Positions 1 through 64,000 of a DNA stretch of 64,000 nucleotides are shown here, piece by piece. Both the position numbers and the translations under genes were made by a program. Numbering within the stretch: position 1 is the stretch's first letter; every line of letters begins with the position of its first letter. This stretch comes from Bacillus sp. RO3 (GTDB lineage: Bacteria; Bacillota; Bacilli; Bacillales; Bacillaceae_B): positions 1 to 64,000 of the forward strand of contig NZ_JAAXCV010000031.1 in NCBI RefSeq assembly GCF_012911895.1, given 5' to 3'. The notes below the pieces were generated by a model that was given only the letters and a program-made list of their open reading frames with translations, had not been told where the DNA came from and searched no databases.

Positions 1-48
1 GACCCTCTGCTTGTAAGGCAGATGCTCTCCCAGCTGAGCTAATCCTCC
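1..48 (-). tRNA. tRNA-Val (TAC), 3' part cut by window edge
   Basis: Read on the minus strand, the segment starts with GGAGGATTAGCTCAGCTGGG, a normal acceptor and D-arm. The anticodon loop CTTACAA follows, giving anticodon TAC (valine). The T-arm and 3' end lie beyond the left edge. It lies directly downstream of tRNA-Glu and is probably co-transcribed with it. Confidence 0.9.
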
Positions 49-52
49 ATAT

Positions 53-127
53 TGGTGACCCATACGGGATTCGAACCCGTGTTACCGCCGTGAAAGGGCG
101 GTGTCTTAACCGCTTGACCAATGGGCC
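53..127 (-). tRNA. tRNA-Glu (TTC)
   Basis: On the minus strand this is a complete 75-nt tRNA. It has the 5' GGCCCATTGGTCAAGCGG start, an anticodon loop CTTTCAC with anticodon TTC (glutamate), a GGTTCGAATCC T-loop and an encoded CCA end. It is the first gene of the visible tRNA cluster, with a promoter about 40 bp upstream. Confidence 0.95.
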
Positions 128-163
128 GTATTGTTGTTGGCGTCCCGCTTGAGGACATGTATT

Positions 164-192
164 ACTATATCATCTGATTTCGCAGAAGTCAA
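164..192 (-). promoter_or_regulatory. Sigma-A promoter of the tRNA operon
   Basis: On the minus strand TTGACT (-35, positions 192-187) is followed after 17 bp by TATAGT (-10, positions 169-164), a near-consensus vegetative promoter. It points at tRNA-Glu and tRNA-Val. The rest of 193-575 is AT-rich and shows no other convincing gene. Confidence 0.75.
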
Positions 193-575
193 CTTCTAAA
201 TAATAAAATAAAAAACTTTTTTCATCATACTCATTACGACTTTTTTGTAAGCCGAAAAAGAATATACCACATCTATAAAGCGAATATCAATACTGAATTT
301 AAATCTCTTTTACCAATTTGTTGATCTTTCAATTCCTGATGATGGCGTCAGTGTCCTCTCCCTCATTCTAGAGATGACCGATACTGATCACCGAGTATGC
401 TTTCAATGAGAAGAAGGTAACGAAGTGATTATGCAAATGAGTTAGTATTACCGCGTGATGTTTAGATATGTACACTCCATGCAGATTCGGGTTTATAACA
501 TCACTAAGCTTGTTTACACGTTATGGTGAGTGGATGAATAGGATGGTAGTAATTTATGAATGGGGTGGTGGGACG

Positions 576-2618
576 ATGGAGTTTCCAACAATATTGTGCG
601 GCCCGATTGTTCGCAGGGTTGAGCCGGCACATGTGTTCATTTGGATCGTGTTAAGTAAGCCATATGATATTAGAGCGGAGATAGTTGAAATCAATCGGGT
701 AAAGGAGTCACAGAGTTTACACTATATAAGCATGAACTGCGAAACAGAGTCTAAGACAGTTCAAGCCGGAAAGAATGTATATATAAGCTTGGTGAAGATT
801 TCTCCCCAAACCGGATCTTTTCCAACAGATCAGTTATTGGGGTACAATTTAGTGTTTGAAAATGGTGTCGAATCATTGGACCTGGGAAGCTTTGACCTCC
901 TTTCCCCTTCTCACCCACATTCAATCGTCTATCAACACCTCGCCTATCCTACCTTCTATATTAATGATGGAATTCCTTCGAATATTCTATACGGTTCCTG
1001 CCGGAAGCTTCACGGTTTGGGAACAGATGTATTAGCGAAAACGGACGAGGCCATCGCTTCTTCATATAATCATCCTGCTCGGCCTTCCTCCCTGTTTCTA
1101 ATGGGTGATCAAATCTACGCGGACGATGTGGCGGATCCCCTGTTCACCATCATAACCAGGTTCGGCAAGATACTGATGGGACAAGAAGAGGACCTCGGCG
1201 CGGTTGACTCCCGCTTGAATGAAGCGCCTTTTAGACAGGGAATTCAACAGATCAATGGACGGCAGTATATTACAGAGCATTTCTGTCAATTCACTTCCAT
1301 GAAAGCCCCTAATCATTTGTTAAGCTTCAGTGACTATGCCGTCATGTATATGATGTCTTGGAGCCCATCATTATGGGAGCTGGCTCATAAGGAAAGGATG
1401 TTCGGCACCTTTCAAGAAGCTTTGGCTAAGAATGATATCTACTTTGCCTATAAAGATCGTCAAAGCAAGAAGCATAAAGCCGAATACCGAAAGCTTCAAC
1501 AGCGTTATGAGGAGCAGGTGAAGGAATTAGCCCAGGCAGAGAAGGCTCTATACTCTGTCAGAAGAGTACTGGCTAATACTCCAACCTATATGATGTTTGA
1601 TGACCACGATCTTACGGATGATTGGAATCTGTCAAAGGATTGGAAAACGCGGGTATGGAACGCCCCTTTAGGGAGACATGTCATCAGTAATGGACTGGCA
1701 GCTTATTGGCTTTTTCAAGGGTGGGGAAATGAACCAAATTCGTATACGCATCTTGGGGAGGTTACACAGGACTACCTGGACACGCTTCTTCCTGGATCAC
1801 TTCCCCACTCTGAATGGGTACATTCCCTGTGGAACTATGATTCCTGGCATTTTACCACTCCCACTAAACCTAAAGCGGTCTTTCTTGATACAAGGACTGA
1901 GCGGGGATATGCAATTAAACCGAAACCTCTGAAAGTCGGTAAACGAATAGATGAAGAACCCAGTAGTCCTAATCTTCTGCACCAGGAAGGATGGAACCGT
2001 GTCTCGACTAAACTGGCAGCTTCCGGATGGCACGAAAAGGAACCCTTGATCATCGTATCTCCCTCCCCCCTTTATGGAATCGGGTTAATAGAGAACTTTC
2101 TCCATGACTACTTGCTTCCTCTCAGGACATTCGGGTTACCTGTAGAAAGCAACTTTGATTTAGAAGCATGGAAGTACAATGGGAAGGGATTCAGCGATTT
2201 CCTCCATCAAGTAGCAGCCTGGAACCCAGGTGAATGCATCATTTTATCAGGAGATGTTCATTCAGCCTCATCGGTACAATCTGAAATCACCTTTGGGGAT
2301 GGACGAGAATTGAAAATCCATCAGTTTACGAGCAGCCCGATTAAGAACATGAGCTTCACAGGTTTTTCGGGTGCCATCATGAGATTTATCATCGGCTTGA
2401 ATGCAAGAGAAAGGATCAATCGCACACTTTACCGGTGCTGTACTCACGAGTATGTTCTATTTCAAGTTAAACACGAAAGTCACTTCCCTTCTGACTATGT
2501 ATGGAAGGAAACGATTCGTTACCAGCCTATTAGCGAATCTTCCATAGTGGAAACCGATAATAATATCGGATTGGTATGGGATGGGGGGACAGGCCCCTTG
2601 TCCCGGCTCTTGTTGTAA
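576..2618 (+). CDS. PhoD-like metallophosphatase (alkaline phosphatase D family)
   Basis: A 680-residue protein of the PhoD-like metallophosphatase superfamily, expected to hydrolyse phosphate mono- or diesters using a bound metal centre. Visible motifs are YGSCRK, GDQIYADD (Asp about 178), DDHD (342-345) and GDVHSA (560-565), in the order typical of the family. No signal peptide is evident, so a cytoplasmic role is likely. The start is placed at ATG 576, preceded by GGGGTGGTGGG. An upstream in-frame ATG at 468 lacks a comparable site. The last residues (WDGGTGPLSR then LLL) are encoded by a REP-like palindrome, so the native C-terminus was probably altered. A strong terminator follows. The substrate cannot be deduced. 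Confidence 0.85.
   Translation: MEFPTILCGPIVRRVEPAHVFIWIVLSKPYDIRAEIVEINRVKESQSLHYISMNCETESKTVQAGKNVYISLVKISPQTGSFPTDQLLGYNLVFENGVESLDLGSFDLLSPSHPHSIVYQHLAYPTFYINDGIPSNILYGSCRKLHGLGTDVLAKTDEAIASSYNHPARPSSLFLMGDQIYADDVADPLFTIITRFGKILMGQEEDLGAVDSRLNEAPFRQGIQQINGRQYITEHFCQFTSMKAPNHLLSFSDYAVMYMMSWSPSLWELAHKERMFGTFQEALAKNDIYFAYKDRQSKKHKAEYRKLQQRYEEQVKELAQAEKALYSVRRVLANTPTYMMFDDHDLTDDWNLSKDWKTRVWNAPLGRHVISNGLAAYWLFQGWGNEPNSYTHLGEVTQDYLDTLLPGSLPHSEWVHSLWNYDSWHFTTPTKPKAVFLDTRTERGYAIKPKPLKVGKRIDEEPSSPNLLHQEGWNRVSTKLAASGWHEKEPLIIVSPSPLYGIGLIENFLHDYLLPLRTFGLPVESNFDLEAWKYNGKGFSDFLHQVAAWNPGECIILSGDVHSASSVQSEITFGDGRELKIHQFTSSPIKNMSFTGFSGAIMRFIIGLNARERINRTLYRCCTHEYVLFQVKHESHFPSDYVWKETIRYQPISESSIVETDNNIGLVWDGGTGPLSRLLL
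2578..2604 (+). repeat. REP-like palindrome copy A
   Basis: Member of the 27-bp nested-palindrome family, with outer GGGAT/GTCCC arms around an inner GGGACAGG..CCTTGTCCC. It lies inside the last codons of the PhoD-like gene and encodes its tail in the same frame as copies L3 and M2. Confidence 0.85.
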
Positions 2619-2653
2619 AGGTCATACCCGTCTATTGAGCAGTCTATAAAAAA

Positions 2654-2705
2654 GAGAAGCCAACGACCTGCTATGCAAATGGGTCGTCGGCTTCTTTCGT
2701 TTTTT
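2654..2705 (+). terminator. Rho-independent terminator after PhoD-like gene
   Basis: Stem GAAGCCAACGACC pairs with GGTCGTCGGCTTC (one A.C mismatch), followed by a T-rich tail. Confidence 0.85.
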
Positions 2706-2741
2706 CATGCAATCTATATATATATAGATGTCTTTTCATGA

Positions 2742-3084
2742 CTATAGATTGTTTAGTTTCATTTCATGATAGGATATTTTTTCTTGTAATTTCTTTTTCA
2801 TCCGGCAATCTAAGCAGCCATCAAGTAACACCAGGTTGTAATGGATCCTCACGGAATGCCATTTTCTCTTCACTTGTGACATAAATCCTGATTTCTTCAT
2901 CATCTTTTCCTCCATGTTCATAAATCGCAGGAGTCCGTTTCGGAAACTGGCAAGCATCGTCGTCAGACATTAGCCCCTGTAGTTTTGCGTCCCCACCTTT
3001 CAATGGGTTTGCCTTTATCGTACGAATTATGAAAGATTGATTTGTAACACAAATGGAACACGATTCAATCGCGACCGTATATAG
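2742..3084 (-). pseudogene. Small frameshifted hypothetical gene
   Basis: Two overlapping minus-strand frames each look coding and together read as one small protein. The upstream frame is open from about 3084 to its stop at 2821. It contains SDDDACQFPKRTPAIYEHGG and ends near REDPLQPGVT. The next frame then supplies LLDGCLDCRMKKKLQEKISY and stops at 2742. A one-base deletion near 2825 would explain the split. The upstream frame also lacks a start codon behind the GAGGTGG-like site near 3107, so the 5' end may be broken too. I do not recognise the family. The CLDC pair could bind metal. The alternative is two unrelated short frames. Confidence 0.35.
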
Positions 3085-3162
3085 ACCTATATCAAATTTA
3101 CCACCTCACTATAATACCATATTTTTACTAACGTCAATAGGATTATGCCTAAAAGAATGAAC

Positions 3163-3222
3163 GGGACGGAGGGACAGGTCCCTCGTCCCGGATCATAACT
3201 CTGGGACAAGGTGCCTGTCCCT
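3163..3222 (+). repeat. REP-like palindromes B1 (3163-3189) and B2 (3203-3222), opposed
   Basis: B1 is a nearly perfect hairpin, GGGACG..CGTCCC around AGGGA..TCCCT with one bulged G. B2 is a shortened copy in the opposite orientation 13 bp away. The pair forms a tail-to-tail doublet, like paired REP units in other bacteria. Confidence 0.85.
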
Positions 3223-3307
3223 CTTTCGCATTATGTAAGAAATTTCCACAAGACACGTGACCAATAAAACAAGCTGAGAATATAGTACTAGTGAAGGGGG
3301 AATTTAG

Positions 3308-4204
3308 ATGATGTATGTAGTATTGAGGGATGCCGGTCATGGCCTGGAGACTGCCGGCAAGAGGACTCCCTATATCAGCTCGCTTGGGAGGGCGATTAAG
3401 GAGAATGAGTTCAATGAGCCTGTGAGTGAATATTTCGGCGAGGAATTGAAAAGACATGGAGTCATCGTCCATGATATATCTCCAACGACCAATGATGTAC
3501 CGTTAAAGACACGAACGGATGAAGCAAATCGTCTATTGAATTTCTATATCAACAAATACGGCTCTTCCAATGTGAAGATTGTTTTAGTAAGCTTTCATTT
3601 CAATGCATTTGACGGGTCTTTCAGCGGGTCTAACCCCAGTGGTATCTCTGTTCATATACAACCTGGAAAAAAGTCTGCAAGAAAATTGGCAAATAGCGTA
3701 GGAAAATATTTAAAGCAAGGCACCAAACAAGTATGGCGTGGAATCATAGAGCAAAACCTTCATATCACCAGGGAATTCGAGGGTGTCGCCATTCTGACGG
3801 AAAATGGATTCATGGATCATCCAGACGAAGCGAAACTGATGCTTGATAAAGACTTTCAAAAAGAAGTGGCAAGGGAAACGGCTCAAGGCGTACTGGAGTA
3901 CTTCAACCTCCCTTATTTGCCTGAATCCCCTATACCTATTGATGATAAGAAGGAGGAAGATGATTTGCTAGAGGTTGCGATTGTAATTGGCACGTTTAAC
4001 GATTATCCGGCAACGGAGTTATTGGCGAACAGATTAAAATGCCCGATATATCCCCGAAATGCGATTAACGGAAAAGTGGCAAAGGAACTGATTGTCTGCG
4101 GGGGGAAGAAAGAAGGATTGATTGCTGATAAGATCGTCGTTCTTTCAGGGGCCGACCGTTATGACACATATAAGAACATCGAGGAATACCTTAAGGAGTT
4201 ATGA
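3308..4204 (+). CDS. N-acetylmuramoyl-L-alanine amidase (Amidase_3)
   Basis: A 298-residue zinc amidase that should cleave the bond between N-acetylmuramic acid and L-alanine in peptidoglycan. The motifs DAGHG near the N-terminus, SFHFNA in the middle and LTENGF for the catalytic glutamate fit Amidase_3. Residues about 225-298 (VAIVIGTFNDYPATELLANR to LSGADRYDTY) resemble a cell-wall-binding repeat 2-like module. No signal peptide is visible, so release may need lysis or phage-type export; such stand-alone amidases are common in Bacillus spores and prophages. AAGGGGG precedes ATG 3308. The stop codon abuts REP-like copy C with no gap. Confidence 0.85.
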   Translation: MMYVVLRDAGHGLETAGKRTPYISSLGRAIKENEFNEPVSEYFGEELKRHGVIVHDISPTTNDVPLKTRTDEANRLLNFYINKYGSSNVKIVLVSFHFNAFDGSFSGSNPSGISVHIQPGKKSARKLANSVGKYLKQGTKQVWRGIIEQNLHITREFEGVAILTENGFMDHPDEAKLMLDKDFQKEVARETAQGVLEYFNLPYLPESPIPIDDKKEEDDLLEVAIVIGTFNDYPATELLANRLKCPIYPRNAINGKVAKELIVCGGKKEGLIADKIVVLSGADRYDTYKNIEEYLKEL

Positions 4205-4232
4205 GGGACGGAGGGACAGGCACTCTGTCCCT
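4205..4232 (+). repeat. REP-like palindrome copy C between amidase and RAYT
   Basis: A 27-bp family member with inner GGGACAG..CTGTCCC. It starts on the base after the amidase stop and ends 6 bp before the 3' end of the RAYT gene, so it forms one flank of that gene. Confidence 0.85.
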
Positions 4233-4237
4233 CCTCC

Positions 4238-4999
4238 TTACTTTACACGGTCGATCACACTTTTGGAGATTCCTGTTATTCTTGAGAGCTGCCTTACTGT
4301 TACTCCATCGATTTGTTTTAGTTTTTTAACTATATTATTGCGATCCTGTCTGTCCAGCTTCTGCAGCATGCTGATGGTTATCCCCCACTGGCTCAAATAT
4401 TCTTTTACTTCCATATCCGTTTTTCTTATCCTAGGATGATCATCTAAGAAATGATCATCGTTCTGTTTTTCCATAAAGCTTACATATTTATTTACTGATT
4501 CTTTTCTGTCTGTGGAGAATAATTGCAGAGGAAAGAGAATATCGATGACACCACTATCGCCCTTGATGTATTCGTGGATACTCGTCCACTTGCTTGCGAA
4601 GACACTTTTGGTGAGGCCTGCATGTAAGGGGTTTTGGTGGATATAACGGAGGACCCTGAGGAAGTATCCCGCCGTTTCTACATTCTCGCTTTTGAAACGA
4701 TCCTGAAATAGGTGTCCGCAACGATCATATTTATTGTTGTACCAATAGACATAACTGGAACTAATTCGTTTGACGGCTTCAGAAATGGTGTCCTTTATTT
4801 CTTTCACTAATAAGTGAACATGATTGTCCATCAAACAATATCCGTATAGTTGAAATGCACCTGTTCTCCTATACTTATTGACTATCTCTAAAAACCTCCC
4901 CCTATCCTCATCATCTTCAAATATTGTCTGTTTATTAATCCCTCACAGCATAATATGATACACTCCACTGCGGCTCTTTCTCCTTGCTTGTCTTGGCAT
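4238..4999 (-). pseudogene. REP-associated tyrosine transposase (RAYT, IS200/Y1-like) with internal TGA
   Basis: Reading from ATG 4999 (GAGGTG about 10 bp upstream) gives a 253-codon transposase interrupted by one in-frame TGA at codon 19 (4945-4943). The flanks GVYHIML and GINKQTIFEDDEDR match the usual family N-terminus, where this position is normally Arg (LRGIN), so CGA to TGA is the simplest explanation. Downstream the gene is intact: the HUH motif DNHVHLL (His60, His62), the putative nucleophile Tyr119 in RYIHQNP, and a C-terminal helix-turn-helix (VTVRQLSRITGISKSVIDR). RAYTs mobilise or maintain short palindromes. Here palindromes of one family lie 6 bp beyond its 3' end and about 20 bp before its start. 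It is inactive unless the stop is read through or a downstream TTG restart is used. Confidence 0.85.
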
Positions 5000-5019
5000 T
5001 CTTCTTCATCACCTCAAGT

Positions 5020-5046
5020 GGGACGTGGGGACTGGTCCCTTGTCCC
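5020..5046 (+). repeat. REP-like palindrome copy D, upstream of RAYT
   Basis: Full 27-bp copy (outer GGGAC..GTCCC, inner GGGACTGGTCCC). It lies about 20 bp upstream of the RAYT start codon and completes the flanking pair with copy C. Confidence 0.85.
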
Positions 5047-5276
5047 GAATTCTTTAGGAAATAGAGAGAGGAGAAAATCCCCTGTCTGCCTTCCTTTTTT
5101 CTGATAGGTTTTGATTTAAACGTACTTTTCGCTGGGTTATATAGTGTGTGGAGAAATGACTGTGATACAGGTGAGTTCATTGAAGGGGTATGGAAGGAAA
5201 TATGAAAGCGGAGAGAAATATTGGCTTAAAATGACTTATTCGACATGAATCGAGAAAAACCTTTATTTTAATGGTT

Positions 5277-5296
5277 GGGACGTGGTGCCTGTCCCT
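5277..5296 (+). repeat. REP-like palindrome copy E, internally deleted
   Basis: A 20-bp derivative (GGGAC..GTGGTGCCTGTCCC) that has lost one inner arm compared with the 27-bp copies. Confidence 0.6.
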
Positions 5297-5317
5297 CAGT
5301 CTCACCTCAATCCCACC

Positions 5318-5356
5318 CTTGAAAAATAAAAATGAGGTCGATATATCATCGACCTC
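5318..5356 (-). terminator. Terminator of the amylopullulanase gene
   Basis: On the minus strand GAGGTCGAT and ATCGACCTC form a perfect 9-bp stem followed by ATTTTTATTTTT. Confidence 0.85.
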
Positions 5357-5392
5357 ACCCTTGTATTGCTTATTACCTGAAGAGTTTAGATA

Positions 5393-5419
5393 GGGACGCA
5401 GTGCCTGTCCCCTAGTCCC
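5393..5419 (-). repeat. REP-like palindrome copy F spanning the pullulanase stop
   Basis: Full 27-bp copy, forward on the minus strand. The variable triplet between outer and inner arms is TAG, which is the stop codon of the amylopullulanase (protein end VRD). Confidence 0.85.
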
Positions 5420-8400
5420 GCACCTTGATCACTACAGTAGTGAGGGGCTCCAGTGTTAAGGTGTTTTTCGTGAGGGTGAATCCTGATTTCTTGGAAACGG
5501 GTTTTGTTCCGGCTTCGTCGTTGTCTACGATTACTTTGCCTTTCGAGAGGTTATAGTCCCCTACAGATAGGGTGCGTGCCTTGCTGTCGGCATTGACGAA
5601 TACATAATACTCTCCCGTACCGTCCGTCGATACATTCTTGTATGCAACCATCAGGTCTGTATCAGCAATTTCAGGTAAATCGAGCAGGGAGACATTCTGA
5701 TCCACCAGTTCTTTCTCTCCCAGTCGGAAAGCGTTCGTTGATCTTCTTAATTTGATCAGTCCTTGTGTATACTTCCTCGTGGTGGTGTTCACTTTATATT
5801 TCTTCTTATTCGTTGCTTTTTCCCAGTCAAACTTGTTGATGGCGTCGGATGAATCGTATGAGTCGTGGATGAAGTAGCCGAACGGGTTGCCCTCTTCGTC
5901 CTCCAGCTCATGATATTTTTGTTCCGGTAAGCCTTCCCCGAGCCATTGCTTGGTTCTGCCGTATTCCTGACCTGCGTGGATGAAGGCTGTTCCTTGTGAT
6001 GTCAGGATCATGGAATTTCCAAGTCGGATGCGCTTATGGATTTCCTGGTTATTCTCTGGAATGGCCGGATCCTTTTTGATCGACTGGGCAATGACATCGT
6101 ACAGAGGCAGGTTATCATGGGCTGCGATGTACTGGACCATGTCGCCTGGATCGTCGTCAGCGGTGTTGCCAGGCTGACCCTTAATGTTGTTGAAAATCGT
6201 GTTGATATCCCGGGCTCCTCCAGTCAGGAAGCGAGGCTCCCCTTCTGAACCAAAGCCTGATTTCAGCTCGTTCCGGATTTCGTCGGAGAACACTCCAACA
6301 TCATCGGTTTTGTCCATCCAGTCCTGATCGGCACCCATTCCTTCTAATGTTGGATCCGATAAATGACCGGCGAATGTTCTCCAGCCTTCCCCGATGAACA
6401 GGGCATCTGGATTGATTTCAGCCGCTGCATCGTACGCTTTTTGAACAGCTGGATATGTGGCGTCCCCCATCATATCGAATCTCATGCCATCGATCTTGTA
6501 TTCGTCGAACCAGTATTTCACGGAATCGACCATGAGCTTTTCAGCCATGATATGGTTCGTTGCCAGGTTGTTTCCGAAGCCCCCAAGGAAGTTCCCTTTG
6601 TCATCCTGGAACGCATAGTAATTGGGCACGATGTCGTTCAGAGTGCTGGTTTGGGCCATATGGGTATAGACGACGTCAAGGACGACCCCCATCCCCTTAT
6701 CATGAATGGCATCGATCAAGCGCTTCGTTTCTTTGATGCGTAATTGCGGATCTGTGGCATCCTTTGAATACGCACCGTCAGGGGAGAAGTAGCTGTGGGG
6801 ATCATAGCCCCAGTTGTATTCATTTCCTGCTGCGGAATACTCAAGCTCACGTTCCCCCATTTTCGTTTCATCTCCGTAGTACCAGGCCATGACCGGCAGG
6901 AGCTGAACATGGGTCACACCCATGGACTTAATGTAATCAAGCTTTTTGATGAAGGCATCATAGGTACCCCATCTTTTCTTCTTCAAATCCTTTTCAATGG
7001 AAGGGTCGGACGTAAAGTCACGGACGTGAACCTCATATATAACCGCATCTTCCCGTTTTTCGTAGCCCTTGATGGACGCATGGCCGAACTTTTTAGGGTC
7101 CGTCCCTTTCAAATCGACGATGGCCGCTTTTCCGACGCTATCGCCGTCGGGTCCCGCTTCCCCTTTTGTATTCACGGTAAAAGCAGCCATGGATTTCGCG
7201 TACGGATCCAACACCTTTTTCGTTACGCCGTCATTGGTTACTTCATATTGATAGTAATAGCCTTTCAGATCCTTCACCTTTAAATGTTTTGCTTTTACCT
7301 TGGTCGACCAGACACCCTGTTCACCAAGGGTCAGCTCCACGCTGCCGATTTTTTTCGCAGCATCTTTTTTATCATAGAAGTTCGCGACTACCTTGCTTGC
7401 TTTCGGAGCCCACAATTTTAAGGTGACATTTCTTTTTTTGTAAGTGGCACCGAGATCATCCCCGTCATACGCGTACTGGTTATCAAGCAGTCTCCAGCCA
7501 GCCGCTGCCGTTACGGTTCTGCCTGCGTAGGTGATGGAGAGGGGCAGTTTATCCAGGTTCACATCCGCTTTCACTTCTACTGTTTTGTCATCTGTAATGG
7601 CTGCACCTTTCACTTTCACATCAGATCCGTCTTTATCCTTTAAGGCTAAGCCGGACATTAACGCTTCTTCTGTCAGACCTTCCGTCATCGTGAAATTCAA
7701 TCGGATCGTATCGTCAGAAATGACCTCTGAAGAAATCAGACCCGTTGCCACGTCAGCATAAGGAGAGATATAAACGTTATCCTCACCCTGCTTCACCCAC
7801 AGATGATCATACTTATCCAGTAGATTGAAGGACTTGTCGCCTCCGTCTTTCTCTCCCGTCGCTTCATTCACGATCAGGAATCCAAGATTTTGGGCATCCT
7901 CATTCATTTCTACATTCACATAGGCGCCATAGCGGTCCGTTTTTGAAAAATCTAATGCGTCCGTCGGCCACGTGGCAGGGGCATTCTTTACGTCTCCCCA
8001 TGCCCATAAACCGAACCCTTCATAATTCCCGTCTTCCCGTTCATAATGGATGCGCACCGTATTCTCCGGCAGATCAACGGGCTCATACGTATATACCTTA
8101 TCCGATCCCTGCTGGATCCAGATCTCGTTCACCTCAGGAGAACCGATCGTAAATCCTTTATCGCCGCCGTCTTTACCGGCATCTCCTTTGGTTACATCCA
8201 TGACAAGGAATCCGATGTTTTTCGCGCCTTCAGCAAGGGGAACGTCAATGTAGGCCCCGTAGCTGTCGGTTTTCTCAAACATGGTAGCACCCGTCGGCCA
8301 CCCTGCCGATGGCTTGGCCACATCATTCCATAACCATGCACCATAGTTCTCATAGTTTCCATCTGTACGGTTGTAGTGGATGCGGATGTTGTTCTCAGGA

Positions 8401-10946
8401 ACCGGCTCTATTTCTCCACTGCCGGATCCAGCTTCAACACCCGTGATGTTCCCGCCTTCAACCGTCAGCAACGCAGTACCACCGTCTGCTTTAGAAGGAA
8501 GTGTCAGGGTGATTTCATTCCCTCCGCCGACATTAAATGACTCACCGGTATAGGCATTTGTCACGACTGCTTCAGGGGAATCCACTGTCAACGTGATCTC
8601 CTTCGCCTTATCGGCCACGTTCAACCCGACGTAAACGGAGTCTTCTTCATAGTCACGGGAGAAAACGAGGAATTGATCCGTGTTCGAACCGCCTACCGTT
8701 TTTCTCTCCCCTTTAGCGAACAATTCTGAGTGCGCTCCTCTAAAGGTTAAAATCTTTGTATAGTGCTCCAACACGTCATTACCTTCTACATCATCCCAGT
8801 CAAAGTCATAGCGGTTGTCATACTGGGGATAATTATTCGCCCCGCTCTGGCCGAGCTCTTCACCGTAATAAATGACCGGCTGGCCCTTGGACGTCGCCTG
8901 AAGGGAGGCCGCCACTTTCAGCTTACCTTCATCCCCCCCTAACGAATACAAGAATCCGTCTTCGTCATGACTTCCTAAAAATTGACCGAGTGTCGCCGTA
9001 TTATCTATTTTCCCATTGCGGGCCGTCAGTTTATCATTAGCCGCTTTCAGGTCGCCGTTTACAAAATCACGGGCGATTTCCTTGAAACCGAAGTCCAGAA
9101 GGGAATCCATCATTCCCGTTTCAAGGTAGCCTGATTGGTTATCGGCACTGGCTCCCCACACTTCGCCGATTAGTTTGTGCTGAGGCATTTTTTCCGTAAT
9201 GGCGTTCTTGAAGGCCATCCAGGTCGCATCTTCCACGTGCTTGACTGTATCTACGCGGAAATAGTCGATCGTATTTCCTTTTGCCGTAGTCGCTTTTTCA
9301 ATCCAAGCCGTCTGCCAGTCGATGATTTGCCGGCGGACTTCAGGATTTTCGGTGATGATATCAGGAAGCCCTGCTAATTCTCCCACCACTTCATCGGACC
9401 CGACATTCCCCTGACGGACGATGTCACGATACCTATCACGATCTGCGTCGGTTGGATACCCTTTCGGACGCTGATCCGCTGCAAGCTCCCCGTCGATTTC
9501 TTTCAACCCATATCCGGTGTGATTCAGGACCACATCGACCATGATCTTGATTCCCCGGTCATGGGCTTCATCAATCAATGTATGGAAGTCGTCCATGGAT
9601 CCAAAGTGAGGATTCAGTTCCCCGAAGTGATTTGCCCAATAACCGTGGTAAGCGAAGTATGGCTCGCCCTCCTCGCCACGGCGCACATCATATTGGATGT
9701 TTTCCACGACGGGACTGATCCAGATCGTATTCACCCCGAGGTTATCCAGGTAATCCAGCTTTTCCGTGAGGCCTTTGAAATCTCCCCCCTGGTACGTCCC
9801 GCGTTTACTTTTGTCATAATTCAGGCTGTAAGGATCATCATTCGACGCATCCCCGTTGAAGAATCGGTCTGTGAGCATGAAATAGATGATGGATTCGTCC
9901 CAGTCGAAATCCGAATCACCGACAGACTGCCTGGCTTTCACTTCGATTTCCGTCGTTCCCTCATAATAGTTTCCGAAAGAATCCACAACGGTTAGAGGAA
10001 TCGATTTCGTTCCAGCCGTTATGTCATCATCGACGGCTACCGTCACTGCCTCTAATGAAGGATCGATCTCAAGCTTGTCTGATCCGCCCAGCGAAGAAAC
10101 ATCCGCCGTGATTTTTTGGATGGTTACATCCTCCGTCAGCCCAGCGACATTAACGGATAAGACCGCGTTTTCGTTATAGTCCACAGCAGCTGGTGCAACG
10201 GAACCTGTAACGGTTAAATCACCCTTTTGGAAATCAAGGAATGATTCCCCGCCGACTGCATTGTATGGATCACTCACTTCTGTCGTGACGCCGTCTTTTG
10301 TGACCAGGAATGAATACGGGTTCTTCCCATTTGGGATGTTCTCGAATGACAGGACGAACCGCTCATTCTCCGGTTCATACGTCATCGCTCTCGTTTCCCC
10401 GTTGTACTTCAATTCCACTTTATCAATCGTGTCCATTTGATCTGTACTGAAAAGATCTTTATCCCGGTAATAGAATGTGGCATTCCCCTGATCGATCACC
10501 GGGGCCGAGCCGTCGGGTACGATGCGGATCTCCTCGACACCGCTTGTTATGTAGGCCTTGGTGAGGGTGTCGTTTTTGCTCACTTTAATGAAACGATCGC
10601 CAAATTCTTTCTGGGCAGTTCCCCAGTCCTCAGTACTGCGAAGGACAAATCCGAATTGCTCCGTTTCAGGGGCAACGGCAATATTGGCAGTCGCCACACC
10701 GTTTTCGTACGAGTCAAAATCGATTTGATCATCCTTTACCCCGGTATTCCAGGCCCAGATGTTCCAGTCACCGTAAGTCTGATCATCACGGATATACGTG
10801 AAACGGACCGTGCGATCGCCAGTGTCCGCTTCAGCCTCGGCACCCCCGTCCGCTGCTGCTCCAGCCGGTGCAACCGGTGACCAAAGACTAAGCAGCATCA
10901 TCACCACCATGAAGATGGAGAATTTACGCTTTGAGCTATTCTTCAT
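5412..10946 (-). CDS. Secreted amylopullulanase (GH13 alpha-amylase + GH13 pullulanase)
   Basis: An 1844-residue extracellular enzyme with two glycosidase domains that should attack both alpha-1,4 and alpha-1,6 bonds in starch, glycogen or pullulan. Order: signal peptide (about 1-33, ending APAGAAA); CBM-like module (about 46-140); alpha-amylase domain (about 355-760) with catalytic Asp566 (DYFRVD), Glu595 (IGEVWG) and Asp661 (GSHDED); two CBM41/PUD-like starch-binding repeats (about 853-1060); CBM48-like domain (about 1165-1260); and a type I pullulanase domain with YNWGYDP, Asp1491, Glu1520 and Asp1611. The start at 10946 follows GGGGAGGAAAG; the frame extends 26 codons further up without a better site. 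No LPXTG anchor is seen, so release is expected. Two LacI-type operators lie upstream. Comparable dual enzymes are known from alkaliphilic Bacillus. Confidence 0.93.
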   Translation of the reverse strand: MKNSSKRKFSIFMVVMMLLSLWSPVAPAGAAADGGAEAEADTGDRTVRFTYIRDDQTYGDWNIWAWNTGVKDDQIDFDSYENGVATANIAVAPETEQFGFVLRSTEDWGTAQKEFGDRFIKVSKNDTLTKAYITSGVEEIRIVPDGSAPVIDQGNATFYYRDKDLFSTDQMDTIDKVELKYNGETRAMTYEPENERFVLSFENIPNGKNPYSFLVTKDGVTTEVSDPYNAVGGESFLDFQKGDLTVTGSVAPAAVDYNENAVLSVNVAGLTEDVTIQKITADVSSLGGSDKLEIDPSLEAVTVAVDDDITAGTKSIPLTVVDSFGNYYEGTTEIEVKARQSVGDSDFDWDESIIYFMLTDRFFNGDASNDDPYSLNYDKSKRGTYQGGDFKGLTEKLDYLDNLGVNTIWISPVVENIQYDVRRGEEGEPYFAYHGYWANHFGELNPHFGSMDDFHTLIDEAHDRGIKIMVDVVLNHTGYGLKEIDGELAADQRPKGYPTDADRDRYRDIVRQGNVGSDEVVGELAGLPDIITENPEVRRQIIDWQTAWIEKATTAKGNTIDYFRVDTVKHVEDATWMAFKNAITEKMPQHKLIGEVWGASADNQSGYLETGMMDSLLDFGFKEIARDFVNGDLKAANDKLTARNGKIDNTATLGQFLGSHDEDGFLYSLGGDEGKLKVAASLQATSKGQPVIYYGEELGQSGANNYPQYDNRYDFDWDDVEGNDVLEHYTKILTFRGAHSELFAKGERKTVGGSNTDQFLVFSRDYEEDSVYVGLNVADKAKEITLTVDSPEAVVTNAYTGESFNVGGGNEITLTLPSKADGGTALLTVEGGNITGVEAGSGSGEIEPVPENNIRIHYNRTDGNYENYGAWLWNDVAKPSAGWPTGATMFEKTDSYGAYIDVPLAEGAKNIGFLVMDVTKGDAGKDGGDKGFTIGSPEVNEIWIQQGSDKVYTYEPVDLPENTVRIHYEREDGNYEGFGLWAWGDVKNAPATWPTDALDFSKTDRYGAYVNVEMNEDAQNLGFLIVNEATGEKDGGDKSFNLLDKYDHLWVKQGEDNVYISPYADVATGLISSEVISDDTIRLNFTMTEGLTEEALMSGLALKDKDGSDVKVKGAAITDDKTVEVKADVNLDKLPLSITYAGRTVTAAAGWRLLDNQYAYDGDDLGATYKKRNVTLKLWAPKASKVVANFYDKKDAAKKIGSVELTLGEQGVWSTKVKAKHLKVKDLKGYYYQYEVTNDGVTKKVLDPYAKSMAAFTVNTKGEAGPDGDSVGKAAIVDLKGTDPKKFGHASIKGYEKREDAVIYEVHVRDFTSDPSIEKDLKKKRWGTYDAFIKKLDYIKSMGVTHVQLLPVMAWYYGDETKMGERELEYSAAGNEYNWGYDPHSYFSPDGAYSKDATDPQLRIKETKRLIDAIHDKGMGVVLDVVYTHMAQTSTLNDIVPNYYAFQDDKGNFLGGFGNNLATNHIMAEKLMVDSVKYWFDEYKIDGMRFDMMGDATYPAVQKAYDAAAEINPDALFIGEGWRTFAGHLSDPTLEGMGADQDWMDKTDDVGVFSDEIRNELKSGFGSEGEPRFLTGGARDINTIFNNIKGQPGNTADDDPGDMVQYIAAHDNLPLYDVIAQSIKKDPAIPENNQEIHKRIRLGNSMILTSQGTAFIHAGQEYGRTKQWLGEGLPEQKYHELEDEEGNPFGYFIHDSYDSSDAINKFDWEKATNKKKYKVNTTTRKYTQGLIKLRRSTNAFRLGEKELVDQNVSLLDLPEIADTDLMVAYKNVSTDGTGEYYVFVNADSKARTLSVGDYNLSKGKVIVDNDEAGTKPVSKKSGFTLTKNTLTLEPLTTVVIKVRD

Positions 10947-11007
10947 ATACACTTTCCTCCCCATAAATAAATGAAATAGAATAATAGAAGTGCTCTTGAT
11001 GCAGGTG

Positions 11008-11021
11008 TGAAACCGTTTGCA
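11008..11021 (-). promoter_or_regulatory. cre/LacI-type operator 2 of amylopullulanase
   Basis: TGAAACCGTTTGCA resembles the CcpA/MalR operator consensus (TGWAARCGYTWNCW) with minor deviation. It lies in the 5' leader, 62 bp before the start codon. Confidence 0.6.
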
Positions 11022-11073
11022 CAAATGTTTAAAAAAAGATTCATCCTCTCTTCGAGTAGTTATTTATACCCAG

Positions 11074-11087
11074 TGCAAACGCTTGCA
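11074..11087 (-). promoter_or_regulatory. LacI-type operator 1 of amylopullulanase
   Basis: TGCAAACGCTTGCA is a near-perfect palindrome with the central CG typical of LacI/GalR-family operators. It overlaps a plausible promoter (TTGCAA, about 16 bp, TAAATA on the minus strand). With the second operator 66 bp away it suggests CcpA and/or a maltose regulator. The remainder up to 11363 holds a possible promoter for the next gene (TTACAA, 18 bp, TATATT) and no gene. Confidence 0.65.
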
Positions 11088-11363
11088 ATTATCTGTCTAT
11101 TTTAGTTTATAATACTTTCTCTCAGGTTTCTATCAGACCATTGGGGGATTTTTTGGAAATGCTGATATACAGGGAGAAGAAGTTGATGGCAGTGAGAGCT
11201 GCGGGTGGTGCGCCTTAGACATTGGATTCACGGGCCCTGCCCCCAGGTCTAAGCAAAAAAGAATGCTCCTTCAATTTTTTTACAAAATTAAGATATTTTA
11301 TGGTATATTGTAAAAGGATTTATCATAATTTGTGTAATTTAGTCATCATATGGGGGATTATAT

Positions 11364-11936
11364 ATGGTTTTTGATGGAATTTTAGTAGCGATTATCATCG
11401 GGTTCATCCGTGGAGGGAGTTTCAAAAGATTTGCAGACATCCGCTTTAAGATGGGATGGATCTTCCCTTTATTGCTCGTTTTGCAGCTGATTATTTTCTA
11501 CTTCCAGAATAAAGTGGCCTGGATCGGGGAGATGAGTAATGCTTCATTCATGGTCATCTATGTCGTTGGCCTTGCATTCCTGTGGGTCAATCGTGAACAC
11601 CCTCATTTCACGGCCATTTTCATAGGGGTATTCCTGAATTTCATCGTCATGGCTGTAAACGGCGGACGGATGCCTGTTTCCATGGAGGCTGCAGCGGTGA
11701 TCGACCCTCAGTATCTCGAGGCAACGAAGAATGCACTGTACGCCAAACACACACTGGTGACGGAATCTACCAAGCTGGCTTTTCTTGGGGACATCATTCC
11801 ATTATCAGCACCTTATCCAAGGGAACAGGCCATCAGCATCGGGGATGTCGTCATGAACATCGGGGTGTTCCTCTTCATCCAATCCGTGATGGTCAATAAG
11901 AAGGAAAAGCTCATCGCATCGAAGACATCACTTTAA
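11364..11936 (+). CDS. DUF5317 family membrane protein
   Basis: A 190-residue integral membrane protein with about five hydrophobic segments (for example around LLVLQLIIFYFQ, FMVIYVVGLAFLWV and IFIGVFLNFIVMAVNGGRMP). The GGRMPVSMEA motif and the length fit the DUF5317 family of Bacillales and Clostridia. Its function is unknown. The start ATG follows TGGGGGATT. A 29-codon frame with a very strong ribosome-binding site follows after 15 bp, so the two are probably co-transcribed. Confidence 0.8.
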   Translation: MVFDGILVAIIIGFIRGGSFKRFADIRFKMGWIFPLLLVLQLIIFYFQNKVAWIGEMSNASFMVIYVVGLAFLWVNREHPHFTAIFIGVFLNFIVMAVNGGRMPVSMEAAAVIDPQYLEATKNALYAKHTLVTESTKLAFLGDIIPLSAPYPREQAISIGDVVMNIGVFLFIQSVMVNKKEKLIASKTSL

Positions 11937-11951
11937 GGAGGTGAGATTATA

Positions 11952-12041
11952 ATGAAAAATAGAACGAAAAATGCTATCATTAACCTAGTAATTATCGGAT
12001 CTGCCGTTGTTGCCCTGACTTCTGGCTGGAAGTTCTGGTAA
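11952..12041 (+). CDS. Predicted 29-residue membrane microprotein
   Basis: ATG 11952 is preceded by a near-ideal AAGGAGGTGAG site with 8-bp spacing. The product starts MKNRTKNAII, continues with one hydrophobic stretch (IINLVIIGSAVVALTSG) and ends GWKFW. A positive N-terminus plus one membrane helix suggests a single-pass microprotein. It shares an operon with the DUF5317 gene. I do not recognise a family. The strong ribosome-binding site and clean coding frame are the main support. Confidence 0.6.
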   Translation: MKNRTKNAIINLVIIGSAVVALTSGWKFW

Positions 12042-12111
12042 ACAACATGGGGCTGATCTCGGTTTACGATCCGGGGTCAGCCCTAATTTGTTGATGAGAG
12101 CGTGAATAGGT

Positions 12112-13956
12112 TTGAAGACAAAACAAGTGAAACTGGAAAACTTCTATATCGGATGTATCTCCCTTTTGGGTTTACTGTTATTTTTTATCCATATCAACCC
12201 CGAAATGGGTGACTTATCAAATTGGGTACTCATTTATACCCTTGTGGGAGCGATTCTGCTATTAAATCATTTTAATATTATCATTCCTCTTTCCGGCAAT
12301 ACCCTCTCTATGGATTCCTCCGTTTATTTAGCAGGCCTTTTTTTGTTTGGACTCAAGATTCCTTTACTGGCGCTTGGGATCAGCAGTCTCGTATTTTTAT
12401 TGATCCGCTTTAAATTGGCCTGGTGGAAGCATCTCTTTAATTTCGCCAACTATTCCATTATGCTCGTTTGCACCCATTACACGTTCTTACTCACAGGCGG
12501 GAAAACGGGGGAAACGGAATTCCCGAATATCATGCCGTACGTCCTTGCCCTCACCGTCTATTTCTTCTTAAACGTTGTGATCATGTGGTTCTACTATTAT
12601 CTCGCCCAGAAACCATCGTTGAAAACGATGATCAGAACCGCATTTCAGAAACAGATTTTACAAGAAGCCTTCACCAGCTACCTAAGCACACTGGTCCTGT
12701 CACTGGTCTTAACCATCCTGATCAGCCAGCAGCCGATTTTCGGCATATTCCTTTACCTGTGCTTGTCGGTGATGCTTTCGTTCACCTTCAGAAACTTCTT
12801 CAATTTATATAAAGAAGAAGAAGAAAAAGCAAAGAGGGATTTTTTAACCGGTTTATACAATCATGGATTTTTCAAGCTTCAGCTGGAAGACATGCTGGGC
12901 GAGAACCGCTACCAATCATTTAGCGTCGCCCTCTTGGATCTGGACGATTTCAAGAAATTCAACGATGCCAACGGCCATATCCAGGGAGATAAACTGCTCG
13001 CATTCTTCGGGGGTTTCATGGTGGAGAAGACCAAGAAGCTTCCTTACATTGCTGCCAGATATGGCGGAGAAGAATTCGGTCTCATTTTTCCTGACGTATC
13101 CAAGCAGGAAGCTTTTAGTTTTTTAAATAAGATCAGGAAAGAAGTCAACGATACGTATTTTCCCGGAATCGAACACTCCCCCCTCGGCTGTATCTCTTTC
13201 TCCGCAGGGATCGTTGAATATGAGAACGGGACGTACAGTTCATCGGAGCTTTTATCAAAAGCCGATAAGGCCCTCTATTATGCCAAAGCACAAGGGAAGA
13301 ACATGATTCACTATTACAAGGATGATCAAGTGTATCATCAGGACCGGGAGTATGCCAAGGAGATCGAAGCACTGGAACAGCAGCTGCAGATCTTTCTTTC
13401 AAAGAATGTATACACGTACCAGCACAGCAAACGGGTATTTTCCTATGCGGCGGAAATGAGTGACCGGTTGAACCTCAGCAGTGAGGAGCGGCGCACCCTG
13501 ATCCTCGGGGCCCTGATCCATGATATCGGGAAGCTTGAAATCCCACGGGATATCATTAACAAAAAGGGGAAGCTTGATCCCCATGAGTGGGACTTGATGA
13601 AAAAGCACGTCATCTATGGAAAGGAAATCATCTCATCCATCAAAAAGTATGACGAGCTCCTCCCGTTGATCGAATTGCATCATGAACGGTATGACGGCAA
13701 AGGCTACCCGTACGGTTTAAAGGAAACGAACATACCGAAGCTCGCCAGGATCCTCTGCATCATCGATTCCTTCGACGCCATGACAACAGAACGCCCTTAC
13801 CAGAAAACCAAAACCTTTGCAGAAGGCATCCGCGAACTGCGGGCATGCTCCGGATACCAATTCGACCCAGCCTACGTAGAACCATTCATCCAAATGATCG
13901 AGGAAAACCACATGGGACAAGGGGACAGGCACACTGTCCCACCGGATGGCAATTAG
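12112..13956 (+). CDS. Membrane GGDEF + HD-GYP c-di-GMP signalling protein
   Basis: A 614-residue protein with about seven N-terminal membrane helices (residues 10-225), a GGDEF diguanylate cyclase domain (about 240-400, signature GGEEF at 318-322, preceded by the metal-binding LLDLDDFKKFND) and an HD-GYP phosphodiesterase domain (about 430-600, HDIGK at 470-474 and HHERYDGKGYP). It should both make and break cyclic di-GMP, presumably in response to a membrane signal. The RxxD inhibitory site is not evident. TTG 12112 is used because the stretch before it reaches stops; the ribosome-binding site (GAATAGG) is weak. The last about ten residues (GQGDRHTVPP) come from REP-like copy G, in a different frame from the other repeat-encoded tails. 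Confidence 0.88.
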   Translation: MKTKQVKLENFYIGCISLLGLLLFFIHINPEMGDLSNWVLIYTLVGAILLLNHFNIIIPLSGNTLSMDSSVYLAGLFLFGLKIPLLALGISSLVFLLIRFKLAWWKHLFNFANYSIMLVCTHYTFLLTGGKTGETEFPNIMPYVLALTVYFFLNVVIMWFYYYLAQKPSLKTMIRTAFQKQILQEAFTSYLSTLVLSLVLTILISQQPIFGIFLYLCLSVMLSFTFRNFFNLYKEEEEKAKRDFLTGLYNHGFFKLQLEDMLGENRYQSFSVALLDLDDFKKFNDANGHIQGDKLLAFFGGFMVEKTKKLPYIAARYGGEEFGLIFPDVSKQEAFSFLNKIRKEVNDTYFPGIEHSPLGCISFSAGIVEYENGTYSSSELLSKADKALYYAKAQGKNMIHYYKDDQVYHQDREYAKEIEALEQQLQIFLSKNVYTYQHSKRVFSYAAEMSDRLNLSSEERRTLILGALIHDIGKLEIPRDIINKKGKLDPHEWDLMKKHVIYGKEIISSIKKYDELLPLIELHHERYDGKGYPYGLKETNIPKLARILCIIDSFDAMTTERPYQKTKTFAEGIRELRACSGYQFDPAYVEPFIQMIEENHMGQGDRHTVPPDGN

Positions 13957-13983
13957 GAGGGACAAGGAATCCTCATTCGTCCC
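13914..13983 (+). repeat. REP-like palindromes G1 (13914-13940) and diverged G2 (13959-13983)
   Basis: G1 is a full 27-bp copy that encodes the C-terminal residues of the GGDEF/HD-GYP protein. G2 (GGGACAAGG..CGTCCC) is a diverged second copy just after the stop codon. Confidence 0.75.
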
Positions 13984-14018
13984 GCATTCCAACCTCACAG
14001 CGAGAATATGCTGAAACT

Positions 14019-14078
14019 AAAAAATCCGAACGAACTCGAATTTCACTTGAAATATCGAAGAATCGTTCGGATTTTTTT
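14019..14078 (+). terminator. Terminator after GGDEF/HD-GYP gene
   Basis: AAAATCCGAACGA pairs with TCGTTCGGATTTT across a loop and is followed by a run of T. Confidence 0.9.
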
Positions 14079-14146
14079 CTTAGACTAAAACACGGTTGCC
14101 CCAGTCTCTTCCAACCACCCTTGAAAAGAGGCAAATGCTTCCCTAA

Positions 14147-14164
14147 GGACCGTCCCTCTGTCCC
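14147..14164 (+). repeat. REP-like fragment H
   Basis: A partial, diverged member (GGACCGTCCCTCTGTCCC) that forms the left border of the glycosyltransferase fragment. Confidence 0.5.
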
Positions 14165-14165
14165 C

Positions 14166-14373
14166 TTTCACCTACACATATTGGACAGATCCCTTCATCT
14201 CCTTCGCCATGCTGTCCATCATCGGGTTCTTCCCCTTCTTCATCCTGTGGGAATCCCGGTCCCGCTTTTTCGTCAGCCTCCCCCCTCATCACCATGCTCA
14301 GCTGTATGGGGTATCTGGGACGGAGGGCCTTTGTTCCCTGTCCCAGATCCGGATCGACCGACGGAAGGACATA
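14166..14373 (+). pseudogene. 3' remnant of a membrane glycosyltransferase gene
   Basis: The plus strand encodes TYTYWTDPFISFAMLSIIGF followed by FFPFFILWESRSRFFVSLPP. This looks like the last membrane segments of GT39-type membrane mannosyltransferases, where a WE(S/A)RSR motif is typical. After about 14285 the sense continues only in the next frame (PLITMLSCMGYL), so a frameshift is present as well. Nothing upstream belongs to the gene, because the fragment begins directly at REP-like piece H. REP-like copy I lies within its last codons and a terminator follows. It is a leftover from a deletion. The family assignment rests on the short motif only. Confidence 0.5.
14317..14344 (+). repeat. 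REP-like palindrome copy I, diverged
   Basis: GGGACGGAGGG..CCCTGTCCC, a diverged full-length member at the right side of the glycosyltransferase remnant. Confidence 0.6.
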
Positions 14374-14388
14374 ACATGTAACGACTTT

Positions 14389-14420
14389 ACCAGCACCCTA
14401 TACAGAGGTGCTGGTTTTTT
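14389..14420 (+). terminator. Terminator, 14.4 kb
   Basis: ACCAGCACC and GGTGCTGGT form a 9-bp stem followed by TTTTT. It probably belonged to the deleted glycosyltransferase gene and now also sits at the 3' end of the DUF5658 gene. Confidence 0.8.
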
Positions 14421-14722
14421 CAAATCAATTCAACCATCCAATAGCCATGTAACAAACAGGTGAAGGTGTAGGAAGCAGCAGCGACGAGAGCGACACTCTT
14501 CAACATCGTGGATGCTTTCTTCGTTGGGTTCAAATAAGAGAGGATAAGCAGTAACAGCAGTGATAGCAGGACCTTCACGAGGAGAAACAGCCAGGGCGTT
14601 GTGAGATACAGATGATTCATGAGTGGGTTGCTCTCGGTTATGTAGTCATAGTGTAAACCGTACATGGTGAGGAGGGCATCCAGGAGATTCAGGAAAGCGA
14701 TATACATTAGTAGGTATCGCAT
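14420..14722 (-). CDS. DUF5658 family small membrane protein
   Basis: A 100-residue protein with three predicted membrane helices (about 5-20, 42-63 and 77-92). The pattern FLNLLDALLT..ITESNPLMN is typical of DUF5658, in which Asp and Asn lie between the first two helices. Function unknown. The start ATG follows AGGGGAATAAACC. It is transcribed alone, away from the DUF2157 gene. Confidence 0.75.
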   Translation of the reverse strand: MRYLLMYIAFLNLLDALLTMYGLHYDYITESNPLMNHLYLTTPWLFLLVKVLLSLLLLLILSYLNPTKKASTMLKSVALVAAASYTFTCLLHGYWMVELI

Positions 14723-15238
14723 GGTTTATTCCCCTTTTTTTGTGAAAGATGGAGGTTGGATTGTTCTATATAAAGAACATAATATTCATTATAGTGCATG
14801 CATCCGTAATAAACAAATAAAAATACCAGAGTTCATCTCCCCAGCCACATGAATCTTTTCTATTGGATGTACATAACGTTATTTTGTCTGCTTTTGGACG
14901 AAAACATAACGTAAGATTGCTTTTTTTGCCAGAGTGGGATCCGTTTTGAGGTGTCTCGCCTTAAATCAATCCTCATTGGACTACTTTCAATCCTCATTCT
15001 AGATGATTAATCCGGAATGCAGATAATTAATCCCCCATCCAGATTTTCGATCCCTTTTTCAACTAATCAATCCTCCATGTCGAATGTTCCTTACATGAGC
15101 ATGCACAGGCTTCCCCCCGGTCTAAAGAAGCACCTCTCCTTAAATACCTCCCCAAGAAATAGAATCCATGCTTATCTTCCTCCACCCTTTCATATATATT
15201 AGAGGAAAGACTATCTACAAAAATAAGGGGTGAATAAT
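14723..15238. other. Intergenic region with CCCC-GGTCTAA motif
   Basis: No convincing gene is seen. The stretch holds the 20-bp-period array listed separately and, at 15113-15126, a CCCCCCGGTCTAAA motif. Similar motifs precede the plus-strand genes at 11364 (motif near 11242) and 18368 (motif near 18314). Confidence 0.5.
14967..15086. repeat. Degenerate tandem array with a 20-bp period (6 units)
   Basis: A YRATCC core recurs at 14967, 14988, 15008, 15028, 15048 and 15068, with spacings of 21, 20, 20, 20 and 20 bp. Units share the core and a following (C/A)AT, while the rest has diverged. The period is close to two DNA helical turns, so all cores face one side. Confidence 0.6.
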
Positions 15239-17341
15239 ATGAGGAAAGTCGTTTCTCTCACGTACCTGTTTGGAGTCGTGTTTCTGCTGGCCGGTGCTCT
15301 CTATTTCTTCGCGTCCAACTGGCAGGCGTTTTCCCGATTGGAGAAGGTCGCTTTGGCGGGATCGTTGCTGCTAGTGTTCTATGGTGCGGGATTCCTGTTG
15401 AACCGTATCCTAAAGGGGGTTCATTTCCTTTCCAATTGGCTGCTGGTCAGCGGATTGATCTCCTTCGGCCTGTCCGTAGCGCTCCTCGGTCAGCTCTACA
15501 ATTCCCATGCCGACAGCTATTTGCTATTTCTGGTCTGGTCCGTCCCTTCGTTATTATTCAGCTTGTACACTAGGTACAGCGGATTTTACGTCTTAACCCA
15601 TGTCCTCATCCATTTGACTGTTTATTTTTATCTGTTCCCTTCGTCTTCCTTCTCACAGTGGACACCCGCCCATACGGGGATGGCGTTCTTATTCGCCATG
15701 CTCAATCTGCTTCTGTTCACGCTCACAAAGAAGAGAATGATCGGGTCAATGCCCTTACTTTACTTGAGCCTCATCTCTGCCAACTTCCTCCTGATGGTGA
15801 CAGCATTTTCTGAAGGATATGCCCTGTTCTTCTCCATCTTTTATCTTGTCTTTCTATGCATTGGGATGATCCGCTTCTTTCATCACGAAACATCCGTTTT
15901 CATCATCCTCTCCATTTGCGGAACGGGTTTTATCATCATCAAGATGTTCGAGTTAATGGCACAATATGTGTCCAGCCTCTTCTTTATCGGACTCCTGGCA
16001 GCCGCTCTGCTCTTACTGGCGGGAAGCGTATTTCTCATCGGCTATTTACGGAAGCAATCCGCCTCCCTTCATTGGACAAAAACGATTTTCATTGCAAGCG
16101 TCACGGCCATCGCATCCATATTCATGGTGGCAGCGGTATTCGGCCTCCTTTCCCTGTTCATGGTCGACGTCTCTATGGTTGGGTTATTCCTACTCTCCAC
16201 AGGGTTACTTGTCATCCCAAGTACCCTATCAAACTGGCCCTCTCCCGTGAAATATTCCCTCATGATGACCGGCATCATCATCGGGATGACGGCGAGTGTG
16301 TCAGAGGAGTTTTCGTTCGTGATGTTCTTCGTTCTGGCTTTTGTGTTTTATAAGGAACAGAGGGCTGCTGCCAAGATGGCGTTCTATTTCCTCCTTCAAT
16401 TGAACCTGGGAATCTTCCTTGTTCAAACGGTGGAACTGGCTGTTCATCCCCTCCTGGTCGTCATGGGCCTCGTGAATGCCGGAGTGTTCTTCGCACTGTA
16501 TCAGAAGCATGTGCTTTCATATGGAGCATTCCTTATCGGGTTCACTGCCTTCTTCACATTAACCGGCATCGACCTATCGCTGACGCCCCACATTGTGTAC
16601 ACCAGCCTGTTCTTTTTCCTGTCCACAGGCTCGGTCTATTTTTTCAAAAAACAGGACCATACCTTCTACTGGGTTGCATCCCTCGTATTCTGGTTCCTGC
16701 TCATCGTACAGCTTTATTACGATTTAGCCTGGAAGCTCGTTCATAAATCCCTGCTCCTCGCCGTGCTGGGCATCCTCTTCTTCCTGACCGCTGCCTACCT
16801 GGACAGGAAGGTTGGCCATGATGCGCGATCACACTCCCTGCTTGCAGGAAAAAGGATCGGGATCCTCCTCATCATCTGCCTTCAAGGAGGATGGATCGGG
16901 TACCAGGTCTATACAAATGAAACCCTGTTGCAAAATGGGGAAACCGTCCTATTGGAGCTTCAGCCCGTCGACCCGAGATCCCTCCTCCAGGGAGACTATG
17001 TGGAACTGAACTACACCATTTCACAGCTTGAAAACACAGAGATCGAAGACAATGGACCGGTCACCATCGTGCTCCGCAAAAACAAGGAAGGCATCCATGA
17101 GTATTCCGGAATTTACAGATTTGAAGACAATTGGAACATATCTTACGAGAAACAGCCTGGAGATGTCCTCCTGAATGGAAAGGTCACCAGCTCGTGGGAC
17201 AGCAGTGTCCGGGTCACATACGGGATCGAACACTTCTTCATCCCTGAAGGAACCGGTCTTGAGGTGGAAGGGAACGTGAAGGTTGCCGTGGTGAAGGTGA
17301 GCCTTAAAGGGGACGGGATTCTGGAGCAATTGAAGCAGTGA
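15239..17341 (+). CDS. DUF2157 / GDYXXLXY-domain membrane protein
   Basis: A 700-residue polytopic membrane protein with about 18 hydrophobic segments. The N-terminus (LFGVVFLLAGALYFFASNWQ) matches DUF2157. The C-terminal about 160 residues form an extracytoplasmic GDYXXLXY domain, with the signature QGDYVELNY after DPRSLL. In other bacteria these are often two adjacent proteins; here they are fused. Function unknown. ATG 15239 is preferred because AAGGGGTG lies 6 bp before it; a GTG nine bases upstream overlaps that site. It is followed closely by a PlcR-like regulator gene. Confidence 0.8.
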   Translation: MRKVVSLTYLFGVVFLLAGALYFFASNWQAFSRLEKVALAGSLLLVFYGAGFLLNRILKGVHFLSNWLLVSGLISFGLSVALLGQLYNSHADSYLLFLVWSVPSLLFSLYTRYSGFYVLTHVLIHLTVYFYLFPSSSFSQWTPAHTGMAFLFAMLNLLLFTLTKKRMIGSMPLLYLSLISANFLLMVTAFSEGYALFFSIFYLVFLCIGMIRFFHHETSVFIILSICGTGFIIIKMFELMAQYVSSLFFIGLLAAALLLLAGSVFLIGYLRKQSASLHWTKTIFIASVTAIASIFMVAAVFGLLSLFMVDVSMVGLFLLSTGLLVIPSTLSNWPSPVKYSLMMTGIIIGMTASVSEEFSFVMFFVLAFVFYKEQRAAAKMAFYFLLQLNLGIFLVQTVELAVHPLLVVMGLVNAGVFFALYQKHVLSYGAFLIGFTAFFTLTGIDLSLTPHIVYTSLFFFLSTGSVYFFKKQDHTFYWVASLVFWFLLIVQLYYDLAWKLVHKSLLLAVLGILFFLTAAYLDRKVGHDARSHSLLAGKRIGILLIICLQGGWIGYQVYTNETLLQNGETVLLELQPVDPRSLLQGDYVELNYTISQLENTEIEDNGPVTIVLRKNKEGIHEYSGIYRFEDNWNISYEKQPGDVLLNGKVTSSWDSSVRVTYGIEHFFIPEGTGLEVEGNVKVAVVKVSLKGDGILEQLKQ

Positions 17342-17411
17342 AGCTTCCAGTACCTCCCCTCCCAGTCTTCTGTTAAAATAGAGAGAAATGATTGAGGCAG
17401 GAGGCTTGGGA

Positions 17412-18299
17412 ATGGATTATTCGGTGATCGGTAAGAAAATCAAAGAATTAAGGAAGGCTGTCGGGCTGACCCAGGGGGATCTTGCCGAAGGGATCTGCAC
17501 ACAGGCCCTCGTCAGCCGCATGGAAAAAGGAGATATCTATCCGAGCGCCACGGCATTATACCAGATTGCCATGAAGCTTGGAGTAGACGTGAACTATTTC
17601 TTTGAAATCGGCACCACCCCCCGCATCGACTATATCCGCGAGGTGGAAAGACAGCTGAGAATCCTCAGGCTGAAACGGAAATTCACCGATATGATGGACA
17701 TCGTCAAGATCGAAGAAAAGAACCCGTTTTTCTACAAAGATGAGGAAAGGCTTCAGCTTCTTTATTGGCATAAAGGGATCTATCTGTTTGAAGTCGAGAA
17801 GGATCCCGAATCAGCCTTTTCCCTCCTGAAAGAAGCCTATGAATTGACGGCCCATCCCAAAAAAGCCACCTCTGAACAGGAGATCGAGATCCTCATGACC
17901 ATGGGGACGTGGAATACCCTTCTCGGGAATCAGGAAGAAGCCTACCACTATTATAAAAAGGTGGAAGGGATCCTGAAACACACCGAACAGCTCCATGATA
18001 AATCGATCAAAACCCGGTTATATTACAATCTATCCCGGGTGCTGACAAAGTTCGAACGCTATGAAGAGTCCATCAGCTACTGCCTCCAGGCCATCAAGTG
18101 GTGCCTCGAGGAAGAGCATCTGTGGGGTCTCGGGGAACTTCATTATCATGTGGGCTACAATTATGAAAGGATGGGAGATTTCCGAAAAGCCCTCCCCTAT
18201 GTGGACAAGGCCATCCTGATGTTTGAACTGAGGAAAGACGATACCCATCTGGAATTCCTAAAAAAAAGAAAACAGGAAATCGAGGATAAACGATCATAA
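17412..18299 (+). CDS. PlcR-like HTH/TPR regulator (RRNPP type), copy 1
   Basis: A 295-residue regulator with an N-terminal Xre-type helix-turn-helix (residues about 6-62: IGKKIKELRK..LTQGDLAEGICTQALVSRMEKG) and tetratricopeptide repeats over the remainder. The layout and HTH sequence match the quorum-sensing RRNPP group (PlcR, NprR), which binds short re-imported peptides. AGGAGG ends 6 bp before ATG 17412; an upstream ATG at 17388 lacks one. No obvious pro-peptide gene follows, so the ligand is unknown. A close paralogue lies at 21764-22666. The target genes may include the neighbouring L,D-transpeptidase or protease (inference). Confidence 0.85.
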   Translation: MDYSVIGKKIKELRKAVGLTQGDLAEGICTQALVSRMEKGDIYPSATALYQIAMKLGVDVNYFFEIGTTPRIDYIREVERQLRILRLKRKFTDMMDIVKIEEKNPFFYKDEERLQLLYWHKGIYLFEVEKDPESAFSLLKEAYELTAHPKKATSEQEIEILMTMGTWNTLLGNQEEAYHYYKKVEGILKHTEQLHDKSIKTRLYYNLSRVLTKFERYEESISYCLQAIKWCLEEEHLWGLGELHYHVGYNYERMGDFRKALPYVDKAILMFELRKDDTHLEFLKKRKQEIEDKRS

Positions 18300-18367
18300 G
18301 TCCCTTCCCTCCCCTGGTCTAAACGACCCCCTCCCCACATACAAATGAAGGGAGGGAGGGACGGACC

Positions 18368-19840
18368 TTGAACCAATTTGAGAGCCATTTAAAAAAGAAT
18401 CTGGAACGATTGAATCAGAATATATATGTTTCGAAAGATGACCCCCTGTACTACGAAAAGATCCTTCGGTATAAAGATCCCGCTTCTTCAGAAGCCCACT
18501 TCCACGTAGCAAAGAAGGCAGAAGAAGAAGGAGCACTCGTCAAGGCGTATCTTCATTATAAGAAAGCAGCAAGAGCTGACTCTCCATACTATTTTAAAGC
18601 GAAACGATCGTCCAAGCTTCTGGAGGGTAAAATCACTCCTCCACCGCTCCCTCCCGCATCCCATTCCAACCAACGATCTTTCCCGGCGAAATCCATCATG
18701 TCGCTACTGATCCTGTTCAACCTTCTCCTTATGGCACTCTTCATTTGGAAAGGCGACACCATCCGCACCATCGCTTCCACGATCCGGGACTGGGATACAG
18801 GAAAGAATGTCGTGTATGAGAGTGAAGACATGCCCTATGTCTATTACTTTCCAGAAGATATGAAACTGCGTGACGTGGAGGAAGCCCTCTATGACAAAGC
18901 AATCCAGATGGGTGACGGGCTCTCCAACAAAACCCTGGTCCTCTATGGCGTGAAGACCCGGGATCCATCTCTTTCCATGGAGCTCCTCCCTTTAAAGAGT
19001 GAAGGGATCAAGGAGCAGGCCTTCGTCATCGCCAAATTCAACTCAGCCGTTGATCCATCCGTGAACATCCGTTTCCTGAAAGCTCACCAAGCCGTCGATG
19101 ATCCTTACGCGTATACGTATGTGGCCACGAATCTCTTACGGACCGCCCTACAGTCTTATATAGAAGAAAAAGGTACCGCTCCCCCTACACTAGCCGACCT
19201 TGCTGACGATTATCCCGATAACTACCTCAGCTTCATCCCAAGAGAGCTTTACCTAGGCTCGAACGAGGTATTCGGAAGTCATTCCGGGCAGGGGGGCTGG
19301 GTGTACAATCGGCATGGGACAACCTTGACAGAAATGGTGTACCCCAATATTGCTGAAAATAGATCGGACTCCTCTCCTCACTTCCCTTATACCCCGGTGG
19401 AAATCATCGTCGATACGTATTCCTACACCCTCATGGCTACAAGCGCTCCCTATTCAATCGGGCTTCATCCCATCGGGGTGGGAAAGGACGACTCCACTCC
19501 GTTAGGAAACTTCACGGTTCTAAACCGGGTGAAGGATCCTCGAGGAGTCCGCCCTGACATGTTCGGGGCTGCGGGACTCGGCATGGGCGACTACGCCATT
19601 CACGGTACGTACGATGAACAGTCTATAGGGCGGGAACAATCAAAAGGATGCATCCGGATGTCCAATGAGGATGTTCAGGACCTGTTTCATCATGTGCCGA
19701 AAGGGGCCACAGTCACCATTGTGGATAACCCCTTGTCCATGACGGGGTACAGTATCCTGGATGAGATGGAGGTTCTTGCACCTGTGAAGCATCCGGATCG
19801 GAAGCAAACGACTGAAAGGATTTTTGGGTGGGCGGGATAG
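18368..19840 (+). CDS. L,D-transpeptidase (YkuD) membrane protein
   Basis: A 490-residue protein with a cytoplasmic N-terminal part (1-105, TPR-like, rich in Lys/Arg), one membrane helix (about 113-130, IMSLLILFNLLLMALFIW) and an extracytoplasmic region ending in a YkuD catalytic domain (about 350-460). His412 (AIHGTYD) and Cys428 (SKGCIRM) are the expected catalytic residues for 3-3 peptidoglycan cross-linking. The TTG start is preceded by AGGGAGGGAGGG. A cytoplasmic domain attached to an L,D-transpeptidase is less common than simple secreted forms. Confidence 0.85.
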   Translation: MNQFESHLKKNLERLNQNIYVSKDDPLYYEKILRYKDPASSEAHFHVAKKAEEEGALVKAYLHYKKAARADSPYYFKAKRSSKLLEGKITPPPLPPASHSNQRSFPAKSIMSLLILFNLLLMALFIWKGDTIRTIASTIRDWDTGKNVVYESEDMPYVYYFPEDMKLRDVEEALYDKAIQMGDGLSNKTLVLYGVKTRDPSLSMELLPLKSEGIKEQAFVIAKFNSAVDPSVNIRFLKAHQAVDDPYAYTYVATNLLRTALQSYIEEKGTAPPTLADLADDYPDNYLSFIPRELYLGSNEVFGSHSGQGGWVYNRHGTTLTEMVYPNIAENRSDSSPHFPYTPVEIIVDTYSYTLMATSAPYSIGLHPIGVGKDDSTPLGNFTVLNRVKDPRGVRPDMFGAAGLGMGDYAIHGTYDEQSIGREQSKGCIRMSNEDVQDLFHHVPKGATVTIVDNPLSMTGYSILDEMEVLAPVKHPDRKQTTERIFGWAG

Positions 19841-19990
19841 TGCGGATATAGCCCATTCGGTATGTTGGATTGACTAAACCACTGTTACTGCAATCGATGC
19901 GTTTTGAGTGCTCAATCAAACATAGGTATGAACTGAGGGATGGAGTGGCAGATCTTCCGTCTTTGTTCTTAGCTGATAAAAGCTTAAACA

Positions 19991-20054
19991 CTCGTTTAAT
20001 GATCTAAACGAGATGATCACTAAGCTAAACAAGTTTAATCAAACGTTTGTTTAA
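19991..20054. repeat. AAACGTTTGTTTAA repeat, copy 1
   Basis: Contains the palindrome CTCGTTTA-6-TAAACGAG (19991-20012) and, at 20034-20054, TTTAATCAAACGTTTGTTTAA-type sequence shared with copies at 25.4 and 56.2 kb. It sits between two converging genes, so it is not a promoter operator. Confidence 0.6.
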
Positions 20055-20057
20055 TAC

Positions 20058-20087
20058 GAAAAACCTCCCTCGAAATCGAGAGAGGTT
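20058..20087 (-). terminator. Terminator of the small secreted protein gene
   Basis: Minus-strand stem AACCTCTCTCG/CGAGGGAGGTT with a TTTTT tail. Confidence 0.85.
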
Positions 20088-20109
20088 AATCCTGTTTCAT
20101 TTTTTTCTA

Positions 20110-20493
20110 TTAATACGCGTATGCGCTCACTTTTCCTGAAATAGAAGAACTGCTCATGACGTCTCTAATATCTACATAATATGTAGACGGGATCATGTTG
20201 GTGAACGTGGTCGTGTTGCCTCCCATTGTCTGGTAACCCGTGCAATTTCCTGTGGAAGCGGAGCAGAGTCTAGCCTGGAGCTGTGTTCCAGATGCACTGG
20301 ATTCATAGCCTGCATAATGAAGTTCTACCAGATTCGAAACAGTGATTTTCACATCATTTTTCGAGCTCGTCGTCGTCAAGCTCATCTCATATCTGCCATC
20401 TTCCGTATTGAATGATGTCGCTGCCAATGCGGAAGAAACCCCTGCAAACGTAAGTGCCAAGACCAATGTTAAAACGACTATTATTTTTTTCAC
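20110..20493 (-). CDS. Small secreted protein, unknown function
   Basis: A 127-residue protein with a clear signal peptide (MKKIIVVLTLVLALTFAGVS, cleavage near ALAAT). The mature part is rich in Ser and Thr, has a beta-rich pattern and contains two cysteines (ARLCSASTGNC) that may form a disulfide. I do not recognise a family. AAAGGGAGGG lies 11 bp before the ATG. It is separate from the metalloprotease upstream, but both are secreted, on the same strand and close together, so related regulation is possible. Confidence 0.75.
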   Translation of the reverse strand: MKKIIVVLTLVLALTFAGVSSALAATSFNTEDGRYEMSLTTTSSKNDVKITVSNLVELHYAGYESSASGTQLQARLCSASTGNCTGYQTMGGNTTTFTNMIPSTYYVDIRDVMSSSSISGKVSAYAY

Positions 20494-20647
20494 GACAAAT
20501 ACCCTCCCTTTGGTTAGAGTTATTCAGGCCCAAATAATCTCTATGACTACTATAAAACAATTTTTGTTAAAAATGTTAATATATTACCAGAAGAATATTT
20601 TTTGTCATACGCTGTCAAAAACCCTCTTGAGCTCTTTTAATAATCCC

Positions 20648-21481
20648 TTACTGACCATACCAAACTTTATGATTCTGAATCTGTGTGTTATGGGCTGTGT
20701 GCCAATAATCGACAGAATACGAGTAATCATAATTCATAATGCAGCGAATCCCGCTCCCTTGTGCATCATGTCCCAGCCCGTAGTTATGGGAGAACTCGTG
20801 TTGAGCCGCTTTGGAGGTATTCGTGACTCCTTGATCCAGGTTTACGCTGAAGGCTGTTCCCGGGTCGGAAGAATAAACATACGCAATGCCACCCGCTTCA
20901 AAATTCGCATCCCTTGTGAACCCTACGACAAAGTCATAGTTGTACCCAGACCAGTCTCTACTTAAATCTGATAGAATTTGCGAGCTGTTTGCTCCCTGTG
21001 ATGTCCAGTTCCCCACCGCCTGCACTTGAAAATCGATCCCGTGATCACGAACAAAGGCATTATCGGCATTCTCGACAATCTGCTGGACACGGGTTTGCCA
21101 GTCACTATAGGCAGCACGGTATTCCTCATCGGCCACTGCCAGAACCGTTACCGTCCGGTTGGCTGCAGCGGCTGCGGCTGCTTTCTGCATGGGCTGCTTT
21201 TCTTTCGAAAGGGTACTTTTGGTCGTGGATGAACCCTTCACCTTCCCTTTTTCATCTAACTCTACTACATTAGTAGATTTCTCCACTGTTGCTGGCCCTT
21301 TGTCCGGGGCATATTCCTTGGCTTTCGGTAAAGAATCGATGTACGTAGTCGTTGGAGCAGCGTGATCATGATCATGATCATGATGGTCAAAGCCTGTCGG
21401 TTGTACTTTCGCAAGTCCCATGGCAGGTGCCACACAAATGGATAAAGCGAGTGTCGTTGAAGCGATTTTTTTCAAGTTCAT
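20648..21481 (-). CDS. Secreted zinc metalloprotease, M84/MpriBi-like
   Basis: A 277-residue metalloprotease with a signal peptide (about 1-24), a His/Asp-rich pro-region (GFDHHDHDHDHA) and a catalytic domain with HEFSHNYGLGHD (228-239), the extended HExxHxxGxxHD zinc site of metzincins. Met-turn CIMNYDY follows. The size and motif resemble the small Bacillus M84 protease MpriBi. The pro-region's His/Asp run could bind metal. AAAAGGAGGG precedes the ATG. It is transcribed away from the second PlcR-like gene, an arrangement reminiscent of NprR with its protease; control by that regulator is inference. Confidence 0.85.
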   Translation of the reverse strand: MNLKKIASTTLALSICVAPAMGLAKVQPTGFDHHDHDHDHAAPTTTYIDSLPKAKEYAPDKGPATVEKSTNVVELDEKGKVKGSSTTKSTLSKEKQPMQKAAAAAAANRTVTVLAVADEEYRAAYSDWQTRVQQIVENADNAFVRDHGIDFQVQAVGNWTSQGANSSQILSDLSRDWSGYNYDFVVGFTRDANFEAGGIAYVYSSDPGTAFSVNLDQGVTNTSKAAQHEFSHNYGLGHDAQGSGIRCIMNYDYSYSVDYWHTAHNTQIQNHKVWYGQ

Positions 21482-21763
21482 AAAGAACCCTCCTTTTTTG
21501 GTATACTTCTATATTCGGAGGATTCCTCCTGATTCCTCTTTATTCCAGGTTGGGAAAATGCGGGTTAAAAGTCATGGGGAAAAAGAGTTTTTTTCGATTG
21601 GATGATAGAAAATTTTCTTGAATCCTTGTCTTTTTTTATCAAAAAAAGGAGAGTGGCGGCGGTTTCCATTTTACTAAATGGAGAAAGTAGAGTGTGAACC
21701 CTCCCCTTGCTTCAAATGATATACTATTATTCAAAAGGACAGGACGTAAAAGGAGGTGGCACA

Positions 21764-22666
21764 ATGGATTACTCCGTCATCGGAAAGAAGATAAAGGAAA
21801 TGAGAAAGGCAGCACGAATGACCCAAGGCGAACTCGCTAAGGGGATCTGTACCCAGGCACTCATCAGCCGGATCGAAAAGGGAGACATCTATCCGAGTGC
21901 CACAGCTCTGTATCAAATCTCGGTAAAGCTTGGGGTCGACGTGAACTATTTCTTTGAAATCGGCACGACTCCAAGGCTGGATTACATCAAAGAAGTGGAA
22001 CGGCAATTGAGGTATCTCCGCATCAACCGCCATTATGAGGAAATGATGGAGGTGATCAAAACCGAGGAGACGAATCCTCTTTTCTACAGGGATGACAAAA
22101 AGCTGCAGCTGCTTTACTGGCATAAAGGCATTTATCAATATGAAGTGAACAAGGACGCAGAGGAGGCCTTTTCCCTCTTACATCAGGCTTATGAGCTCAC
22201 TGCAGACGTGAAAAAAGCCATGTCAGAACGAGAAATGCAGATTCTTTCAAGCATCGGCAACATCCACTTTTCCATACACCAATATGAGGAGGCCCTCCAT
22301 CACTTCAGGCTGGTGGAAACGGCCCTGCACATGACGGAAGCCTTACATGACAAGTCCATCAAAGCCCGGTTGTTTTACAGCATAGCAAGAGTGCTTACCC
22401 GTACAGGAGAGCTTGAGGCTTCGACGACCTATTGCCTTGACGCCATCAAATGGTGCCTCGAAGAAGAGCTTCTATGGGGACTCGGCGAATTGCATTATCA
22501 AGTTGGCTATAACTATGAGCTGTCAGGTGACAATGAAAAAGCCCTTCCCTATTTCAAGCATGCCCTTCACATGTTTGAACTGCGGGAGGATGAGGCTTAT
22601 GTAGCGTTCCTTGCTCCTAAGATTGCAGAGATGTCAAAGCCGTTTGCAGACGGTCCCTCCCAGTGA
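21764..22666 (+). CDS. PlcR-like HTH/TPR regulator (RRNPP type), copy 2
   Basis: A 300-residue paralogue of the regulator at 17412, near-identical in the HTH part (MDYSVIGKKIKEMRKAARMT; GDIYPSATALYQ) and clearly similar along the TPR region (ALHDKSIKARLFYSIARVLT; WCLEEELLWGLGELHYQVGY). It should bind DNA as a dimer and respond to a peptide. AAAAGGAGGTGG precedes ATG 21764. No pro-peptide gene is visible in the 35 bp before the next gene. The C-terminal tails of the two copies differ. Confidence 0.85.
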   Translation: MDYSVIGKKIKEMRKAARMTQGELAKGICTQALISRIEKGDIYPSATALYQISVKLGVDVNYFFEIGTTPRLDYIKEVERQLRYLRINRHYEEMMEVIKTEETNPLFYRDDKKLQLLYWHKGIYQYEVNKDAEEAFSLLHQAYELTADVKKAMSEREMQILSSIGNIHFSIHQYEEALHHFRLVETALHMTEALHDKSIKARLFYSIARVLTRTGELEASTTYCLDAIKWCLEEELLWGLGELHYQVGYNYELSGDNEKALPYFKHALHMFELREDEAYVAFLAPKIAEMSKPFADGPSQ

Positions 22667-22700
22667 GCTTGAGTGGCACAGAGGTTGATTCAACATGGCA

Positions 22701-23738
22701 TTAGATAACGAGACTGCCCCTCCCCTCACAGTACGCTTCAAGCTCCCTCATCAGCTTTGCCTTTTCCACTTCAAACGTCTCGTCTAATTCTTCAGCCGTT
22801 TCCGTTCCCCCTACATCGGTAAACCAATCAGGCAGCTTTTCCGTCCGGACCGGTCTCTTTCCGGACCTGGAACGTTTTCTCTTGTACACTTTCTCGAACA
22901 TACACTGAAACTCCTTTGCCCTCGCATCCTCCACATCCCGCACTTCCATCTGCTCCCACTTCACAAGGATCGCATCCACATAGCTCCAGTACAGCTTCCC
23001 TTGTTCCACCGCCTTTTTCATCGCTTCCACCACGAGGCTGTCTGAAAGCCTTGCACACCACATGTTGATCTTTTCAAGAATATAAGCACCCGGTTTGCCG
23101 AATTCATTGGTTTTGTAAAAATGGATCGGACACTCTTCCGCGCTTTGTTGTTGTTCATCTTTTTTTGAAGGATTCTTTGAAGTACTCTCTGTATACGTCC
23201 CCGCCTCCACGTGAGGAGCCCCCTCCTCAGGAAGGGACAGGTCCTCCTTTGAAAGGGACAAGATGGTACGCTCCAACGTAACAGGTGGGCAAATAGAAAC
23301 GAGCTCACTCACATGACACCGCTCATTCATCAACCGTTTGACATTCTCGGCGATGGGCTGCACATACATCACGTTGTTTAACATGATGCTTGATGATGAA
23401 ATCGTTCTGAACTCCCGGACTACTAAATGATGATCCACAAGAAAATCGACGGCGTCCTTCACCTGCCGCTTCGTAAACCCGTATGTATCAGCAAATGCCT
23501 GATAGCTTTTCTGCAGCATATCCCCCTTGAATTTCGTTCTCGCACCGATGATCTTCCCGCTGTCATCCCTGATCATCGTCGGTCTGTACCAATACACGAT
23601 ATCCGCAAGAAGCGTAATCGCCACAAAATGGGCTTTGCCGCTTGAAAACGTCATATTCTTATACCATAAATGCGGAACGATATTCCCCTTGATCTCCCAC
23701 TCACTGATTTGATCCACGACCTGACATCCTGATTTCAT
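22701..23738 (-). CDS. DnaD-domain protein
   Basis: A 345-residue protein with an N-terminal winged-helix-like region (about 15-130; KSYQAFADTYGFTKRQVKDA) and a DnaD/DnaB2-type domain (about 205-275; NEFGKPGAYILEKINMWCA..YVDAILVKWEQ). Such proteins assist replication initiation or come from phage. It is longer than DnaD itself, with a Lys/Arg-rich C-terminal extension. ATG 23738 is preferred (GGTGGAG 6 bp upstream) over GTG 23750. No other phage genes are nearby. Confidence 0.75.
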   Translation of the reverse strand: MKSGCQVVDQISEWEIKGNIVPHLWYKNMTFSSGKAHFVAITLLADIVYWYRPTMIRDDSGKIIGARTKFKGDMLQKSYQAFADTYGFTKRQVKDAVDFLVDHHLVVREFRTISSSSIMLNNVMYVQPIAENVKRLMNERCHVSELVSICPPVTLERTILSLSKEDLSLPEEGAPHVEAGTYTESTSKNPSKKDEQQQSAEECPIHFYKTNEFGKPGAYILEKINMWCARLSDSLVVEAMKKAVEQGKLYWSYVDAILVKWEQMEVRDVEDARAKEFQCMFEKVYKRKRSRSGKRPVRTEKLPDWFTDVGGTETAEELDETFEVEKAKLMRELEAYCEGRGSLVI

Positions 23739-23956
23739 CTTCTTCTCCACCCTTCTCTTCTATTCATCTTTTAAATAGATTGAAAGGCTGAAAAAGGACA
23801 CCCCAAGAAGAAACATTTTTTCACAGGAAAGAGGAGGCGACTTCGTTCTGAGTGCAAAATGCGTTCCCGGTGCTTGCCCTGCCCAATTTTTGTAAACGAA
23901 GCATGTCATAGACGACGCCCTCATAGACTTAAAGTAAACGAAGGGAGCTGGTCTCA

Positions 23957-24319
23957 ATGCTTGAATGGAGTGCTGCCATTGCAGCCGTCGCGTTTACCAT
24001 TCTGGTCATCTATTTAATTCTGACACTGCGAAAAATCATGGCAACACTAGGAGAAACGGAAAAAACACTGGCCGATGCCCGCAAAGCCGTGAACGGCATC
24101 ACAGATGAAACAGAAGACCTGATTCATACAGCAAACCAAATTTCGGAGGATGTAAAAGGAAAGGTGAAAGCCATTGACCCATTAGTCGAGTCCGCCCAGG
24201 ATGTGGGAGAAATGCTCCACGATGTGACAAGCTCGGTGAAACGAACCGCCTTGCAGAAGAACAAACCCAAAACCATTCACGCCAAGGAAGTGAAGCCGGT
24301 GCAGATTAAGTTGAAGTAG
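23957..24319 (+). CDS. DUF948 (YtxG-like) membrane-anchored protein
   Basis: A 120-residue protein with one N-terminal membrane helix (about 5-24) and a predominantly helical remainder (LADARKAVNGITDETEDLIH) typical of DUF948/YtxG general-stress proteins. Function unknown. GAAGGGAGC precedes the ATG. The stop codon lies one base before REP-like copy J1. Confidence 0.8.
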   Translation: MLEWSAAIAAVAFTILVIYLILTLRKIMATLGETEKTLADARKAVNGITDETEDLIHTANQISEDVKGKVKAIDPLVESAQDVGEMLHDVTSSVKRTALQKNKPKTIHAKEVKPVQIKLK

Positions 24320-24320
24320 T

Positions 24321-24399
24321 GGGACGGGGGGACAGGTTCACTGTCCCATCATCTAAATAAATTGGAAGAGATGGGACAGTGTGCCTGTCCCCTTGTCCC
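24321..24399 (+). repeat. REP-like palindromes J1 (24321-24347) and J2 (24373-24399), opposed
   Basis: Two full 27-bp copies in inverted orientation, 25 bp apart, starting one base after the DUF948 stop codon. The pair forms a REP doublet. Confidence 0.85.
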
Positions 24400-24436
24400 G
24401 AAGAATAGTATGCAAACAAGTTAAGGAGGCACATCC

Positions 24437-25258
24437 ATGAACCCACATGGCACATATATTGAAGTAGAACCGGGAATCGAATTATTTGTGCAGGATACCG
24501 GCAGCGGGGAGCCGATTGTCTTTATTCCGGGGTTTACCTTTACCACCGAAGTCTTTACCGAGCAGGTCAAACATTTTTCCAAAACTCACCGTACGATTGT
24601 GATCGATCCCCGAAGCCACGGCCGGTCAACCATGACGGTCCATGGAAACGACTACGTCACCCATGGAACGGATCTTCGAAAGGTATTAAAGCAATTAAAG
24701 GTGGAGAATCCCATCCTAGTCGGCTGGTCATTCGGATGCCTGACGGTTTGGGAATACATCCGCCAATTTGGGGCAGAAGGCATCCAATCCATTGTCCTCA
24801 TTGATATGCCACCTAAGTCACTATCCGTTCAACAAGATGACGAATGGGTTGAAGGCCCCCTTGATGACATGGCGGCAGCCTACACGAACTACCTTCGCAA
24901 TCCAAAAGGACAGCGGGATTTCATTGCTGCCTATGCAGCCAGCGTCATGGTCCAGCGGGAACTGAGGGATGAAGAATTGAAGTGGATCGTGGAGCAATCA
25001 CTGAAAACACCTTACTATATTGCAGCCAACTTATTTTCTTCCGGACTTTTCTCCGATTATCGTGTGGAGGCGGCAGAGAGCAGTGAATCTGTCCCCACCC
25101 TATATGTTGTCGCCGAGCACTGGGCAGAAGCCGCGACCTCAAGCCTTAGGAAGCTTGCCCCTAAAGCCTCGGTTGAAGTACTTGGAGGACATTTCATGTT
25201 TTGGGAGCATAGTAAGAAGTTCAATGCGATGGTTGAGGGGTTTTTGGGAGGGGACTAG
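24437..25258 (+). CDS. Alpha/beta-fold hydrolase
   Basis: A 273-residue serine hydrolase of the alpha/beta fold. The nucleophile elbow is GWSFG (about residues 96-100). The oxyanion region is FIPGFTF, the likely acid residue lies near the VVAEHW segment, and the catalytic His is in GGHFMFWEH. The substrate is unknown; related proteins include esterases and haloperoxidase-like enzymes. AAGGAGGCAC precedes the ATG. The stop codon TAG is the variable triplet of REP-like copy K, so the protein ends GGD. Confidence 0.85.
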   Translation: MNPHGTYIEVEPGIELFVQDTGSGEPIVFIPGFTFTTEVFTEQVKHFSKTHRTIVIDPRSHGRSTMTVHGNDYVTHGTDLRKVLKQLKVENPILVGWSFGCLTVWEYIRQFGAEGIQSIVLIDMPPKSLSVQQDDEWVEGPLDDMAAAYTNYLRNPKGQRDFIAAYAASVMVQRELRDEELKWIVEQSLKTPYYIAANLFSSGLFSDYRVEAAESSESVPTLYVVAEHWAEAATSSLRKLAPKASVEVLGGHFMFWEHSKKFNAMVEGFLGGD

Positions 25259-25277
25259 GGGACAGGTTCCTTGTCCC
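25251..25277 (+). repeat. REP-like palindrome copy K spanning the hydrolase stop
   Basis: Full 27-bp copy whose variable triplet TAG is the stop codon of the alpha/beta hydrolase. Confidence 0.85.
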
Positions 25278-25285
25278 AATTCAAT

Positions 25286-25338
25286 AGGGCCGTTTCCTTT
25301 GGACAGCTACCTCGTCTCAGGGAACGGCCCTTCGTCTT
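25286..25338 (+). terminator. Terminator after the hydrolase gene
   Basis: AGGGCCGTTTCC pairs with GGGAACGGCCCT across a 22-nt loop, with a T-rich tail. Confidence 0.7.
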
Positions 25339-25397
25339 TATACTATTCATGCAAAAACTGAGTATGTACCTTGCTTATTAAACCTCGTTTTTATCTC

Positions 25398-25468
25398 TTA
25401 AACAACTGTTTAACCCTATAAATACCAATGTATCCATATTCAAACCGTTTAATTAAACGTTTGTTTAA
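25398..25468. repeat. AAACGTTTGTTTAA repeat, copy 2
   Basis: Box 1 TTAAACAACTGTTTAA (25398-25413) is followed 35 bp later by box 2 TTAATTAAACGTTTGTTTAA (25449-25468). Both are palindromic and follow a REP-like copy and a hairpin, the same layout as near 56.2 kb. The region lies between converging genes. Nothing else is recognised in 25469-25632. Confidence 0.65.
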
Positions 25469-25632
25469 AAACGAATGAGGACGGTCTTCAGTAATAGAAA
25501 AGAGTGTGACCCTTTCCTTGAATGAAGAACATACGAGGGATCTCGGAAAGAAGCAAGAAAAACAAAATAACCCCCTATTTACTAGGTGTACCTCATTTAG
25601 GAGAAATGAGCAGTTTTGAAAGTAAGCCCCAT

Positions 25633-25725
25633 CTACTTTTCCTCTATTAATAAAGCAAGAGCAAACGCCGCTTGAGTAAAAAATCCCACTTCAAAGGCAA
25701 TTCCGGCCATTGGAGAGTCTTCAAA
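25633..25725 (-). pseudogene. Fragment of an unidentified gene beside a REP-like repeat
   Basis: The minus strand carries a clean coding-like stretch, EDSPMAGIAFEVGFFTQAAF followed by ALALLIEEK and a stop. It begins directly at REP-like copy L1. It reads like the C-terminal end of a larger protein. I do not recognise the parent. A free-standing 25-residue peptide from the internal ATG is possible, but there is no ribosome-binding site. Confidence 0.3.
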
Positions 25726-25726
25726 T

Positions 25727-25753
25727 GGGACACAGGGACAGGTCCCTTGTCCC
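25727..25753 (+). repeat. REP-like palindrome copy L1
   Basis: Full 27-bp copy, identical over its length to copy O at 56326-56352. Confidence 0.85.
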
Positions 25754-25785
25754 AGAGAACGGCCACCTCGTCTTTTATCATGATC

Positions 25786-25852
25786 GGGACACGGTGCCTG
25801 TCCCCCCATCCCACTTCTCACTCCTGAGACACGGTGCCTGTCCCCCCGTCCC
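25786..25852 (-). repeat. REP-like palindromes L2 (25786-25812) and L3 (25826-25852)
   Basis: Two minus-orientation copies. L3 encodes the last residues and precedes the stop codon of the RocB-like gene. With L1 they form a three-copy cluster. Confidence 0.85.
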
Positions 25853-27446
25853 ACGCCATCACTTCCTTCACAACCGCCTCGACGAATACAGGGGTCTTTA
25901 TAAAGGCGCTTTCGATATGAAGGCGTTCGGTGCGTTTGTGGGCGTCTTTGCCGAAGGGGCCGACATTGAGGACGGGGCCTTCGAGTTTGTTCATGTCTTT
26001 GAACGGGATGGTATAGGTGGTGTTCCAGACGGGTGTGTTTTCCTCGAATACGGCCCATCCTTTGTTTTCGTCTTTGTAGTTGACATAGCTGAGATCGGAG
26101 ATGCCGTTAAAGTAATGGGCCTGCTCGACAGGCAGGTTGAACTGGGCTTTCGCCACCTCTGTTACCTTTTGGATACACCTTGAAACGAGCGGATGATCGG
26201 ATGTGTTGACGGCAGGATAGAAGGGTGGTGTAAACATCAGGACGATGGCAGGGGTCAGCTCCTGACAGTTGATGAGGAGGGTGTCGGCGATCCTGAAGGA
26301 TTTCTCCCGGTCGTCCCCCTGGTTGATTCCGATGTCATGCTTCAAAGCCTCAATATAATTCTTCCCCAGCTTCTTTTCCGCATAGTCGATGAGCTCTGAG
26401 TAGCGGAGCACGTTCACTTCCCCCACGGATGGGATCTTCTCACGCTCACACAGTCCCCTGTACCATTCATTGCATTCCTCCGCTGCAGACAGGGCGACCT
26501 CTTCAAACAGGTCCATGACATCTGCCGCCGTCCGCTTCATGGTGAAGACATTATACAGGGCCACGGTTCCATAGGGGGTCTGGGCAGAATAGTTGAGGCG
26601 TAAATCCTCTTGTTGAAGGGTGATGGGCAACGGTGTGTTCTCGCCATAAACCGTCTCCCTGAAAAGAGGGTTCCATTCCATCTTCCGTGTTAAAAAGGAC
26701 GCCATGAAGGACGATGTCATTCCGCTTAACGGTTCGCCTACATGTGTTTCTCTTCCATAAAACAGGGTGGAGGGCATGATTTTGCCGATGGTTCCCGAGT
26801 ATACATGGTAGGAAGTATCCGTAGGCTTCATGGAAAAGACGGGTTCCCCGTTTAAGAATAACGAATAGTCGAGGTGATGCTCCTCTTTCATGTCATTCAA
26901 GGTCCTAACGGCCGACCGCATTCCTGACGAGTTGACTTCTTCATCGGGCACTGTAAGGAGTACGAGATTGATGGGCCACTTTTCTTCAGCCGCTTTTTCC
27001 ATGATGCCCATATGGATGGCGAGTCCCGCTTTCATATCCATCGTCCCCCTCCCCCATAGATACTGGCGGGACCGGAGATCGTGCCGGGCTTCGGGATGCA
27101 GCTCATCGATATAGTGCTCTAATTCCTTCGTTAAGCTCTCAGGGTTGAACGCCAGGGCTTCAAGCTCTCCGTATTCTTCCGTGCTGACGGTGTCAAAGTG
27201 ACTGATCAACACAATCGTTTTAACGGCCGTCTCAGACTTATAAAGGGCAGTCAGAAACTGCCGGCCGTAGTCGGCAGCTCCGAGCTTCAGAAGATCAGGG
27301 TGGGAAGCAAAATAAGGAATCCCCTTCATTTTTTCATACACCTTCAAGGGAAAATCAACCTCTCCTTCCGTCAGCGTCCGGCTGTCCCAGCTGACGAGCT
27401 CACACAGTAATGCACGTAACGACTCCGGCGTCTCCCATTGCCTCAT
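25818..27446 (-). CDS. M20-family peptidase, RocB-like
   Basis: A 542-residue metallopeptidase-fold protein of the RocB branch of M20. Zinc-ligand and catalytic motifs are visible: LISHFDTV, GRGTMDMKAG and PDEEVNSSGM. RocB of Bacillus is associated with arginine use, but the exact reaction is not established. It is the last gene of the TRAP operon and overlaps the aminotransferase by 4 bp (ATGA), with AAGGAGG inside the upstream gene. In this setting it may deacylate or hydrolyse an imported amino-acid derivative (inference). Its end, WDGGTGTVSQE, is encoded by REP-like copy L3 and was probably not the ancestral C-terminus. Confidence 0.85.
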   Translation of the reverse strand: MRQWETPESLRALLCELVSWDSRTLTEGEVDFPLKVYEKMKGIPYFASHPDLLKLGAADYGRQFLTALYKSETAVKTIVLISHFDTVSTEEYGELEALAFNPESLTKELEHYIDELHPEARHDLRSRQYLWGRGTMDMKAGLAIHMGIMEKAAEEKWPINLVLLTVPDEEVNSSGMRSAVRTLNDMKEEHHLDYSLFLNGEPVFSMKPTDTSYHVYSGTIGKIMPSTLFYGRETHVGEPLSGMTSSFMASFLTRKMEWNPLFRETVYGENTPLPITLQQEDLRLNYSAQTPYGTVALYNVFTMKRTAADVMDLFEEVALSAAEECNEWYRGLCEREKIPSVGEVNVLRYSELIDYAEKKLGKNYIEALKHDIGINQGDDREKSFRIADTLLINCQELTPAIVLMFTPPFYPAVNTSDHPLVSRCIQKVTEVAKAQFNLPVEQAHYFNGISDLSYVNYKDENKGWAVFEENTPVWNTTYTIPFKDMNKLEGPVLNVGPFGKDAHKRTERLHIESAFIKTPVFVEAVVKEVMAWDGGTGTVSQE

Positions 27447-28618
27447 GAGATGACCTCCTTCATATGCTCCTGATTCAGCCAGTGCTCCAAACGGATCAGC
27501 CCTTTTTCTAACACGTCCATACTGTAGGCAAACGAAATCCGGATATAGCCTTCCCCGTAATGTGTAAAGGCGCTCCCGGGGACTACCGCTACTCCGCCTT
27601 CCTTTAATAAACGAGTGGCGAATTCCAATGAGGAGAGATTATACCTTTTAATAGAAGGAAAAATATAAAAGGCCCCTTTTGGCAGCACGACATCAAAGCC
27701 CATTTCCATCAAACGCTCGTAGACAAAATCCCGTCGTTTTTTATAGGCGACATTCATTAAAGCGGGTACGTGCCTGTTATTCCGCAATGCTTCAATGGCC
27801 GCATATTGACCGGGAACGGAAGCACAGACGACATTGTAGATATGGATCTTCACCACATGCTCCATAACAGACTCCGGTCCCAGTACAAAACCGATCCGCC
27901 AGCCCGTCATGCTATGGGATTTCGATAAGCCGTGGATGAGGAATAGCCGGTCTTTCAGGTTCTGATAGGCCGCAAAGGAATGATGCTCTCCTTCAAAGGC
28001 ATTCTCACTGTAGATCTCATCGGAAATAACGAAGAGATCATGCTTCTCGATTACGTCAACGAGTTCATCCACTTCTTCCTTGCTCAGGGTGACCCCTGTG
28101 GGATTGGACGGATAATTGAACAGGACCGCCTTGGTTTTGTCCGTGATTAAGTCTTCGAGCCTGTCGGGAGACGGTCGGAACTGTGTCACCGATGTATCGA
28201 GGTAGACCACCTTCGCTCCACACATGGTAATGATCGGTTCGTATCCTGAATAGAGGGGGGCAGGGAGGATCACTTCGTCCCCTTCTTCCAGAATCGTCCG
28301 GAAGACAGCATCAATGGCTTCGCTTGCCCCGTTGGTCACGATCACTTCTGTTTCGGGATTGTAATCCAGCCCGTACACATCGGCAAAGAAGTCCCGGATG
28401 GCGATCCGCAGTTCCAATAGACCGGAGTTATGAGAATAGCCCGTTTGATTCGAGGTGATTGCCTTGATTCCCGCTTCCTTTACTGCTTCAGGTGTCGGGA
28501 AGTCAGGCTGGCCGATGGTTAAATTGATGGCGTCGGGATAATAGGCCAGCTGGTTGGCGAACTGGCGGATTCCAGGGATGACTAACCGCTGGGCTCTCGC
28601 GTTTATGGTAATCGACAT
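27443..28618 (-). CDS. Class I/II aminotransferase, PatA-like
   Basis: A 391-residue pyridoxal-phosphate aminotransferase. The Schiff-base lysine is in GLSKSHSMTGWR, and the cofactor site includes NYPSNPTG and SDEIYSE. It resembles Bacillus PatA along its length (LTIGQPDFPTPEAVKEAGI; FYIFPSIKRY), which acts on N-acetyl-diaminopimelate, but the operon context suggests a catabolic 2-oxo acid/amino acid exchange. It lies between the TRAP permease gene (29-bp gap) and the RocB-like gene (4-bp overlap). AAAGGTG precedes the ATG. Confidence 0.85.
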   Translation of the reverse strand: MSITINARAQRLVIPGIRQFANQLAYYPDAINLTIGQPDFPTPEAVKEAGIKAITSNQTGYSHNSGLLELRIAIRDFFADVYGLDYNPETEVIVTNGASEAIDAVFRTILEEGDEVILPAPLYSGYEPIITMCGAKVVYLDTSVTQFRPSPDRLEDLITDKTKAVLFNYPSNPTGVTLSKEEVDELVDVIEKHDLFVISDEIYSENAFEGEHHSFAAYQNLKDRLFLIHGLSKSHSMTGWRIGFVLGPESVMEHVVKIHIYNVVCASVPGQYAAIEALRNNRHVPALMNVAYKKRRDFVYERLMEMGFDVVLPKGAFYIFPSIKRYNLSSLEFATRLLKEGGVAVVPGSAFTHYGEGYIRISFAYSMDVLEKGLIRLEHWLNQEHMKEVIS

Positions 28619-28647
28619 ATGCTTCTACACCTTTCTCTATTCTCCCC

Positions 28648-29931
28648 CTACCTCATCAGCCCTGGTAACCAGAGGGAAAGCGGTGGGAAAAATGTAATCA
28701 CGAGCAAACAAATGAACATAGAAACAAGAAATGGGACAATGGCCCAGGCGATCTTTTCAAACCGAACCCCGCCAACGCTTGATGCGACGAACAGATTCAC
28801 CCCAAGGGGCGGCGTAATGAAGCCGATGGCCAGGTTTGCGACCAGGATCACGCCGAAATGCACCGGGTCCACCCCGACGGCTGTGACGATGGGCAGAAGG
28901 ATGGGTGTCAGAACCACCAAGGCCGAAATCGTATCAATGAACATCCCTACCAGTAAAAGAAGGATATTGATGGCAATCAGAATGATAACAGGATTCGTTG
29001 ACAGCTCTGTTAAAAACGTCGAAATGTCATTCGGAATCTGCTCCAGCGTCATGAAGTAGGCAAAGGAGACGGACAGCCCGATGATGATCATGGTGGTGGC
29101 GTTGATCACCACCGCTTCCCGAAAGCTTTCAAACACGGTTTTCCACGTGAGCTCCTTATAGACAAACAGGCCAACGACCAAGGAATAGACGACAGCGACG
29201 ACGGCAGCCTCCGTCGGGGAGAAAACCCCTCCATAGATTCCTCCTAAAATGATGACTGGGATCAAAAGGGCCCATTTCGCTTCATTGGTGGCTTTAATGA
29301 CATCCTTCAATTGAAAGGTTGTCTGCTCTTCCGGTGCGTATCCCCTTTTCTTTGCAATCAGATAGGCGGTAAACATAAGTCCGAGACCGATAATAAGCCC
29401 AGGAAGGATGCCGGCTAAGAACATACTGCCAACGGAAACGCCTCCGATGACACCGTACAGAACAAATGGAATGCTTGGAGGGATGATGACACCGATGGAT
29501 CCAGCCGCAGCCGCGACGGCTGAAGCGAACCCGCCTCCATAGTTACGTGCCCGCATGGCAGGAATCATGAATCCGCCGATGGCTGCCACTGTGGCAGGAC
29601 CCGATCCGGAAATGGCCGCGAAAAACATGCAGGACACGATGGTCACCATGGAGAGTCCTCCGACCATCCAGCCTACCAGGGCAGTGGCTAAATTCAACAG
29701 CCGCTGGGATACTCCTCCCTTCCCCATCAGAATCCCGGCGAGCATAAAGAAAGGAATCGCCAGGAGCGGGAAGGAATCCAGTGAGGTAAAGGCTTTTTGA
29801 GTGATAATATCAAGGGGCAGCGTCGACCCGAAATAAATGGCGACTAGGGCGGATACGCCAAGGGAGATGGCAATCGGGACACCGATCAATAAGCAAACAG
29901 CCAGGGTGCCAAAGAGTAATCCAATCGTCAT
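28648..29931 (-). CDS. dctM: TRAP transporter large permease (DctM)
   Basis: A 427-residue polytopic membrane protein of the TRAP large-subunit family, about 12 helices. Typical features include FFMLAGILMGKGGVSQRLLN, SGSGPATVAAIGGFMIPAM and FGVILVANLAIGFITPPLGV. Together with DctQ and DctP it drives sodium- or proton-coupled uptake of an organic acid. It overlaps dctQ by 4 bp (ATGA). Confidence 0.93.
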   Translation of the reverse strand: MTIGLLFGTLAVCLLIGVPIAISLGVSALVAIYFGSTLPLDIITQKAFTSLDSFPLLAIPFFMLAGILMGKGGVSQRLLNLATALVGWMVGGLSMVTIVSCMFFAAISGSGPATVAAIGGFMIPAMRARNYGGGFASAVAAAAGSIGVIIPPSIPFVLYGVIGGVSVGSMFLAGILPGLIIGLGLMFTAYLIAKKRGYAPEEQTTFQLKDVIKATNEAKWALLIPVIILGGIYGGVFSPTEAAVVAVVYSLVVGLFVYKELTWKTVFESFREAVVINATTMIIIGLSVSFAYFMTLEQIPNDISTFLTELSTNPVIILIAINILLLLVGMFIDTISALVVLTPILLPIVTAVGVDPVHFGVILVANLAIGFITPPLGVNLFVASSVGGVRFEKIAWAIVPFLVSMFICLLVITFFPPLSLWLPGLMR

Positions 29932-30407
29932 ACCCCCACCTCCTCTCCGTCACCGCGCCATATCGTGATGACTTGTTGAATCAGGCGGAAGGCCATCCCG
30001 GCTCCCCCGATGGGAATGGCCAGGAACGGGAGCCACATGGGAATTTGCATGGCCGGTGTGATCTGGCCGTTTTGAAAGCTTGCCAGGACGAGCTGCGTCC
30101 CGAAGACCGCCAGGAAGACGGCGAGGCCGAACCAAATCAATAATGCCAGGGTATCAATGAATTTTCTTGCGGTTCCTTTAAATAAATCAATAAATGCTTC
30201 AATGCGAATATGCTGTCTTTTTTTCACGGCATAGCTTGCGCCAATCCATACTTGGAAGATATGAATATACCGGGCCATCTCCTCTGTCCAGCTCGGTGCG
30301 GAGGAGAAGACATATCGTCCTACTACCTGGGCAAAGATAAGGGCAACCATAATCGCAAGGGTGAGCACAAGAATCAGTTCTTCGAGATACTCGAATTTCT
30401 TTGTCAT
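29928..30407 (-). CDS. dctQ: TRAP transporter small permease (DctQ)
   Basis: A 159-residue protein with four membrane helices and the family motif SWTEEMARYIHIFQVWIGAS. ATG 30407 (MTKKFEYLEE) is chosen, with GGGAG upstream; an earlier in-frame TTG/ATG adds eight residues without support. It lies 58 bp after dctP. Confidence 0.9.
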   Translation of the reverse strand: MTKKFEYLEELILVLTLAIMVALIFAQVVGRYVFSSAPSWTEEMARYIHIFQVWIGASYAVKKRQHIRIEAFIDLFKGTARKFIDTLALLIWFGLAVFLAVFGTQLVLASFQNGQITPAMQIPMWLPFLAIPIGGAGMAFRLIQQVITIWRGDGEEVGV

Positions 30408-30465
30408 GTGTGAGGCTCCCTTCAGACACAATGAACCAAGGGGTCAGCCTTGATTCATCATAGGA

Positions 30466-31479
30466 TTATTCTTCGTTCGCTTCTAACGCTTTGTTCACGA
30501 GATCTTCTCCGATTTTCGGAACATATTTGTCATAAACGGATGACGCTGCTTCACGGAAGGCATCTCTTTGCTCTTTCGTCAGGTCATTGACTTCCATTCC
30601 GTTTTCCTTCAACTTGTCCAGAAATTCTACATCCTGCTTTTGAGCAAGTCCCCGCTGTTCATCACGGTATTCTTCCGATGCTTCTGTGATCAACTTTTGC
30701 AAATCTTCAGGTAATTCGTTGTAGAAGTCATTGTTCATAAGGAGCGCTGTAGCTGCGTACACATGTCCTGTTAATGATAAGAAGTCCTGTACTTCATAAA
30801 ATTTGTTTGTGTAATAAAGGGAAACGGGACATTCCATGGCGTCATACGTCCCCTGCTGCAAAGCCGTATACAATTCGCCGAAGGCAAACGGAGAGGCATT
30901 TGCGCCAAATGCTTTAAAGGTATCGGTATGGAGAGGGTTCTCAAGCGTTCTGAACTTCAGGCCATCGAGCTGGTCAGGGCTTTCAATCGGGCCCTCATTG
31001 TTTGACATGTGACGGAATCCATTTTCCCCGAACACTAAGCCTTTCAGGTCATTTTTTTCTAAGTCGGCCATTAATTCCTGACCGAGCTCACCGTCGAGTG
31101 CTCGATAGGCTGCTTCATTGCTGTTAAAAAGGAAAGGTAGATCAAACACTAAGAATTTTTCGTTAAAGGAGGCAAGAGGGGCTACTGCAGGGATGGTCAT
31201 TTCTATGTTGCCTAATTGAACCGCTTCAATCGCTTCACGATCCGAACCGTAAAGCTGACCGTTAGGATAAAGCTCGACTTTAATACGGCCGTCGGATTCT
31301 TTTTCTACTTTTTCTTTAAAGGTTTCGGCTGCCACATGAGAGGATTGCTCCTCAGGCACCAGGTGGGCAATACGGATCGTGTACGTTTCCTCTCCCCCTT
31401 CACTAGATGAGCCGCTAGGTCGTCCACACGCCGAAATGAATAGAATGGCAATCAACAAAAATGGAATGATTTTCTTCAA
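30466..31479 (-). CDS. dctP: TRAP transporter substrate-binding lipoprotein (DctP)
   Basis: A 337-residue lipoprotein with a lipobox near LFISAC (Cys17) and a DctP family domain (YTIRIAHLVPEEQSSHVAAE; LDGLKFRTLENPLHTDTFKA, with the conserved Arg that binds a carboxylate). It is TTG-initiated, with GGAGGAAGG upstream, and overlaps the gntR stop by 4 bp (TTGA). The Arg suggests a carboxylate ligand; its identity is open. Confidence 0.92.
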   Translation of the reverse strand: MKKIIPFLLIAILFISACGRPSGSSSEGGEETYTIRIAHLVPEEQSSHVAAETFKEKVEKESDGRIKVELYPNGQLYGSDREAIEAVQLGNIEMTIPAVAPLASFNEKFLVFDLPFLFNSNEAAYRALDGELGQELMADLEKNDLKGLVFGENGFRHMSNNEGPIESPDQLDGLKFRTLENPLHTDTFKAFGANASPFAFGELYTALQQGTYDAMECPVSLYYTNKFYEVQDFLSLTGHVYAATALLMNNDFYNELPEDLQKLITEASEEYRDEQRGLAQKQDVEFLDKLKENGMEVNDLTKEQRDAFREAASSVYDKYVPKIGEDLVNKALEANEE

Positions 31480-32144
31480 TTTCCTTCCTCCTTTTGATAA
31501 TATCCTTGAATTCTTCGTTCAATGTTCTTCATATGAGCTGACATTTCTCTTTTGGCCATTTCAACATCTTGGTCCTGAAGGGCTGCAAGAACCCGTTTAT
31601 GTTCGTCAAACGCTTCCCTGGCACTTAACCGCAGGGAATTGGACAGAACGAGGAAGGCGCGATTCACACCGGTATTGGCCGTATGGATCATATCCCTTAG
31701 CTTTGGATTCGGATTGACACTCGCCAGTAACAGATGAAATTCCCGGTCGAGCTCAATGAACTCCTGGTAACAATCCTCTGTAATCGCTTTCCATTGCTGG
31801 TCTACATTGTCCTTTAGTTCATCCAGCTTTGTCCCGTCAATCGTCGACACAATGATTTCAAGGTTGTACACTTCTAATAATTCACGTATTTCCAGGAATT
31901 GCAGGGCATCTTCCTCTGTAAAAGAGGCCACAACCGCCATCTTGGCATCGGAAATGATCACAAGGCCTTCGGCTGCGAGCCGCTTCAAGGCCTCCCTGAT
32001 CGGAGTCCGGCTGATTCCCAATTCCTCGGCAAGCTTCTTCTCCGGAAGCTCTTCCTTAGGGGCTAACTTACCTGAAATAATATCTTTCTTAATCAAATTG
32101 AAGGCTTGCTCTGCTAATGTTTCCTTTTTAATAATTCTCGGCAA
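31476..32144 (-). CDS. GntR-family regulator, FadR/FCD type
   Basis: A 222-residue regulator with an N-terminal winged helix (about 5-70; LAEELGISRTPIREALKRLA) and an all-helical FCD ligand-binding domain whose Asp/His residues (LDREFHLLL; DEHKRV) usually hold a metal. It heads the TRAP operon. An upstream ATG at 32159 precedes the AGGGAGGGAG sequence that serves as the ribosome-binding site, so TTG 32144 is the better start. Two operator-like direct repeats lie in the divergent intergenic region. It probably responds to the transported acid (inference). Confidence 0.88.
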   Translation of the reverse strand: MPRIIKKETLAEQAFNLIKKDIISGKLAPKEELPEKKLAEELGISRTPIREALKRLAAEGLVIISDAKMAVVASFTEEDALQFLEIRELLEVYNLEIIVSTIDGTKLDELKDNVDQQWKAITEDCYQEFIELDREFHLLLASVNPNPKLRDMIHTANTGVNRAFLVLSNSLRLSAREAFDEHKRVLAALQDQDVEMAKREMSAHMKNIERRIQGYYQKEEGN

Positions 32145-32203
32145 GTCACTCCCTCCCATCGTGTTCGTTGAATTTTTTTATACAAGATGTCCGTTTACTT
32201 GGT

Positions 32204-32241
32204 GGTATACCGTGTACTTTTTAAGCCGGTATACCGTATAC
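32204..32241. promoter_or_regulatory. Paired GntR operators in gntR-glcD intergenic region
   Basis: GGTATACCGTGTAC (32204-32217) and GGTATACCGTATAC (32228-32241) are two near-identical imperfect palindromes, 24 bp apart from start to start. FCD-type GntR regulators commonly bind such paired sites, so this fits autoregulation and control of both divergent transcripts. Confidence 0.75.
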
Positions 32242-32321
32242 ATTCATGTTAAATTATGCTAATCTATTTGTAAATATAAAATTTAGAAAATTATAAAAAT
32301 ATAAAAAGCAGGTGATTGAAC

Positions 32322-33692
32322 TTGACGAAGAACTGGGTCGAACGATTAGAAACCAGTATTGGGAAAGAAAAGGTAAGCCTCAGCGAAAGTGACCTCTTCC
32401 GTCACAGCCAAGACGAATCGAGCCATCTTCCTATCGAGCCTGATGTCGTTGTTTTTCCTGAAGAGAAAGAGGATATTGTAGAGATTTTGCAGGTGGCCAA
32501 TGAATATGAGATACCCGTAACGCCATACGGCGCAGGATCAGGATTGGACGGCCAAGCCATCCCTGTTCAGAAAGGGATCTCCATGAGCTTCGAACGGATG
32601 AAAGAAATCATCTCCTTTTCCCCGGAGAATTTAACCGTCACCGTACAGCCGGGAATCACCCGCTTGGAGCTGAATAAGGAGATTAACAGAAGCGGGCTAT
32701 CCTTCCCCATCGATCCCGGAGCCGATGCCAGTATCGGGGGGATGGTCGCGACCAATGCCAGCGGGACTACCGCAGTGCGTTACGGCTCCATGAAAGATCA
32801 GGTAGTATGCTTGGAGGTGATTCTGGCTGACGGGAGAATCATCCGGACCGGAAGCGAAGTAAAGAAATCGTCAAGCGGATACCACTTATCCAGCCTCTTC
32901 GTCGGATCAGAAGGCACCCTCGGGATCATTTCGGAGATCACATTAAAGCTTCACGGCATTCCCGAGCATACCATCGCGGCCCGATGTACCTTCGATACGC
33001 CGAAAGAGTGCGCAGAAGCCGCTCACAGTATCCTAATGAGCGGAATTCCAGTCATGAGGATGGAGCTCGTGGATGCCAGCAGCATTAAACAAGTGAATGT
33101 ATACGGAGACTACCACTTTCCAGAAGCCCACTCCCTCTTCTTGGAATTCGCAGGGAGCCGCGCTTCAGCAGAGGAAGAAGCCACCATCGTCCAAGGCTTA
33201 ATCCAGGACATGGGCGGCGAGAACTGGGAACGGGCCAGCGGATCAAAGGACCGGGCCGAACTGTGGCGGGCCCGGCACGAACTGGCCTATGCCTTCCGTC
33301 ATAAGAAAGGCATGTCCGTCATCGGATCCGACGTCTGCGTCCCCCTCTCGAAACTCTCAGATCTAGTCGTCTACGCCCGTACGCTCATAGATGAAAGCAA
33401 TCTATTAGGAGGCGTCTTCGGACATGTGGGAGACGGTAATTTCCACACCATCCTGGTCTATCCTTCCGATGATCAGGCTCTGGCGAACAAAGCCGAAAGC
33501 ATCAACGACAAACTCGTGCTTAAAGCATTGGACGTTGGGGGTACCTGCACAGGAGAGCACGGGGTGGGTCTTGGGAAAATGAAGTATCAGGAATTGGAGC
33601 ATGGGGCGGCTTTGGAGGTGATGAGGTCGTTTAAGAGGCTGCTGGATCCTGAGGGTCGGTTGAATCCGGGGAAGATTTTTGGGTGGGACTGA
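32322..33692 (+). CDS. FAD-binding oxidase, GlcD-like (2-hydroxy acid dehydrogenase)
   Basis: A 456-residue flavoprotein of the glycolate oxidase GlcD / D-lactate dehydrogenase family. FAD-binding part: VVFPEEKEDIVEIL, PYGAGSGLDGQ and GADASIGGMVATNASG. C-terminal cap: HVGDGNFHT and TGEHGVGLGK (His residues expected near the active site). It should oxidise a D-2-hydroxy acid to a 2-oxo acid. TTG 32322 is 6 bp behind AGCAGGTGA; TTG 32316 is too close to it. Divergent from the gntR/TRAP operon, it could supply 2-oxo acid to the aminotransferase there. The stop TGA is the variable triplet of REP-like copy M1. Confidence 0.88.
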   Translation: MTKNWVERLETSIGKEKVSLSESDLFRHSQDESSHLPIEPDVVVFPEEKEDIVEILQVANEYEIPVTPYGAGSGLDGQAIPVQKGISMSFERMKEIISFSPENLTVTVQPGITRLELNKEINRSGLSFPIDPGADASIGGMVATNASGTTAVRYGSMKDQVVCLEVILADGRIIRTGSEVKKSSSGYHLSSLFVGSEGTLGIISEITLKLHGIPEHTIAARCTFDTPKECAEAAHSILMSGIPVMRMELVDASSIKQVNVYGDYHFPEAHSLFLEFAGSRASAEEEATIVQGLIQDMGGENWERASGSKDRAELWRARHELAYAFRHKKGMSVIGSDVCVPLSKLSDLVVYARTLIDESNLLGGVFGHVGDGNFHTILVYPSDDQALANKAESINDKLVLKALDVGGTCTGEHGVGLGKMKYQELEHGAALEVMRSFKRLLDPEGRLNPGKIFGWD

Positions 33693-33767
33693 GGGACAGG
33701 CACCCTGTCCCCATTTCCCATCCCTGTCTCTTTCACTTTTGGGACAGGGTGCCTGTCCCCACGTCCC
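33685..33767 (+). repeat. REP-like palindromes M1 (33685-33711) and M2 (33741-33767), opposed
   Basis: Two inverted full copies between converging genes. M1 holds the glcD-like stop (TGA). M2 encodes the tail of the ROK kinase. M2 is identical to copy P. Confidence 0.85.
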
Positions 33768-34614
33768 TTTTAGCCAACAACAGCGAGCCGATGACTCCCT
33801 GGTTGTCATTTAGTTGGGGAGGCACGATGTATTGTTCGAAGTTGTCTATTTGGACATAATGGTTTAGAAGTGTTGCTGCTTGTTCTCGAATGAGGGTGTA
33901 TAGGATGGTTTGCTTCATGACTCCCCCACCCAGTATGATTTTTTCAGGGGCGAGGATCAAGCTGTAGTTTACGATGGCTTGGGCCAGGTAGTAGGCCTCA
34001 AGCTCCCAGACTGCTTTCATCGCTTCCAACTCGTACCCTTTCTTTCCATAACGTGTATGAATAGCCGTACCAGAAGCCATTCCTTCTAAGCAGTTTCCAT
34101 GATACGGACAACTGCCTTCAAACGAATCCTCCGGGTGCCCCGGTATATAAATATGGCCCATTTCTGTATTGTAAAGCCCCTTTGACACTTTCCCATTTTG
34201 GACAAATCCCGCTCCGATGCCCGTCCCTACGGTAATATATAAACAGCTGTCGGACTCTTGGGCAGCTCCTAAATGAAATTCCCCCAATGCCGCTGCATTC
34301 ACATCTGTATCGACAAAGACGGGAACAGAAACGTGACGGGAAAGGGCTTGAAAGATATTGAAGTTCTTCCACAGCTGTTTAGGCGTATTTAAAATTTGCC
34401 CAAAGTTGGCCTTGTTCTTATTTAATTCGATTGGCCCAAAACAGCCTACTCCAATCGAAGTTAACGTGTAATCAGAAAAATATGAGTAGACGTTCCCCAA
34501 TGTTGTTTCAGGATCTTGAGTAGGAAAGACCGTCCTGCTGATGATTTCTCCCTTCTCATTTCCGACGGCACAAACGAATTTCGTTCCACCCGCTTCTATT
34601 GCACCATATAACAT
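33733..34614 (-). CDS. ROK-family sugar kinase (fructokinase/mannokinase type)
   Basis: A 293-residue ROK kinase of the fructokinase branch: AIEAGGTKFVCAVG (phosphate binding), DTDVNAAALGE, VGTGIGAGF and a zinc-binding HPEDSFEGSCPYHGNCLEGM loop. It should phosphorylate fructose or mannose at C6. As the last gene after the ABC importer binding protein it fits a mannose kinase. The start follows GGAGGGAGAG. Its last residues RDVGTGTLSQK come from REP-like copy M2, so the native end is lost or extended. Confidence 0.85.
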   Translation of the reverse strand: MLYGAIEAGGTKFVCAVGNEKGEIISRTVFPTQDPETTLGNVYSYFSDYTLTSIGVGCFGPIELNKNKANFGQILNTPKQLWKNFNIFQALSRHVSVPVFVDTDVNAAALGEFHLGAAQESDSCLYITVGTGIGAGFVQNGKVSKGLYNTEMGHIYIPGHPEDSFEGSCPYHGNCLEGMASGTAIHTRYGKKGYELEAMKAVWELEAYYLAQAIVNYSLILAPEKIILGGGVMKQTILYTLIREQAATLLNHYVQIDNFEQYIVPPQLNDNQGVIGSLLLAKRDVGTGTLSQK

Positions 34615-34725
34615 GGCTCTCCCTCCAATTGAAAGAAGGGTTCCCCTTGTCTGAACCCTTCCCTTCCCATTATTTTCGTTGTAGCTAATCACGGAACGAC
34701 ATGCTCCATGAAGATAGGACCTCGA

Positions 34726-36180
34726 TTACTGTTCCTTCTTCCACTCATCGTATTGCTTTTGAATTTCATCCAATACTTTTGGCATTCCGGCTTCGTCCAG
34801 CTTTTTGTTGAAAGCCGGTAAGTAGTCTTCCGGATCTACAGCCCCTTTTAACAATGCAGGGGAGAATTCACTCGTGACATTGGAGATGGCTGCAATTTCC
34901 GTTCTGACAGGATTGGAGTCAAAGTAGAAACCAAGTGCCGGAGACGATTTTGCGCTTTCATTGAATGTTTCAAATGCCTCCCATTTGTCTGCCGGGTCAT
35001 CTTCGTAAAGCTTCAGGATCAGCTGATTTCCGATTGCAAAGCTAGGCATGTTATAGTTTTCAACACGAGCAGGCAAGTCTTTAATCGTTCCGTCTTCGTT
35101 CTCTTCGTAGTGAACCCCTTCGATTCCTTTATCAAGCAAGTTCCTTAAATATTCGTCGGAGTTTAATAGATTCAAAAACCTCATGGCTCTTTCAGGGTGT
35201 TTAGAAGTGGCTGAAATGGCCTGCATGGAACCTGTGACCGAGTTATTGAAGATATACGGTTCATGAAGTTCTCTCGTCACGATTTCATACCCTGCTGATC
35301 TGGACCAGATGGCCTCTGCATATGGCTGATAGATTTCTTTACGGACGAACCAGTTCGCCGTTTCAAGTGGCCATGAGTCTGTACTTGTTGCTGCATCTTT
35401 TTGGATATAGCCTTTTTTATAGTATTCATGCATCGTTTTTAACGTTTCCATCGTAGTCTCTTCTTCGTATTTGTTAACAACCTCATCCGTGTTTCCGTCT
35501 AAACGGAAGGCAAATGGTAACTCCTCTTGAAGGATGGAGTCGAAAGGAAGATACGCATCAAATGTGGCAATCGGTGTTACATTCTTTTCTTTTTCTTTAA
35601 TAACAGCGAGGAGCGGCTCCAGATCTTCAATGGAGTTCACGTTTGAAATATCCAGTCCATGTTTCTTGACCAGTTCATTATTAAAGGAAAGGACGGCTTG
35701 CTGTCCCACTTCTTTATTCGTCGGTACTGCATAAAGTTCCCCGTCGATTTTAGCTCCCTCAAGGAATGCCGGATCAATTAGTTTCTTCATGTCTTTCCCG
35801 TATTCATCCATTAAGTCATTCAATCCAACAAAGGCTCCCCTTCTTGCATTCAATGCGTAATTGTTGGCCCATGAGCTTGTGAAGGCAATATCATACTCTT
35901 CTCCAGAAGTGGTGATCACCTGCATCCGGTCATTATACTCTCCCCAATCCAGGAGTTTCAGGTCGATCGACGTGTTGATTTTTTCCTTCGTGTACTGATT
36001 AACTTCTTTCATGACATCGTCAGTATCCTTTTGAGGAGTTCCGATTAAATACCAGGTCAGAGTAACATGATCCTCGGTGGAGTCACCGGATGTTTCCCCG
36101 TTTGAACTTTTTCCGCTGCACGCTGCCAGCACTCCCATAACGAGCACCAATACAAGTGAAAGTACCCCTACTTTTTTCAT
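34726..36180 (-). CDS. ABC transporter sugar-binding lipoprotein
   Basis: A 484-residue extracellular solute-binding protein, family 1, with lipobox LAAC (Cys about 21). It resembles LplA/LipO/YtcQ-type binding proteins that serve large oligosaccharides. It follows two permease genes. ATG 36180 is spaced 6 bp behind AGGGGG; the ATG 6 bases earlier touches it. The probable ligand is an N-glycan fragment or manno-oligosaccharide, by locus context. Confidence 0.88.
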   Translation of the reverse strand: MKKVGVLSLVLVLVMGVLAACSGKSSNGETSGDSTEDHVTLTWYLIGTPQKDTDDVMKEVNQYTKEKINTSIDLKLLDWGEYNDRMQVITTSGEEYDIAFTSSWANNYALNARRGAFVGLNDLMDEYGKDMKKLIDPAFLEGAKIDGELYAVPTNKEVGQQAVLSFNNELVKKHGLDISNVNSIEDLEPLLAVIKEKEKNVTPIATFDAYLPFDSILQEELPFAFRLDGNTDEVVNKYEEETTMETLKTMHEYYKKGYIQKDAATSTDSWPLETANWFVRKEIYQPYAEAIWSRSAGYEIVTRELHEPYIFNNSVTGSMQAISATSKHPERAMRFLNLLNSDEYLRNLLDKGIEGVHYEENEDGTIKDLPARVENYNMPSFAIGNQLILKLYEDDPADKWEAFETFNESAKSSPALGFYFDSNPVRTEIAAISNVTSEFSPALLKGAVDPEDYLPAFNKKLDEAGMPKVLDEIQKQYDEWKKEQ

Positions 36181-36250
36181 TTCCATCCCCCTGTTCGTTT
36201 CATATATTTACTCTATCAAAAAAGGATTTGTTCTCCTTCAATGAATACGG

Positions 36251-37216
36251 TCAATCTTTTACTCCTCCAATTGTCAGTCCTTTTATGAAGTACTTTTGAA
36301 AGAACGGATACGATAAAGCAATCGGAAGAGTGGCAATCACAACCATGGCCATCCTGGCTGAATCTTGTGGGATCGATTCTAAGATTGAGCTGTTTTGATT
36401 GGATAGCATGGCATTCTGTTTGATAAAGTCCATATTGTTCTCGATCCGCATGAGAAGCGATTGCAATGGTATCAAGTTCGGATCGTCAATGAAAAGGAGA
36501 GCGTTGAACCAATCGTTCCAATACGCAAGGGTATTGAATAATGCAATGGTGGCTATCCCTGGAACAGATAACGGCAGCACAATGGTTAAGAAAATTCTCC
36601 ACTCTCCTGCACCGTCGATGCGGGCGGATTCAAGGATGGCTTCCGGTACGGATCTTAGGAAGAACGTTCTCATGATAATGATGTAGAAAGCATTGACCGC
36701 CATTGGGAGAATCAAGGCCCACATTGAATTCTTCAGATCAAGGAATTGGGTCATGACGATGTAGAATGGAACCATTCCTCCACTGAATAGCATCGTAAAA
36801 AAGGCGATAAACGTAAATTGCTTTCTGAATACAAACTGTTTTCTTGATATCGCATAGGCGTATAACGCAATAACCGTCACGCTGATGAACGTACCTAATA
36901 CCGTCACTAAGATCGTTACACCATACGCTCTAACAACCTGGGCCTTCATTTCCCATAAATATTTATAGGCCTCTAAACTCCACTGTTCCGGAATAAGTTG
37001 ATAACCATTTTCCGCTAACGATTGTTCATTACTAAGGGAAATGATGATCACATATAAAAACGGAAAGATGCATAGAAAGGCAAAAGTACCGAGCAGCAAA
37101 TGCATGAAGATACTCGTTTTACCGGAAAATCCATAAGGGTTATACGTTTTTTTCTTCGTTTTTTTCTTATCCGTTTCCTTCTGGTAACTCGTCGTGACAT
37201 TAGTAGATGTCTCCAT
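36251..37216 (-). CDS. ABC transporter permease, LplC-like
   Basis: A 321-residue sugar permease with six membrane helices and the EAA loop (EAILESARIDGAGEWRIF..PLSVPGIATI). Second of the paired permeases; it begins 32 bp after the first. The N-terminus is Lys-rich (KKKTKKKTYNP). There is no ATPase gene in the locus, so a shared MsmX-type ATPase is likely. Confidence 0.92.
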   Translation of the reverse strand: METSTNVTTSYQKETDKKKTKKKTYNPYGFSGKTSIFMHLLLGTFAFLCIFPFLYVIIISLSNEQSLAENGYQLIPEQWSLEAYKYLWEMKAQVVRAYGVTILVTVLGTFISVTVIALYAYAISRKQFVFRKQFTFIAFFTMLFSGGMVPFYIVMTQFLDLKNSMWALILPMAVNAFYIIIMRTFFLRSVPEAILESARIDGAGEWRIFLTIVLPLSVPGIATIALFNTLAYWNDWFNALLFIDDPNLIPLQSLLMRIENNMDFIKQNAMLSNQNSSILESIPQDSARMAMVVIATLPIALSYPFFQKYFIKGLTIGGVKD

Positions 37217-37248
37217 CTAGTACTCTCCTTTCTCTCTAAGATCTTTTC

Positions 37249-38187
37249 TTAGAACAAGGCATTATCCTCATCAATCTTTCTCACAATATAATTCGTTAGC
37301 AGAATTAAGATAAACCCAACGGTTGCTTGGTATAAACCAGCTGCTGTACTCATCCCTATATCTCCCATTGTCATCAATCCCCGGTAAACATATGTATCAA
37401 TCACATTCGTTACAGAATAAAGGGGACCTGAGTCACGAGGGATTTGATAGAACAACCCGAAATCGGCACTGAAGATGCTGCCAATGTTCAGTATCGTTAA
37501 GATCACAATGAGTGGCATGATCATCGGGATGGTGACGTGACGAATCTGCTGCCACTTATTGGCTCCGTCAATCATCGCAGCTTCATAATGGGTACGATCA
37601 ATACCGACAATAGCGGCAAGATACACAATACTGCTGAATCCTACGCCTTTCCACTGGCTGATGACTGTGATGAAATACGGCCAATATTTTGGTTCGTTAT
37701 ACCATGAAACGGGCTCAATATGAAAGAAGGCCAAAACACTATTAAATAATCCCTTGTCTACACTTAGAAAGGCAAATACAAAGTAACTGACTACCACCCA
37801 CGATAAGAAATGAGGAAATAACATTCCAGTCTGATAGATTTTGGCTAATTTCTGCTTCGTAATTTCACTTAATATGATGGCTACGGCTACCGATAAGATC
37901 AGTCCCACTACGATAAAGAGGATGTTATAGAGTAAGGTATTTCTCGTGATAACAAACGCATCATTCGTCCTGAACAAGAATTGAAAATTTTCGAATCCCA
38001 CCCATTCACTGTGAAATACGCTGGCAAAGAAGCCATCCGGGTGAAACCGAAAGTTCTTAAATGCGATGATCTGCCCAAACATGGGAATATATTTCATGAC
38101 AATGAGCCATATGAGCCCTGGTAAAATCATGACTAGCCATATGCGGTTATCGTACACATTTTTAACAAATCGATTGACTCTGTTCAT
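37249..38187 (-). CDS. ABC transporter permease, LplB-like
   Basis: A 312-residue permease with six helices and an EAA loop (AAMIDGANKWQQIRHVTIPMIM). It is first in the importer unit, preceded by GGAGG and, about 40 bp further, a cre-like site. It pairs with the next permease for oligosaccharide uptake. Confidence 0.92.
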   Translation of the reverse strand: MNRVNRFVKNVYDNRIWLVMILPGLIWLIVMKYIPMFGQIIAFKNFRFHPDGFFASVFHSEWVGFENFQFLFRTNDAFVITRNTLLYNILFIVVGLILSVAVAIILSEITKQKLAKIYQTGMLFPHFLSWVVVSYFVFAFLSVDKGLFNSVLAFFHIEPVSWYNEPKYWPYFITVISQWKGVGFSSIVYLAAIVGIDRTHYEAAMIDGANKWQQIRHVTIPMIMPLIVILTILNIGSIFSADFGLFYQIPRDSGPLYSVTNVIDTYVYRGLMTMGDIGMSTAAGLYQATVGFILILLTNYIVRKIDEDNALF

Positions 38188-38224
38188 GTTTTTCCTCCTT
38201 TCTTAACTCTATACGTCAATTATA

Positions 38225-38238
38225 TGAAAACCCTTACA
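38225..38238 (-). promoter_or_regulatory. cre-like site upstream of the ABC importer
   Basis: TGAAAACCCTTACA matches the CcpA consensus TGWAARCGYTWNCW except for C in place of the central G. It lies 38 bp upstream of the permease start, where repression by glucose would be expected. Confidence 0.45.
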
Positions 38239-38318
38239 TGATAAAAAGTTGAGATATCTTAGATTTACTGGTCAAAATAAATACAATCTATGGAGTTGAC
38301 TATATGTTCAGGAAACTA

Positions 38319-38349
38319 GTAAAAAAAGCCTCTTAAAAAAGAGACTTTT
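38319..38349 (-). terminator. Terminator after the response regulator gene
   Basis: Minus-strand stem AAGTCTC/GAGGCTT followed by seven T. It separates the regulator genes from the importer genes, which need their own promoter. Confidence 0.75.
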
Positions 38350-38350
38350 C

Positions 38351-39838
38351 TCATGTCTGTGAGTGCTGCCTTCTCCACTCCGAAGGGGTTGCACGTTCAT
38401 ATTTTTTAAACTGCTTATAAAAGTAAGTAGCATCTGTATAGCCTACTTTTTTGCCAATGTGACCCGCTTTTTCATGTGAGTTCAGTAAGAGCTTCTTGGC
38501 CCGGTCAATTCTCAGTTGGTTCAGATATTTGGTGAACGAATCTTTGACTTCCTTCTGAAATAATTGCCCTAAATAGATGGGGTTGATGTGGAAACGATGA
38601 CCGAGTGTTTTCAAGGACATATCTTCAGAGTAGTTCTGATGGATATAGGTAAGAACCGTTTGAATAATAGGACTCTTCTTCTCTTCTCCACTATCCTCAT
38701 GTTCAATGTACCTTATGCATTGATCCATAATGGCAAGGGCGTCTTCCTTACCATGAAGATACAGGATTTGATGAATTAATTGAACGTATTGAGTATACTC
38801 CAAGGAAATCAAAAACTTGTTTTTCATCTGAAAGAAGTATTCCAGCATCATGCTTTTGATCACGAATACGTCTCGATCCTCCTCAAGCTGAGTAAAGACC
38901 CCTCTTAAATAGTTCCGTACAGCATCATATTCCTGATTGGCTAAGCGCTCCAGAATATCCGGTTTCAAATAGTTGTTTGTCTCCTTGTCGGATGTTGACG
39001 ATTTTAAGTGCATTTCCTCTGCTATACGATGATCTTGATCCGGCAGCAGCATCTTCAATTCACACGCCATTTCTAACTCCCTGTACACCTTCTCGGCATC
39101 ATCGATGAAATCGACTCGTCTACTCATGACCATCACGTGTTCTTTCCCGTTCCATCCATGATCCACAATCGAGGAGACCTCCCCTTTCTCTTCTTCGAAG
39201 GACTCTTCAGACCATATAAGAAGAATATCCCCTGAAGGTGTGGTGACCGCCAATGTACTCGTTTCTTCCTCGATGGTTTTCTGTAGGTGTACCGATTCTT
39301 CCGATTCTGTTTTTAATAAACCCAGCCGAAGAGGTGGTTGAATATTGACCATTGGGTAAAACGAGATTCTTTCTTTAAAATCAGTGTCCGGCATTTTTCT
39401 CATCAGCCATCTCCAAATGGAGTGATCCCTGAGGATTAGGATCGACTCTTCTTCTAGGGATATCCGATCTATTTTCTCTTTCAAATGAAGGATGGTAGAC
39501 AAGAGCTCCTCTTCGTTAACTGGCTTTAACAGATAATTCTCAATACCAAGTTCCAGACCTTTTCTCACTAAGTCGAACTCTTGAAAGCCTGAAAGAATAA
39601 TGGACTTAATCGATTCTTTTTCCTTGCTGATCTTCTCGATCAGCTCGAGCCCGGTTAGTTCGGGCATTTTGATATCAGTGATTAATACATCAAACTCCAC
39701 TTCCCTGGATAGCTCCAGCGCTTCCAAGCCATCCTTTGCTGTCGCCACAATGGTAAATCCCAGGTCTTCCCAATCGAGTATATACTTCAATCCTTCAAGA
39801 ATAAGTGGTTCATCGTCAACCAGCATGACTCTAATCAC
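38351..39838 (-). CDS. Response regulator, YesN-like (AraC output)
   Basis: A 495-residue response regulator with an N-terminal receiver (DDEP at 9-12, phospho-acceptor in DVLITDIKMPE, Lys in LLKPVNEE) and a C-terminal AraC-type double helix-turn-helix (about 395-490; LGHRFHINPIYLGQLFQKEV). The start GTG follows GAGGTG, and it overlaps nothing but lies 3 bp after the kinase gene. It probably activates the importer unit next to it, as other YesN-type regulators do for polysaccharide transport genes. Confidence 0.9.
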   Translation of the reverse strand: MIRVMLVDDEPLILEGLKYILDWEDLGFTIVATAKDGLEALELSREVEFDVLITDIKMPELTGLELIEKISKEKESIKSIILSGFQEFDLVRKGLELGIENYLLKPVNEEELLSTILHLKEKIDRISLEEESILILRDHSIWRWLMRKMPDTDFKERISFYPMVNIQPPLRLGLLKTESEESVHLQKTIEEETSTLAVTTPSGDILLIWSEESFEEEKGEVSSIVDHGWNGKEHVMVMSRRVDFIDDAEKVYRELEMACELKMLLPDQDHRIAEEMHLKSSTSDKETNNYLKPDILERLANQEYDAVRNYLRGVFTQLEEDRDVFVIKSMMLEYFFQMKNKFLISLEYTQYVQLIHQILYLHGKEDALAIMDQCIRYIEHEDSGEEKKSPIIQTVLTYIHQNYSEDMSLKTLGHRFHINPIYLGQLFQKEVKDSFTKYLNQLRIDRAKKLLLNSHEKAGHIGKKVGYTDATYFYKQFKKYERATPSEWRRQHSQT

Positions 39839-39841
39839 TTT

Positions 39842-41611
39842 CTACACCTCACTTATGAGCGGTAATGTAACCGTGACGGAAGTTTGGACAAGAGGCAGAC
39901 TGCGGATTTCCACCCCATAATGGGAACCGTACTTTAATTGAATGCGTCTGTGAACATTTCCCAATCCGATAGAATCGGATGCTCCGTCTTCCTGCTTCAG
40001 CCTTGCTTTGATACCCTCCAGCTTTTTCTCCTCAATCCCACTTCCATTGTCTTCTATCGTGATGAAAAGGGTTCCGCCCTCCTCATAAATGGAGACCGTT
40101 AATTGGTTGGCTTCCATCTCTCTCCTGAATCCATGCAATAAGTAATTTTCAATCAAGGGCTGTAATACAAATGGAGGCATATAATAATCCTTCACTTTTT
40201 CATCTACATGGAATTCGTTGATTAGCTGATTCTGAAATCGTATTTTAAATAATTCTATATATTGGTGTGCATGGTCGATTTCGTTTTCAACCTTGACAAG
40301 GTCTTCTGTTTTCAAGGAATAGCGAAACAGCTGAGCCAGTTGGACAATCATTTTGGCCGATGTTCGCCCACCCTCGGCTAAAGATTTCATCCGTATGGCT
40401 TCCAGTGTGTTGTATAAGAAATGAGGGTTAATCTGTGCCTGAAGATTGGCCAATTCCGCTTCTCTTTGTTTTAGCTTGGATAAGTAGACTCTATCAATGT
40501 AGTCATTTAAATCATCCAATGTTTCATTAATGGTGTGAGAGATATCTGTTAGGTCATCATCTACATTGGCGGTTATAATTCTTGCCGATAAATTTCCTTC
40601 TTGTACTTCCTTCATCTTGTTCAGAATCTCATCCACCCGTTTCGAGTAGCCACGCAATGCGATGTAAGGGAGGGAAATAGACAAAATCGTTAACAACACC
40701 ATAATAGAAAGAATGGTTGATTTATAGGTAAGGAGCTGGGCCATTTCCTGTTCTGAAATGACAGCGGTGATCATGAGCTGACTCGTCGGCTCGATGGAAG
40801 ATTGAATATAGTAGCGCTCATCCAAGTCTACTTTCTTTTGAACCTCACGATAAGATACATCCTTAAGAAGCCTTTCAGGAGCGTTTCCATAAGAATAATA
40901 GAGTTCATTTTTCATATTTGTAATAAAGAAAGATCCTTTGGAAGGGGTTTCTTTCAGGGATAATAACCGATCTATATTTTCATAACTGAAAAAGACCCGT
41001 ACTTTTCCCAACCGGTCCATGGAAACAGGATCGTTTATTTGTTCTTCCACAACATACATATCCTTCGGTACGACAGATGGATCCTTGGAAAGGGGTTGGT
41101 TTTCTACCATCATGCCCGTGTCTTCTTCGGATTGATTATGTTGATTCCACCTACTATGATCAAACAGGTACATATATTCTGTTCCTAAATTTTCATTTCG
41201 AACTTGCAATGCGACGGATTCTGGATCTCTGGAAAAATAGTTCTTCACATAAATATCGAAGTTATAAGGAACAAAGGAATCACTGTTTGAGAATTTATCT
41301 AAACGATAGCCGATGTATTCTTGGTAGTCATGCTGTAACGCGAAAGCCAAATCTTCAATTAATCGTTTTTCTTGATACAGCTGACGGATACCCTGACTGA
41401 CGAACTGATGCTTGGCATGTATGTCAGATTTGATCTCATCGACCACCGCTTCTTGTCGATCAATTTCCCGCTGAACGATAAAGTCAGAGTAATATTCTGA
41501 TAGAAAGACAAACAAGGTGGACATGGTAAGGAAAATGATGAGGGAATAGGTTAAAAACACCCGATAAAACATTCTCTTGCTTATTCGTTTGAAAAATAAG
41601 AACGCTTTCAT
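39842..41611 (-). CDS. Sensor histidine kinase, YesM-like
   Basis: A 589-residue membrane sensor kinase: helix at 12-32, extracellular sensor region to about 300, second helix near 305, HAMP (about 325-375), His kinase domain with QINPHFLYNTLEAIRMK, and an HATPase with DNGSGIEEKK. It should sense a sugar outside or a ligand of the binding protein and phosphorylate the YesN-like protein encoded 3 bp downstream. It lies 170 bp after the GH38 gene, with a G/C-rich hairpin in the gap. Confidence 0.92.
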   Translation of the reverse strand: MKAFLFFKRISKRMFYRVFLTYSLIIFLTMSTLFVFLSEYYSDFIVQREIDRQEAVVDEIKSDIHAKHQFVSQGIRQLYQEKRLIEDLAFALQHDYQEYIGYRLDKFSNSDSFVPYNFDIYVKNYFSRDPESVALQVRNENLGTEYMYLFDHSRWNQHNQSEEDTGMMVENQPLSKDPSVVPKDMYVVEEQINDPVSMDRLGKVRVFFSYENIDRLLSLKETPSKGSFFITNMKNELYYSYGNAPERLLKDVSYREVQKKVDLDERYYIQSSIEPTSQLMITAVISEQEMAQLLTYKSTILSIMVLLTILSISLPYIALRGYSKRVDEILNKMKEVQEGNLSARIITANVDDDLTDISHTINETLDDLNDYIDRVYLSKLKQREAELANLQAQINPHFLYNTLEAIRMKSLAEGGRTSAKMIVQLAQLFRYSLKTEDLVKVENEIDHAHQYIELFKIRFQNQLINEFHVDEKVKDYYMPPFVLQPLIENYLLHGFRREMEANQLTVSIYEEGGTLFITIEDNGSGIEEKKLEGIKARLKQEDGASDSIGLGNVHRRIQLKYGSHYGVEIRSLPLVQTSVTVTLPLISEV

Positions 41612-41781
41612 TTATGTAACCCCTAACATAAGGCGAAAGGGGAACAGCAGCCTGTATGCGCCTGTTCCCTGTTCTTCACCTGCGATTCGATAAACAAGGG
41701 CAAATCCGGGGTCCTGTCCGGATGATGGTGACTTCCCTTATGGGTGCCGGAAGAAAGATCTGCTTATAACCCTGATTAAAT

Positions 41782-44700
41782 CTAATAGGGACCTCCGGAG
41801 TTCTGCCCCTTTAACGCGATTTCAATCGTCTTAATTTCATAAGGACTGAATGTCAAACATAATGGGATTTCATTGAAATCCGTGATGCTTTCATCTTCCA
41901 TCAGATTGATTTCCCGCCATGCACCTAACGGCAATGAGCTGGTGATCGTGACGGACGAGCGTGCGCCCTCCATTTCATGAAGACGGACAATCAGAGATTC
42001 ACGATCTTCCGCTTTTTTCACCGTGTCGATGATGACGCCATGGCCGGAAATAGACAGAAGGGGATCCTGGAATCCGGATCGGGCTTCTCCCCGGACGATC
42101 CGAAGGGGTGCATTTAAGTAAGTCGCTTCCCGTTCGATCTCATGCTTGGACGTTTGCCCAGGGAAAGGATACAGTGAATAGGTGAAGTGGTGATGCCCTA
42201 TATCAGCCTTGGGATCTGGATATACGGGACCTTTTAATAAAGAAAGTCCCAGAACATGATCTTTAATCGAGTAGCCATACTTACTATCATTCATCAAACC
42301 GATTCCATAATAAGGTTCGCTGAGTGCCGCCCATTTATGACCAACCGACTCGAATCTCGCCATATCCCAGGATGTATTCCAATGGGTGGGGCGTTTGACG
42401 TTTCCGAACTGGATATCATATATCGCTTCGGTGGATCGGATGCTGACGGGAAACTCCACTTTAAGCAGCTGCTGTCTGGCCCTCCAATCGATATCCGTCT
42501 CGAAGTCGATGCGTTTCGTATGGGAATAACAGTGGATTCTCTGAAATATATCTACGTGCGGAGTTTTCCAAGTGAATGCCACGGTTGTTTTTAATGATCC
42601 ATTTTCAAGTATAGTACACTCCTTTAGGAAATCAATAGGTGTCGATTTCTCCACATAGTAAAGGTCAATGTCCCATGCATCGTGGGCGAGGGGCTTATCT
42701 TCGTATAGTTTCAGCACATTGCCCGCTTCACCCTCCTGAATCATCTCCCTGCCCTCTTTTTTATCGAAGAGACTGGTGATGTGACCATTTGAATTCCATC
42801 GGATTCGATAGAACGGTGTTTCCCATCTTCTTTCATTCAAGTCAATGGTACTCAGCATCCTCTTCTCCTTCTCCGCCTTCCCTGTCACACTGATCGTATG
42901 ATAGGAGAACGGCTTCGCTTCAGGTACCAGGACGAGAGTATCACCATTAGACAGCGTCTGGGTCTCGACCCCTTTCCCATCCAGCTCATACATTCCATTG
43001 GATCCGGGCACGGTGACGAGGACCGGGGATGTATATTGATGGGGATGAAGGAATGACCAATGTCGATCCCCATGGAAGATCTCGTTCTCTTGAGAGGTAA
43101 GAATCGTATCTTTGATGGCAGATGCTTTTGCGTAATCTTGATGGGCATCCTCATATACTTCCGTGATCGATGAACCCGGGATGATGTCGTGAAATTGATT
43201 CAGTAGAATCATCTTCCATCCTTTTTCAAGGAGGGCATGTGGATAGTGATCCCATCCATTCACAGCACTGTTCCATGAAGAGAGAAGTTCTGCTTCACGG
43301 TACCCGTATTCCAGTTTGCGATTCATTTCTTTCATCTTCCCTTGACTGGTATACGTACCTCGGTGATACTCCAAATATAATTCCCCGTCCCACGTATGAG
43401 TGTACTGATCCGATTTCCCAACGGTATCATGAAGTTTCTCGAAATAGTCATGGGCATGGACGGACTTTACGGACGGCATGCCTGGAACGGTATCGAGGTG
43501 GCGCTTCATTTCAATCATCTCACGGTTGACGCCGCCGCCTCCATCTCCGTATCCATACGCCAGGAGGAGTTCTTTATTCAAGTCCTTATCACGGTACTTT
43601 GCCCAAATGCCCTTTACGGTTTCAGCCGTGACCAGCCCGTTATACGTATAGAACCATGAATCCGCGGGTCTTCCCGGTTCAGGCGTCGTAATGAAATGGG
43701 TCAGGATTTCCGATCCGTCGATCCCTCTCCACTGGAACGTATCATGGGGCATCCGGTTGTATTGGTTCCAGCTGATTTTCGTCGTCATGAACGTATCAAT
43801 GCCGGATTTTCGTAAAAGTTGCGGCAGGGACCAGCTGTAGCCGAATACATCAGGAAGCCATAAAGTCCGCGTCTTCTTCTTGAACTCTTTCTCAAAAAAC
43901 CTTTTCCCATATAAAAGCTGCCGGACGAAGGATTCACCGGACGGAATGTTACAGTCGGCTTCCACCCACATGGAACCCTCCACCTCCCACTGACCGTCGG
44001 CGACCTTCGCTTTGATCGACTCGAACAATTCCGGGTCTTCCTCCTTGATCCATTCGTAAAGCTGAGGTTGACTTTGGAGGAAGGTGTAGTCCGGATAAAG
44101 TTCCATTAATCTTAGTACTGTGTAGAACGTCCTCCTTGCCTTTTCCTTCGTATGCTTTGTACGCCACAGCCAGGCAAGGTCGATATGGGAGTGGCCGATG
44201 GCATGAATGGTTACATCCGAATGCTTAGGCAGGTTCTCCGCTTCATGTAACAGGACGGAACGGGCTGCATAAAGGCTTTGATAAAAGGCCTCACTCTCTC
44301 TGTCCTGCCAGTCGATCTCACGGAATGCCCGATTAAGGAGGGCCAAAAGGTTGGAACGAGTAGGGTCGTTCTCATCTTGCTGCTTAATAGAGTCCAGTAT
44401 CGCCCTGGACTTGAAAAAAAGATCATCCACTTTCTCATCAAGGTATCCCCACCAGGCTTCCTTTAGCCGGTAATATTGGTCAGCAGGCTGTCCGCCCCCT
44501 TCCAGTCCTGACCAAAGCTGGATGGAGATATCCAGGGAGTCCTCTGCCGGCAGGATGACTTCTTTATGATTGGAATCGACCCCTTGATACGGCTTCCCGT
44601 TCACATAGAGGAGGGACTCGAATCCTGAGTTATTCCCTCCTCCTGTCCTGCCCAGATCAAGGAAGAGGACAGCCTTATTTCCTTCCCATTCTTCCGGAAT

Positions 44701-44913
44701 AGAAAGGGACGTATTCAGCCACAGATATGTGTCCCTGCCTGACCAGGTATCGTTTACGTTCATCGGTTGATCTGAATAGCCTTCAGGGAAAATGTTCTCT
44801 TTCCCTTTTGGGGGCTCATGAAGATTGAAAGAGTCGATGCCCCTTATATCCCGGTAACGCAGGCGATCCAACTCGTTCACTCGGTTTTCTAGCTTTTGGA
44901 TAGGATAAAACAT
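41782..44913 (-). CDS. GH38 alpha-mannosidase (large, 1043 aa)
   Basis: A 1043-residue class II alpha-mannosidase. The metal and catalytic motifs are visible: HIDLAWLWRTKHTKEK (zinc-binding His/Asp) and WLPDVFGYSW (Asp nucleophile). The long N-terminal part and C-terminal beta-domain fit the large GH38 type that trims mannose from glycans. No signal peptide, so it acts in the cytoplasm on imported oligosaccharides. It starts 13 bp after the GH125 gene, with GGAGG 7 bp before the ATG. Confidence 0.92.
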   Translation of the reverse strand: MFYPIQKLENRVNELDRLRYRDIRGIDSFNLHEPPKGKENIFPEGYSDQPMNVNDTWSGRDTYLWLNTSLSIPEEWEGNKAVLFLDLGRTGGGNNSGFESLLYVNGKPYQGVDSNHKEVILPAEDSLDISIQLWSGLEGGGQPADQYYRLKEAWWGYLDEKVDDLFFKSRAILDSIKQQDENDPTRSNLLALLNRAFREIDWQDRESEAFYQSLYAARSVLLHEAENLPKHSDVTIHAIGHSHIDLAWLWRTKHTKEKARRTFYTVLRLMELYPDYTFLQSQPQLYEWIKEEDPELFESIKAKVADGQWEVEGSMWVEADCNIPSGESFVRQLLYGKRFFEKEFKKKTRTLWLPDVFGYSWSLPQLLRKSGIDTFMTTKISWNQYNRMPHDTFQWRGIDGSEILTHFITTPEPGRPADSWFYTYNGLVTAETVKGIWAKYRDKDLNKELLLAYGYGDGGGGVNREMIEMKRHLDTVPGMPSVKSVHAHDYFEKLHDTVGKSDQYTHTWDGELYLEYHRGTYTSQGKMKEMNRKLEYGYREAELLSSWNSAVNGWDHYPHALLEKGWKMILLNQFHDIIPGSSITEVYEDAHQDYAKASAIKDTILTSQENEIFHGDRHWSFLHPHQYTSPVLVTVPGSNGMYELDGKGVETQTLSNGDTLVLVPEAKPFSYHTISVTGKAEKEKRMLSTIDLNERRWETPFYRIRWNSNGHITSLFDKKEGREMIQEGEAGNVLKLYEDKPLAHDAWDIDLYYVEKSTPIDFLKECTILENGSLKTTVAFTWKTPHVDIFQRIHCYSHTKRIDFETDIDWRARQQLLKVEFPVSIRSTEAIYDIQFGNVKRPTHWNTSWDMARFESVGHKWAALSEPYYGIGLMNDSKYGYSIKDHVLGLSLLKGPVYPDPKADIGHHHFTYSLYPFPGQTSKHEIEREATYLNAPLRIVRGEARSGFQDPLLSISGHGVIIDTVKKAEDRESLIVRLHEMEGARSSVTITSSLPLGAWREINLMEDESITDFNEIPLCLTFSPYEIKTIEIALKGQNSGGPY

Positions 44914-44926
44914 ATGAAACCTCCAT

Positions 44927-46240
44927 TCAGGAATTTTTACGGATGCGTGCCAATGGACTTTCCGGTACGAAAATCCCGATTTCGCTCAGGATGAATTCAC
45001 TAAACATGGAATTAGCCCACGCAAACCAAGAACGAGTGAACTCTTCCGGACGATCGGCATCGAATCCCTCATGCATATAGAGGGTGGATGCGTGTGTATT
45101 TTTGAACATCTCGAGGATCCTTTCTTTTTCCTCTTGAGAAGTCGCCGTCATCCCCTGAATGGCCAGGCTGATAGGCCAGATATAATGATCAGGTGTGTGG
45201 GGACTCCCGATTCCTTCCGCCTTCTTCCCTTCATAAAAGTATGGATTATGGCGACTTAGAATGAACTTACGGGTATTTCCATACGTTTCATCAGAAGCAT
45301 CTGTATATCCAAGATACGGGATGGCCAATAAGCTTGGTACGTTGGCGTCATCCATCAAGTTGTAGCGTCCGTCCCCATCGGTTTCATAAGCATAGATTTC
45401 CCCGAAGACAGGATGGTTCACTTTAGCGAATGTTTCGATACCGTTCTTTATTTCAACCGAAAGCTGCTCCATTTGTCCGGCGAGGCCATCTTCCTTCATT
45501 TCCTCAAGCATTTCCTTTGCATACTCCAGTACCACAGCAGCGAACATGTTGGCAGGAACAAGATATCCATACAGGCACGCGTCATCACTTGGGCGGAATC
45601 CCGACCAAGTCATACCTGTCTTCACAGAGAACCCGCCTTTTCCTTCCCTCAGGAGAGTATCCGATACGCGGCAGTTGTCCCGTTCAAAGAGATACGGAGA
45701 GGCTGCCTCATGATCCTGTTCCACTTTCCATACATCATGGATGACCGTCAGCACTTCTTTGAGTCGGTCATTCAATACGCTCCCATCACCAGTCGCTTTC
45801 CAATAAAGGTACGTCAATTGAATGGGGTAACAGAGGGAGTCCACTTCATATTTACGTTCCCAGATCCAAGGAGTCATCTCCGTACGGTCGGCCTGGTGAC
45901 CCTGATTGTCTGCCGTCTGGTTGAAGGCATTGGCATAAGGGTCCAGAAGAATGTACTTCCATTGGCGCTCGATGACCCCTTTCAGCATGGCGGCAATCTC
46001 CGCATCTTCTTTCGCAAGAACCAAATACGGGCGTACCTGGGTCGATGAATCCCGGAGCCACATGGCCGGTATGTCACCCGTTATGACAAAGGTTCCCTCT
46101 TCATCCTTTTTCAATGTCGTCTGGTACGTGTTCAGGAAGCAGTTTTCGAATAATTCATAGACTTCCGGATCGTGGCTATAGGCCGACTTTACTTTATTCA
46201 TAATCGTTTGAAAGGACGCTGGTAGTACGTTTTCACTCAT
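44927..46240 (-). CDS. GH125 exo-alpha-1,6-mannosidase
   Basis: A 437-residue GH125 (former DUF1237) enzyme, metal-independent exo-alpha-1,6-mannosidase. Signature segments: IPAMWLRDSSTQVRPYL, EVDSLCYPIQLTYLYWKATG, GMTWSGFRPSDDACLYGY and SWFAWANSMFSE. There is no signal peptide. It lies between the two GH38 genes with gaps of only 6 and 13 bp. It would remove the alpha-1,6-linked mannoses that GH38 leaves. Confidence 0.92.
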   Translation of the reverse strand: MSENVLPASFQTIMNKVKSAYSHDPEVYELFENCFLNTYQTTLKKDEEGTFVITGDIPAMWLRDSSTQVRPYLVLAKEDAEIAAMLKGVIERQWKYILLDPYANAFNQTADNQGHQADRTEMTPWIWERKYEVDSLCYPIQLTYLYWKATGDGSVLNDRLKEVLTVIHDVWKVEQDHEAASPYLFERDNCRVSDTLLREGKGGFSVKTGMTWSGFRPSDDACLYGYLVPANMFAAVVLEYAKEMLEEMKEDGLAGQMEQLSVEIKNGIETFAKVNHPVFGEIYAYETDGDGRYNLMDDANVPSLLAIPYLGYTDASDETYGNTRKFILSRHNPYFYEGKKAEGIGSPHTPDHYIWPISLAIQGMTATSQEEKERILEMFKNTHASTLYMHEGFDADRPEEFTRSWFAWANSMFSEFILSEIGIFVPESPLARIRKNS

Positions 46241-46246
46241 GGTTCA

Positions 46247-48943
46247 TTACTCCTCGTCAGTTTGAATTAAAACAGTGATAATTTCTTTAGGGCGGATGAT
46301 CTTCACTGCGTTTCCCAGTCCAAGAAGGTCTTTCTTTTCTTCCAGAATCGTAGAAAGATAGACTTCATCTCCCTCTACTCTCAGTTCCTGCGGTTCATCT
46401 GTCGGGTTGAACCACCTGGCAATGACCCCTATTCCTTCTTCTGCAGGCTTACACGCAGTTAACGTTAAAGCGTCACCTGACCATGTAAGTAGATTGTCCG
46501 TCTGTTCGTTTCTGCCTTCCCTTTGTTCTACTTGAATAACGGTCGGTGCCAGGGGATAGTGATAGGCATCCTTGAAAGCACGTGACTCTATGACATTTCC
46601 TCTATGGGGGATCACCATAAATTCCGCTTTATGAAGACCAAGGCACTGTGCTTCCGGTGTTTCAAACACCCCCCAATCCCCGAGCTCCCCAACGGAACGA
46701 AGCAGTGTGACCGCAATGGATTTCCCATCGACGATTTCATATTCATGAAGACCCTTCCCTGCAATCGTCAACCCCTTCTCGTGGTCATTCAAGCTGACAA
46801 ATCTTTGCAAGTGGTGATCGAAAGCCGGATTGATCCACTGACTTTCCGGTTGGTTTGGACGCTTTACCACTTCAAACACACTATCGGCATAGTGATACTG
46901 ATTCCCTGTTCCAACGGGAAACAGCGCACGCAAACGATGGTCTTTTGCTTGATTGTCCATGGTCACTTCGACCTTCAGCCCTTTAGAACCCTTTTCGAGG
47001 ATGAGCAACGTATGAAAGGTCAGCAACACTTCTTCCTCATGTCGTCCCCCTTGACGATCAGGATGCCAGACCAGGTCATTACGCTCAATGTCTAATTGTT
47101 CATCGGCTTGCTTCGGGACAGATATCTTGGACTCAATCTCGACAGATGCCCGATAAGGGTTATTTTCTACCATGTTCAAGGTAGAGAGTTGCTGATGGGT
47201 CGTGAAGGCGATACCATCACTGCTTGCTTTGAACATATACTCGTTTCCGATATCCCCCACGTCCTCATACATCCCAAGGTTTTCATAATGAAAACCCGTT
47301 TGTTTGTCTAAGAGTGAATAGGTTCCGTTCTCATGAACGGTCACGCACATATGCTCATTTTCAAGCTTTCGTTCGGATGGGTGCCACATCAGGTTCTCCT
47401 CATGAGAGATATCTTCACCCGGTACTAGATAACACGTTTCATAACCAATATGAATAGGGGATTCCAGTGCAAATGTTACGTCTATTTCCTTTGCATAATA
47501 AGGTTTTCTGAATCCATCTCCCGGGAGGTCGTAACCGAATGAGATACCCTTTTCTTTCACATGGACAGGGATCGATGAACCATCCCCTCTCTCCATGACA
47601 AACGAAGGGAGTGGAAGGCTTTTTAACTTATTCGGAATCTGACGATAATCCAATTCATCGAAGTAGATTTTCTGAACCATCACGGTTTCCCGGATGACCT
47701 GTTTAGAAGGGTTCCCCTCCGTGAAAAACAGGATAAGCGGAATCGCCTCAGGGTTTGGATGTGTGGTGGAGATACCCGATGCAATCTCACGTGCTTGCTC
47801 GGTTACATATCTCCAAGCCCCTTTCTCCACCTTCTCGAAACGTGTCTCCATTTCCCGATGGACACTGTCTACACTGCACCCGCAAATACTGTCATGAGGA
47901 TGATTCTCCATCAGCATCTTCCAATAAAATTCTGCAAAATCACGGTGAAGTTTTTTGTCTTCCACCATAAGCCCCATCGGTTCCAATACTCTTTCCAACA
48001 AAGTCTGACAGCGGTCATTTGCCTGCTTTAAATAGATTCTCGCTGAAGCCGTGTTCACAAGAGTGGACCATCCATCCGTTTTTTGGTTCCTTAGTTCCCC
48101 GCGAATGGTTTGAAGCTCATCCGGCAGTTCCTTCTTTACCTCGTCTATATATTCTTTGAAACTCGAATGCTTGAATGTGACGTCGGGAAAGAGCTCATTG
48201 GCTGTCGCAATGGCTTCCACAATATCCTTTTGCAGAGGTTGATGGTCACAGCCATTCATAAATAACAGCTGGGATGTCGAAGCAAATTTTTTCACGTCTG
48301 AAAGCTTCTTTTTCCAAAATTCTTCCGCATCCCCTTGATCGGCAGGGATTTCATTTCCATTGGAATACCAATTGGCAAATAGGATCCCTAGAACATTCGA
48401 GCCGTCCGGGGCCTCCCACTTCATTTCTGAATAGGGGGAAGAGAATTCATCACTGTGATGAACCTGATTATTGAACCCAGTCGGGGTCACCCCTCTCCCG
48501 AAAGCAGCCACATCAATGTTCGCCTGCCGTAATAATTGCGGGGCCTGACCGTAAATGCCAAACGTATCAGGGAAATATCCAAGCGTCCCTTCTTGCCCAA
48601 GTTTCTTCGTATCTTTCATTCCATAAAGCAAATTCCGTACATTCGCTTCAGAACTGGTCAGAAATGCATCCTGCAAGATATACCATGGTCCGATGATCAA
48701 ACGACCTTCACGGATATATCGTATGACTTCTTCTCCTTTATCAGGACGGACCTGCAGGTAGTCATCAACCATGATCGTTTGTCCATCCAGGTGAAAACTG
48801 TGGAAATCCGGATTCTGTGCCAATTGCTCTAACAAATCATCAAACAGCTTCACCAAGTAATAGCGGTGTTCTTCGAGTGACATATACCATTCCCGGTCCC
48901 AATGAGAATGAGAAATAATATGAGCGGTCTTGTTCTTCATCAT
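46247..48943 (-). CDS. GH38 alpha-mannosidase (MngB-like, 898 aa)
   Basis: An 898-residue GH38 enzyme: SHWDREWYMSLEEHR (His/Asp zinc ligands) and YFPDTFGIYGQAPQLL (Asp nucleophile). It resembles the bacterial MngB type, which acts on alpha-mannosides or 2-O-mannosylated substrates. The start ATG overlaps the upstream gene stop (ATGA) with GGAGGAGAG ahead of it. The two GH38 types differ in length and motif, suggesting different linkages. Confidence 0.92.
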   Translation of the reverse strand: MMKNKTAHIISHSHWDREWYMSLEEHRYYLVKLFDDLLEQLAQNPDFHSFHLDGQTIMVDDYLQVRPDKGEEVIRYIREGRLIIGPWYILQDAFLTSSEANVRNLLYGMKDTKKLGQEGTLGYFPDTFGIYGQAPQLLRQANIDVAAFGRGVTPTGFNNQVHHSDEFSSPYSEMKWEAPDGSNVLGILFANWYSNGNEIPADQGDAEEFWKKKLSDVKKFASTSQLLFMNGCDHQPLQKDIVEAIATANELFPDVTFKHSSFKEYIDEVKKELPDELQTIRGELRNQKTDGWSTLVNTASARIYLKQANDRCQTLLERVLEPMGLMVEDKKLHRDFAEFYWKMLMENHPHDSICGCSVDSVHREMETRFEKVEKGAWRYVTEQAREIASGISTTHPNPEAIPLILFFTEGNPSKQVIRETVMVQKIYFDELDYRQIPNKLKSLPLPSFVMERGDGSSIPVHVKEKGISFGYDLPGDGFRKPYYAKEIDVTFALESPIHIGYETCYLVPGEDISHEENLMWHPSERKLENEHMCVTVHENGTYSLLDKQTGFHYENLGMYEDVGDIGNEYMFKASSDGIAFTTHQQLSTLNMVENNPYRASVEIESKISVPKQADEQLDIERNDLVWHPDRQGGRHEEEVLLTFHTLLILEKGSKGLKVEVTMDNQAKDHRLRALFPVGTGNQYHYADSVFEVVKRPNQPESQWINPAFDHHLQRFVSLNDHEKGLTIAGKGLHEYEIVDGKSIAVTLLRSVGELGDWGVFETPEAQCLGLHKAEFMVIPHRGNVIESRAFKDAYHYPLAPTVIQVEQREGRNEQTDNLLTWSGDALTLTACKPAEEGIGVIARWFNPTDEPQELRVEGDEVYLSTILEEKKDLLGLGNAVKIIRPKEIITVLIQTDEE

Positions 48944-49569
48944 GACTCTCCTCCAATCAGTTCTACTTGCCATTGTTTATAGCGATTCATCGATACTTTC
49001 ATTACCCAATAGGCTGGCATGACACCCAGGGCAAAGGGAATGAACCCGGGCATTTGATACATCAGGTATCCTATCATCGTTAAACCGATGGAGAGGATAA
49101 GGTTTTCCTTGAAGCTAATGATCGTCATAATAAACGGCTGGCACAGGTAATGCTTAAAAGACTGTTCAAAATGGACGTAATAGGGGAATAAATACAGAAA
49201 TGAGAATAGATACAGGATCAGGATGAATAGTATGAGCATCGTGCTGAATAAAGCAATGATGCCCTTTAATTGAGTAACAAGATATAGGTCCATCCATAAG
49301 AACAGACCCACGCTCGTATAGATCCAGCCCAGACCGTTGGCACTCCAGAAATTCCGTTTGTAATAGTGATGGTATTCACTGAAGAAAGGTTCATCCCGCC
49401 CACCTTGTAACCACTTCCTCGTAATGGCAAACAAAGAAACAGTAGCAGGAAAAAACCCCAATACCACACCGCCCATTACGATGTGTAACAACCAAGCAAG
49501 ATTGAGTTGAATCGTCTTCCAAATCCATAGACTTGCATCAGTAAACAAACCACCGAGTCGACTAAACAC
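48940..49569 (-). CDS. DUF624 (YesL-like) membrane protein
   Basis: A 209-residue protein with about five membrane helices and the family motif GFFPATVSLFAITRKWL. YesL-like proteins accompany ABC oligosaccharide importers and YesM/YesN systems; their exact function is unknown. GTG 49569 is preferred, since AAAGG lies 9 bp upstream; the ATG at 49578 sits directly on that site. It overlaps the ROK gene by 8 bp and the GH38 gene by 4 bp. Confidence 0.78.
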   Translation of the reverse strand: MFSRLGGLFTDASLWIWKTIQLNLAWLLHIVMGGVVLGFFPATVSLFAITRKWLQGGRDEPFFSEYHHYYKRNFWSANGLGWIYTSVGLFLWMDLYLVTQLKGIIALFSTMLILFILILYLFSFLYLFPYYVHFEQSFKHYLCQPFIMTIISFKENLILSIGLTMIGYLMYQMPGFIPFALGVMPAYWVMKVSMNRYKQWQVELIGGES

Positions 49570-50473
49570 AACGATCATCCTTTCTGTACTCTTCCAGCCA
49601 CACATACGCGGCTCCAATTAATTGAGCTTCATCCAGATAGTGACACAGAGAGATGGAAGGACGTACGTTGGCAATGGGCTTTGAATCCAATATCCTGTCC
49701 ATTCTGGATTCCAATTCTTCTATAAAATCAGGCTGTCTGGTGATGCCTCCCCCTACCAGAATCTTCTCGGGATCGACTATGTATTGGATGTTGAAGATGC
49801 CAATGGCAAGGGTAGAAAAAAAGGTATCCAATGATTTTCGAGCTTCTTCATGGTCCTTCCCGGCTTGCTCAAATACCCGCGGTCCCGTCCATCCTTCATA
49901 ATAAGGAGCTTGATGCATGAGCCTTCTTGAAATGGCAGAGGAGGAACCCGCCTCACTCCATGTCCCATAAACATGTTCATGAATGTCACTTGCTATAATC
50001 GAATAGCCAAATTCGCCACCATGAAGATTCGCTCCCTTGAAGAGTTTCTTGTTCATGACAAGAGCCCCGCCTACTCCCGTGCCACACACGATACAGGCGA
50101 ACGATTCACATTCTCTTGCCGCCCCCTTCCAAAGCTCTGAAAGGGCGGCACAATTGGCATCATTCTCCATGGAAGCCGGCAAACCATATCTTTCACTGAG
50201 CCACTCCCTGACATTATGCTTATGTACAAATGGCACAGCACTGTGTCCTAAGACATGTCCAGTGTCCGTCACACTCCCCGGGCTGCTGATGGCTATGCCC
50301 ATCAAAGAATAATTCTTCTTCATGCGCTTATAATATTGATCGATCACATCACTAAATTCATCGATTGATGGAGGGGTTGATACTTCTTCTTTCTCAACCA
50401 GCTGACCTGTAATGGAAATCAGGGCAAGTTTGATAGACGTCCCCCCGATATCAATGGTTAATAGAAACTCCAT
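49562..50473 (-). CDS. ROK-family sugar kinase
   Basis: A 303-residue ROK kinase: DIGGTSIKLALI (ATP phosphate binding), MENDANCAALSELWKG and VCGTGVGGALVMN. The zinc cysteine cluster of the other ROK copy is absent, giving a BglK/NanK-like pattern. A substrate such as N-acetylglucosamine, mannose or a disaccharide is possible. GAGGTGAAG precedes the ATG. It lies between GH1 (9-bp gap) and DUF624. Confidence 0.85.
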   Translation of the reverse strand: MEFLLTIDIGGTSIKLALISITGQLVEKEEVSTPPSIDEFSDVIDQYYKRMKKNYSLMGIAISSPGSVTDTGHVLGHSAVPFVHKHNVREWLSERYGLPASMENDANCAALSELWKGAARECESFACIVCGTGVGGALVMNKKLFKGANLHGGEFGYSIIASDIHEHVYGTWSEAGSSSAISRRLMHQAPYYEGWTGPRVFEQAGKDHEEARKSLDTFFSTLAIGIFNIQYIVDPEKILVGGGITRQPDFIEELESRMDRILDSKPIANVRPSISLCHYLDEAQLIGAAYVWLEEYRKDDRCV

Positions 50474-50482
50474 TTCTTCACC

Positions 50483-51850
50483 TCATTCCGGAAGCTGGTT
50501 TGATTCGGCCAGGACCTTGAACCAGTCTGCACTTTTTTTCTTTTTCCTTCTCCCGGTCTCCAAATCCAGTTCAACGAGGCCATACCTATTTTTGTACTCA
50601 TTCAGCCATGACCAGTTATCAATGAAGGTCCATACATGATACCCATAGCAATTGGATCCTTCTTCGATTCCTTTGTGAAGCCACTTTAGATGATTCCTCA
50701 TGAATTCAATCCGGTAACAATCCTGAATCAACCCTGAAGAATCTCTAAACCTTGCTTCACCTTCCACTCCCATCCCATTTTCCGCGACATACCAGGGGAT
50801 GTTCCCATATTGGTCTCTTACCGTCAGGGCAATATCATATATGCCTTTTTCGTATATCTCCCATCCACGATGTGGATTCATTTTCGCTCCGTCCCATTGA
50901 TAAGGTTCGAAATAGCGATCAAGTGGGTTGGCCGAAGCAGATGAGCCTGCCTTCACCCTCCTTGGTTGATAATAATTAACACCAAGAAAGTCCACGGGAT
51001 AATCTTTCAATAGTGGAAGGTCTAAAGGATTGGAACGAACGTGAATGTGTTCTTGTTCAATGAAGGACAACAACTCCTCCGGAAACTCTCCCTTCACAAC
51101 CGGATCTAAAAAGCTCCGATTAAACAGTACATCTGCCCACATAGCCGCTTCCACATCTATAAGGTTGTCTGAACGGGGATAGCTTGGCGTTAAGTTCAAA
51201 ATGATCCCTATTTTCCCTGAGTTGTTCCCCTCCTTAAATGCCCTCACAGCTTTCACATGGGCCATCAACGTATGATATCCTGCCTGAAAGGCTCGATGGA
51301 GATCGAACACTCCCGGCAGATGCTTATCATTTAAATACCCCATCTCTATTGGTACAATGGGTTCATTGAACGTGACCCAATCCTCTACATGGTCCCCGAA
51401 TCGTTCAAATGCCACCTTGGCATAAAACTCAAATTCATCCACCACTTCCCGGTTGTCCCAACCGCCTTTCTCGTACAACCGGAGGGGCATGTCGAAATGA
51501 AACAAATTAACAATAGGCCTAATCCCACTTTCGTTTAGGCGCTTTAATACATGCCTGTAAAAGGCAACTGCCTCTTCATTCACATGATTGCCATCAGGCA
51601 ATAAACGCGCCCACGATATTGAGGTTCGAAAGGAATTAAATCCCGTTTGCTTCATCGTGACGATGTCTTTTTTATAGTGATCATAAAAGCCTGAGGTGTC
51701 TTCAGGCCCCATCTGCTGAAAGAAACGTTCGGGTTCCTTCTGAAACCAGTAATCCCAAACATTCTGAGCCTTTCCCCCACAACTTCCCGCTCCCTCCATC
51801 TGTGGTCCCGAAGAAGCAGCCCCCCATAAAAAACCTTCAGGAAATTCCAT
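50483..51850 (-). CDS. GH1 beta-glycosidase
   Basis: A 455-residue GH1 enzyme with FLWGAASSGPQMEG, acid/base Glu in TFNEP and nucleophile Glu in YVAENGMG. In this locus the most useful activity is cleavage of the Man-beta-1,4-GlcNAc core left after GH85 and alpha-mannosidase action; beta-glucosidase or phospho-beta-glucosidase is the general alternative. A hairpin with T-tract lies between manA and this gene and may reduce read-through. Confidence 0.85.
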   Translation of the reverse strand: MEFPEGFLWGAASSGPQMEGAGSCGGKAQNVWDYWFQKEPERFFQQMGPEDTSGFYDHYKKDIVTMKQTGFNSFRTSISWARLLPDGNHVNEEAVAFYRHVLKRLNESGIRPIVNLFHFDMPLRLYEKGGWDNREVVDEFEFYAKVAFERFGDHVEDWVTFNEPIVPIEMGYLNDKHLPGVFDLHRAFQAGYHTLMAHVKAVRAFKEGNNSGKIGIILNLTPSYPRSDNLIDVEAAMWADVLFNRSFLDPVVKGEFPEELLSFIEQEHIHVRSNPLDLPLLKDYPVDFLGVNYYQPRRVKAGSSASANPLDRYFEPYQWDGAKMNPHRGWEIYEKGIYDIALTVRDQYGNIPWYVAENGMGVEGEARFRDSSGLIQDCYRIEFMRNHLKWLHKGIEEGSNCYGYHVWTFIDNWSWLNEYKNRYGLVELDLETGRRKKKKSADWFKVLAESNQLPE

Positions 51851-51905
51851 TCATACCACCCTCCCCAGAAATCGCTTACATTTCTTCTTAAAGCCATCAT
51901 ATAAA

Positions 51906-51946
51906 GAATAAAAAGGAGTTGGAATATGTTCACTCCAACTCCTTTA
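51906..51946 (-). terminator. Hairpin between manA and GH1 gene
   Basis: AAAGGAGTTGGA/TCCAACTCCTTT perfect stem followed by TTTTATTC on the minus strand. It is a full terminator, so the GH1-to-GH38 genes may have a second promoter or rely on partial read-through. Confidence 0.8.
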
Positions 51947-52093
51947 ATAAACGCATGAAAACTTTAATAATGACACCTTTTGTGGATGGGTGGGTGAGGG
52001 TCATGGTTCTCTAAAGGTGTTGGTCTCACGAAACCACACACCTACCACTTTCTGCTCCATGGGAATCAAGCCCTCCGCTACTCTTATTCCCCA

Positions 52094-53041
52094 TCAAACA
52101 TGAGATACAATCAACTCGACCTGTCCTGCGATCTCCCACGTCTTGACATCCGCCGGTAAAATGAAGTGATCTCCTTTTGTAAGACAGTATTCCTCTCCAT
52201 GGACTTTCAGCATTCCCTTTCCGTTCAATACACTCGCCAGCTGAAATGGCTGGTCCTGGAGAAATGCCGCATGTCCGTCTACTTGCCATTTGTATACGGT
52301 GAAGTAGTCCGTTTCCACAAATTTAGTGAACTCGACTCCTTCACGCTTTTCCACAACTGGCTCAACCGCTTCACACCTGTGTGGAATCGTCGTCACTTCA
52401 ATGGATTGATTGATATGCAGTTCCCTCGTATTGCCTGCCGCATCTTTACGGTCGTAGTCATAGACACGATAGGTCGTATCTGAACTTTGCTGTGTTTCAA
52501 GGACCAACGTTCCTTTGCAAAGGGCATGGATCGTACCACTTGGGACATAGAAGAAGTCACCAGGCTTCACAGGCACCCGGCGGAGGAGCTCACTCCATTT
52601 CCCCCTTTCAATCATGGAAATGAATTCTTCCTTCGTTTGAGCTGTGTGACCGAAGATCATTTCAGCATCTTCTTCGCAATCAATGATATACCAGCACTCC
52701 GTTTTACCCAGTTCACCGTTTTCATGTTCATGTGCGTAGGCATCATCCGGATGTACCTGAACAGAAAGATCTGCGCTCGCGTCTAATATTTTCTTTAACA
52801 GTGGAAACACGGGGGAAGGATGCTTGCCGAAAAGCTCACGATGTTCTTTCCAAAGCTCACCAATGGTCCTCCCTGCAAACTCTCCGTTGATTACGGTACT
52901 CTGCCCATTGGGATGTCCGGATATAGCCCAACACTCACCTGTTTGATCAGATGGAATATCGTAGTTAAATCGCTCTTTTAAAGCCGTACCTCCCCATATT
53001 CTCTCTTGAAATACGGGTTGTAGAAATAGTGGCTGGTTCAT
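52094..53041 (-). CDS. manA: Mannose-6-phosphate isomerase, class I
   Basis: A 315-residue zinc isomerase that interconverts mannose-6-phosphate and fructose-6-phosphate. Visible motifs: LQPVFQERIWGGTALKERF, LSVQVHPDDAYAHEHENGEL (zinc ligands) and FFYVPSGTIHAL. It should link mannose released in the locus to glycolysis. GAGGGTATC precedes the ATG. The 248 bp before it holds its promoter region and the GH85 terminator. Confidence 0.93.
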   Translation of the reverse strand: MNQPLFLQPVFQERIWGGTALKERFNYDIPSDQTGECWAISGHPNGQSTVINGEFAGRTIGELWKEHRELFGKHPSPVFPLLKKILDASADLSVQVHPDDAYAHEHENGELGKTECWYIIDCEEDAEMIFGHTAQTKEEFISMIERGKWSELLRRVPVKPGDFFYVPSGTIHALCKGTLVLETQQSSDTTYRVYDYDRKDAAGNTRELHINQSIEVTTIPHRCEAVEPVVEKREGVEFTKFVETDYFTVYKWQVDGHAAFLQDQPFQLASVLNGKGMLKVHGEEYCLTKGDHFILPADVKTWEIAGQVELIVSHV

Positions 53042-53233
53042 GATACCCTCCTTATTCAGTTGTTCTTATTCACGTAATCCAGGGAAGCTATCTCTTGATG
53101 CCTGGCATATATGTTTTGACAATCAATCAGACAGATGTTGATCATCGGTAGTGCCGTATTCCGTATGACCGCTTCCCTTCAAGCTTCTTTGTCACTACTT
53201 TTCTTTTAAACTTGAATAACCTAATCTCACCTA

Positions 53234-53265
53234 TAAAAAGGCCAAAATCGACAGGCGATTTTGGC
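53234..53265 (-). terminator. Terminator of the GH85 gene
   Basis: GCCAAAATCG and CGATTTTGGC form a perfect 10-bp stem followed by CTTTTTATAG on the minus strand. Confidence 0.9.
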
Positions 53266-53289
53266 AGATTGATATTCTACTAAAGTGAT

Positions 53290-55908
53290 TTAAAATCCAT
53301 AAATCTCCAGCTCATAAATACGTGCAGCTTGGTCTCCTGTTTGAGTAGGCTCGTTTATGGATAAACGAACGAAGCGAGCTTCCGTTACAGCTGTCGTATG
53401 CTCTGATACAGCCGCCTGATTATCATCCACTCCTACGTTCTCTTGCCACGTTTCTCCATCCATACTCGTCTCGATGACAAAGGATTTCGTATTAAACGCC
53501 GGGGATTCTCCTCCTGCTTCAGCATGCTTCACGATGAATTTGGATAGATGGTAGGTTTCTCCCAAGTCAACAACCATCCACTGATCCGTACCATGGGCAC
53601 ACCATTTACTGTTATTCTCCACTTTCCCATCAACAGCTTTGTCTGCCCCTTCACTTGGAGCACAGGCGCCACCTGATTCAGTCCCTTGATTCAAGGCGAC
53701 ATTTCTAGTCGCATCCGCGTCTTCAGAAACGTAAATATAAGCTTGTTTCGTCATGACATCTTCACCCGATGTATTTCGAGCCGTCAAGGTTACGGAAAAT
53801 ACCCCCTCCACGGGATAGTGAACGACAGGGTTCTCCTCTGAACTCACTTGGGGCTGACCGCCTTCGAACTGCCATTCCCACTCTTCCGTTACTTCAGAAG
53901 CTTCACTAAAGAACTGCACCTTATCTCCCGGTCGTATAACCGTTTGATCCACCCGAAAGTCTGCTTCCGGTTTCGGGTAAGCTGGCCAGTCCACCATGAC
54001 GACACTGCCTTCCCCTCTTACAAGCTCCTCACTGACTGGTACCACCTCATACGAAGTAGTTGCTTCTTTTCCATTCCTTTTCAAGTCATTCAAGGCAAGA
54101 ACATGGTTCGGGGTTGCCCCTACCCACTCCCTGGAGCCATCGGAATGAAGTCTGTACACCTCATACTGTTTCACTTCATCCCTCTCATTCCATGCCAACC
54201 GGACATCTGCATATACCGCATCAGTGAAATGAATGTGAGAGATCTCAAGCCCCGTTGGCTTCTTCGGCTTCTCTTGTTCTTCGTTATCGTTGTAAATCTT
54301 GATTTCTCCAATATGGATTTCATAGTCACCAGGTTCGTTCACTTTATCGAAGTGAAGGGAAACGGCAGAAAGATGTTGTCCCTTAAACTTCGTCAGGTCA
54401 AACGTTTGTGTGACCCAACCTCCCCGACTCTCCTTAGTCACTTCCATCAATGAAGTCTTATCCTGACCAAAGTCCAGTTGCACGTCCATCTCCGGATTCG
54501 TTTCATCCGTTTTGTACGTAATCGAAAACTTCGTGTCTTGGGTCATCTCCACATCTGTTTCATAAAGGGACAGGGTTGTCTTACTGGTCTCATCACGCGT
54601 TCCATGAACGTTCAATGAGCTTCCACCATAGTAAGACGTACTCCAATCAAAGGTTGGGTTTAATAATTCCCCTTCCCCTGTCACGTTCCAACGCCAAGTC
54701 GGTAAAATGTCTTGGAGACTTCGGTTATGCCACTCCTGTTCAGATGACTTCTCCCCGTCAATGGCGAAAAATTCTCCACTCCCCGTATTGAAATTCGTCG
54801 TGAACGGAAGCGACTGGATCGTTGTCTTTTCAGTGAAATGACGCGAAATTCCTGGCCAGTTCACTTCAGGGTCCCCTGTCCAAAACGCTTCTTCTTTTTG
54901 ATAAAACTCATTCATCGCACTTGATGATTTAAAAGCCCAATCCGGGCGATAAATACCCAGGGACGTCCAAAGAGAACCATCTCCTTTGACTAAGTTGTCC
55001 CACTTTACAGAGGTCTGAGTACCATTGGCTTCCACATCTATTCCTGCATACAAATCATAAGGAGATCGTCCGATTTCCAATGCCTTTTCATACGACCGTT
55101 CCTGACTTCCACCCCTCCACCAGAAATTCAGGAACATACTGTCGGACACACGTCGGTCCTTATCCTGCAGGAAGTACGTGTTCTCATCGGTCAAATAGTT
55201 CTGCCAATTAATAGCGCCTGATTTCACCATGGAGTCATACCACATAATCTCAAAGTCCGTCGGCTTATTTTCCTGAAGATAGAGAAGGAACTCTTGCATC
55301 TTCTCCGCTTGTTCCCTGTCCCCACCCTCGGTCTCCTGATTGATAAACCATCCGTCAAATCCATAGTAATCCGCCACTTCAAGCAATTTGTCGGCAGCAG
55401 GGAACGAGCCATCCTCCCGCTGTGTCAACATTTGGTCCACCCACTCTTCTTTTCCGCCATACACTTTCGGCGGGAAGAAGACATTCCCTAAGATGGGTAC
55501 ACCGTTCCGGTGAGAAGCATCAATCACATCCGCACTCGGGGGCACGATGATCCCTTCCCCGGAAGATCCTGCCCAGTACACCATTACGTCTACATATTGC
55601 CAAAAGGCAAATGTATTCGCATAAAACTCCTTACCTCCTTGAGAAGGTACACCGCTCGTCTGAGGGTTTAAAGCAGATAAAGCTACAACGCGTGCAGAAT
55701 TGTTACTGTCATTTGACTCCACCCGCTCCGCCAGAGGAACCATGGACCTGTTGTAGGCTGCGTCCGGATCCTGCTCAGGAGACCATTCCAGGAGGTCTTC
55801 CGGATACCAATGAGAAGAAGTGGGACCTTCCGCCAAAACTGCCATGGGAAAAAGAAACAAAACAAAAAACATGAGACTTCCAACAATCCTTTTGTGACCG
55901 TTCTTCAT
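53290..55908 (-). CDS. Secreted GH85 endo-beta-N-acetylglucosaminidase
   Basis: An 872-residue extracellular ENGase that should cut the GlcNAc-beta-1,4-GlcNAc core of N-glycans on proteins. Signal peptide at about 1-27 (SLMFFVLFLFPMAVLA), GH85 domain about 30-380 with WFINQE (catalytic Asn190 and Glu192), then beta-sandwich domains, a PKD-like domain (about 660-740, FRVDQTVIRPGDKVQFFSEA) and a C-terminal F5/8-type C (CBM32-like) domain (about 745-872). No cell-wall anchor is seen. ATG 55908 is preferred to GTG 55920, which touches GGAGG. It is monocistronic, with a cre box upstream and a terminator downstream. Confidence 0.92.
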   Translation of the reverse strand: MKNGHKRIVGSLMFFVLFLFPMAVLAEGPTSSHWYPEDLLEWSPEQDPDAAYNRSMVPLAERVESNDSNNSARVVALSALNPQTSGVPSQGGKEFYANTFAFWQYVDVMVYWAGSSGEGIIVPPSADVIDASHRNGVPILGNVFFPPKVYGGKEEWVDQMLTQREDGSFPAADKLLEVADYYGFDGWFINQETEGGDREQAEKMQEFLLYLQENKPTDFEIMWYDSMVKSGAINWQNYLTDENTYFLQDKDRRVSDSMFLNFWWRGGSQERSYEKALEIGRSPYDLYAGIDVEANGTQTSVKWDNLVKGDGSLWTSLGIYRPDWAFKSSSAMNEFYQKEEAFWTGDPEVNWPGISRHFTEKTTIQSLPFTTNFNTGSGEFFAIDGEKSSEQEWHNRSLQDILPTWRWNVTGEGELLNPTFDWSTSYYGGSSLNVHGTRDETSKTTLSLYETDVEMTQDTKFSITYKTDETNPEMDVQLDFGQDKTSLMEVTKESRGGWVTQTFDLTKFKGQHLSAVSLHFDKVNEPGDYEIHIGEIKIYNDNEEQEKPKKPTGLEISHIHFTDAVYADVRLAWNERDEVKQYEVYRLHSDGSREWVGATPNHVLALNDLKRNGKEATTSYEVVPVSEELVRGEGSVVMVDWPAYPKPEADFRVDQTVIRPGDKVQFFSEASEVTEEWEWQFEGGQPQVSSEENPVVHYPVEGVFSVTLTARNTSGEDVMTKQAYIYVSEDADATRNVALNQGTESGGACAPSEGADKAVDGKVENNSKWCAHGTDQWMVVDLGETYHLSKFIVKHAEAGGESPAFNTKSFVIETSMDGETWQENVGVDDNQAAVSEHTTAVTEARFVRLSINEPTQTGDQAARIYELEIYGF

Positions 55909-56005
55909 TCCTTTACTCACCCTCCACCATTTAATGTTGATTCACATCCTTACTGCCTCGTTCCAACCTCCCCCCTTTTCGAATGGAAACCACCAATCCC
56001 AACTA

Positions 56006-56019
56006 TGTTAACGCTTTCA
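56006..56019 (-). promoter_or_regulatory. cre site of the GH85 gene
   Basis: TGAAAGCGTTAACA on the minus strand fits the CcpA consensus TGWAARCGYTWNCW at every position. It lies about 100 bp before the start codon, near the likely promoter, so glucose repression is expected. Confidence 0.75.
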
Positions 56020-56130
56020 ATAGTGAGAAAAGCAGATTGATTAGATTTAATTTAGTCGAGACGCATATAGGAATCAATCACTCTGGAGAATGTTGTAAAG
56101 TATGAACAGTGAATCTTTACATTTTACAGT

Positions 56131-56174
56131 GGGACAGGGGGGCCAGGGGGACAGGGGGACAGGTTCCTTGTCCC
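56131..56174 (+). repeat. REP-like palindrome copy N with internal duplication
   Basis: The last 27 bp (56148-56174) are a full copy. The preceding 17 bp repeat its GGGACAGGGG start, so the element carries a partial tandem duplication. Confidence 0.75.
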
Positions 56175-56185
56175 AGAATTCAAAT

Positions 56186-56217
56186 AAAGACGAGGGGAAA
56201 TCATCCCCTCGTCTTTT
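56186..56217. terminator. Hairpin, 56.2 kb
   Basis: AAAGACGAGGGGA/TCCCCTCGTCTTT perfect stem with 6-nt loop and T-rich ends on both strands. No gene ends here, so it is probably a leftover terminator. Confidence 0.7.
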
Positions 56218-56244
56218 CCTCTCGGCAGTTCCCCCCATCCTATC

Positions 56245-56320
56245 TTAATTAAACGACCGTTTAACCCTCTTAATCGCACAAGCGGAAGGCTTTGGACTTT
56301 CTAATCAAACGTTTGTTTAA
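56245..56320. repeat. AAACGTTTGTTTAA repeat, copy 3
   Basis: Box 1 TTAATTAAACGACCGTTTAA (56245-56264) is followed by CCCTCTTAAT and box 2 TAATCAAACGTTTGTTTAA (56302-56320). The order REP-like copy, hairpin, box 1, box 2 matches the 25.3-25.5 kb region. Confidence 0.65.
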
Positions 56321-56325
56321 ACATT

Positions 56326-56352
56326 GGGACACAGGGACAGGTCCCTTGTCCC
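56326..56352 (+). repeat. REP-like palindrome copy O
   Basis: Full 27-bp copy, identical to L1 at 25727-25753, directly after repeat-family-2 copy 3. Confidence 0.85.
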
Positions 56353-56397
56353 AGAAAAAGAGATGATCAGATTAATAAAGACTACTCATCTCATAGA

Positions 56398-56428
56398 AAG
56401 AAGCACGGGCAAAGTCCCGTGCTTCTTT
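56398..56428. terminator. Hairpin, 56.4 kb
   Basis: AAAGAAGCACGGG/CCCGTGCTTCTTT perfect 13-bp stem. Again no gene ends here. Confidence 0.65.
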
Positions 56429-56535
56429 GAGATCATGGTAGAGGTAAGCGTGTCTCTCTCATGACGGAGCAAACAGTCCTTCCATCTTTTTCGATTAACG
56501 TAAAGAGAAAAGGGAAGGAAAGATTCTTATTATAG

Positions 56536-56745
56536 CGATTGGAATTGTCCGTTAGAATGGCTGATGCTTGGAATAAACTGTATGCGGTTCATAGCAGTAG
56601 TTCAAACTGGTATAACACAGGAGGTATGAAAGACCAGTTTGATTGCCATGCTACCTATGCCAGGACAAAAAGCCGCTGGAATTTAGAGCCTTCAAGGCCT
56701 AATGTCAGCTATGCGGAAACCGTTGCTAAAGCGTGTAATCCATAA
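56536..56745 (+). pseudogene. C-terminal remnant of a DUF2599 protein
   Basis: About 69 codons encode a DUF2599-type domain: ADAWNKLYAVHSSSSNWYNT, GGMKDQFDCHATYARTKSRW and NLEPSRPNV, ending ETVAKACNP. Members are normally secreted and longer; here the N-terminal part and signal peptide are missing, and an in-frame TAG stands just upstream of the domain's first strand (LELSV). A short form from TTG 56539 or ATG 56557 is possible, but no good ribosome-binding site is present. The native terminator follows. Confidence 0.55.
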
Positions 56746-56780
56746 ATCAATCAACTTTACTCTAAGCGAATGAATAGAAG

Positions 56781-56810
56781 AGCCGGGGACCACTAGTGGT
56801 CCCCGGCTTT
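56781..56810 (+). terminator. Terminator after the DUF2599 remnant
   Basis: AGCCGGGGACCACTAGTGGTCCCCGGCT, a perfect 14-bp stem without loop spacer, followed by TT; it also works on the other strand. Confidence 0.8.
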
Positions 56811-56834
56811 ATTACATACTTTAGTGTGAATCGT

Positions 56835-56861
56835 GGGACAGGGTGCCTGTCCCCACGTCCC
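56835..56861 (-). repeat. REP-like palindrome copy P
   Basis: Full 27-bp copy, identical to M2, ending 3 bp from the 3' end of the zinc-ribbon membrane protein gene. Confidence 0.85.
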
Positions 56862-56864
56862 ATC

Positions 56865-58046
56865 TCACCTCAATTGATCGATAAGCGGGTAGCCATACCG
56901 TATGTCGACTATTTTTTGTGCACGGTATTTTCCTTGATAGAAATCGACGTACAGTTGAAAGGGGATATCGTCGTGTTTTTTTCCTTTTGTATCCTTTAGT
57001 ACAGCCGTGCCTGTCACTAAGAAAATCCCTGATTGTTGGAGATTGATGTTTTCCTCCCGTGTCATGGTAGCTTCCATGTCCTTACTATCGACAAACTTAA
57101 ATCCATCTATTTTTATTTGTTCTTCGACCGATTCCTCTGCCGCTTCCATCGCCCTCTCCCTATTATCCTCATAGGCATTGAGAACCGCCTGCTCGGGGGA
57201 AACCTCAAGCATCTTCACCATAAAAACAATCACTACAACTGCCGCCACCAAAGAGACAAGAGGATTTCGTTTAATGATAAGATTCATTTGATGAAATGTC
57301 CTTCGAACCACGGGGTGTTGCAGTCCTCTGCTTAGGGGATGCGTGTTACTAGTAGACCCGCCTTGATTATGAAGGGTACTACCGGATACAGGACGATCTG
57401 AAACCTTCTTGCCGCAGCTGGCACAGTAACGGGAATTCCTCTCTACCTTGTGACCACAATCAGAGCAGTAATTCACTTTACCATCCTCTCCATAGCTGTT
57501 TTCAACAGGCTTCTCAGAACTATTCTGAGTCTGTGACCTTACCTCTTTTAATTTAGAAAAAGTATAGGATGCTAAGTGGTTCAGGTATTTTTCCATTACT
57601 GGGTATTTATGTAACATAAGGAGTGAAAAGAGCGCCAGAAACATCCCGCTTTTTAATGAAGTATCCATCTCTGCATAGTTATAGAAAAGGTAATAATTGA
57701 TATAATTCAAGATTGTTAGAACGGATAAGATTGTGACCAGTTTTACATAAGACGAGTACCTCTGCTTTTTCACCATCCGATACATCGTTATGCTGATCAG
57801 GATGGGCAATGCAATGGAAAGCGTGCCAAAAATAAAGTGCATATTCAAGGTAATCGATCCCCATATACCGTATCCAAAGTCATAGATGAGGGGAAGTCGA
57901 AACGTGCTAAAGACCACTCCTAAAAATGAAAAAGTATCCAAAATCAATGAGGCTTCCTCTGTATACGTTTCATACCACGGAAGAAAGCACGAAAGAAACA
58001 ATAAAGAAAGAGCTGTGTATTGGATCGTTTTCTTCTCAAATTTCAC
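56865..58046 (-). CDS. Zinc-ribbon membrane protein, unknown function
   Basis: A 393-residue protein with four N-terminal membrane helices (about 8-160), a cytoplasmic zinc ribbon (CSDCGHKVERNSRYCASCGK, about 195-215), a further helix (about 262-280) and an extracytoplasmic C-terminal domain (about 285-393) that may belong to the NTF2-like/DUF4878-like class. Function unknown. It starts 31 bp after another zinc-ribbon gene, so they are probably one operon. No clear ribosome-binding site; GGGGGG is 10 bp upstream. Confidence 0.7.
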   Translation of the reverse strand: MKFEKKTIQYTALSLLFLSCFLPWYETYTEEASLILDTFSFLGVVFSTFRLPLIYDFGYGIWGSITLNMHFIFGTLSIALPILISITMYRMVKKQRYSSYVKLVTILSVLTILNYINYYLFYNYAEMDTSLKSGMFLALFSLLMLHKYPVMEKYLNHLASYTFSKLKEVRSQTQNSSEKPVENSYGEDGKVNYCSDCGHKVERNSRYCASCGKKVSDRPVSGSTLHNQGGSTSNTHPLSRGLQHPVVRRTFHQMNLIIKRNPLVSLVAAVVVIVFMVKMLEVSPEQAVLNAYEDNRERAMEAAEESVEEQIKIDGFKFVDSKDMEATMTREENINLQQSGIFLVTGTAVLKDTKGKKHDDIPFQLYVDFYQGKYRAQKIVDIRYGYPLIDQLR

Positions 58047-58076
58047 TGTATGATGACCCCCCTGGAATGTATCACG

Positions 58077-59228
58077 TTATCTATCCTGATTTTTCATGAT
58101 CTCTTCATCTAATTCGGTATAAATATGTTTCCTATACATTTCCTCAAACTCCCCACTATCCTTAAGGGCACCGATAAAGCGATCTAATCGTTCATGTAAA
58201 TCCCTATCTTCTTTAGACAAGGCAAATACAACTAATTGATTCCCGTTCTTTTTATAAGGTTGAGTGTAAAGAAGACTGTCCCCAAAATCGTCTGTATAAT
58301 CAAAGCCCATCAATAGGTCCGCTGCATATTCCCTGTAGCTGGTTTCACTTCCCAGGTTTTGCCCATCAATGATAAGGGATGAAGATTCAAGGAAAGAATA
58401 CGTCATATTTTCTTCTGCAAAGAAACTCTCAAGAATTTCCTTTTCAAAGGTATTCCCTCCAAGTCCTACTGCCACCACATCAGGTATCCTTCCATCGCCT
58501 TCAGAAATGTTCAAATCATGACCATCTTCCTGTTCATGTTCGGTCAATTCTCCTTCTTCAAATTCAGAATATTGATTGAACAATGCCTCTTCATTACTCC
58601 TAATGAACCGTCTGGCCCCGTCACGATCTTCTAAGACAATAGCATCCCGATCTTCAAACATGATATTCAGCGTATAAGGGTTCACATGACGATCATTCAT
58701 GTCTTTTACGACTACTTCTATTAACCCATCCCTCGTATTCTCTCGTTCAAACGTATAGGTAGTATAGTTTTCAATTCTATGTTTGGTCATTTCTCCCGAA
58801 TTTTCATCATGAATCATAAAGCTGACGAAATGACCTTCTTCCTCGTTATACCAGTAGCCATTCAAATCATGAATGCCGTCGCCACTTGTATCTTCTTCCT
58901 CTTCGTCTGGTGACAGACTGGCTTTAGCTTCATGCGAATCTTCATCAAGGGTTTGTTGAACCTTTTCTGCATTGGAAACCTCTCCCTGGCCCTGACTGAT
59001 GATGAGATATGTAGAAATCATTCCTATCAATACGAATGATAGTCCACCAATCAAAAACAGCTTTTTCTTTGAAGGAGCTTTTGTATTCGTTTCTATTCCA
59101 GTCATTGGATCAGTACTTCCCCCTGGGTGATCACTCACCTCTCTTCCGATAACCTCCTCCCCACAATGGGTACAATAATTCGCCTCGCCCTCCAACTGAT
59201 TCCTGCACTTATGACACTTCATGCCCAT
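58077..59228 (-). CDS. Zinc-ribbon protein with membrane helix and binding-protein-like domain
   Basis: A 383-residue protein: N-terminal zinc ribbon (CHKCRNQLEGEANYCTHCGE, 5-24), one membrane helix (about 55-75, KLFLIGGLSFVLIGMISTYL), an acidic linker, a beta-rich domain, and a C-terminal region (about 245-375) with patterns like family 3 solute-binding proteins (LGSETSYREYAADLLMGFDY; KEDRDLHERLDRFIGALKDS). The binding-type domain would be outside while the ribbon is inside, so a sensing role is possible (inference). AAGGAGTAGG precedes the ATG. Confidence 0.7.
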   Translation of the reverse strand: MGMKCHKCRNQLEGEANYCTHCGEEVIGREVSDHPGGSTDPMTGIETNTKAPSKKKLFLIGGLSFVLIGMISTYLIISQGQGEVSNAEKVQQTLDEDSHEAKASLSPDEEEEDTSGDGIHDLNGYWYNEEEGHFVSFMIHDENSGEMTKHRIENYTTYTFERENTRDGLIEVVVKDMNDRHVNPYTLNIMFEDRDAIVLEDRDGARRFIRSNEEALFNQYSEFEEGELTEHEQEDGHDLNISEGDGRIPDVVAVGLGGNTFEKEILESFFAEENMTYSFLESSSLIIDGQNLGSETSYREYAADLLMGFDYTDDFGDSLLYTQPYKKNGNQLVVFALSKEDRDLHERLDRFIGALKDSGEFEEMYRKHIYTELDEEIMKNQDR

Positions 59229-59522
59229 TACCTACTCCTTTCTTCCATTCGTTAAAAACCTATTTCAGTCTGCTCTAATTATTCTTTACAAACCATCCAT
59301 AATGGATCTAAACAGGTCGGTACTCCAAAATGAACCATCCTGCACCTAGTCCAAAAATACCCTAATTCCATTGTATCATCGTGTGAAATAATGGAAACCG
59401 GTGAATGGGAAGAATTTCAAAAAAAAGGGGGTGAAACTGAGTCTATTCTAGGTCATGCGCTGATTGTTGAATCCATCAAGGACACATCGATTAATAGGTG
59501 CTCTCCTCAATTTCCATGCAAT

Positions 59523-59555
59523 AAAAAAGAGAGAATGGACACTTCCCACTCTCTC
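59523..59555 (-). terminator. Terminator downstream of the pRiA4b ORF-3-like gene
   Basis: Minus-strand AGAGAGTGG/CCATTCTCT stem with one bulge followed by TTTTTTATT. No gene is seen in 59229-59651; the short plus-strand frame there lacks support. Confidence 0.65.
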
Positions 59556-59651
59556 AATACTCCCTTTTCCAGTATGACAAATTCAATGATACTCCGGCAT
59601 AAGAAATCACATCCATTACATAGATAAGTTAGAGCAAGGACGGTTCCTGCT

Positions 59652-60749
59652 CTACCCTCTCTTCAACCGCCAATTTACCTCTCTCCTATCAAATTCCTCA
59701 TACCCCTTCATCTCCCCCCACTCCTTAAGGTTGAGATGATCTGGATGGGAGGAATCATGAATGATAGAAAGGAACTCTTCATATCCCGCTTCGCCACCTA
59801 CATCCTCAGGTGGTGCAGTCCCCTCTCCATCTACACAGGTTGGATAATTGACCGTGTAGTCGTGAATGACCTTCTCCACTTCAATGGTATGCTTCCAGTC
59901 ATCGCCAAAGTCATATGTGTAAACGATTGATGCTTTGAGGAAGTGTTTCACCAGTTGACCGGTTTCCATTTTCATCGGGATTTCATCTTCATAAGAGAAG
60001 GCTTCCTCATCACAGACCAGTTTAAGACTCGGACGATCGTATTTTAGAGAACCGTCTTCCTTCTTCTCATAGATCCGGAATTCATGAAGATGACGGTCCT
60101 GCCATGAGAAAGCTGCCTAAAGAACGTTATGCAACTGGGGAAATGTCACGTTCACCGGCACCCTGATCCTCCTCCAGACAGAGTGGTGATCAAGTTCCAG
60201 CGTCACTTTCAGCTGCAACGCATCCGTATGGAAAACAGGTTGACTGGTAAGATCACTCAGATCCTTATACATCATCTCATTAGGATTAAAATAACTATTT
60301 TTCCCGTCCCCAACCAACGTGGAACTGATCCACTTGCTCATTTCCACTTGAACGATTGAGCTCATATCCAGGTAGTCTTCGCCGAAATAAACGGCTTCAC
60401 ATGCTTTATTCAATCTCGCAACCTGTTTTCGGTCTTTCGTTTTGGTAAAAGTATAATCCGACGACGCTTTCAGATACTCTTCGATGACCTCATCTTTCAT
60501 GGATTCAGATTGAAACACTTCACGAATCGCATTCTCAATCACTGGTCCTATATTCTTTTTATCCTTCGCTTTCAATCCATACAGGACTATCGCATAACGG
60601 TTTTTATTATTTACCAGCACCATAAACTTGTGCCTGCCGATTTTCATGGTGTTGGCATGCCAGGATACGATGGGATTTTCTTCTTCGAACTGTTCGGCAG
60701 GAGCAATCTTCAGTTCGTCGAGGAGTTTATTGGTACCTTGGATGAGCAT
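59652..60749 (-). pseudogene. pRiA4b ORF-3-like protein, interrupted by an in-frame TAG
   Basis: One frame of 365 codons carries an N-terminal DUF6933-like domain (MLIQGTNKLLDELKIAPAEQ; NRYAIVLYGLKAKDKK) and a C-terminal pRiA4b ORF-3 domain (LKVTLELDHHSVWRRIRVPV; YTYDFGDDWKHTIEVEK). A single TAG at codon 211 interrupts FPQLHNVL-stop-AAFSWQDRHLHEF, where related proteins have Gln. CAG to TAG is the simplest event. Without it the two parts join without frame change. The short downstream part could restart at an internal ATG (59975). Function of the family is unknown; it occurs on plasmids and mobile DNA. Confidence 0.75.
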
Positions 60750-60953
60750 GGTATTCTCCTTAGTTTAATGAAATGTCTTTTATCATCATTCTACCAGATA
60801 GAGTTGTACTGTTCCCCCCCTACCCTGAAACGATAAAAAAGGGGACGATTCTCATCCTTTCCAAAATAGAAAGAAATACGAAATCACCCCCATGCTTTTC
60901 CCTTGTCTTCCAAATGGAATCAACCTTCACCCAGACTGCCCGAACCACAGCCA

Positions 60954-61789
60954 TTAAGAAACCTGCTTAGTATACCTACATTTCGGAAATCCATTACACC
61001 CATAAAAATATCCATACTTCCCTTTTTTCTTAGATAACTCCCCATGACACTTTGGACACACATGTTCCTGACTGTTTCCTTTTTCCTTCTGAATCCTTTC
61101 TTTTTGGTTACTCCTAATATCCGCCACATGCTGTTTCTTCATCTGTTTCTTTTCTTTCTTATCTGTGATGAGTAAGCCTTCTAGTGCCCGATTGATTTCA
61201 TTTAACTCAGAAGGGCTGAGTCTCCGGACATTCCACTCCTTGATGGTGTTAGTCAATTGGCGGAAATGGATCACGTTGGCCGATGTAAAATCCTCCTTGA
61301 ATTTGAAGGTGGCGCTTTGAGAGAAGGCAATGATGGAGTGGATACATTCTAAGTCCTCTTTACCCAGGTAACTCTTTAAAGCTTGTATATGACCATAGTT
61401 CTGCCATATTGGATTGAATAACTTTTCTTTTCGTTTGTAGATCGTCTGAGTCCAGTACCTCTGACTCTCCTTTCCAAAAATCCACCCTTGATAATTTTTC
61501 GTTTCAATGACAAACATTCCGTACGGGGATGTCACGACATGATCGACCTGGGCCGTTCCACCTTGCCCATTTGGTACAAAAAGGTCATGGTAGATTTTAT
61601 ACTCCGGACCCAATTTACTTAATAATGAATTTACACGCTGTTCTCCAATGGCACCTTTGATCACTGGGGCTTTCGCCTGCAACCAGATCATTCCGGCTAT
61701 CGGCAATAGATACAAGACCAGCGGAGTCAGAAAGAGAAGGATGGATAAGAGGACGATGATGGCTAGAGCAGAACAATGACTTTTTTCAC
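60954..61789 (-). pseudogene. NERD-domain protein with topoisomerase-type zinc finger, N-terminal frameshift
   Basis: The body (from TTG 61715; 253 codons) contains a NERD nuclease-related domain (KGAIGEQRVNSLL; QVDHVVTSPYGMFVIETKNY) and a C-terminal zinc finger (CPKCHGELSKKKGKYGYFYG followed by CNGFPKC). The likely true start, GTG 61789 behind GAGGAGG, gives MKKVIVLL and then TAG. Shifting frame by one base at 61765 continues LAIIVLLSILLFLTPLVLY, the missing part of the N-terminal membrane helix. So one base is probably deleted. Translation from TTG/GTG starts inside the helix is still possible. Confidence 0.65.
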
Positions 61790-61889
61790 TTTGGGTATTT
61801 CCTCCTCATCATTTCGTGATAATGCTTCATAATTTTACCATTAATTTAAGCAGTTATTACCATAAAGTAGATAATTTTTGTAAAGAATT

Positions 61890-61928
61890 CATAAAAAAAT
61901 AGCCCACCACCTGTTAAGGTAGTGGGCA
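61890..61928 (-). terminator. Terminator, 61.9 kb
   Basis: Minus-strand GCCCACTACCT/AGGTGGTGGGC stem, 4-nt loop, then TATTTTTTT. It ends the transcript of the small membrane protein gene at 62049. Confidence 0.85.
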
Positions 61929-61940
61929 AGTCCTATCATA

Positions 61941-62012
61941 GTCACTGATCATACAGACATTTCATTAGAACGGAAACAGGTCATAACAGCAGCATCAGTA
62001 TCTAATAATAAG
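61941..62012 (+). pseudogene. Duplicated fragment of the 63.2-kb secreted protein gene
   Basis: About 70 bp match 63398-63474 (shared blocks CTGATCATACAGACATT and CAGCAGCATCAGTA) with scattered changes and a short internal deletion. It is a leftover of a second gene copy or of a duplication. Confidence 0.7.
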
Positions 62013-62048
62013 AACGCACTATATGATGGATTATCTTATATGGCAATG

Positions 62049-62225
62049 TTAATGATATTTTTTATCCAAACGACTTTGCAGTACAAAAAATGTAATCAAT
62101 GTCATTACTAACAATACGAATGCTAAGAAATGATTTAGATTTCCCCATGTGGTAAAGGCAAATAACAGTACTACTATTATCGTCGCAATCATTCTCAATA
62201 CATTTTTTCTCAGAAAGTTTTTCAT
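62049..62225 (-). CDS. Small two-helix membrane protein
   Basis: A 58-residue protein: MKNFLRKNVLRM, then two hydrophobic helices (about 12-27, IATIIVVLLFAFTTW, and 33-48, LAFVLLVMTLITFF), and a charged end SRLDKKYH. The clean coding frame and following terminator support it; the ribosome-binding site (GGTGATG) is modest. Family unknown. Confidence 0.55.
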   Translation of the reverse strand: MKNFLRKNVLRMIATIIVVLLFAFTTWGNLNHFLAFVLLVMTLITFFVLQSRLDKKYH

Positions 62226-62289
62226 TCGTCATCACCAGTTCTTAAAATTTCATTCTTGTTTTTTTAGATAAAGGAACGTGAGGATTAGC

Positions 62290-62482
62290 AGCTATACTCA
62301 TCAGATACTAATGGCTAGGTCCGTTACCACTCCCAAGGTTGATGGGAATGGTAATGGAATTTCAGCTCTGAAGGCCCATCTCTAACAGCGAAGGTTCTCC
62401 TGCTTCTTCCCTAAGAACCGTCTCTGCTTCCCAGGTTAACCCCTGCAAAGGAAAGGAGAATTCCTAACTGGGAGTTTGACCC
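62290..62482 (-). pseudogene. Possible 3' end of an IS605-type TnpB gene with right-end hairpin
   Basis: The minus strand reads DCGGQTPS, a stop, then EFSFPLQGLTWEAETVLREE and AGEPSLLEMGLQS with a final stop near 62364. A CG-containing turn followed by a polar tail resembles TnpB C-termini. Just beyond, TTACCATTCCCA and TGGGAGTGGTAA form an imperfect hairpin like an IS200/IS605 right end. The similarity is only by eye. Confidence 0.3.
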
Positions 62483-62495
62483 CCACAATCGGAAA

Positions 62496-62651
62496 TTAGA
62501 ATAAATATATCGCAAATAAAAAGATGACAACCATAGCTAATGACGTAAAGACTCCTATTCTAAGAGCATTTCTTTTATAGTATTTACTAGCAAAATATGT
62601 AACCAATCCATTGATAGCTAATACTATCATCACAAATAAAAGTTTATCCAT
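62496..62651 (-). CDS. Small two-helix membrane protein
   Basis: A 51-residue protein: MDKLLFVMIVLAINGLVTYF, a basic loop ASKYYKRNALR, then a second helix (IGVFTSLAMVVIFLFAIYLF). GTGAGGAAATAA lies 4-9 bp before the ATG. Family unknown. Confidence 0.55.
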   Translation of the reverse strand: MDKLLFVMIVLAINGLVTYFASKYYKRNALRIGVFTSLAMVVIFLFAIYLF

Positions 62652-63128
62652 TTATTATTTCCTCACTTGTATAGAATGCAAAATACATAAGTCCATATCT
62701 AATAATGTTTACTCTTCAAAGCGAAATCAAAACTTATAAAATGAAGATACAGCAACAAAGAGATTGCCAATCCTCCTGTCAATTCCACCTTCTATAGAAA
62801 AACCAATAAAGGATCAATCCTAAAAGGACGTTGTTTCTCATCTGAAAAATTTCTCAATCTATTAAGAGTGCTGATCCCCCTCATTCACTCCATCACTATA
62901 CCAATCTACACTTTCAACTTAATAGGAACCTTAAGTTAAACTGAACAGATCCTTAAATTTCAGAATTTATTTCTTAATACTTCAGCTGGGTTGGGTATCC
63001 CCCATATCCCCTATATATACGCCCCTTAAATAATCCTTAAAACTACCAATATCATGAAATTTAGTCAGAGAATAATGCTAGAATATAACTAGTTCCATTT
63101 ATTGTAAAAACAGGAAGGGCGAACTGGA
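62652..63128. other. Intergenic region, nothing recognised
   Basis: AT-rich, with no coding frame, repeat or RNA that I can support. It probably contains the promoter of the gene at 63170. Confidence 0.4.
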
Positions 63129-63169
63129 ATGATATAAGGTTTAAAAGGATTTTCATTTTTGCTGTAATA

Positions 63170-63706
63170 GTGAGTCTTTTAACGGCTGGCTTTTCTAGTT
63201 CAGTCAGTGCACATGAAATTTCCAAGAGTGAGGAAGAGCAAATACTAGAACTTGCAGAGCAATTAGAGTTTATATTTGAAGAAGCATCCGTTTTAGATGA
63301 GAACGGTAATATTGTAGATTTCAACTATACTATGATTGAAGAACAATACGGATCAACGTTCGCTAGAGGTTTAGAAGAAGAAGTGAGTCCTATTTTCGTC
63401 GCTGATCATACAGACATTCCATTAGACGTTCCAATGAAACAGGTCATGACAGCAGCATCAGTACCTAATAAAGATAAGATAGAGGCCTGTTTTCAAAGTA
63501 AAGTAAGAAAGGCATATAAAGAAACTCTTTCGATCACGGCATTAAACTCACTTTACAATTATGCCCAAGCGAAAGATTATACAAGCCTTTCAAAAAAATT
63601 ATTTAAAATAGGCATTAAAGGAAATGTTCCTGCCATTGCCATACAATTATTATTATATAAAGGACAATGTACGTATAAATATAATGGCTGGTGGCCGAAA
63701 GAATGA
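63170..63706 (+). CDS. Secreted protein, unknown; 5' end probably frameshifted
   Basis: The frame encodes a signal-peptide-like start and a mature domain of about 160 residues (KSEEEQILELAEQLEFIFEE; KIEACFQSKVRKAYKETLSI), with two cysteines near the end (CFQSK; GQCTY). From GTG 63170 the signal peptide lacks its basic N-region. The same frame continues upstream as IRFKRIFIFAVIVSLLTAGF without a start codon. A well-placed ATG at 63129 (AGGAAGGG upstream) reads ATG ATA TAA; removing the extra TA would give MIRFKRIFIF. The pattern suggests a 2-bp insertion. Family unknown. A homologous fragment lies at 61.9 kb. Confidence 0.6.
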   Translation: MSLLTAGFSSSVSAHEISKSEEEQILELAEQLEFIFEEASVLDENGNIVDFNYTMIEEQYGSTFARGLEEEVSPIFVADHTDIPLDVPMKQVMTAASVPNKDKIEACFQSKVRKAYKETLSITALNSLYNYAQAKDYTSLSKKLFKIGIKGNVPAIAIQLLLYKGQCTYKYNGWWPKE

Positions 63707-63726
63707 ATAGAAAAAAGGTGAGATAG

Positions 63727-63936
63727 TTGTTTATTAAAAGTTTTATTTCTTACTACATTGTTTATCCGATCATTATTATGGGTGTATTTACTTTATTTCA
63801 TGTTTTAAATATCGATGCCACTCCCGTATCGATTAGTGATGCTGCTTATATAACTTTGATTTATTATTTTTTGATAAGTGTATACAAAGCTTTACCGACT
63901 ATTGGCGGTACTAAAAAAAGTAGAGGCAAAAAATAG
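63727..63936 (+). CDS. Small membrane protein
   Basis: A 69-residue protein with two membrane helices (about 5-27, ISYYIVYPIIIMGVFTLFHV, and 38-55) and a basic end (GGTKKSRGKK). The TTG start follows AAAAAGGTGAGATAG. It is 20 bp after the secreted-protein gene, so the two are likely co-transcribed. Function unknown; an immunity-type partner for the secreted protein is one possibility (inference). Confidence 0.6.
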   Translation: MFIKSFISYYIVYPIIIMGVFTLFHVLNIDATPVSISDAAYITLIYYFLISVYKALPTIGGTKKSRGKK

Positions 63937-64000
63937 TTTATTGGAAAATGAAGCACATGTTGAATGTTTATTATCATCTTCCAAGCAGTCGAAAGATCTG

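Follow-up and report, generated by a model that had tools for sequence, protein, structure and literature searches.

The closest described counterparts of the locus analysed here are the TIRYT genes, reported by Di Nocera and co-workers in 2013 to lie between GGGGWSAS repeats, in a paper which also describes most REP families as spread over the genome (PMC3733652). In the classification of Quentin et al. (2018), 20 of 26 TIRYTs were placed in RAYT/TnpAREP subclass 2.1, which is said to hold Bertels group 1; its members possess HTH-like ends, and no REP-like sequences are reported for them there (PMC6006769). In the main text of the TIRYT paper Bacillus comes up solely in connection with Bcr1 and in a reference (PMC3733652), a term search of Nunvar 2010 (PMC2817692) gave no mention of Bacillus, Clostridium, Geobacillus, Firmicutes or gram-positive, and our literature search, which covered text outside subscription journals, preprints and figures, found no description of the palindrome family in Bacillota. 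According to the initial annotation of this DNA, the pairing would define a Gram-positive RAYT/REP system; it is not the first system of this sort to be defined, the TIRYT genes with their flanking GGGGWSAS repeats having been described earlier (PMC3733652).

Here we consider a 64,000-nucleotide stretch of Bacillus sp. RO3 (the window), where a RAYT gene stands between palindromes composed of an arm, a GGGGACRG core and a complementary arm. According to our analysis the pairing of gene and palindrome is real and general, and stands with the TIRYT/RAYT systems. It shares with TIRYTs and TIRtrons the RAYT-like gene between GGGGWSAS repeats, a pattern which GGGGACAG fits, and the moderately abundant repeat families with many dimers or clusters (PMC3733652), but differs from them in belonging to Bacillota, in its clade-specific arms and in the confinement of copies to two chromosome zones. 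Inverted repeats about the gene, another TIRtron trait, are seen at 87 of 113 sites; in the window the outer copies follow it and the nearest pair does not. With subclass 2.1 the RAYT has in common a length near 250 aa, NHVH, FQ and an HTH-like C-terminus, whereas its Y motif is YIHQNP rather than YIELNP or Y[IV]HLNP and has more in common with the one given for subclass 2.6 (PMC6006769). Because of this motif we file it as 2.1-like and not as a member, the comparison being one of descriptions.

The E. coli TnpAREP with its GTAG REPs (4ER8) is similar in predicted fold, in HUH and Tyr residues and in the hairpin partner beside the gene, but here the GTAG foot is absent, the core lies inside the hairpin and the protein has an extra C-terminal domain. 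REPINs resemble the present system in their inverted doublets and single-copy RAYT (PMC3116915, PMC8049555), and are unlike it in that the copies here are zone-confined, their mobility is presumed and doublet spacers measure 4-58 bp. The GTAG-23 REPs of Thermomicrobium roseum differ in being of GTAG type and from another phylum (PMC3733652).

A broken RAYT gene between palindromes

The initial annotation assigned the long minus-strand frame (Table 1) to an HUH-type RAYT transposase, which is borne out by profiles, by the NHVH and Tyr motifs and by the 4ER8 fold match of a relative. The frame has an in-frame TGA at codon 19 (4943-4945), so that the window copy is broken and the gene is dead; the program-made ORF list covers only 4238-4834 of it. 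The open piece, 4241-4834, matches Y1_Tnp (PF01797) with 33.6 bits against a cut-off of 23. For NF047646 (REP-associated tyrosine transposase), which has a cut-off of 80, it stays below the threshold with 38.3 bits, and four intact relatives score 67.2, 69.4, 75.2 and 81.2 bits. NHVH and RYIHQNP are both present in the frame, N59, H60, H62 and Y119 are invariant in 77 related sequences, and identity to the intact protein of G018, a relative in the same genus, is 64%. An AlphaFold2 model, made from this intact G018 protein and not from the broken window copy, with a 77-row alignment, has pLDDT 91.8 and pTM 0.75, and its best match among solved structures is 4ER8, a RAYT bound to a REP hairpin (E 1.8e-8), which is also the top PDB match by sequence (E 0.0012). 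Helices 194-251 of the model form the HTH-like C-terminal extension, the region where the window RAYT shows weak HTH profile matches, HTH_23 and HTH_28 being the weakly matching profiles at the RAYT C-terminus; the initial annotation suggested that this putative HTH could contribute to recognition of the palindrome. By profile and by the predicted fold of its intact relative, the window gene belongs to the RAYT family.

Table 1. Coordinates of the RAYT frame and of the palindromes in the window
Feature	Position	Strand	Remarks
Single palindrome	2578..2604	+	
Inverted doublet	3163..3229		+ at 3163-3189, - at 3203-3229
Palindrome copy C, downstream of RAYT	4205..4231	+	G024 has a copy at the same place
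Frame of the RAYT (Y1 HUH transposase), HTH-like at its C-terminus	4238..4999	-	translation, profiles
Palindrome copy D, next to RAYT on the upstream side, with a mutated core (GGGACTGG)	5020..5046	+	also in G024
Outer upstream palindrome	5277..5303	-	27-mer match
Outer upstream palindrome	5393..5419	-	extra 44-bp unit here in G024
Single palindrome	13914..13940	+	
Inverted doublet (+/-)	24321..24399		
Single palindrome	25251..25277	+	
Inverted doublet and second - copy	25727..25852		+ 25727-25753, - 25786-25812, - 25826-25852; the last is a 40-bp repeat unit absent from G024
Inverted doublet (+/-)	33685..33767		left end of the 22.5-kb block common to G029
Palindrome	56148..56174	+	25 bp inside right end of the G029-shared block
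Single palindrome	56326..56352	+	
Single palindrome	56835..56861	-	

The gene had been described as flanked on both sides by palindromes, and 27-bp copies are indeed confirmed there, with 6 bp separating the end of copy C from the stop codon and 20 bp separating the ATG from the start of copy D. When up to two mismatches are allowed, the 27-mer GGGNCNNNGGGACAGGNNCNNNGNCCC has 19 copies in the window, whereas all 40 first-order Markov controls were devoid of it, and GGGACAGG occurs 27 times against 2.0 expected. The palindrome unit is this 27-mer with its outer arms, more than the 19-bp inner hairpin. A text match of GGGACAGG to Thiomargarita was rejected as a PCR primer. The consensus over 174 copies is GGGACAGGGGGACAGGTACCTTGTCCC, in which there is no GT[AG]G foot; the core is GGGGACRG, in agreement with the original view that it is not of GTAG type. 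Where GGGGACAG is expected, copy C carries AGGGACAG and copy D GGGGACTG.

The two copies nearest to the RAYT have the same orientation on the window plus strand, and the two outer upstream copies the opposite one; read in the direction of the gene, the order is '+' for both outer upstream copies, then '-' for copy D and '-' for copy C downstream. In relatives '+' upstream and '-' downstream is the commonest arrangement, to which the outer copies conform, copy D being an extra copy with a mutated core.

A perfect 27-bp stem was considered and rejected, as Watson-Crick pairing at two inner positions is limited to 20% (7/21) and 48% (8/20) of the 174 copies. Folded as DNA, four of five elements were better than their shuffles (z from -3.06 to -4.08), copy D giving z -1.23. 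No Rfam family scored above its gathering threshold at the palindromes. Elsewhere in the window a c-di-GMP-I riboswitch lies on the minus strand at 2939-3023 (RF01051, 74.5 bits, gathering 35), possibly an orphan, since no minus-strand ORF of at least 80 aa lies just downstream of it, and a 126-bp segment between palindromes (25378-25503) has opposite orientations in the window strain and in G024.

RAYT clades, their arms and the pairing across Bacillota

We searched 36 genomes of the genus, one of which, G024, is of the same species as the window strain (G000). Full-length RAYTs of clade A are found in G018 and, at 51-64% identity to its intact protein, in G000, G024, G002, G009 and G033; those of clade B, at 39-43% identity to the same protein, are found in ten genomes, with shorter relatives besides. 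Either type occurs at full length at most once per genome. Among seven A loci the stop-free ones are those of G018 and G002; the window strain has its one TGA, G009 and G033 have one TAA each, and G029 has fragments only. The G024 gene leaves frame near the C-terminus, which may be a sequencing error because that assembly splits dnaA and is flagged as 10% contaminated. The dnaA split itself (G024:C1:1010758-1012072) suggests indel errors there. All ten listed RAYT-B genes are without stops.

At six A loci the flanking palindromes have GGGAC arms or variants of these; in G018 the arms read GGGCC/GGCCC and the downstream palindrome is degenerate. At the B loci, viewed by eye in eight of the ten genomes, the palindromes read GAAGCA..TGCTTC or a variant of it with a GGGGACGG-type core; all eight have them, within 260 bp on both sides in six and downstream only in two. 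Copies of the A pattern have a median of 33 in the six genomes with RAYT-A versus 7.5 in the 30 without it (one-sided p 0.0012), copies of the B pattern a median of 31.5 in ten genomes with RAYT-B versus 4 in 26 without it (p 0.0019), while the crossed comparisons give p 0.33 and 0.73, all of these tests ignoring the shared ancestry of the 36 genomes. The two RAYT clades differ in arm type, and genomes that hold a clade tend to have more copies of the palindrome type belonging to it.

Genomes with many palindromes and no RAYT, which the initial annotation had named as evidence against the pairing, do exist in part: G003, G016 and G010 have 41, 40 and 36 A-type matches with no RAYT-A found at E 1e-3, and G019 has 68 B matches and no RAYT-B. 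At least 15 copies are present in 13 genomes without a full RAYT-A (among them G029, which has the relic) and in six without RAYT-B. Conversely, G016 possesses RAYT-B and no B-pattern copy, its arms being different, and four of the 36 genomes have no A match. Most A copies in G014 (G014:C1:1823785-2117986) read GGGTC...GTCCC, with the T-T outer mismatch kept in many of them.

The association of palindrome and RAYT, proposed from the window, holds far beyond the genus. A scan of named genomes gave at least 570 RAYT relatives, and the 79 loci analysed among them span Bacillaceae to Sporomusa, Alkaliphilus, Desulforamulus and others. GGGGAC lies within the 300-bp flanks at 46 of 75 loci upstream and 48 of 79 downstream, compared with 9.4% of 1958 control windows taken at least 1500 bp from RAYT loci. 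When a hairpin is required in addition, the counts are 23/75 and 29/79 against 3.0% of controls, and by this strict test both sides are positive in 11 and at least one side in 40 of the 75 loci. The longer GGGGACRG is present in the flanks of 51 of the 79 loci, at 113 sites, of which 87 are '+' upstream or '-' downstream of the gene. It is missing from the flanks of the other 28, where, by eye, several have GGGGTCAG or shortened cores and some have nothing.

Complementarity of the arms was assessed on seven bases each side of the core, at fixed distance and unselected for pairing, one N-containing site being dropped. In 86 distinct arm pairs, which include pairs from related and hence non-independent loci, 4.16 of 7 positions pair on average, whereas 2000 shuffles gave a mean of 2.75 and a maximum of 3.24; in the 58 pairs where neither arm is of GGGAC type, the values are 3.79 versus 2.38 (largest 2.88). 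GACTCAA, AACACAA, TTACACT, AAATCAC and GAAGCAA arms sit on different branches of the RAYT tree and GGGAC arms occupy one large part of it, the deep branches being weak. RAYT and palindrome thereby appear, from sequence comparison, to have evolved together.

Doublets, chromosome zones and block ends

In the stretches of G000, G002, G009 and G029, neighbouring A copies at most 100 bp apart are in '+-' order in 49 of 61 cases, with spacers of 4-58 bp, as are 9 of 9 neighbouring B copies in G007; these inverted doublets are a REPIN-like layout. A clean empty site was not met with: inside the aligned blocks of G002 and G009 (35 of 79 and 32 of 48 copies aligned) no copy faces a gap. The copies of G002 comprise 27 present, 8 diverged and 44 not aligned, those of G009 27, 5 and 16. 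The presence/absence differences between G000 and G024 are two, of 40 and 44 bp, both unit changes between direct copies. Because no clean insertion polymorphism was found, we infer rather than observe the spread of palindromes by the RAYT.

The surprising part is the two-zone confinement. With dnaA as zero, 218 of 245 listed palindrome positions (89%) fall in two zones that make up about 17% of the chromosome and that were drawn from the same data after the fact: zone 1, from -450 to -250 kb, with 84 positions, and zone 2, from +640 to +1200 kb, with 134. Copies outside the zones include 15 of 42 B in G014, 8 of 16 B in G023, 3 of 24 A in G024 and 1 of 20 A in G014. The RAYT, placed in six complete or near-complete genomes, is in zone 1: at -391 kb in G024 (A), -407 kb in G029 (A relic), and, for clade B, at -372 (G007), -376 (G014), -294 (G023) and -404 kb (G032). 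By hand arithmetic, these six genomes also have shorter RAYT relatives (about 190-230 aa) on that arm of the chromosome, around -217 to -284 kb, and four of the six have some around -476 to -595 kb as well.

Plasticity of zone 1 is seen in the 29 of 52 ORFs common to G007 and G029, versus 40/41, 41/43 and 47/48 in three control stretches, and in the other orders in which the window genes are found in relatives; a zone-2 figure (11 of 113 ORFs) is left aside, the G029 counterpart having been covered in part. When the zone-1 stretches from seven genomes were compared, 23 of 71 intergenic ends of homologous blocks were no more than 15 bp away from a palindrome, against 4.1 expected from intergenic sequence defined by a crude ORF finder; an earlier test gave 10/20 for G002 (9.3% expected) and 5/22 for G009 (6.4% expected). 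Between G000 and G024, intergenic block ends show no palindrome enrichment (0/3, 0/2, 1/12 and 0/12). One block, of 22.5 kb (window 33726-56199), is 91.8% identical in G029, which is another species, and ends at or within 25 bp of palindromes in both G000 and G029; it was not found in the examined zone of the same-species G024, and G007 possesses it with no palindrome at the left end.

The idea that whole gene blocks are bounded by palindromes, promising in view of the 22.5-kb block and the 23 of 71 intergenic ends, is weakened, since all four ends are at palindromes in only 1 of 29 fully usable blocks, and further by the bare left end in G007, by the unenriched G000/G024 pair and by the fact that alignments can run into unrelated palindromes. 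That the copies cluster solely through local hopping from the RAYT is rejected, because zone 2, more than 1 Mb away, holds more copies than zone 1 and both palindrome types use the zones. A search of zone 2 for a RAYT relic of this type, which covered G029 1.02-1.18, 0.64-0.66 and 0.95-0.97 Mb (G029 0.66-0.95 Mb lying outside this depth of search) and G014 1.815-2.135 Mb, came up empty. As for the zones being a sink for any mobile DNA, rve-type IS copies show no concentration there (4 of 20 in the zones), though in small numbers and with three of the six genomes having none.

Origin of the palindromes and its significance

From the information above, the locus in the window is probably one in decay, belonging to a partnership of RAYT and palindrome with a wide distribution in Bacillota. 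The transposase would recognise the hairpin of core and arms in single-stranded DNA and would cut and join at the palindrome through the RAYT tyrosine; the autonomous unit may be, or have been, the RAYT with the outer '+' and '-' copies, and the doublets may be its non-autonomous, REPIN-like derivatives. Since the gene of the window strain is dead, the palindromes of the window are presumably for the most part an old population inherited in place.

A regional role can be suggested in addition, although we consider it doubtful: RAYT and palindromes would spread preferentially within the two conserved plastic zones of this genus (relative to dnaA, roughly -0.25 to -0.45 Mb, where the RAYT sits, and +0.64 to +1.2 Mb), and there palindromes would serve as preferred joints for the gain, loss and shuffling of accessory blocks between species. 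The 218 of 245 positions in two zones, the plasticity of zone 1 (29/52 ORFs shared) with its scrambled gene order, the block ends at palindromes (23/71 versus 4.1) and the lack of fresh insertions in aligned blocks would follow if old and largely inert palindromes had hitch-hiked with accessory blocks shuffled by ordinary recombination in two plastic zones, the RAYT being a passenger. We regard this as unlikely; it leaves unexplained why arms follow the clade, why doublets are '+-' and why the RAYT association reaches distant Bacillota, and the closest pair, G000 and G024, is without the block-end enrichment.

It is also conceivable, but in our opinion quite improbable, that the host keeps the palindromes as terminators, mRNA ends or protein-binding sites, with the RAYT adjacent by chance or attracted by REP-like sites. 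Imperfect hairpins situated mostly outside ORFs (a crude ORF call gave overlaps for 32 of 79 copies in G002 and for 17 of 46 copies in G009), four of five of which beat their shuffles as DNA, would suit such a use, which is at odds with the limitation of copies to a small part of the chromosome, with arms that change with the RAYT clade and with the existence of species without palindromes (the four of 36 genomes lacking an A match). An ordinary mobile IS with palindromic ends, whose whole RAYT unit jumps and leaves lone palindromes behind, would account for '+' upstream and '-' downstream at 87 of 113 sites, as in the described TIRtrons; we give this reading hardly any credence, as full-length RAYT-A or RAYT-B occurs at most once per genome, the RAYT keeps to a stretch between -294 and -407 kb relative to dnaA in six genomes and palindromes are far more numerous than genes.

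A near-constant core with clade-specific complementary arms would give 2.1-like RAYTs a REP partner, and it brings within reach of experiment an old question, namely by what means a RAYT distinguishes its own hairpin from foreign ones, for which the two clades within one genus are natural controls. Should the two-zone confinement withstand an explanation by permissive regions, it would link a domesticated transposase to sites of chromosome plasticity.
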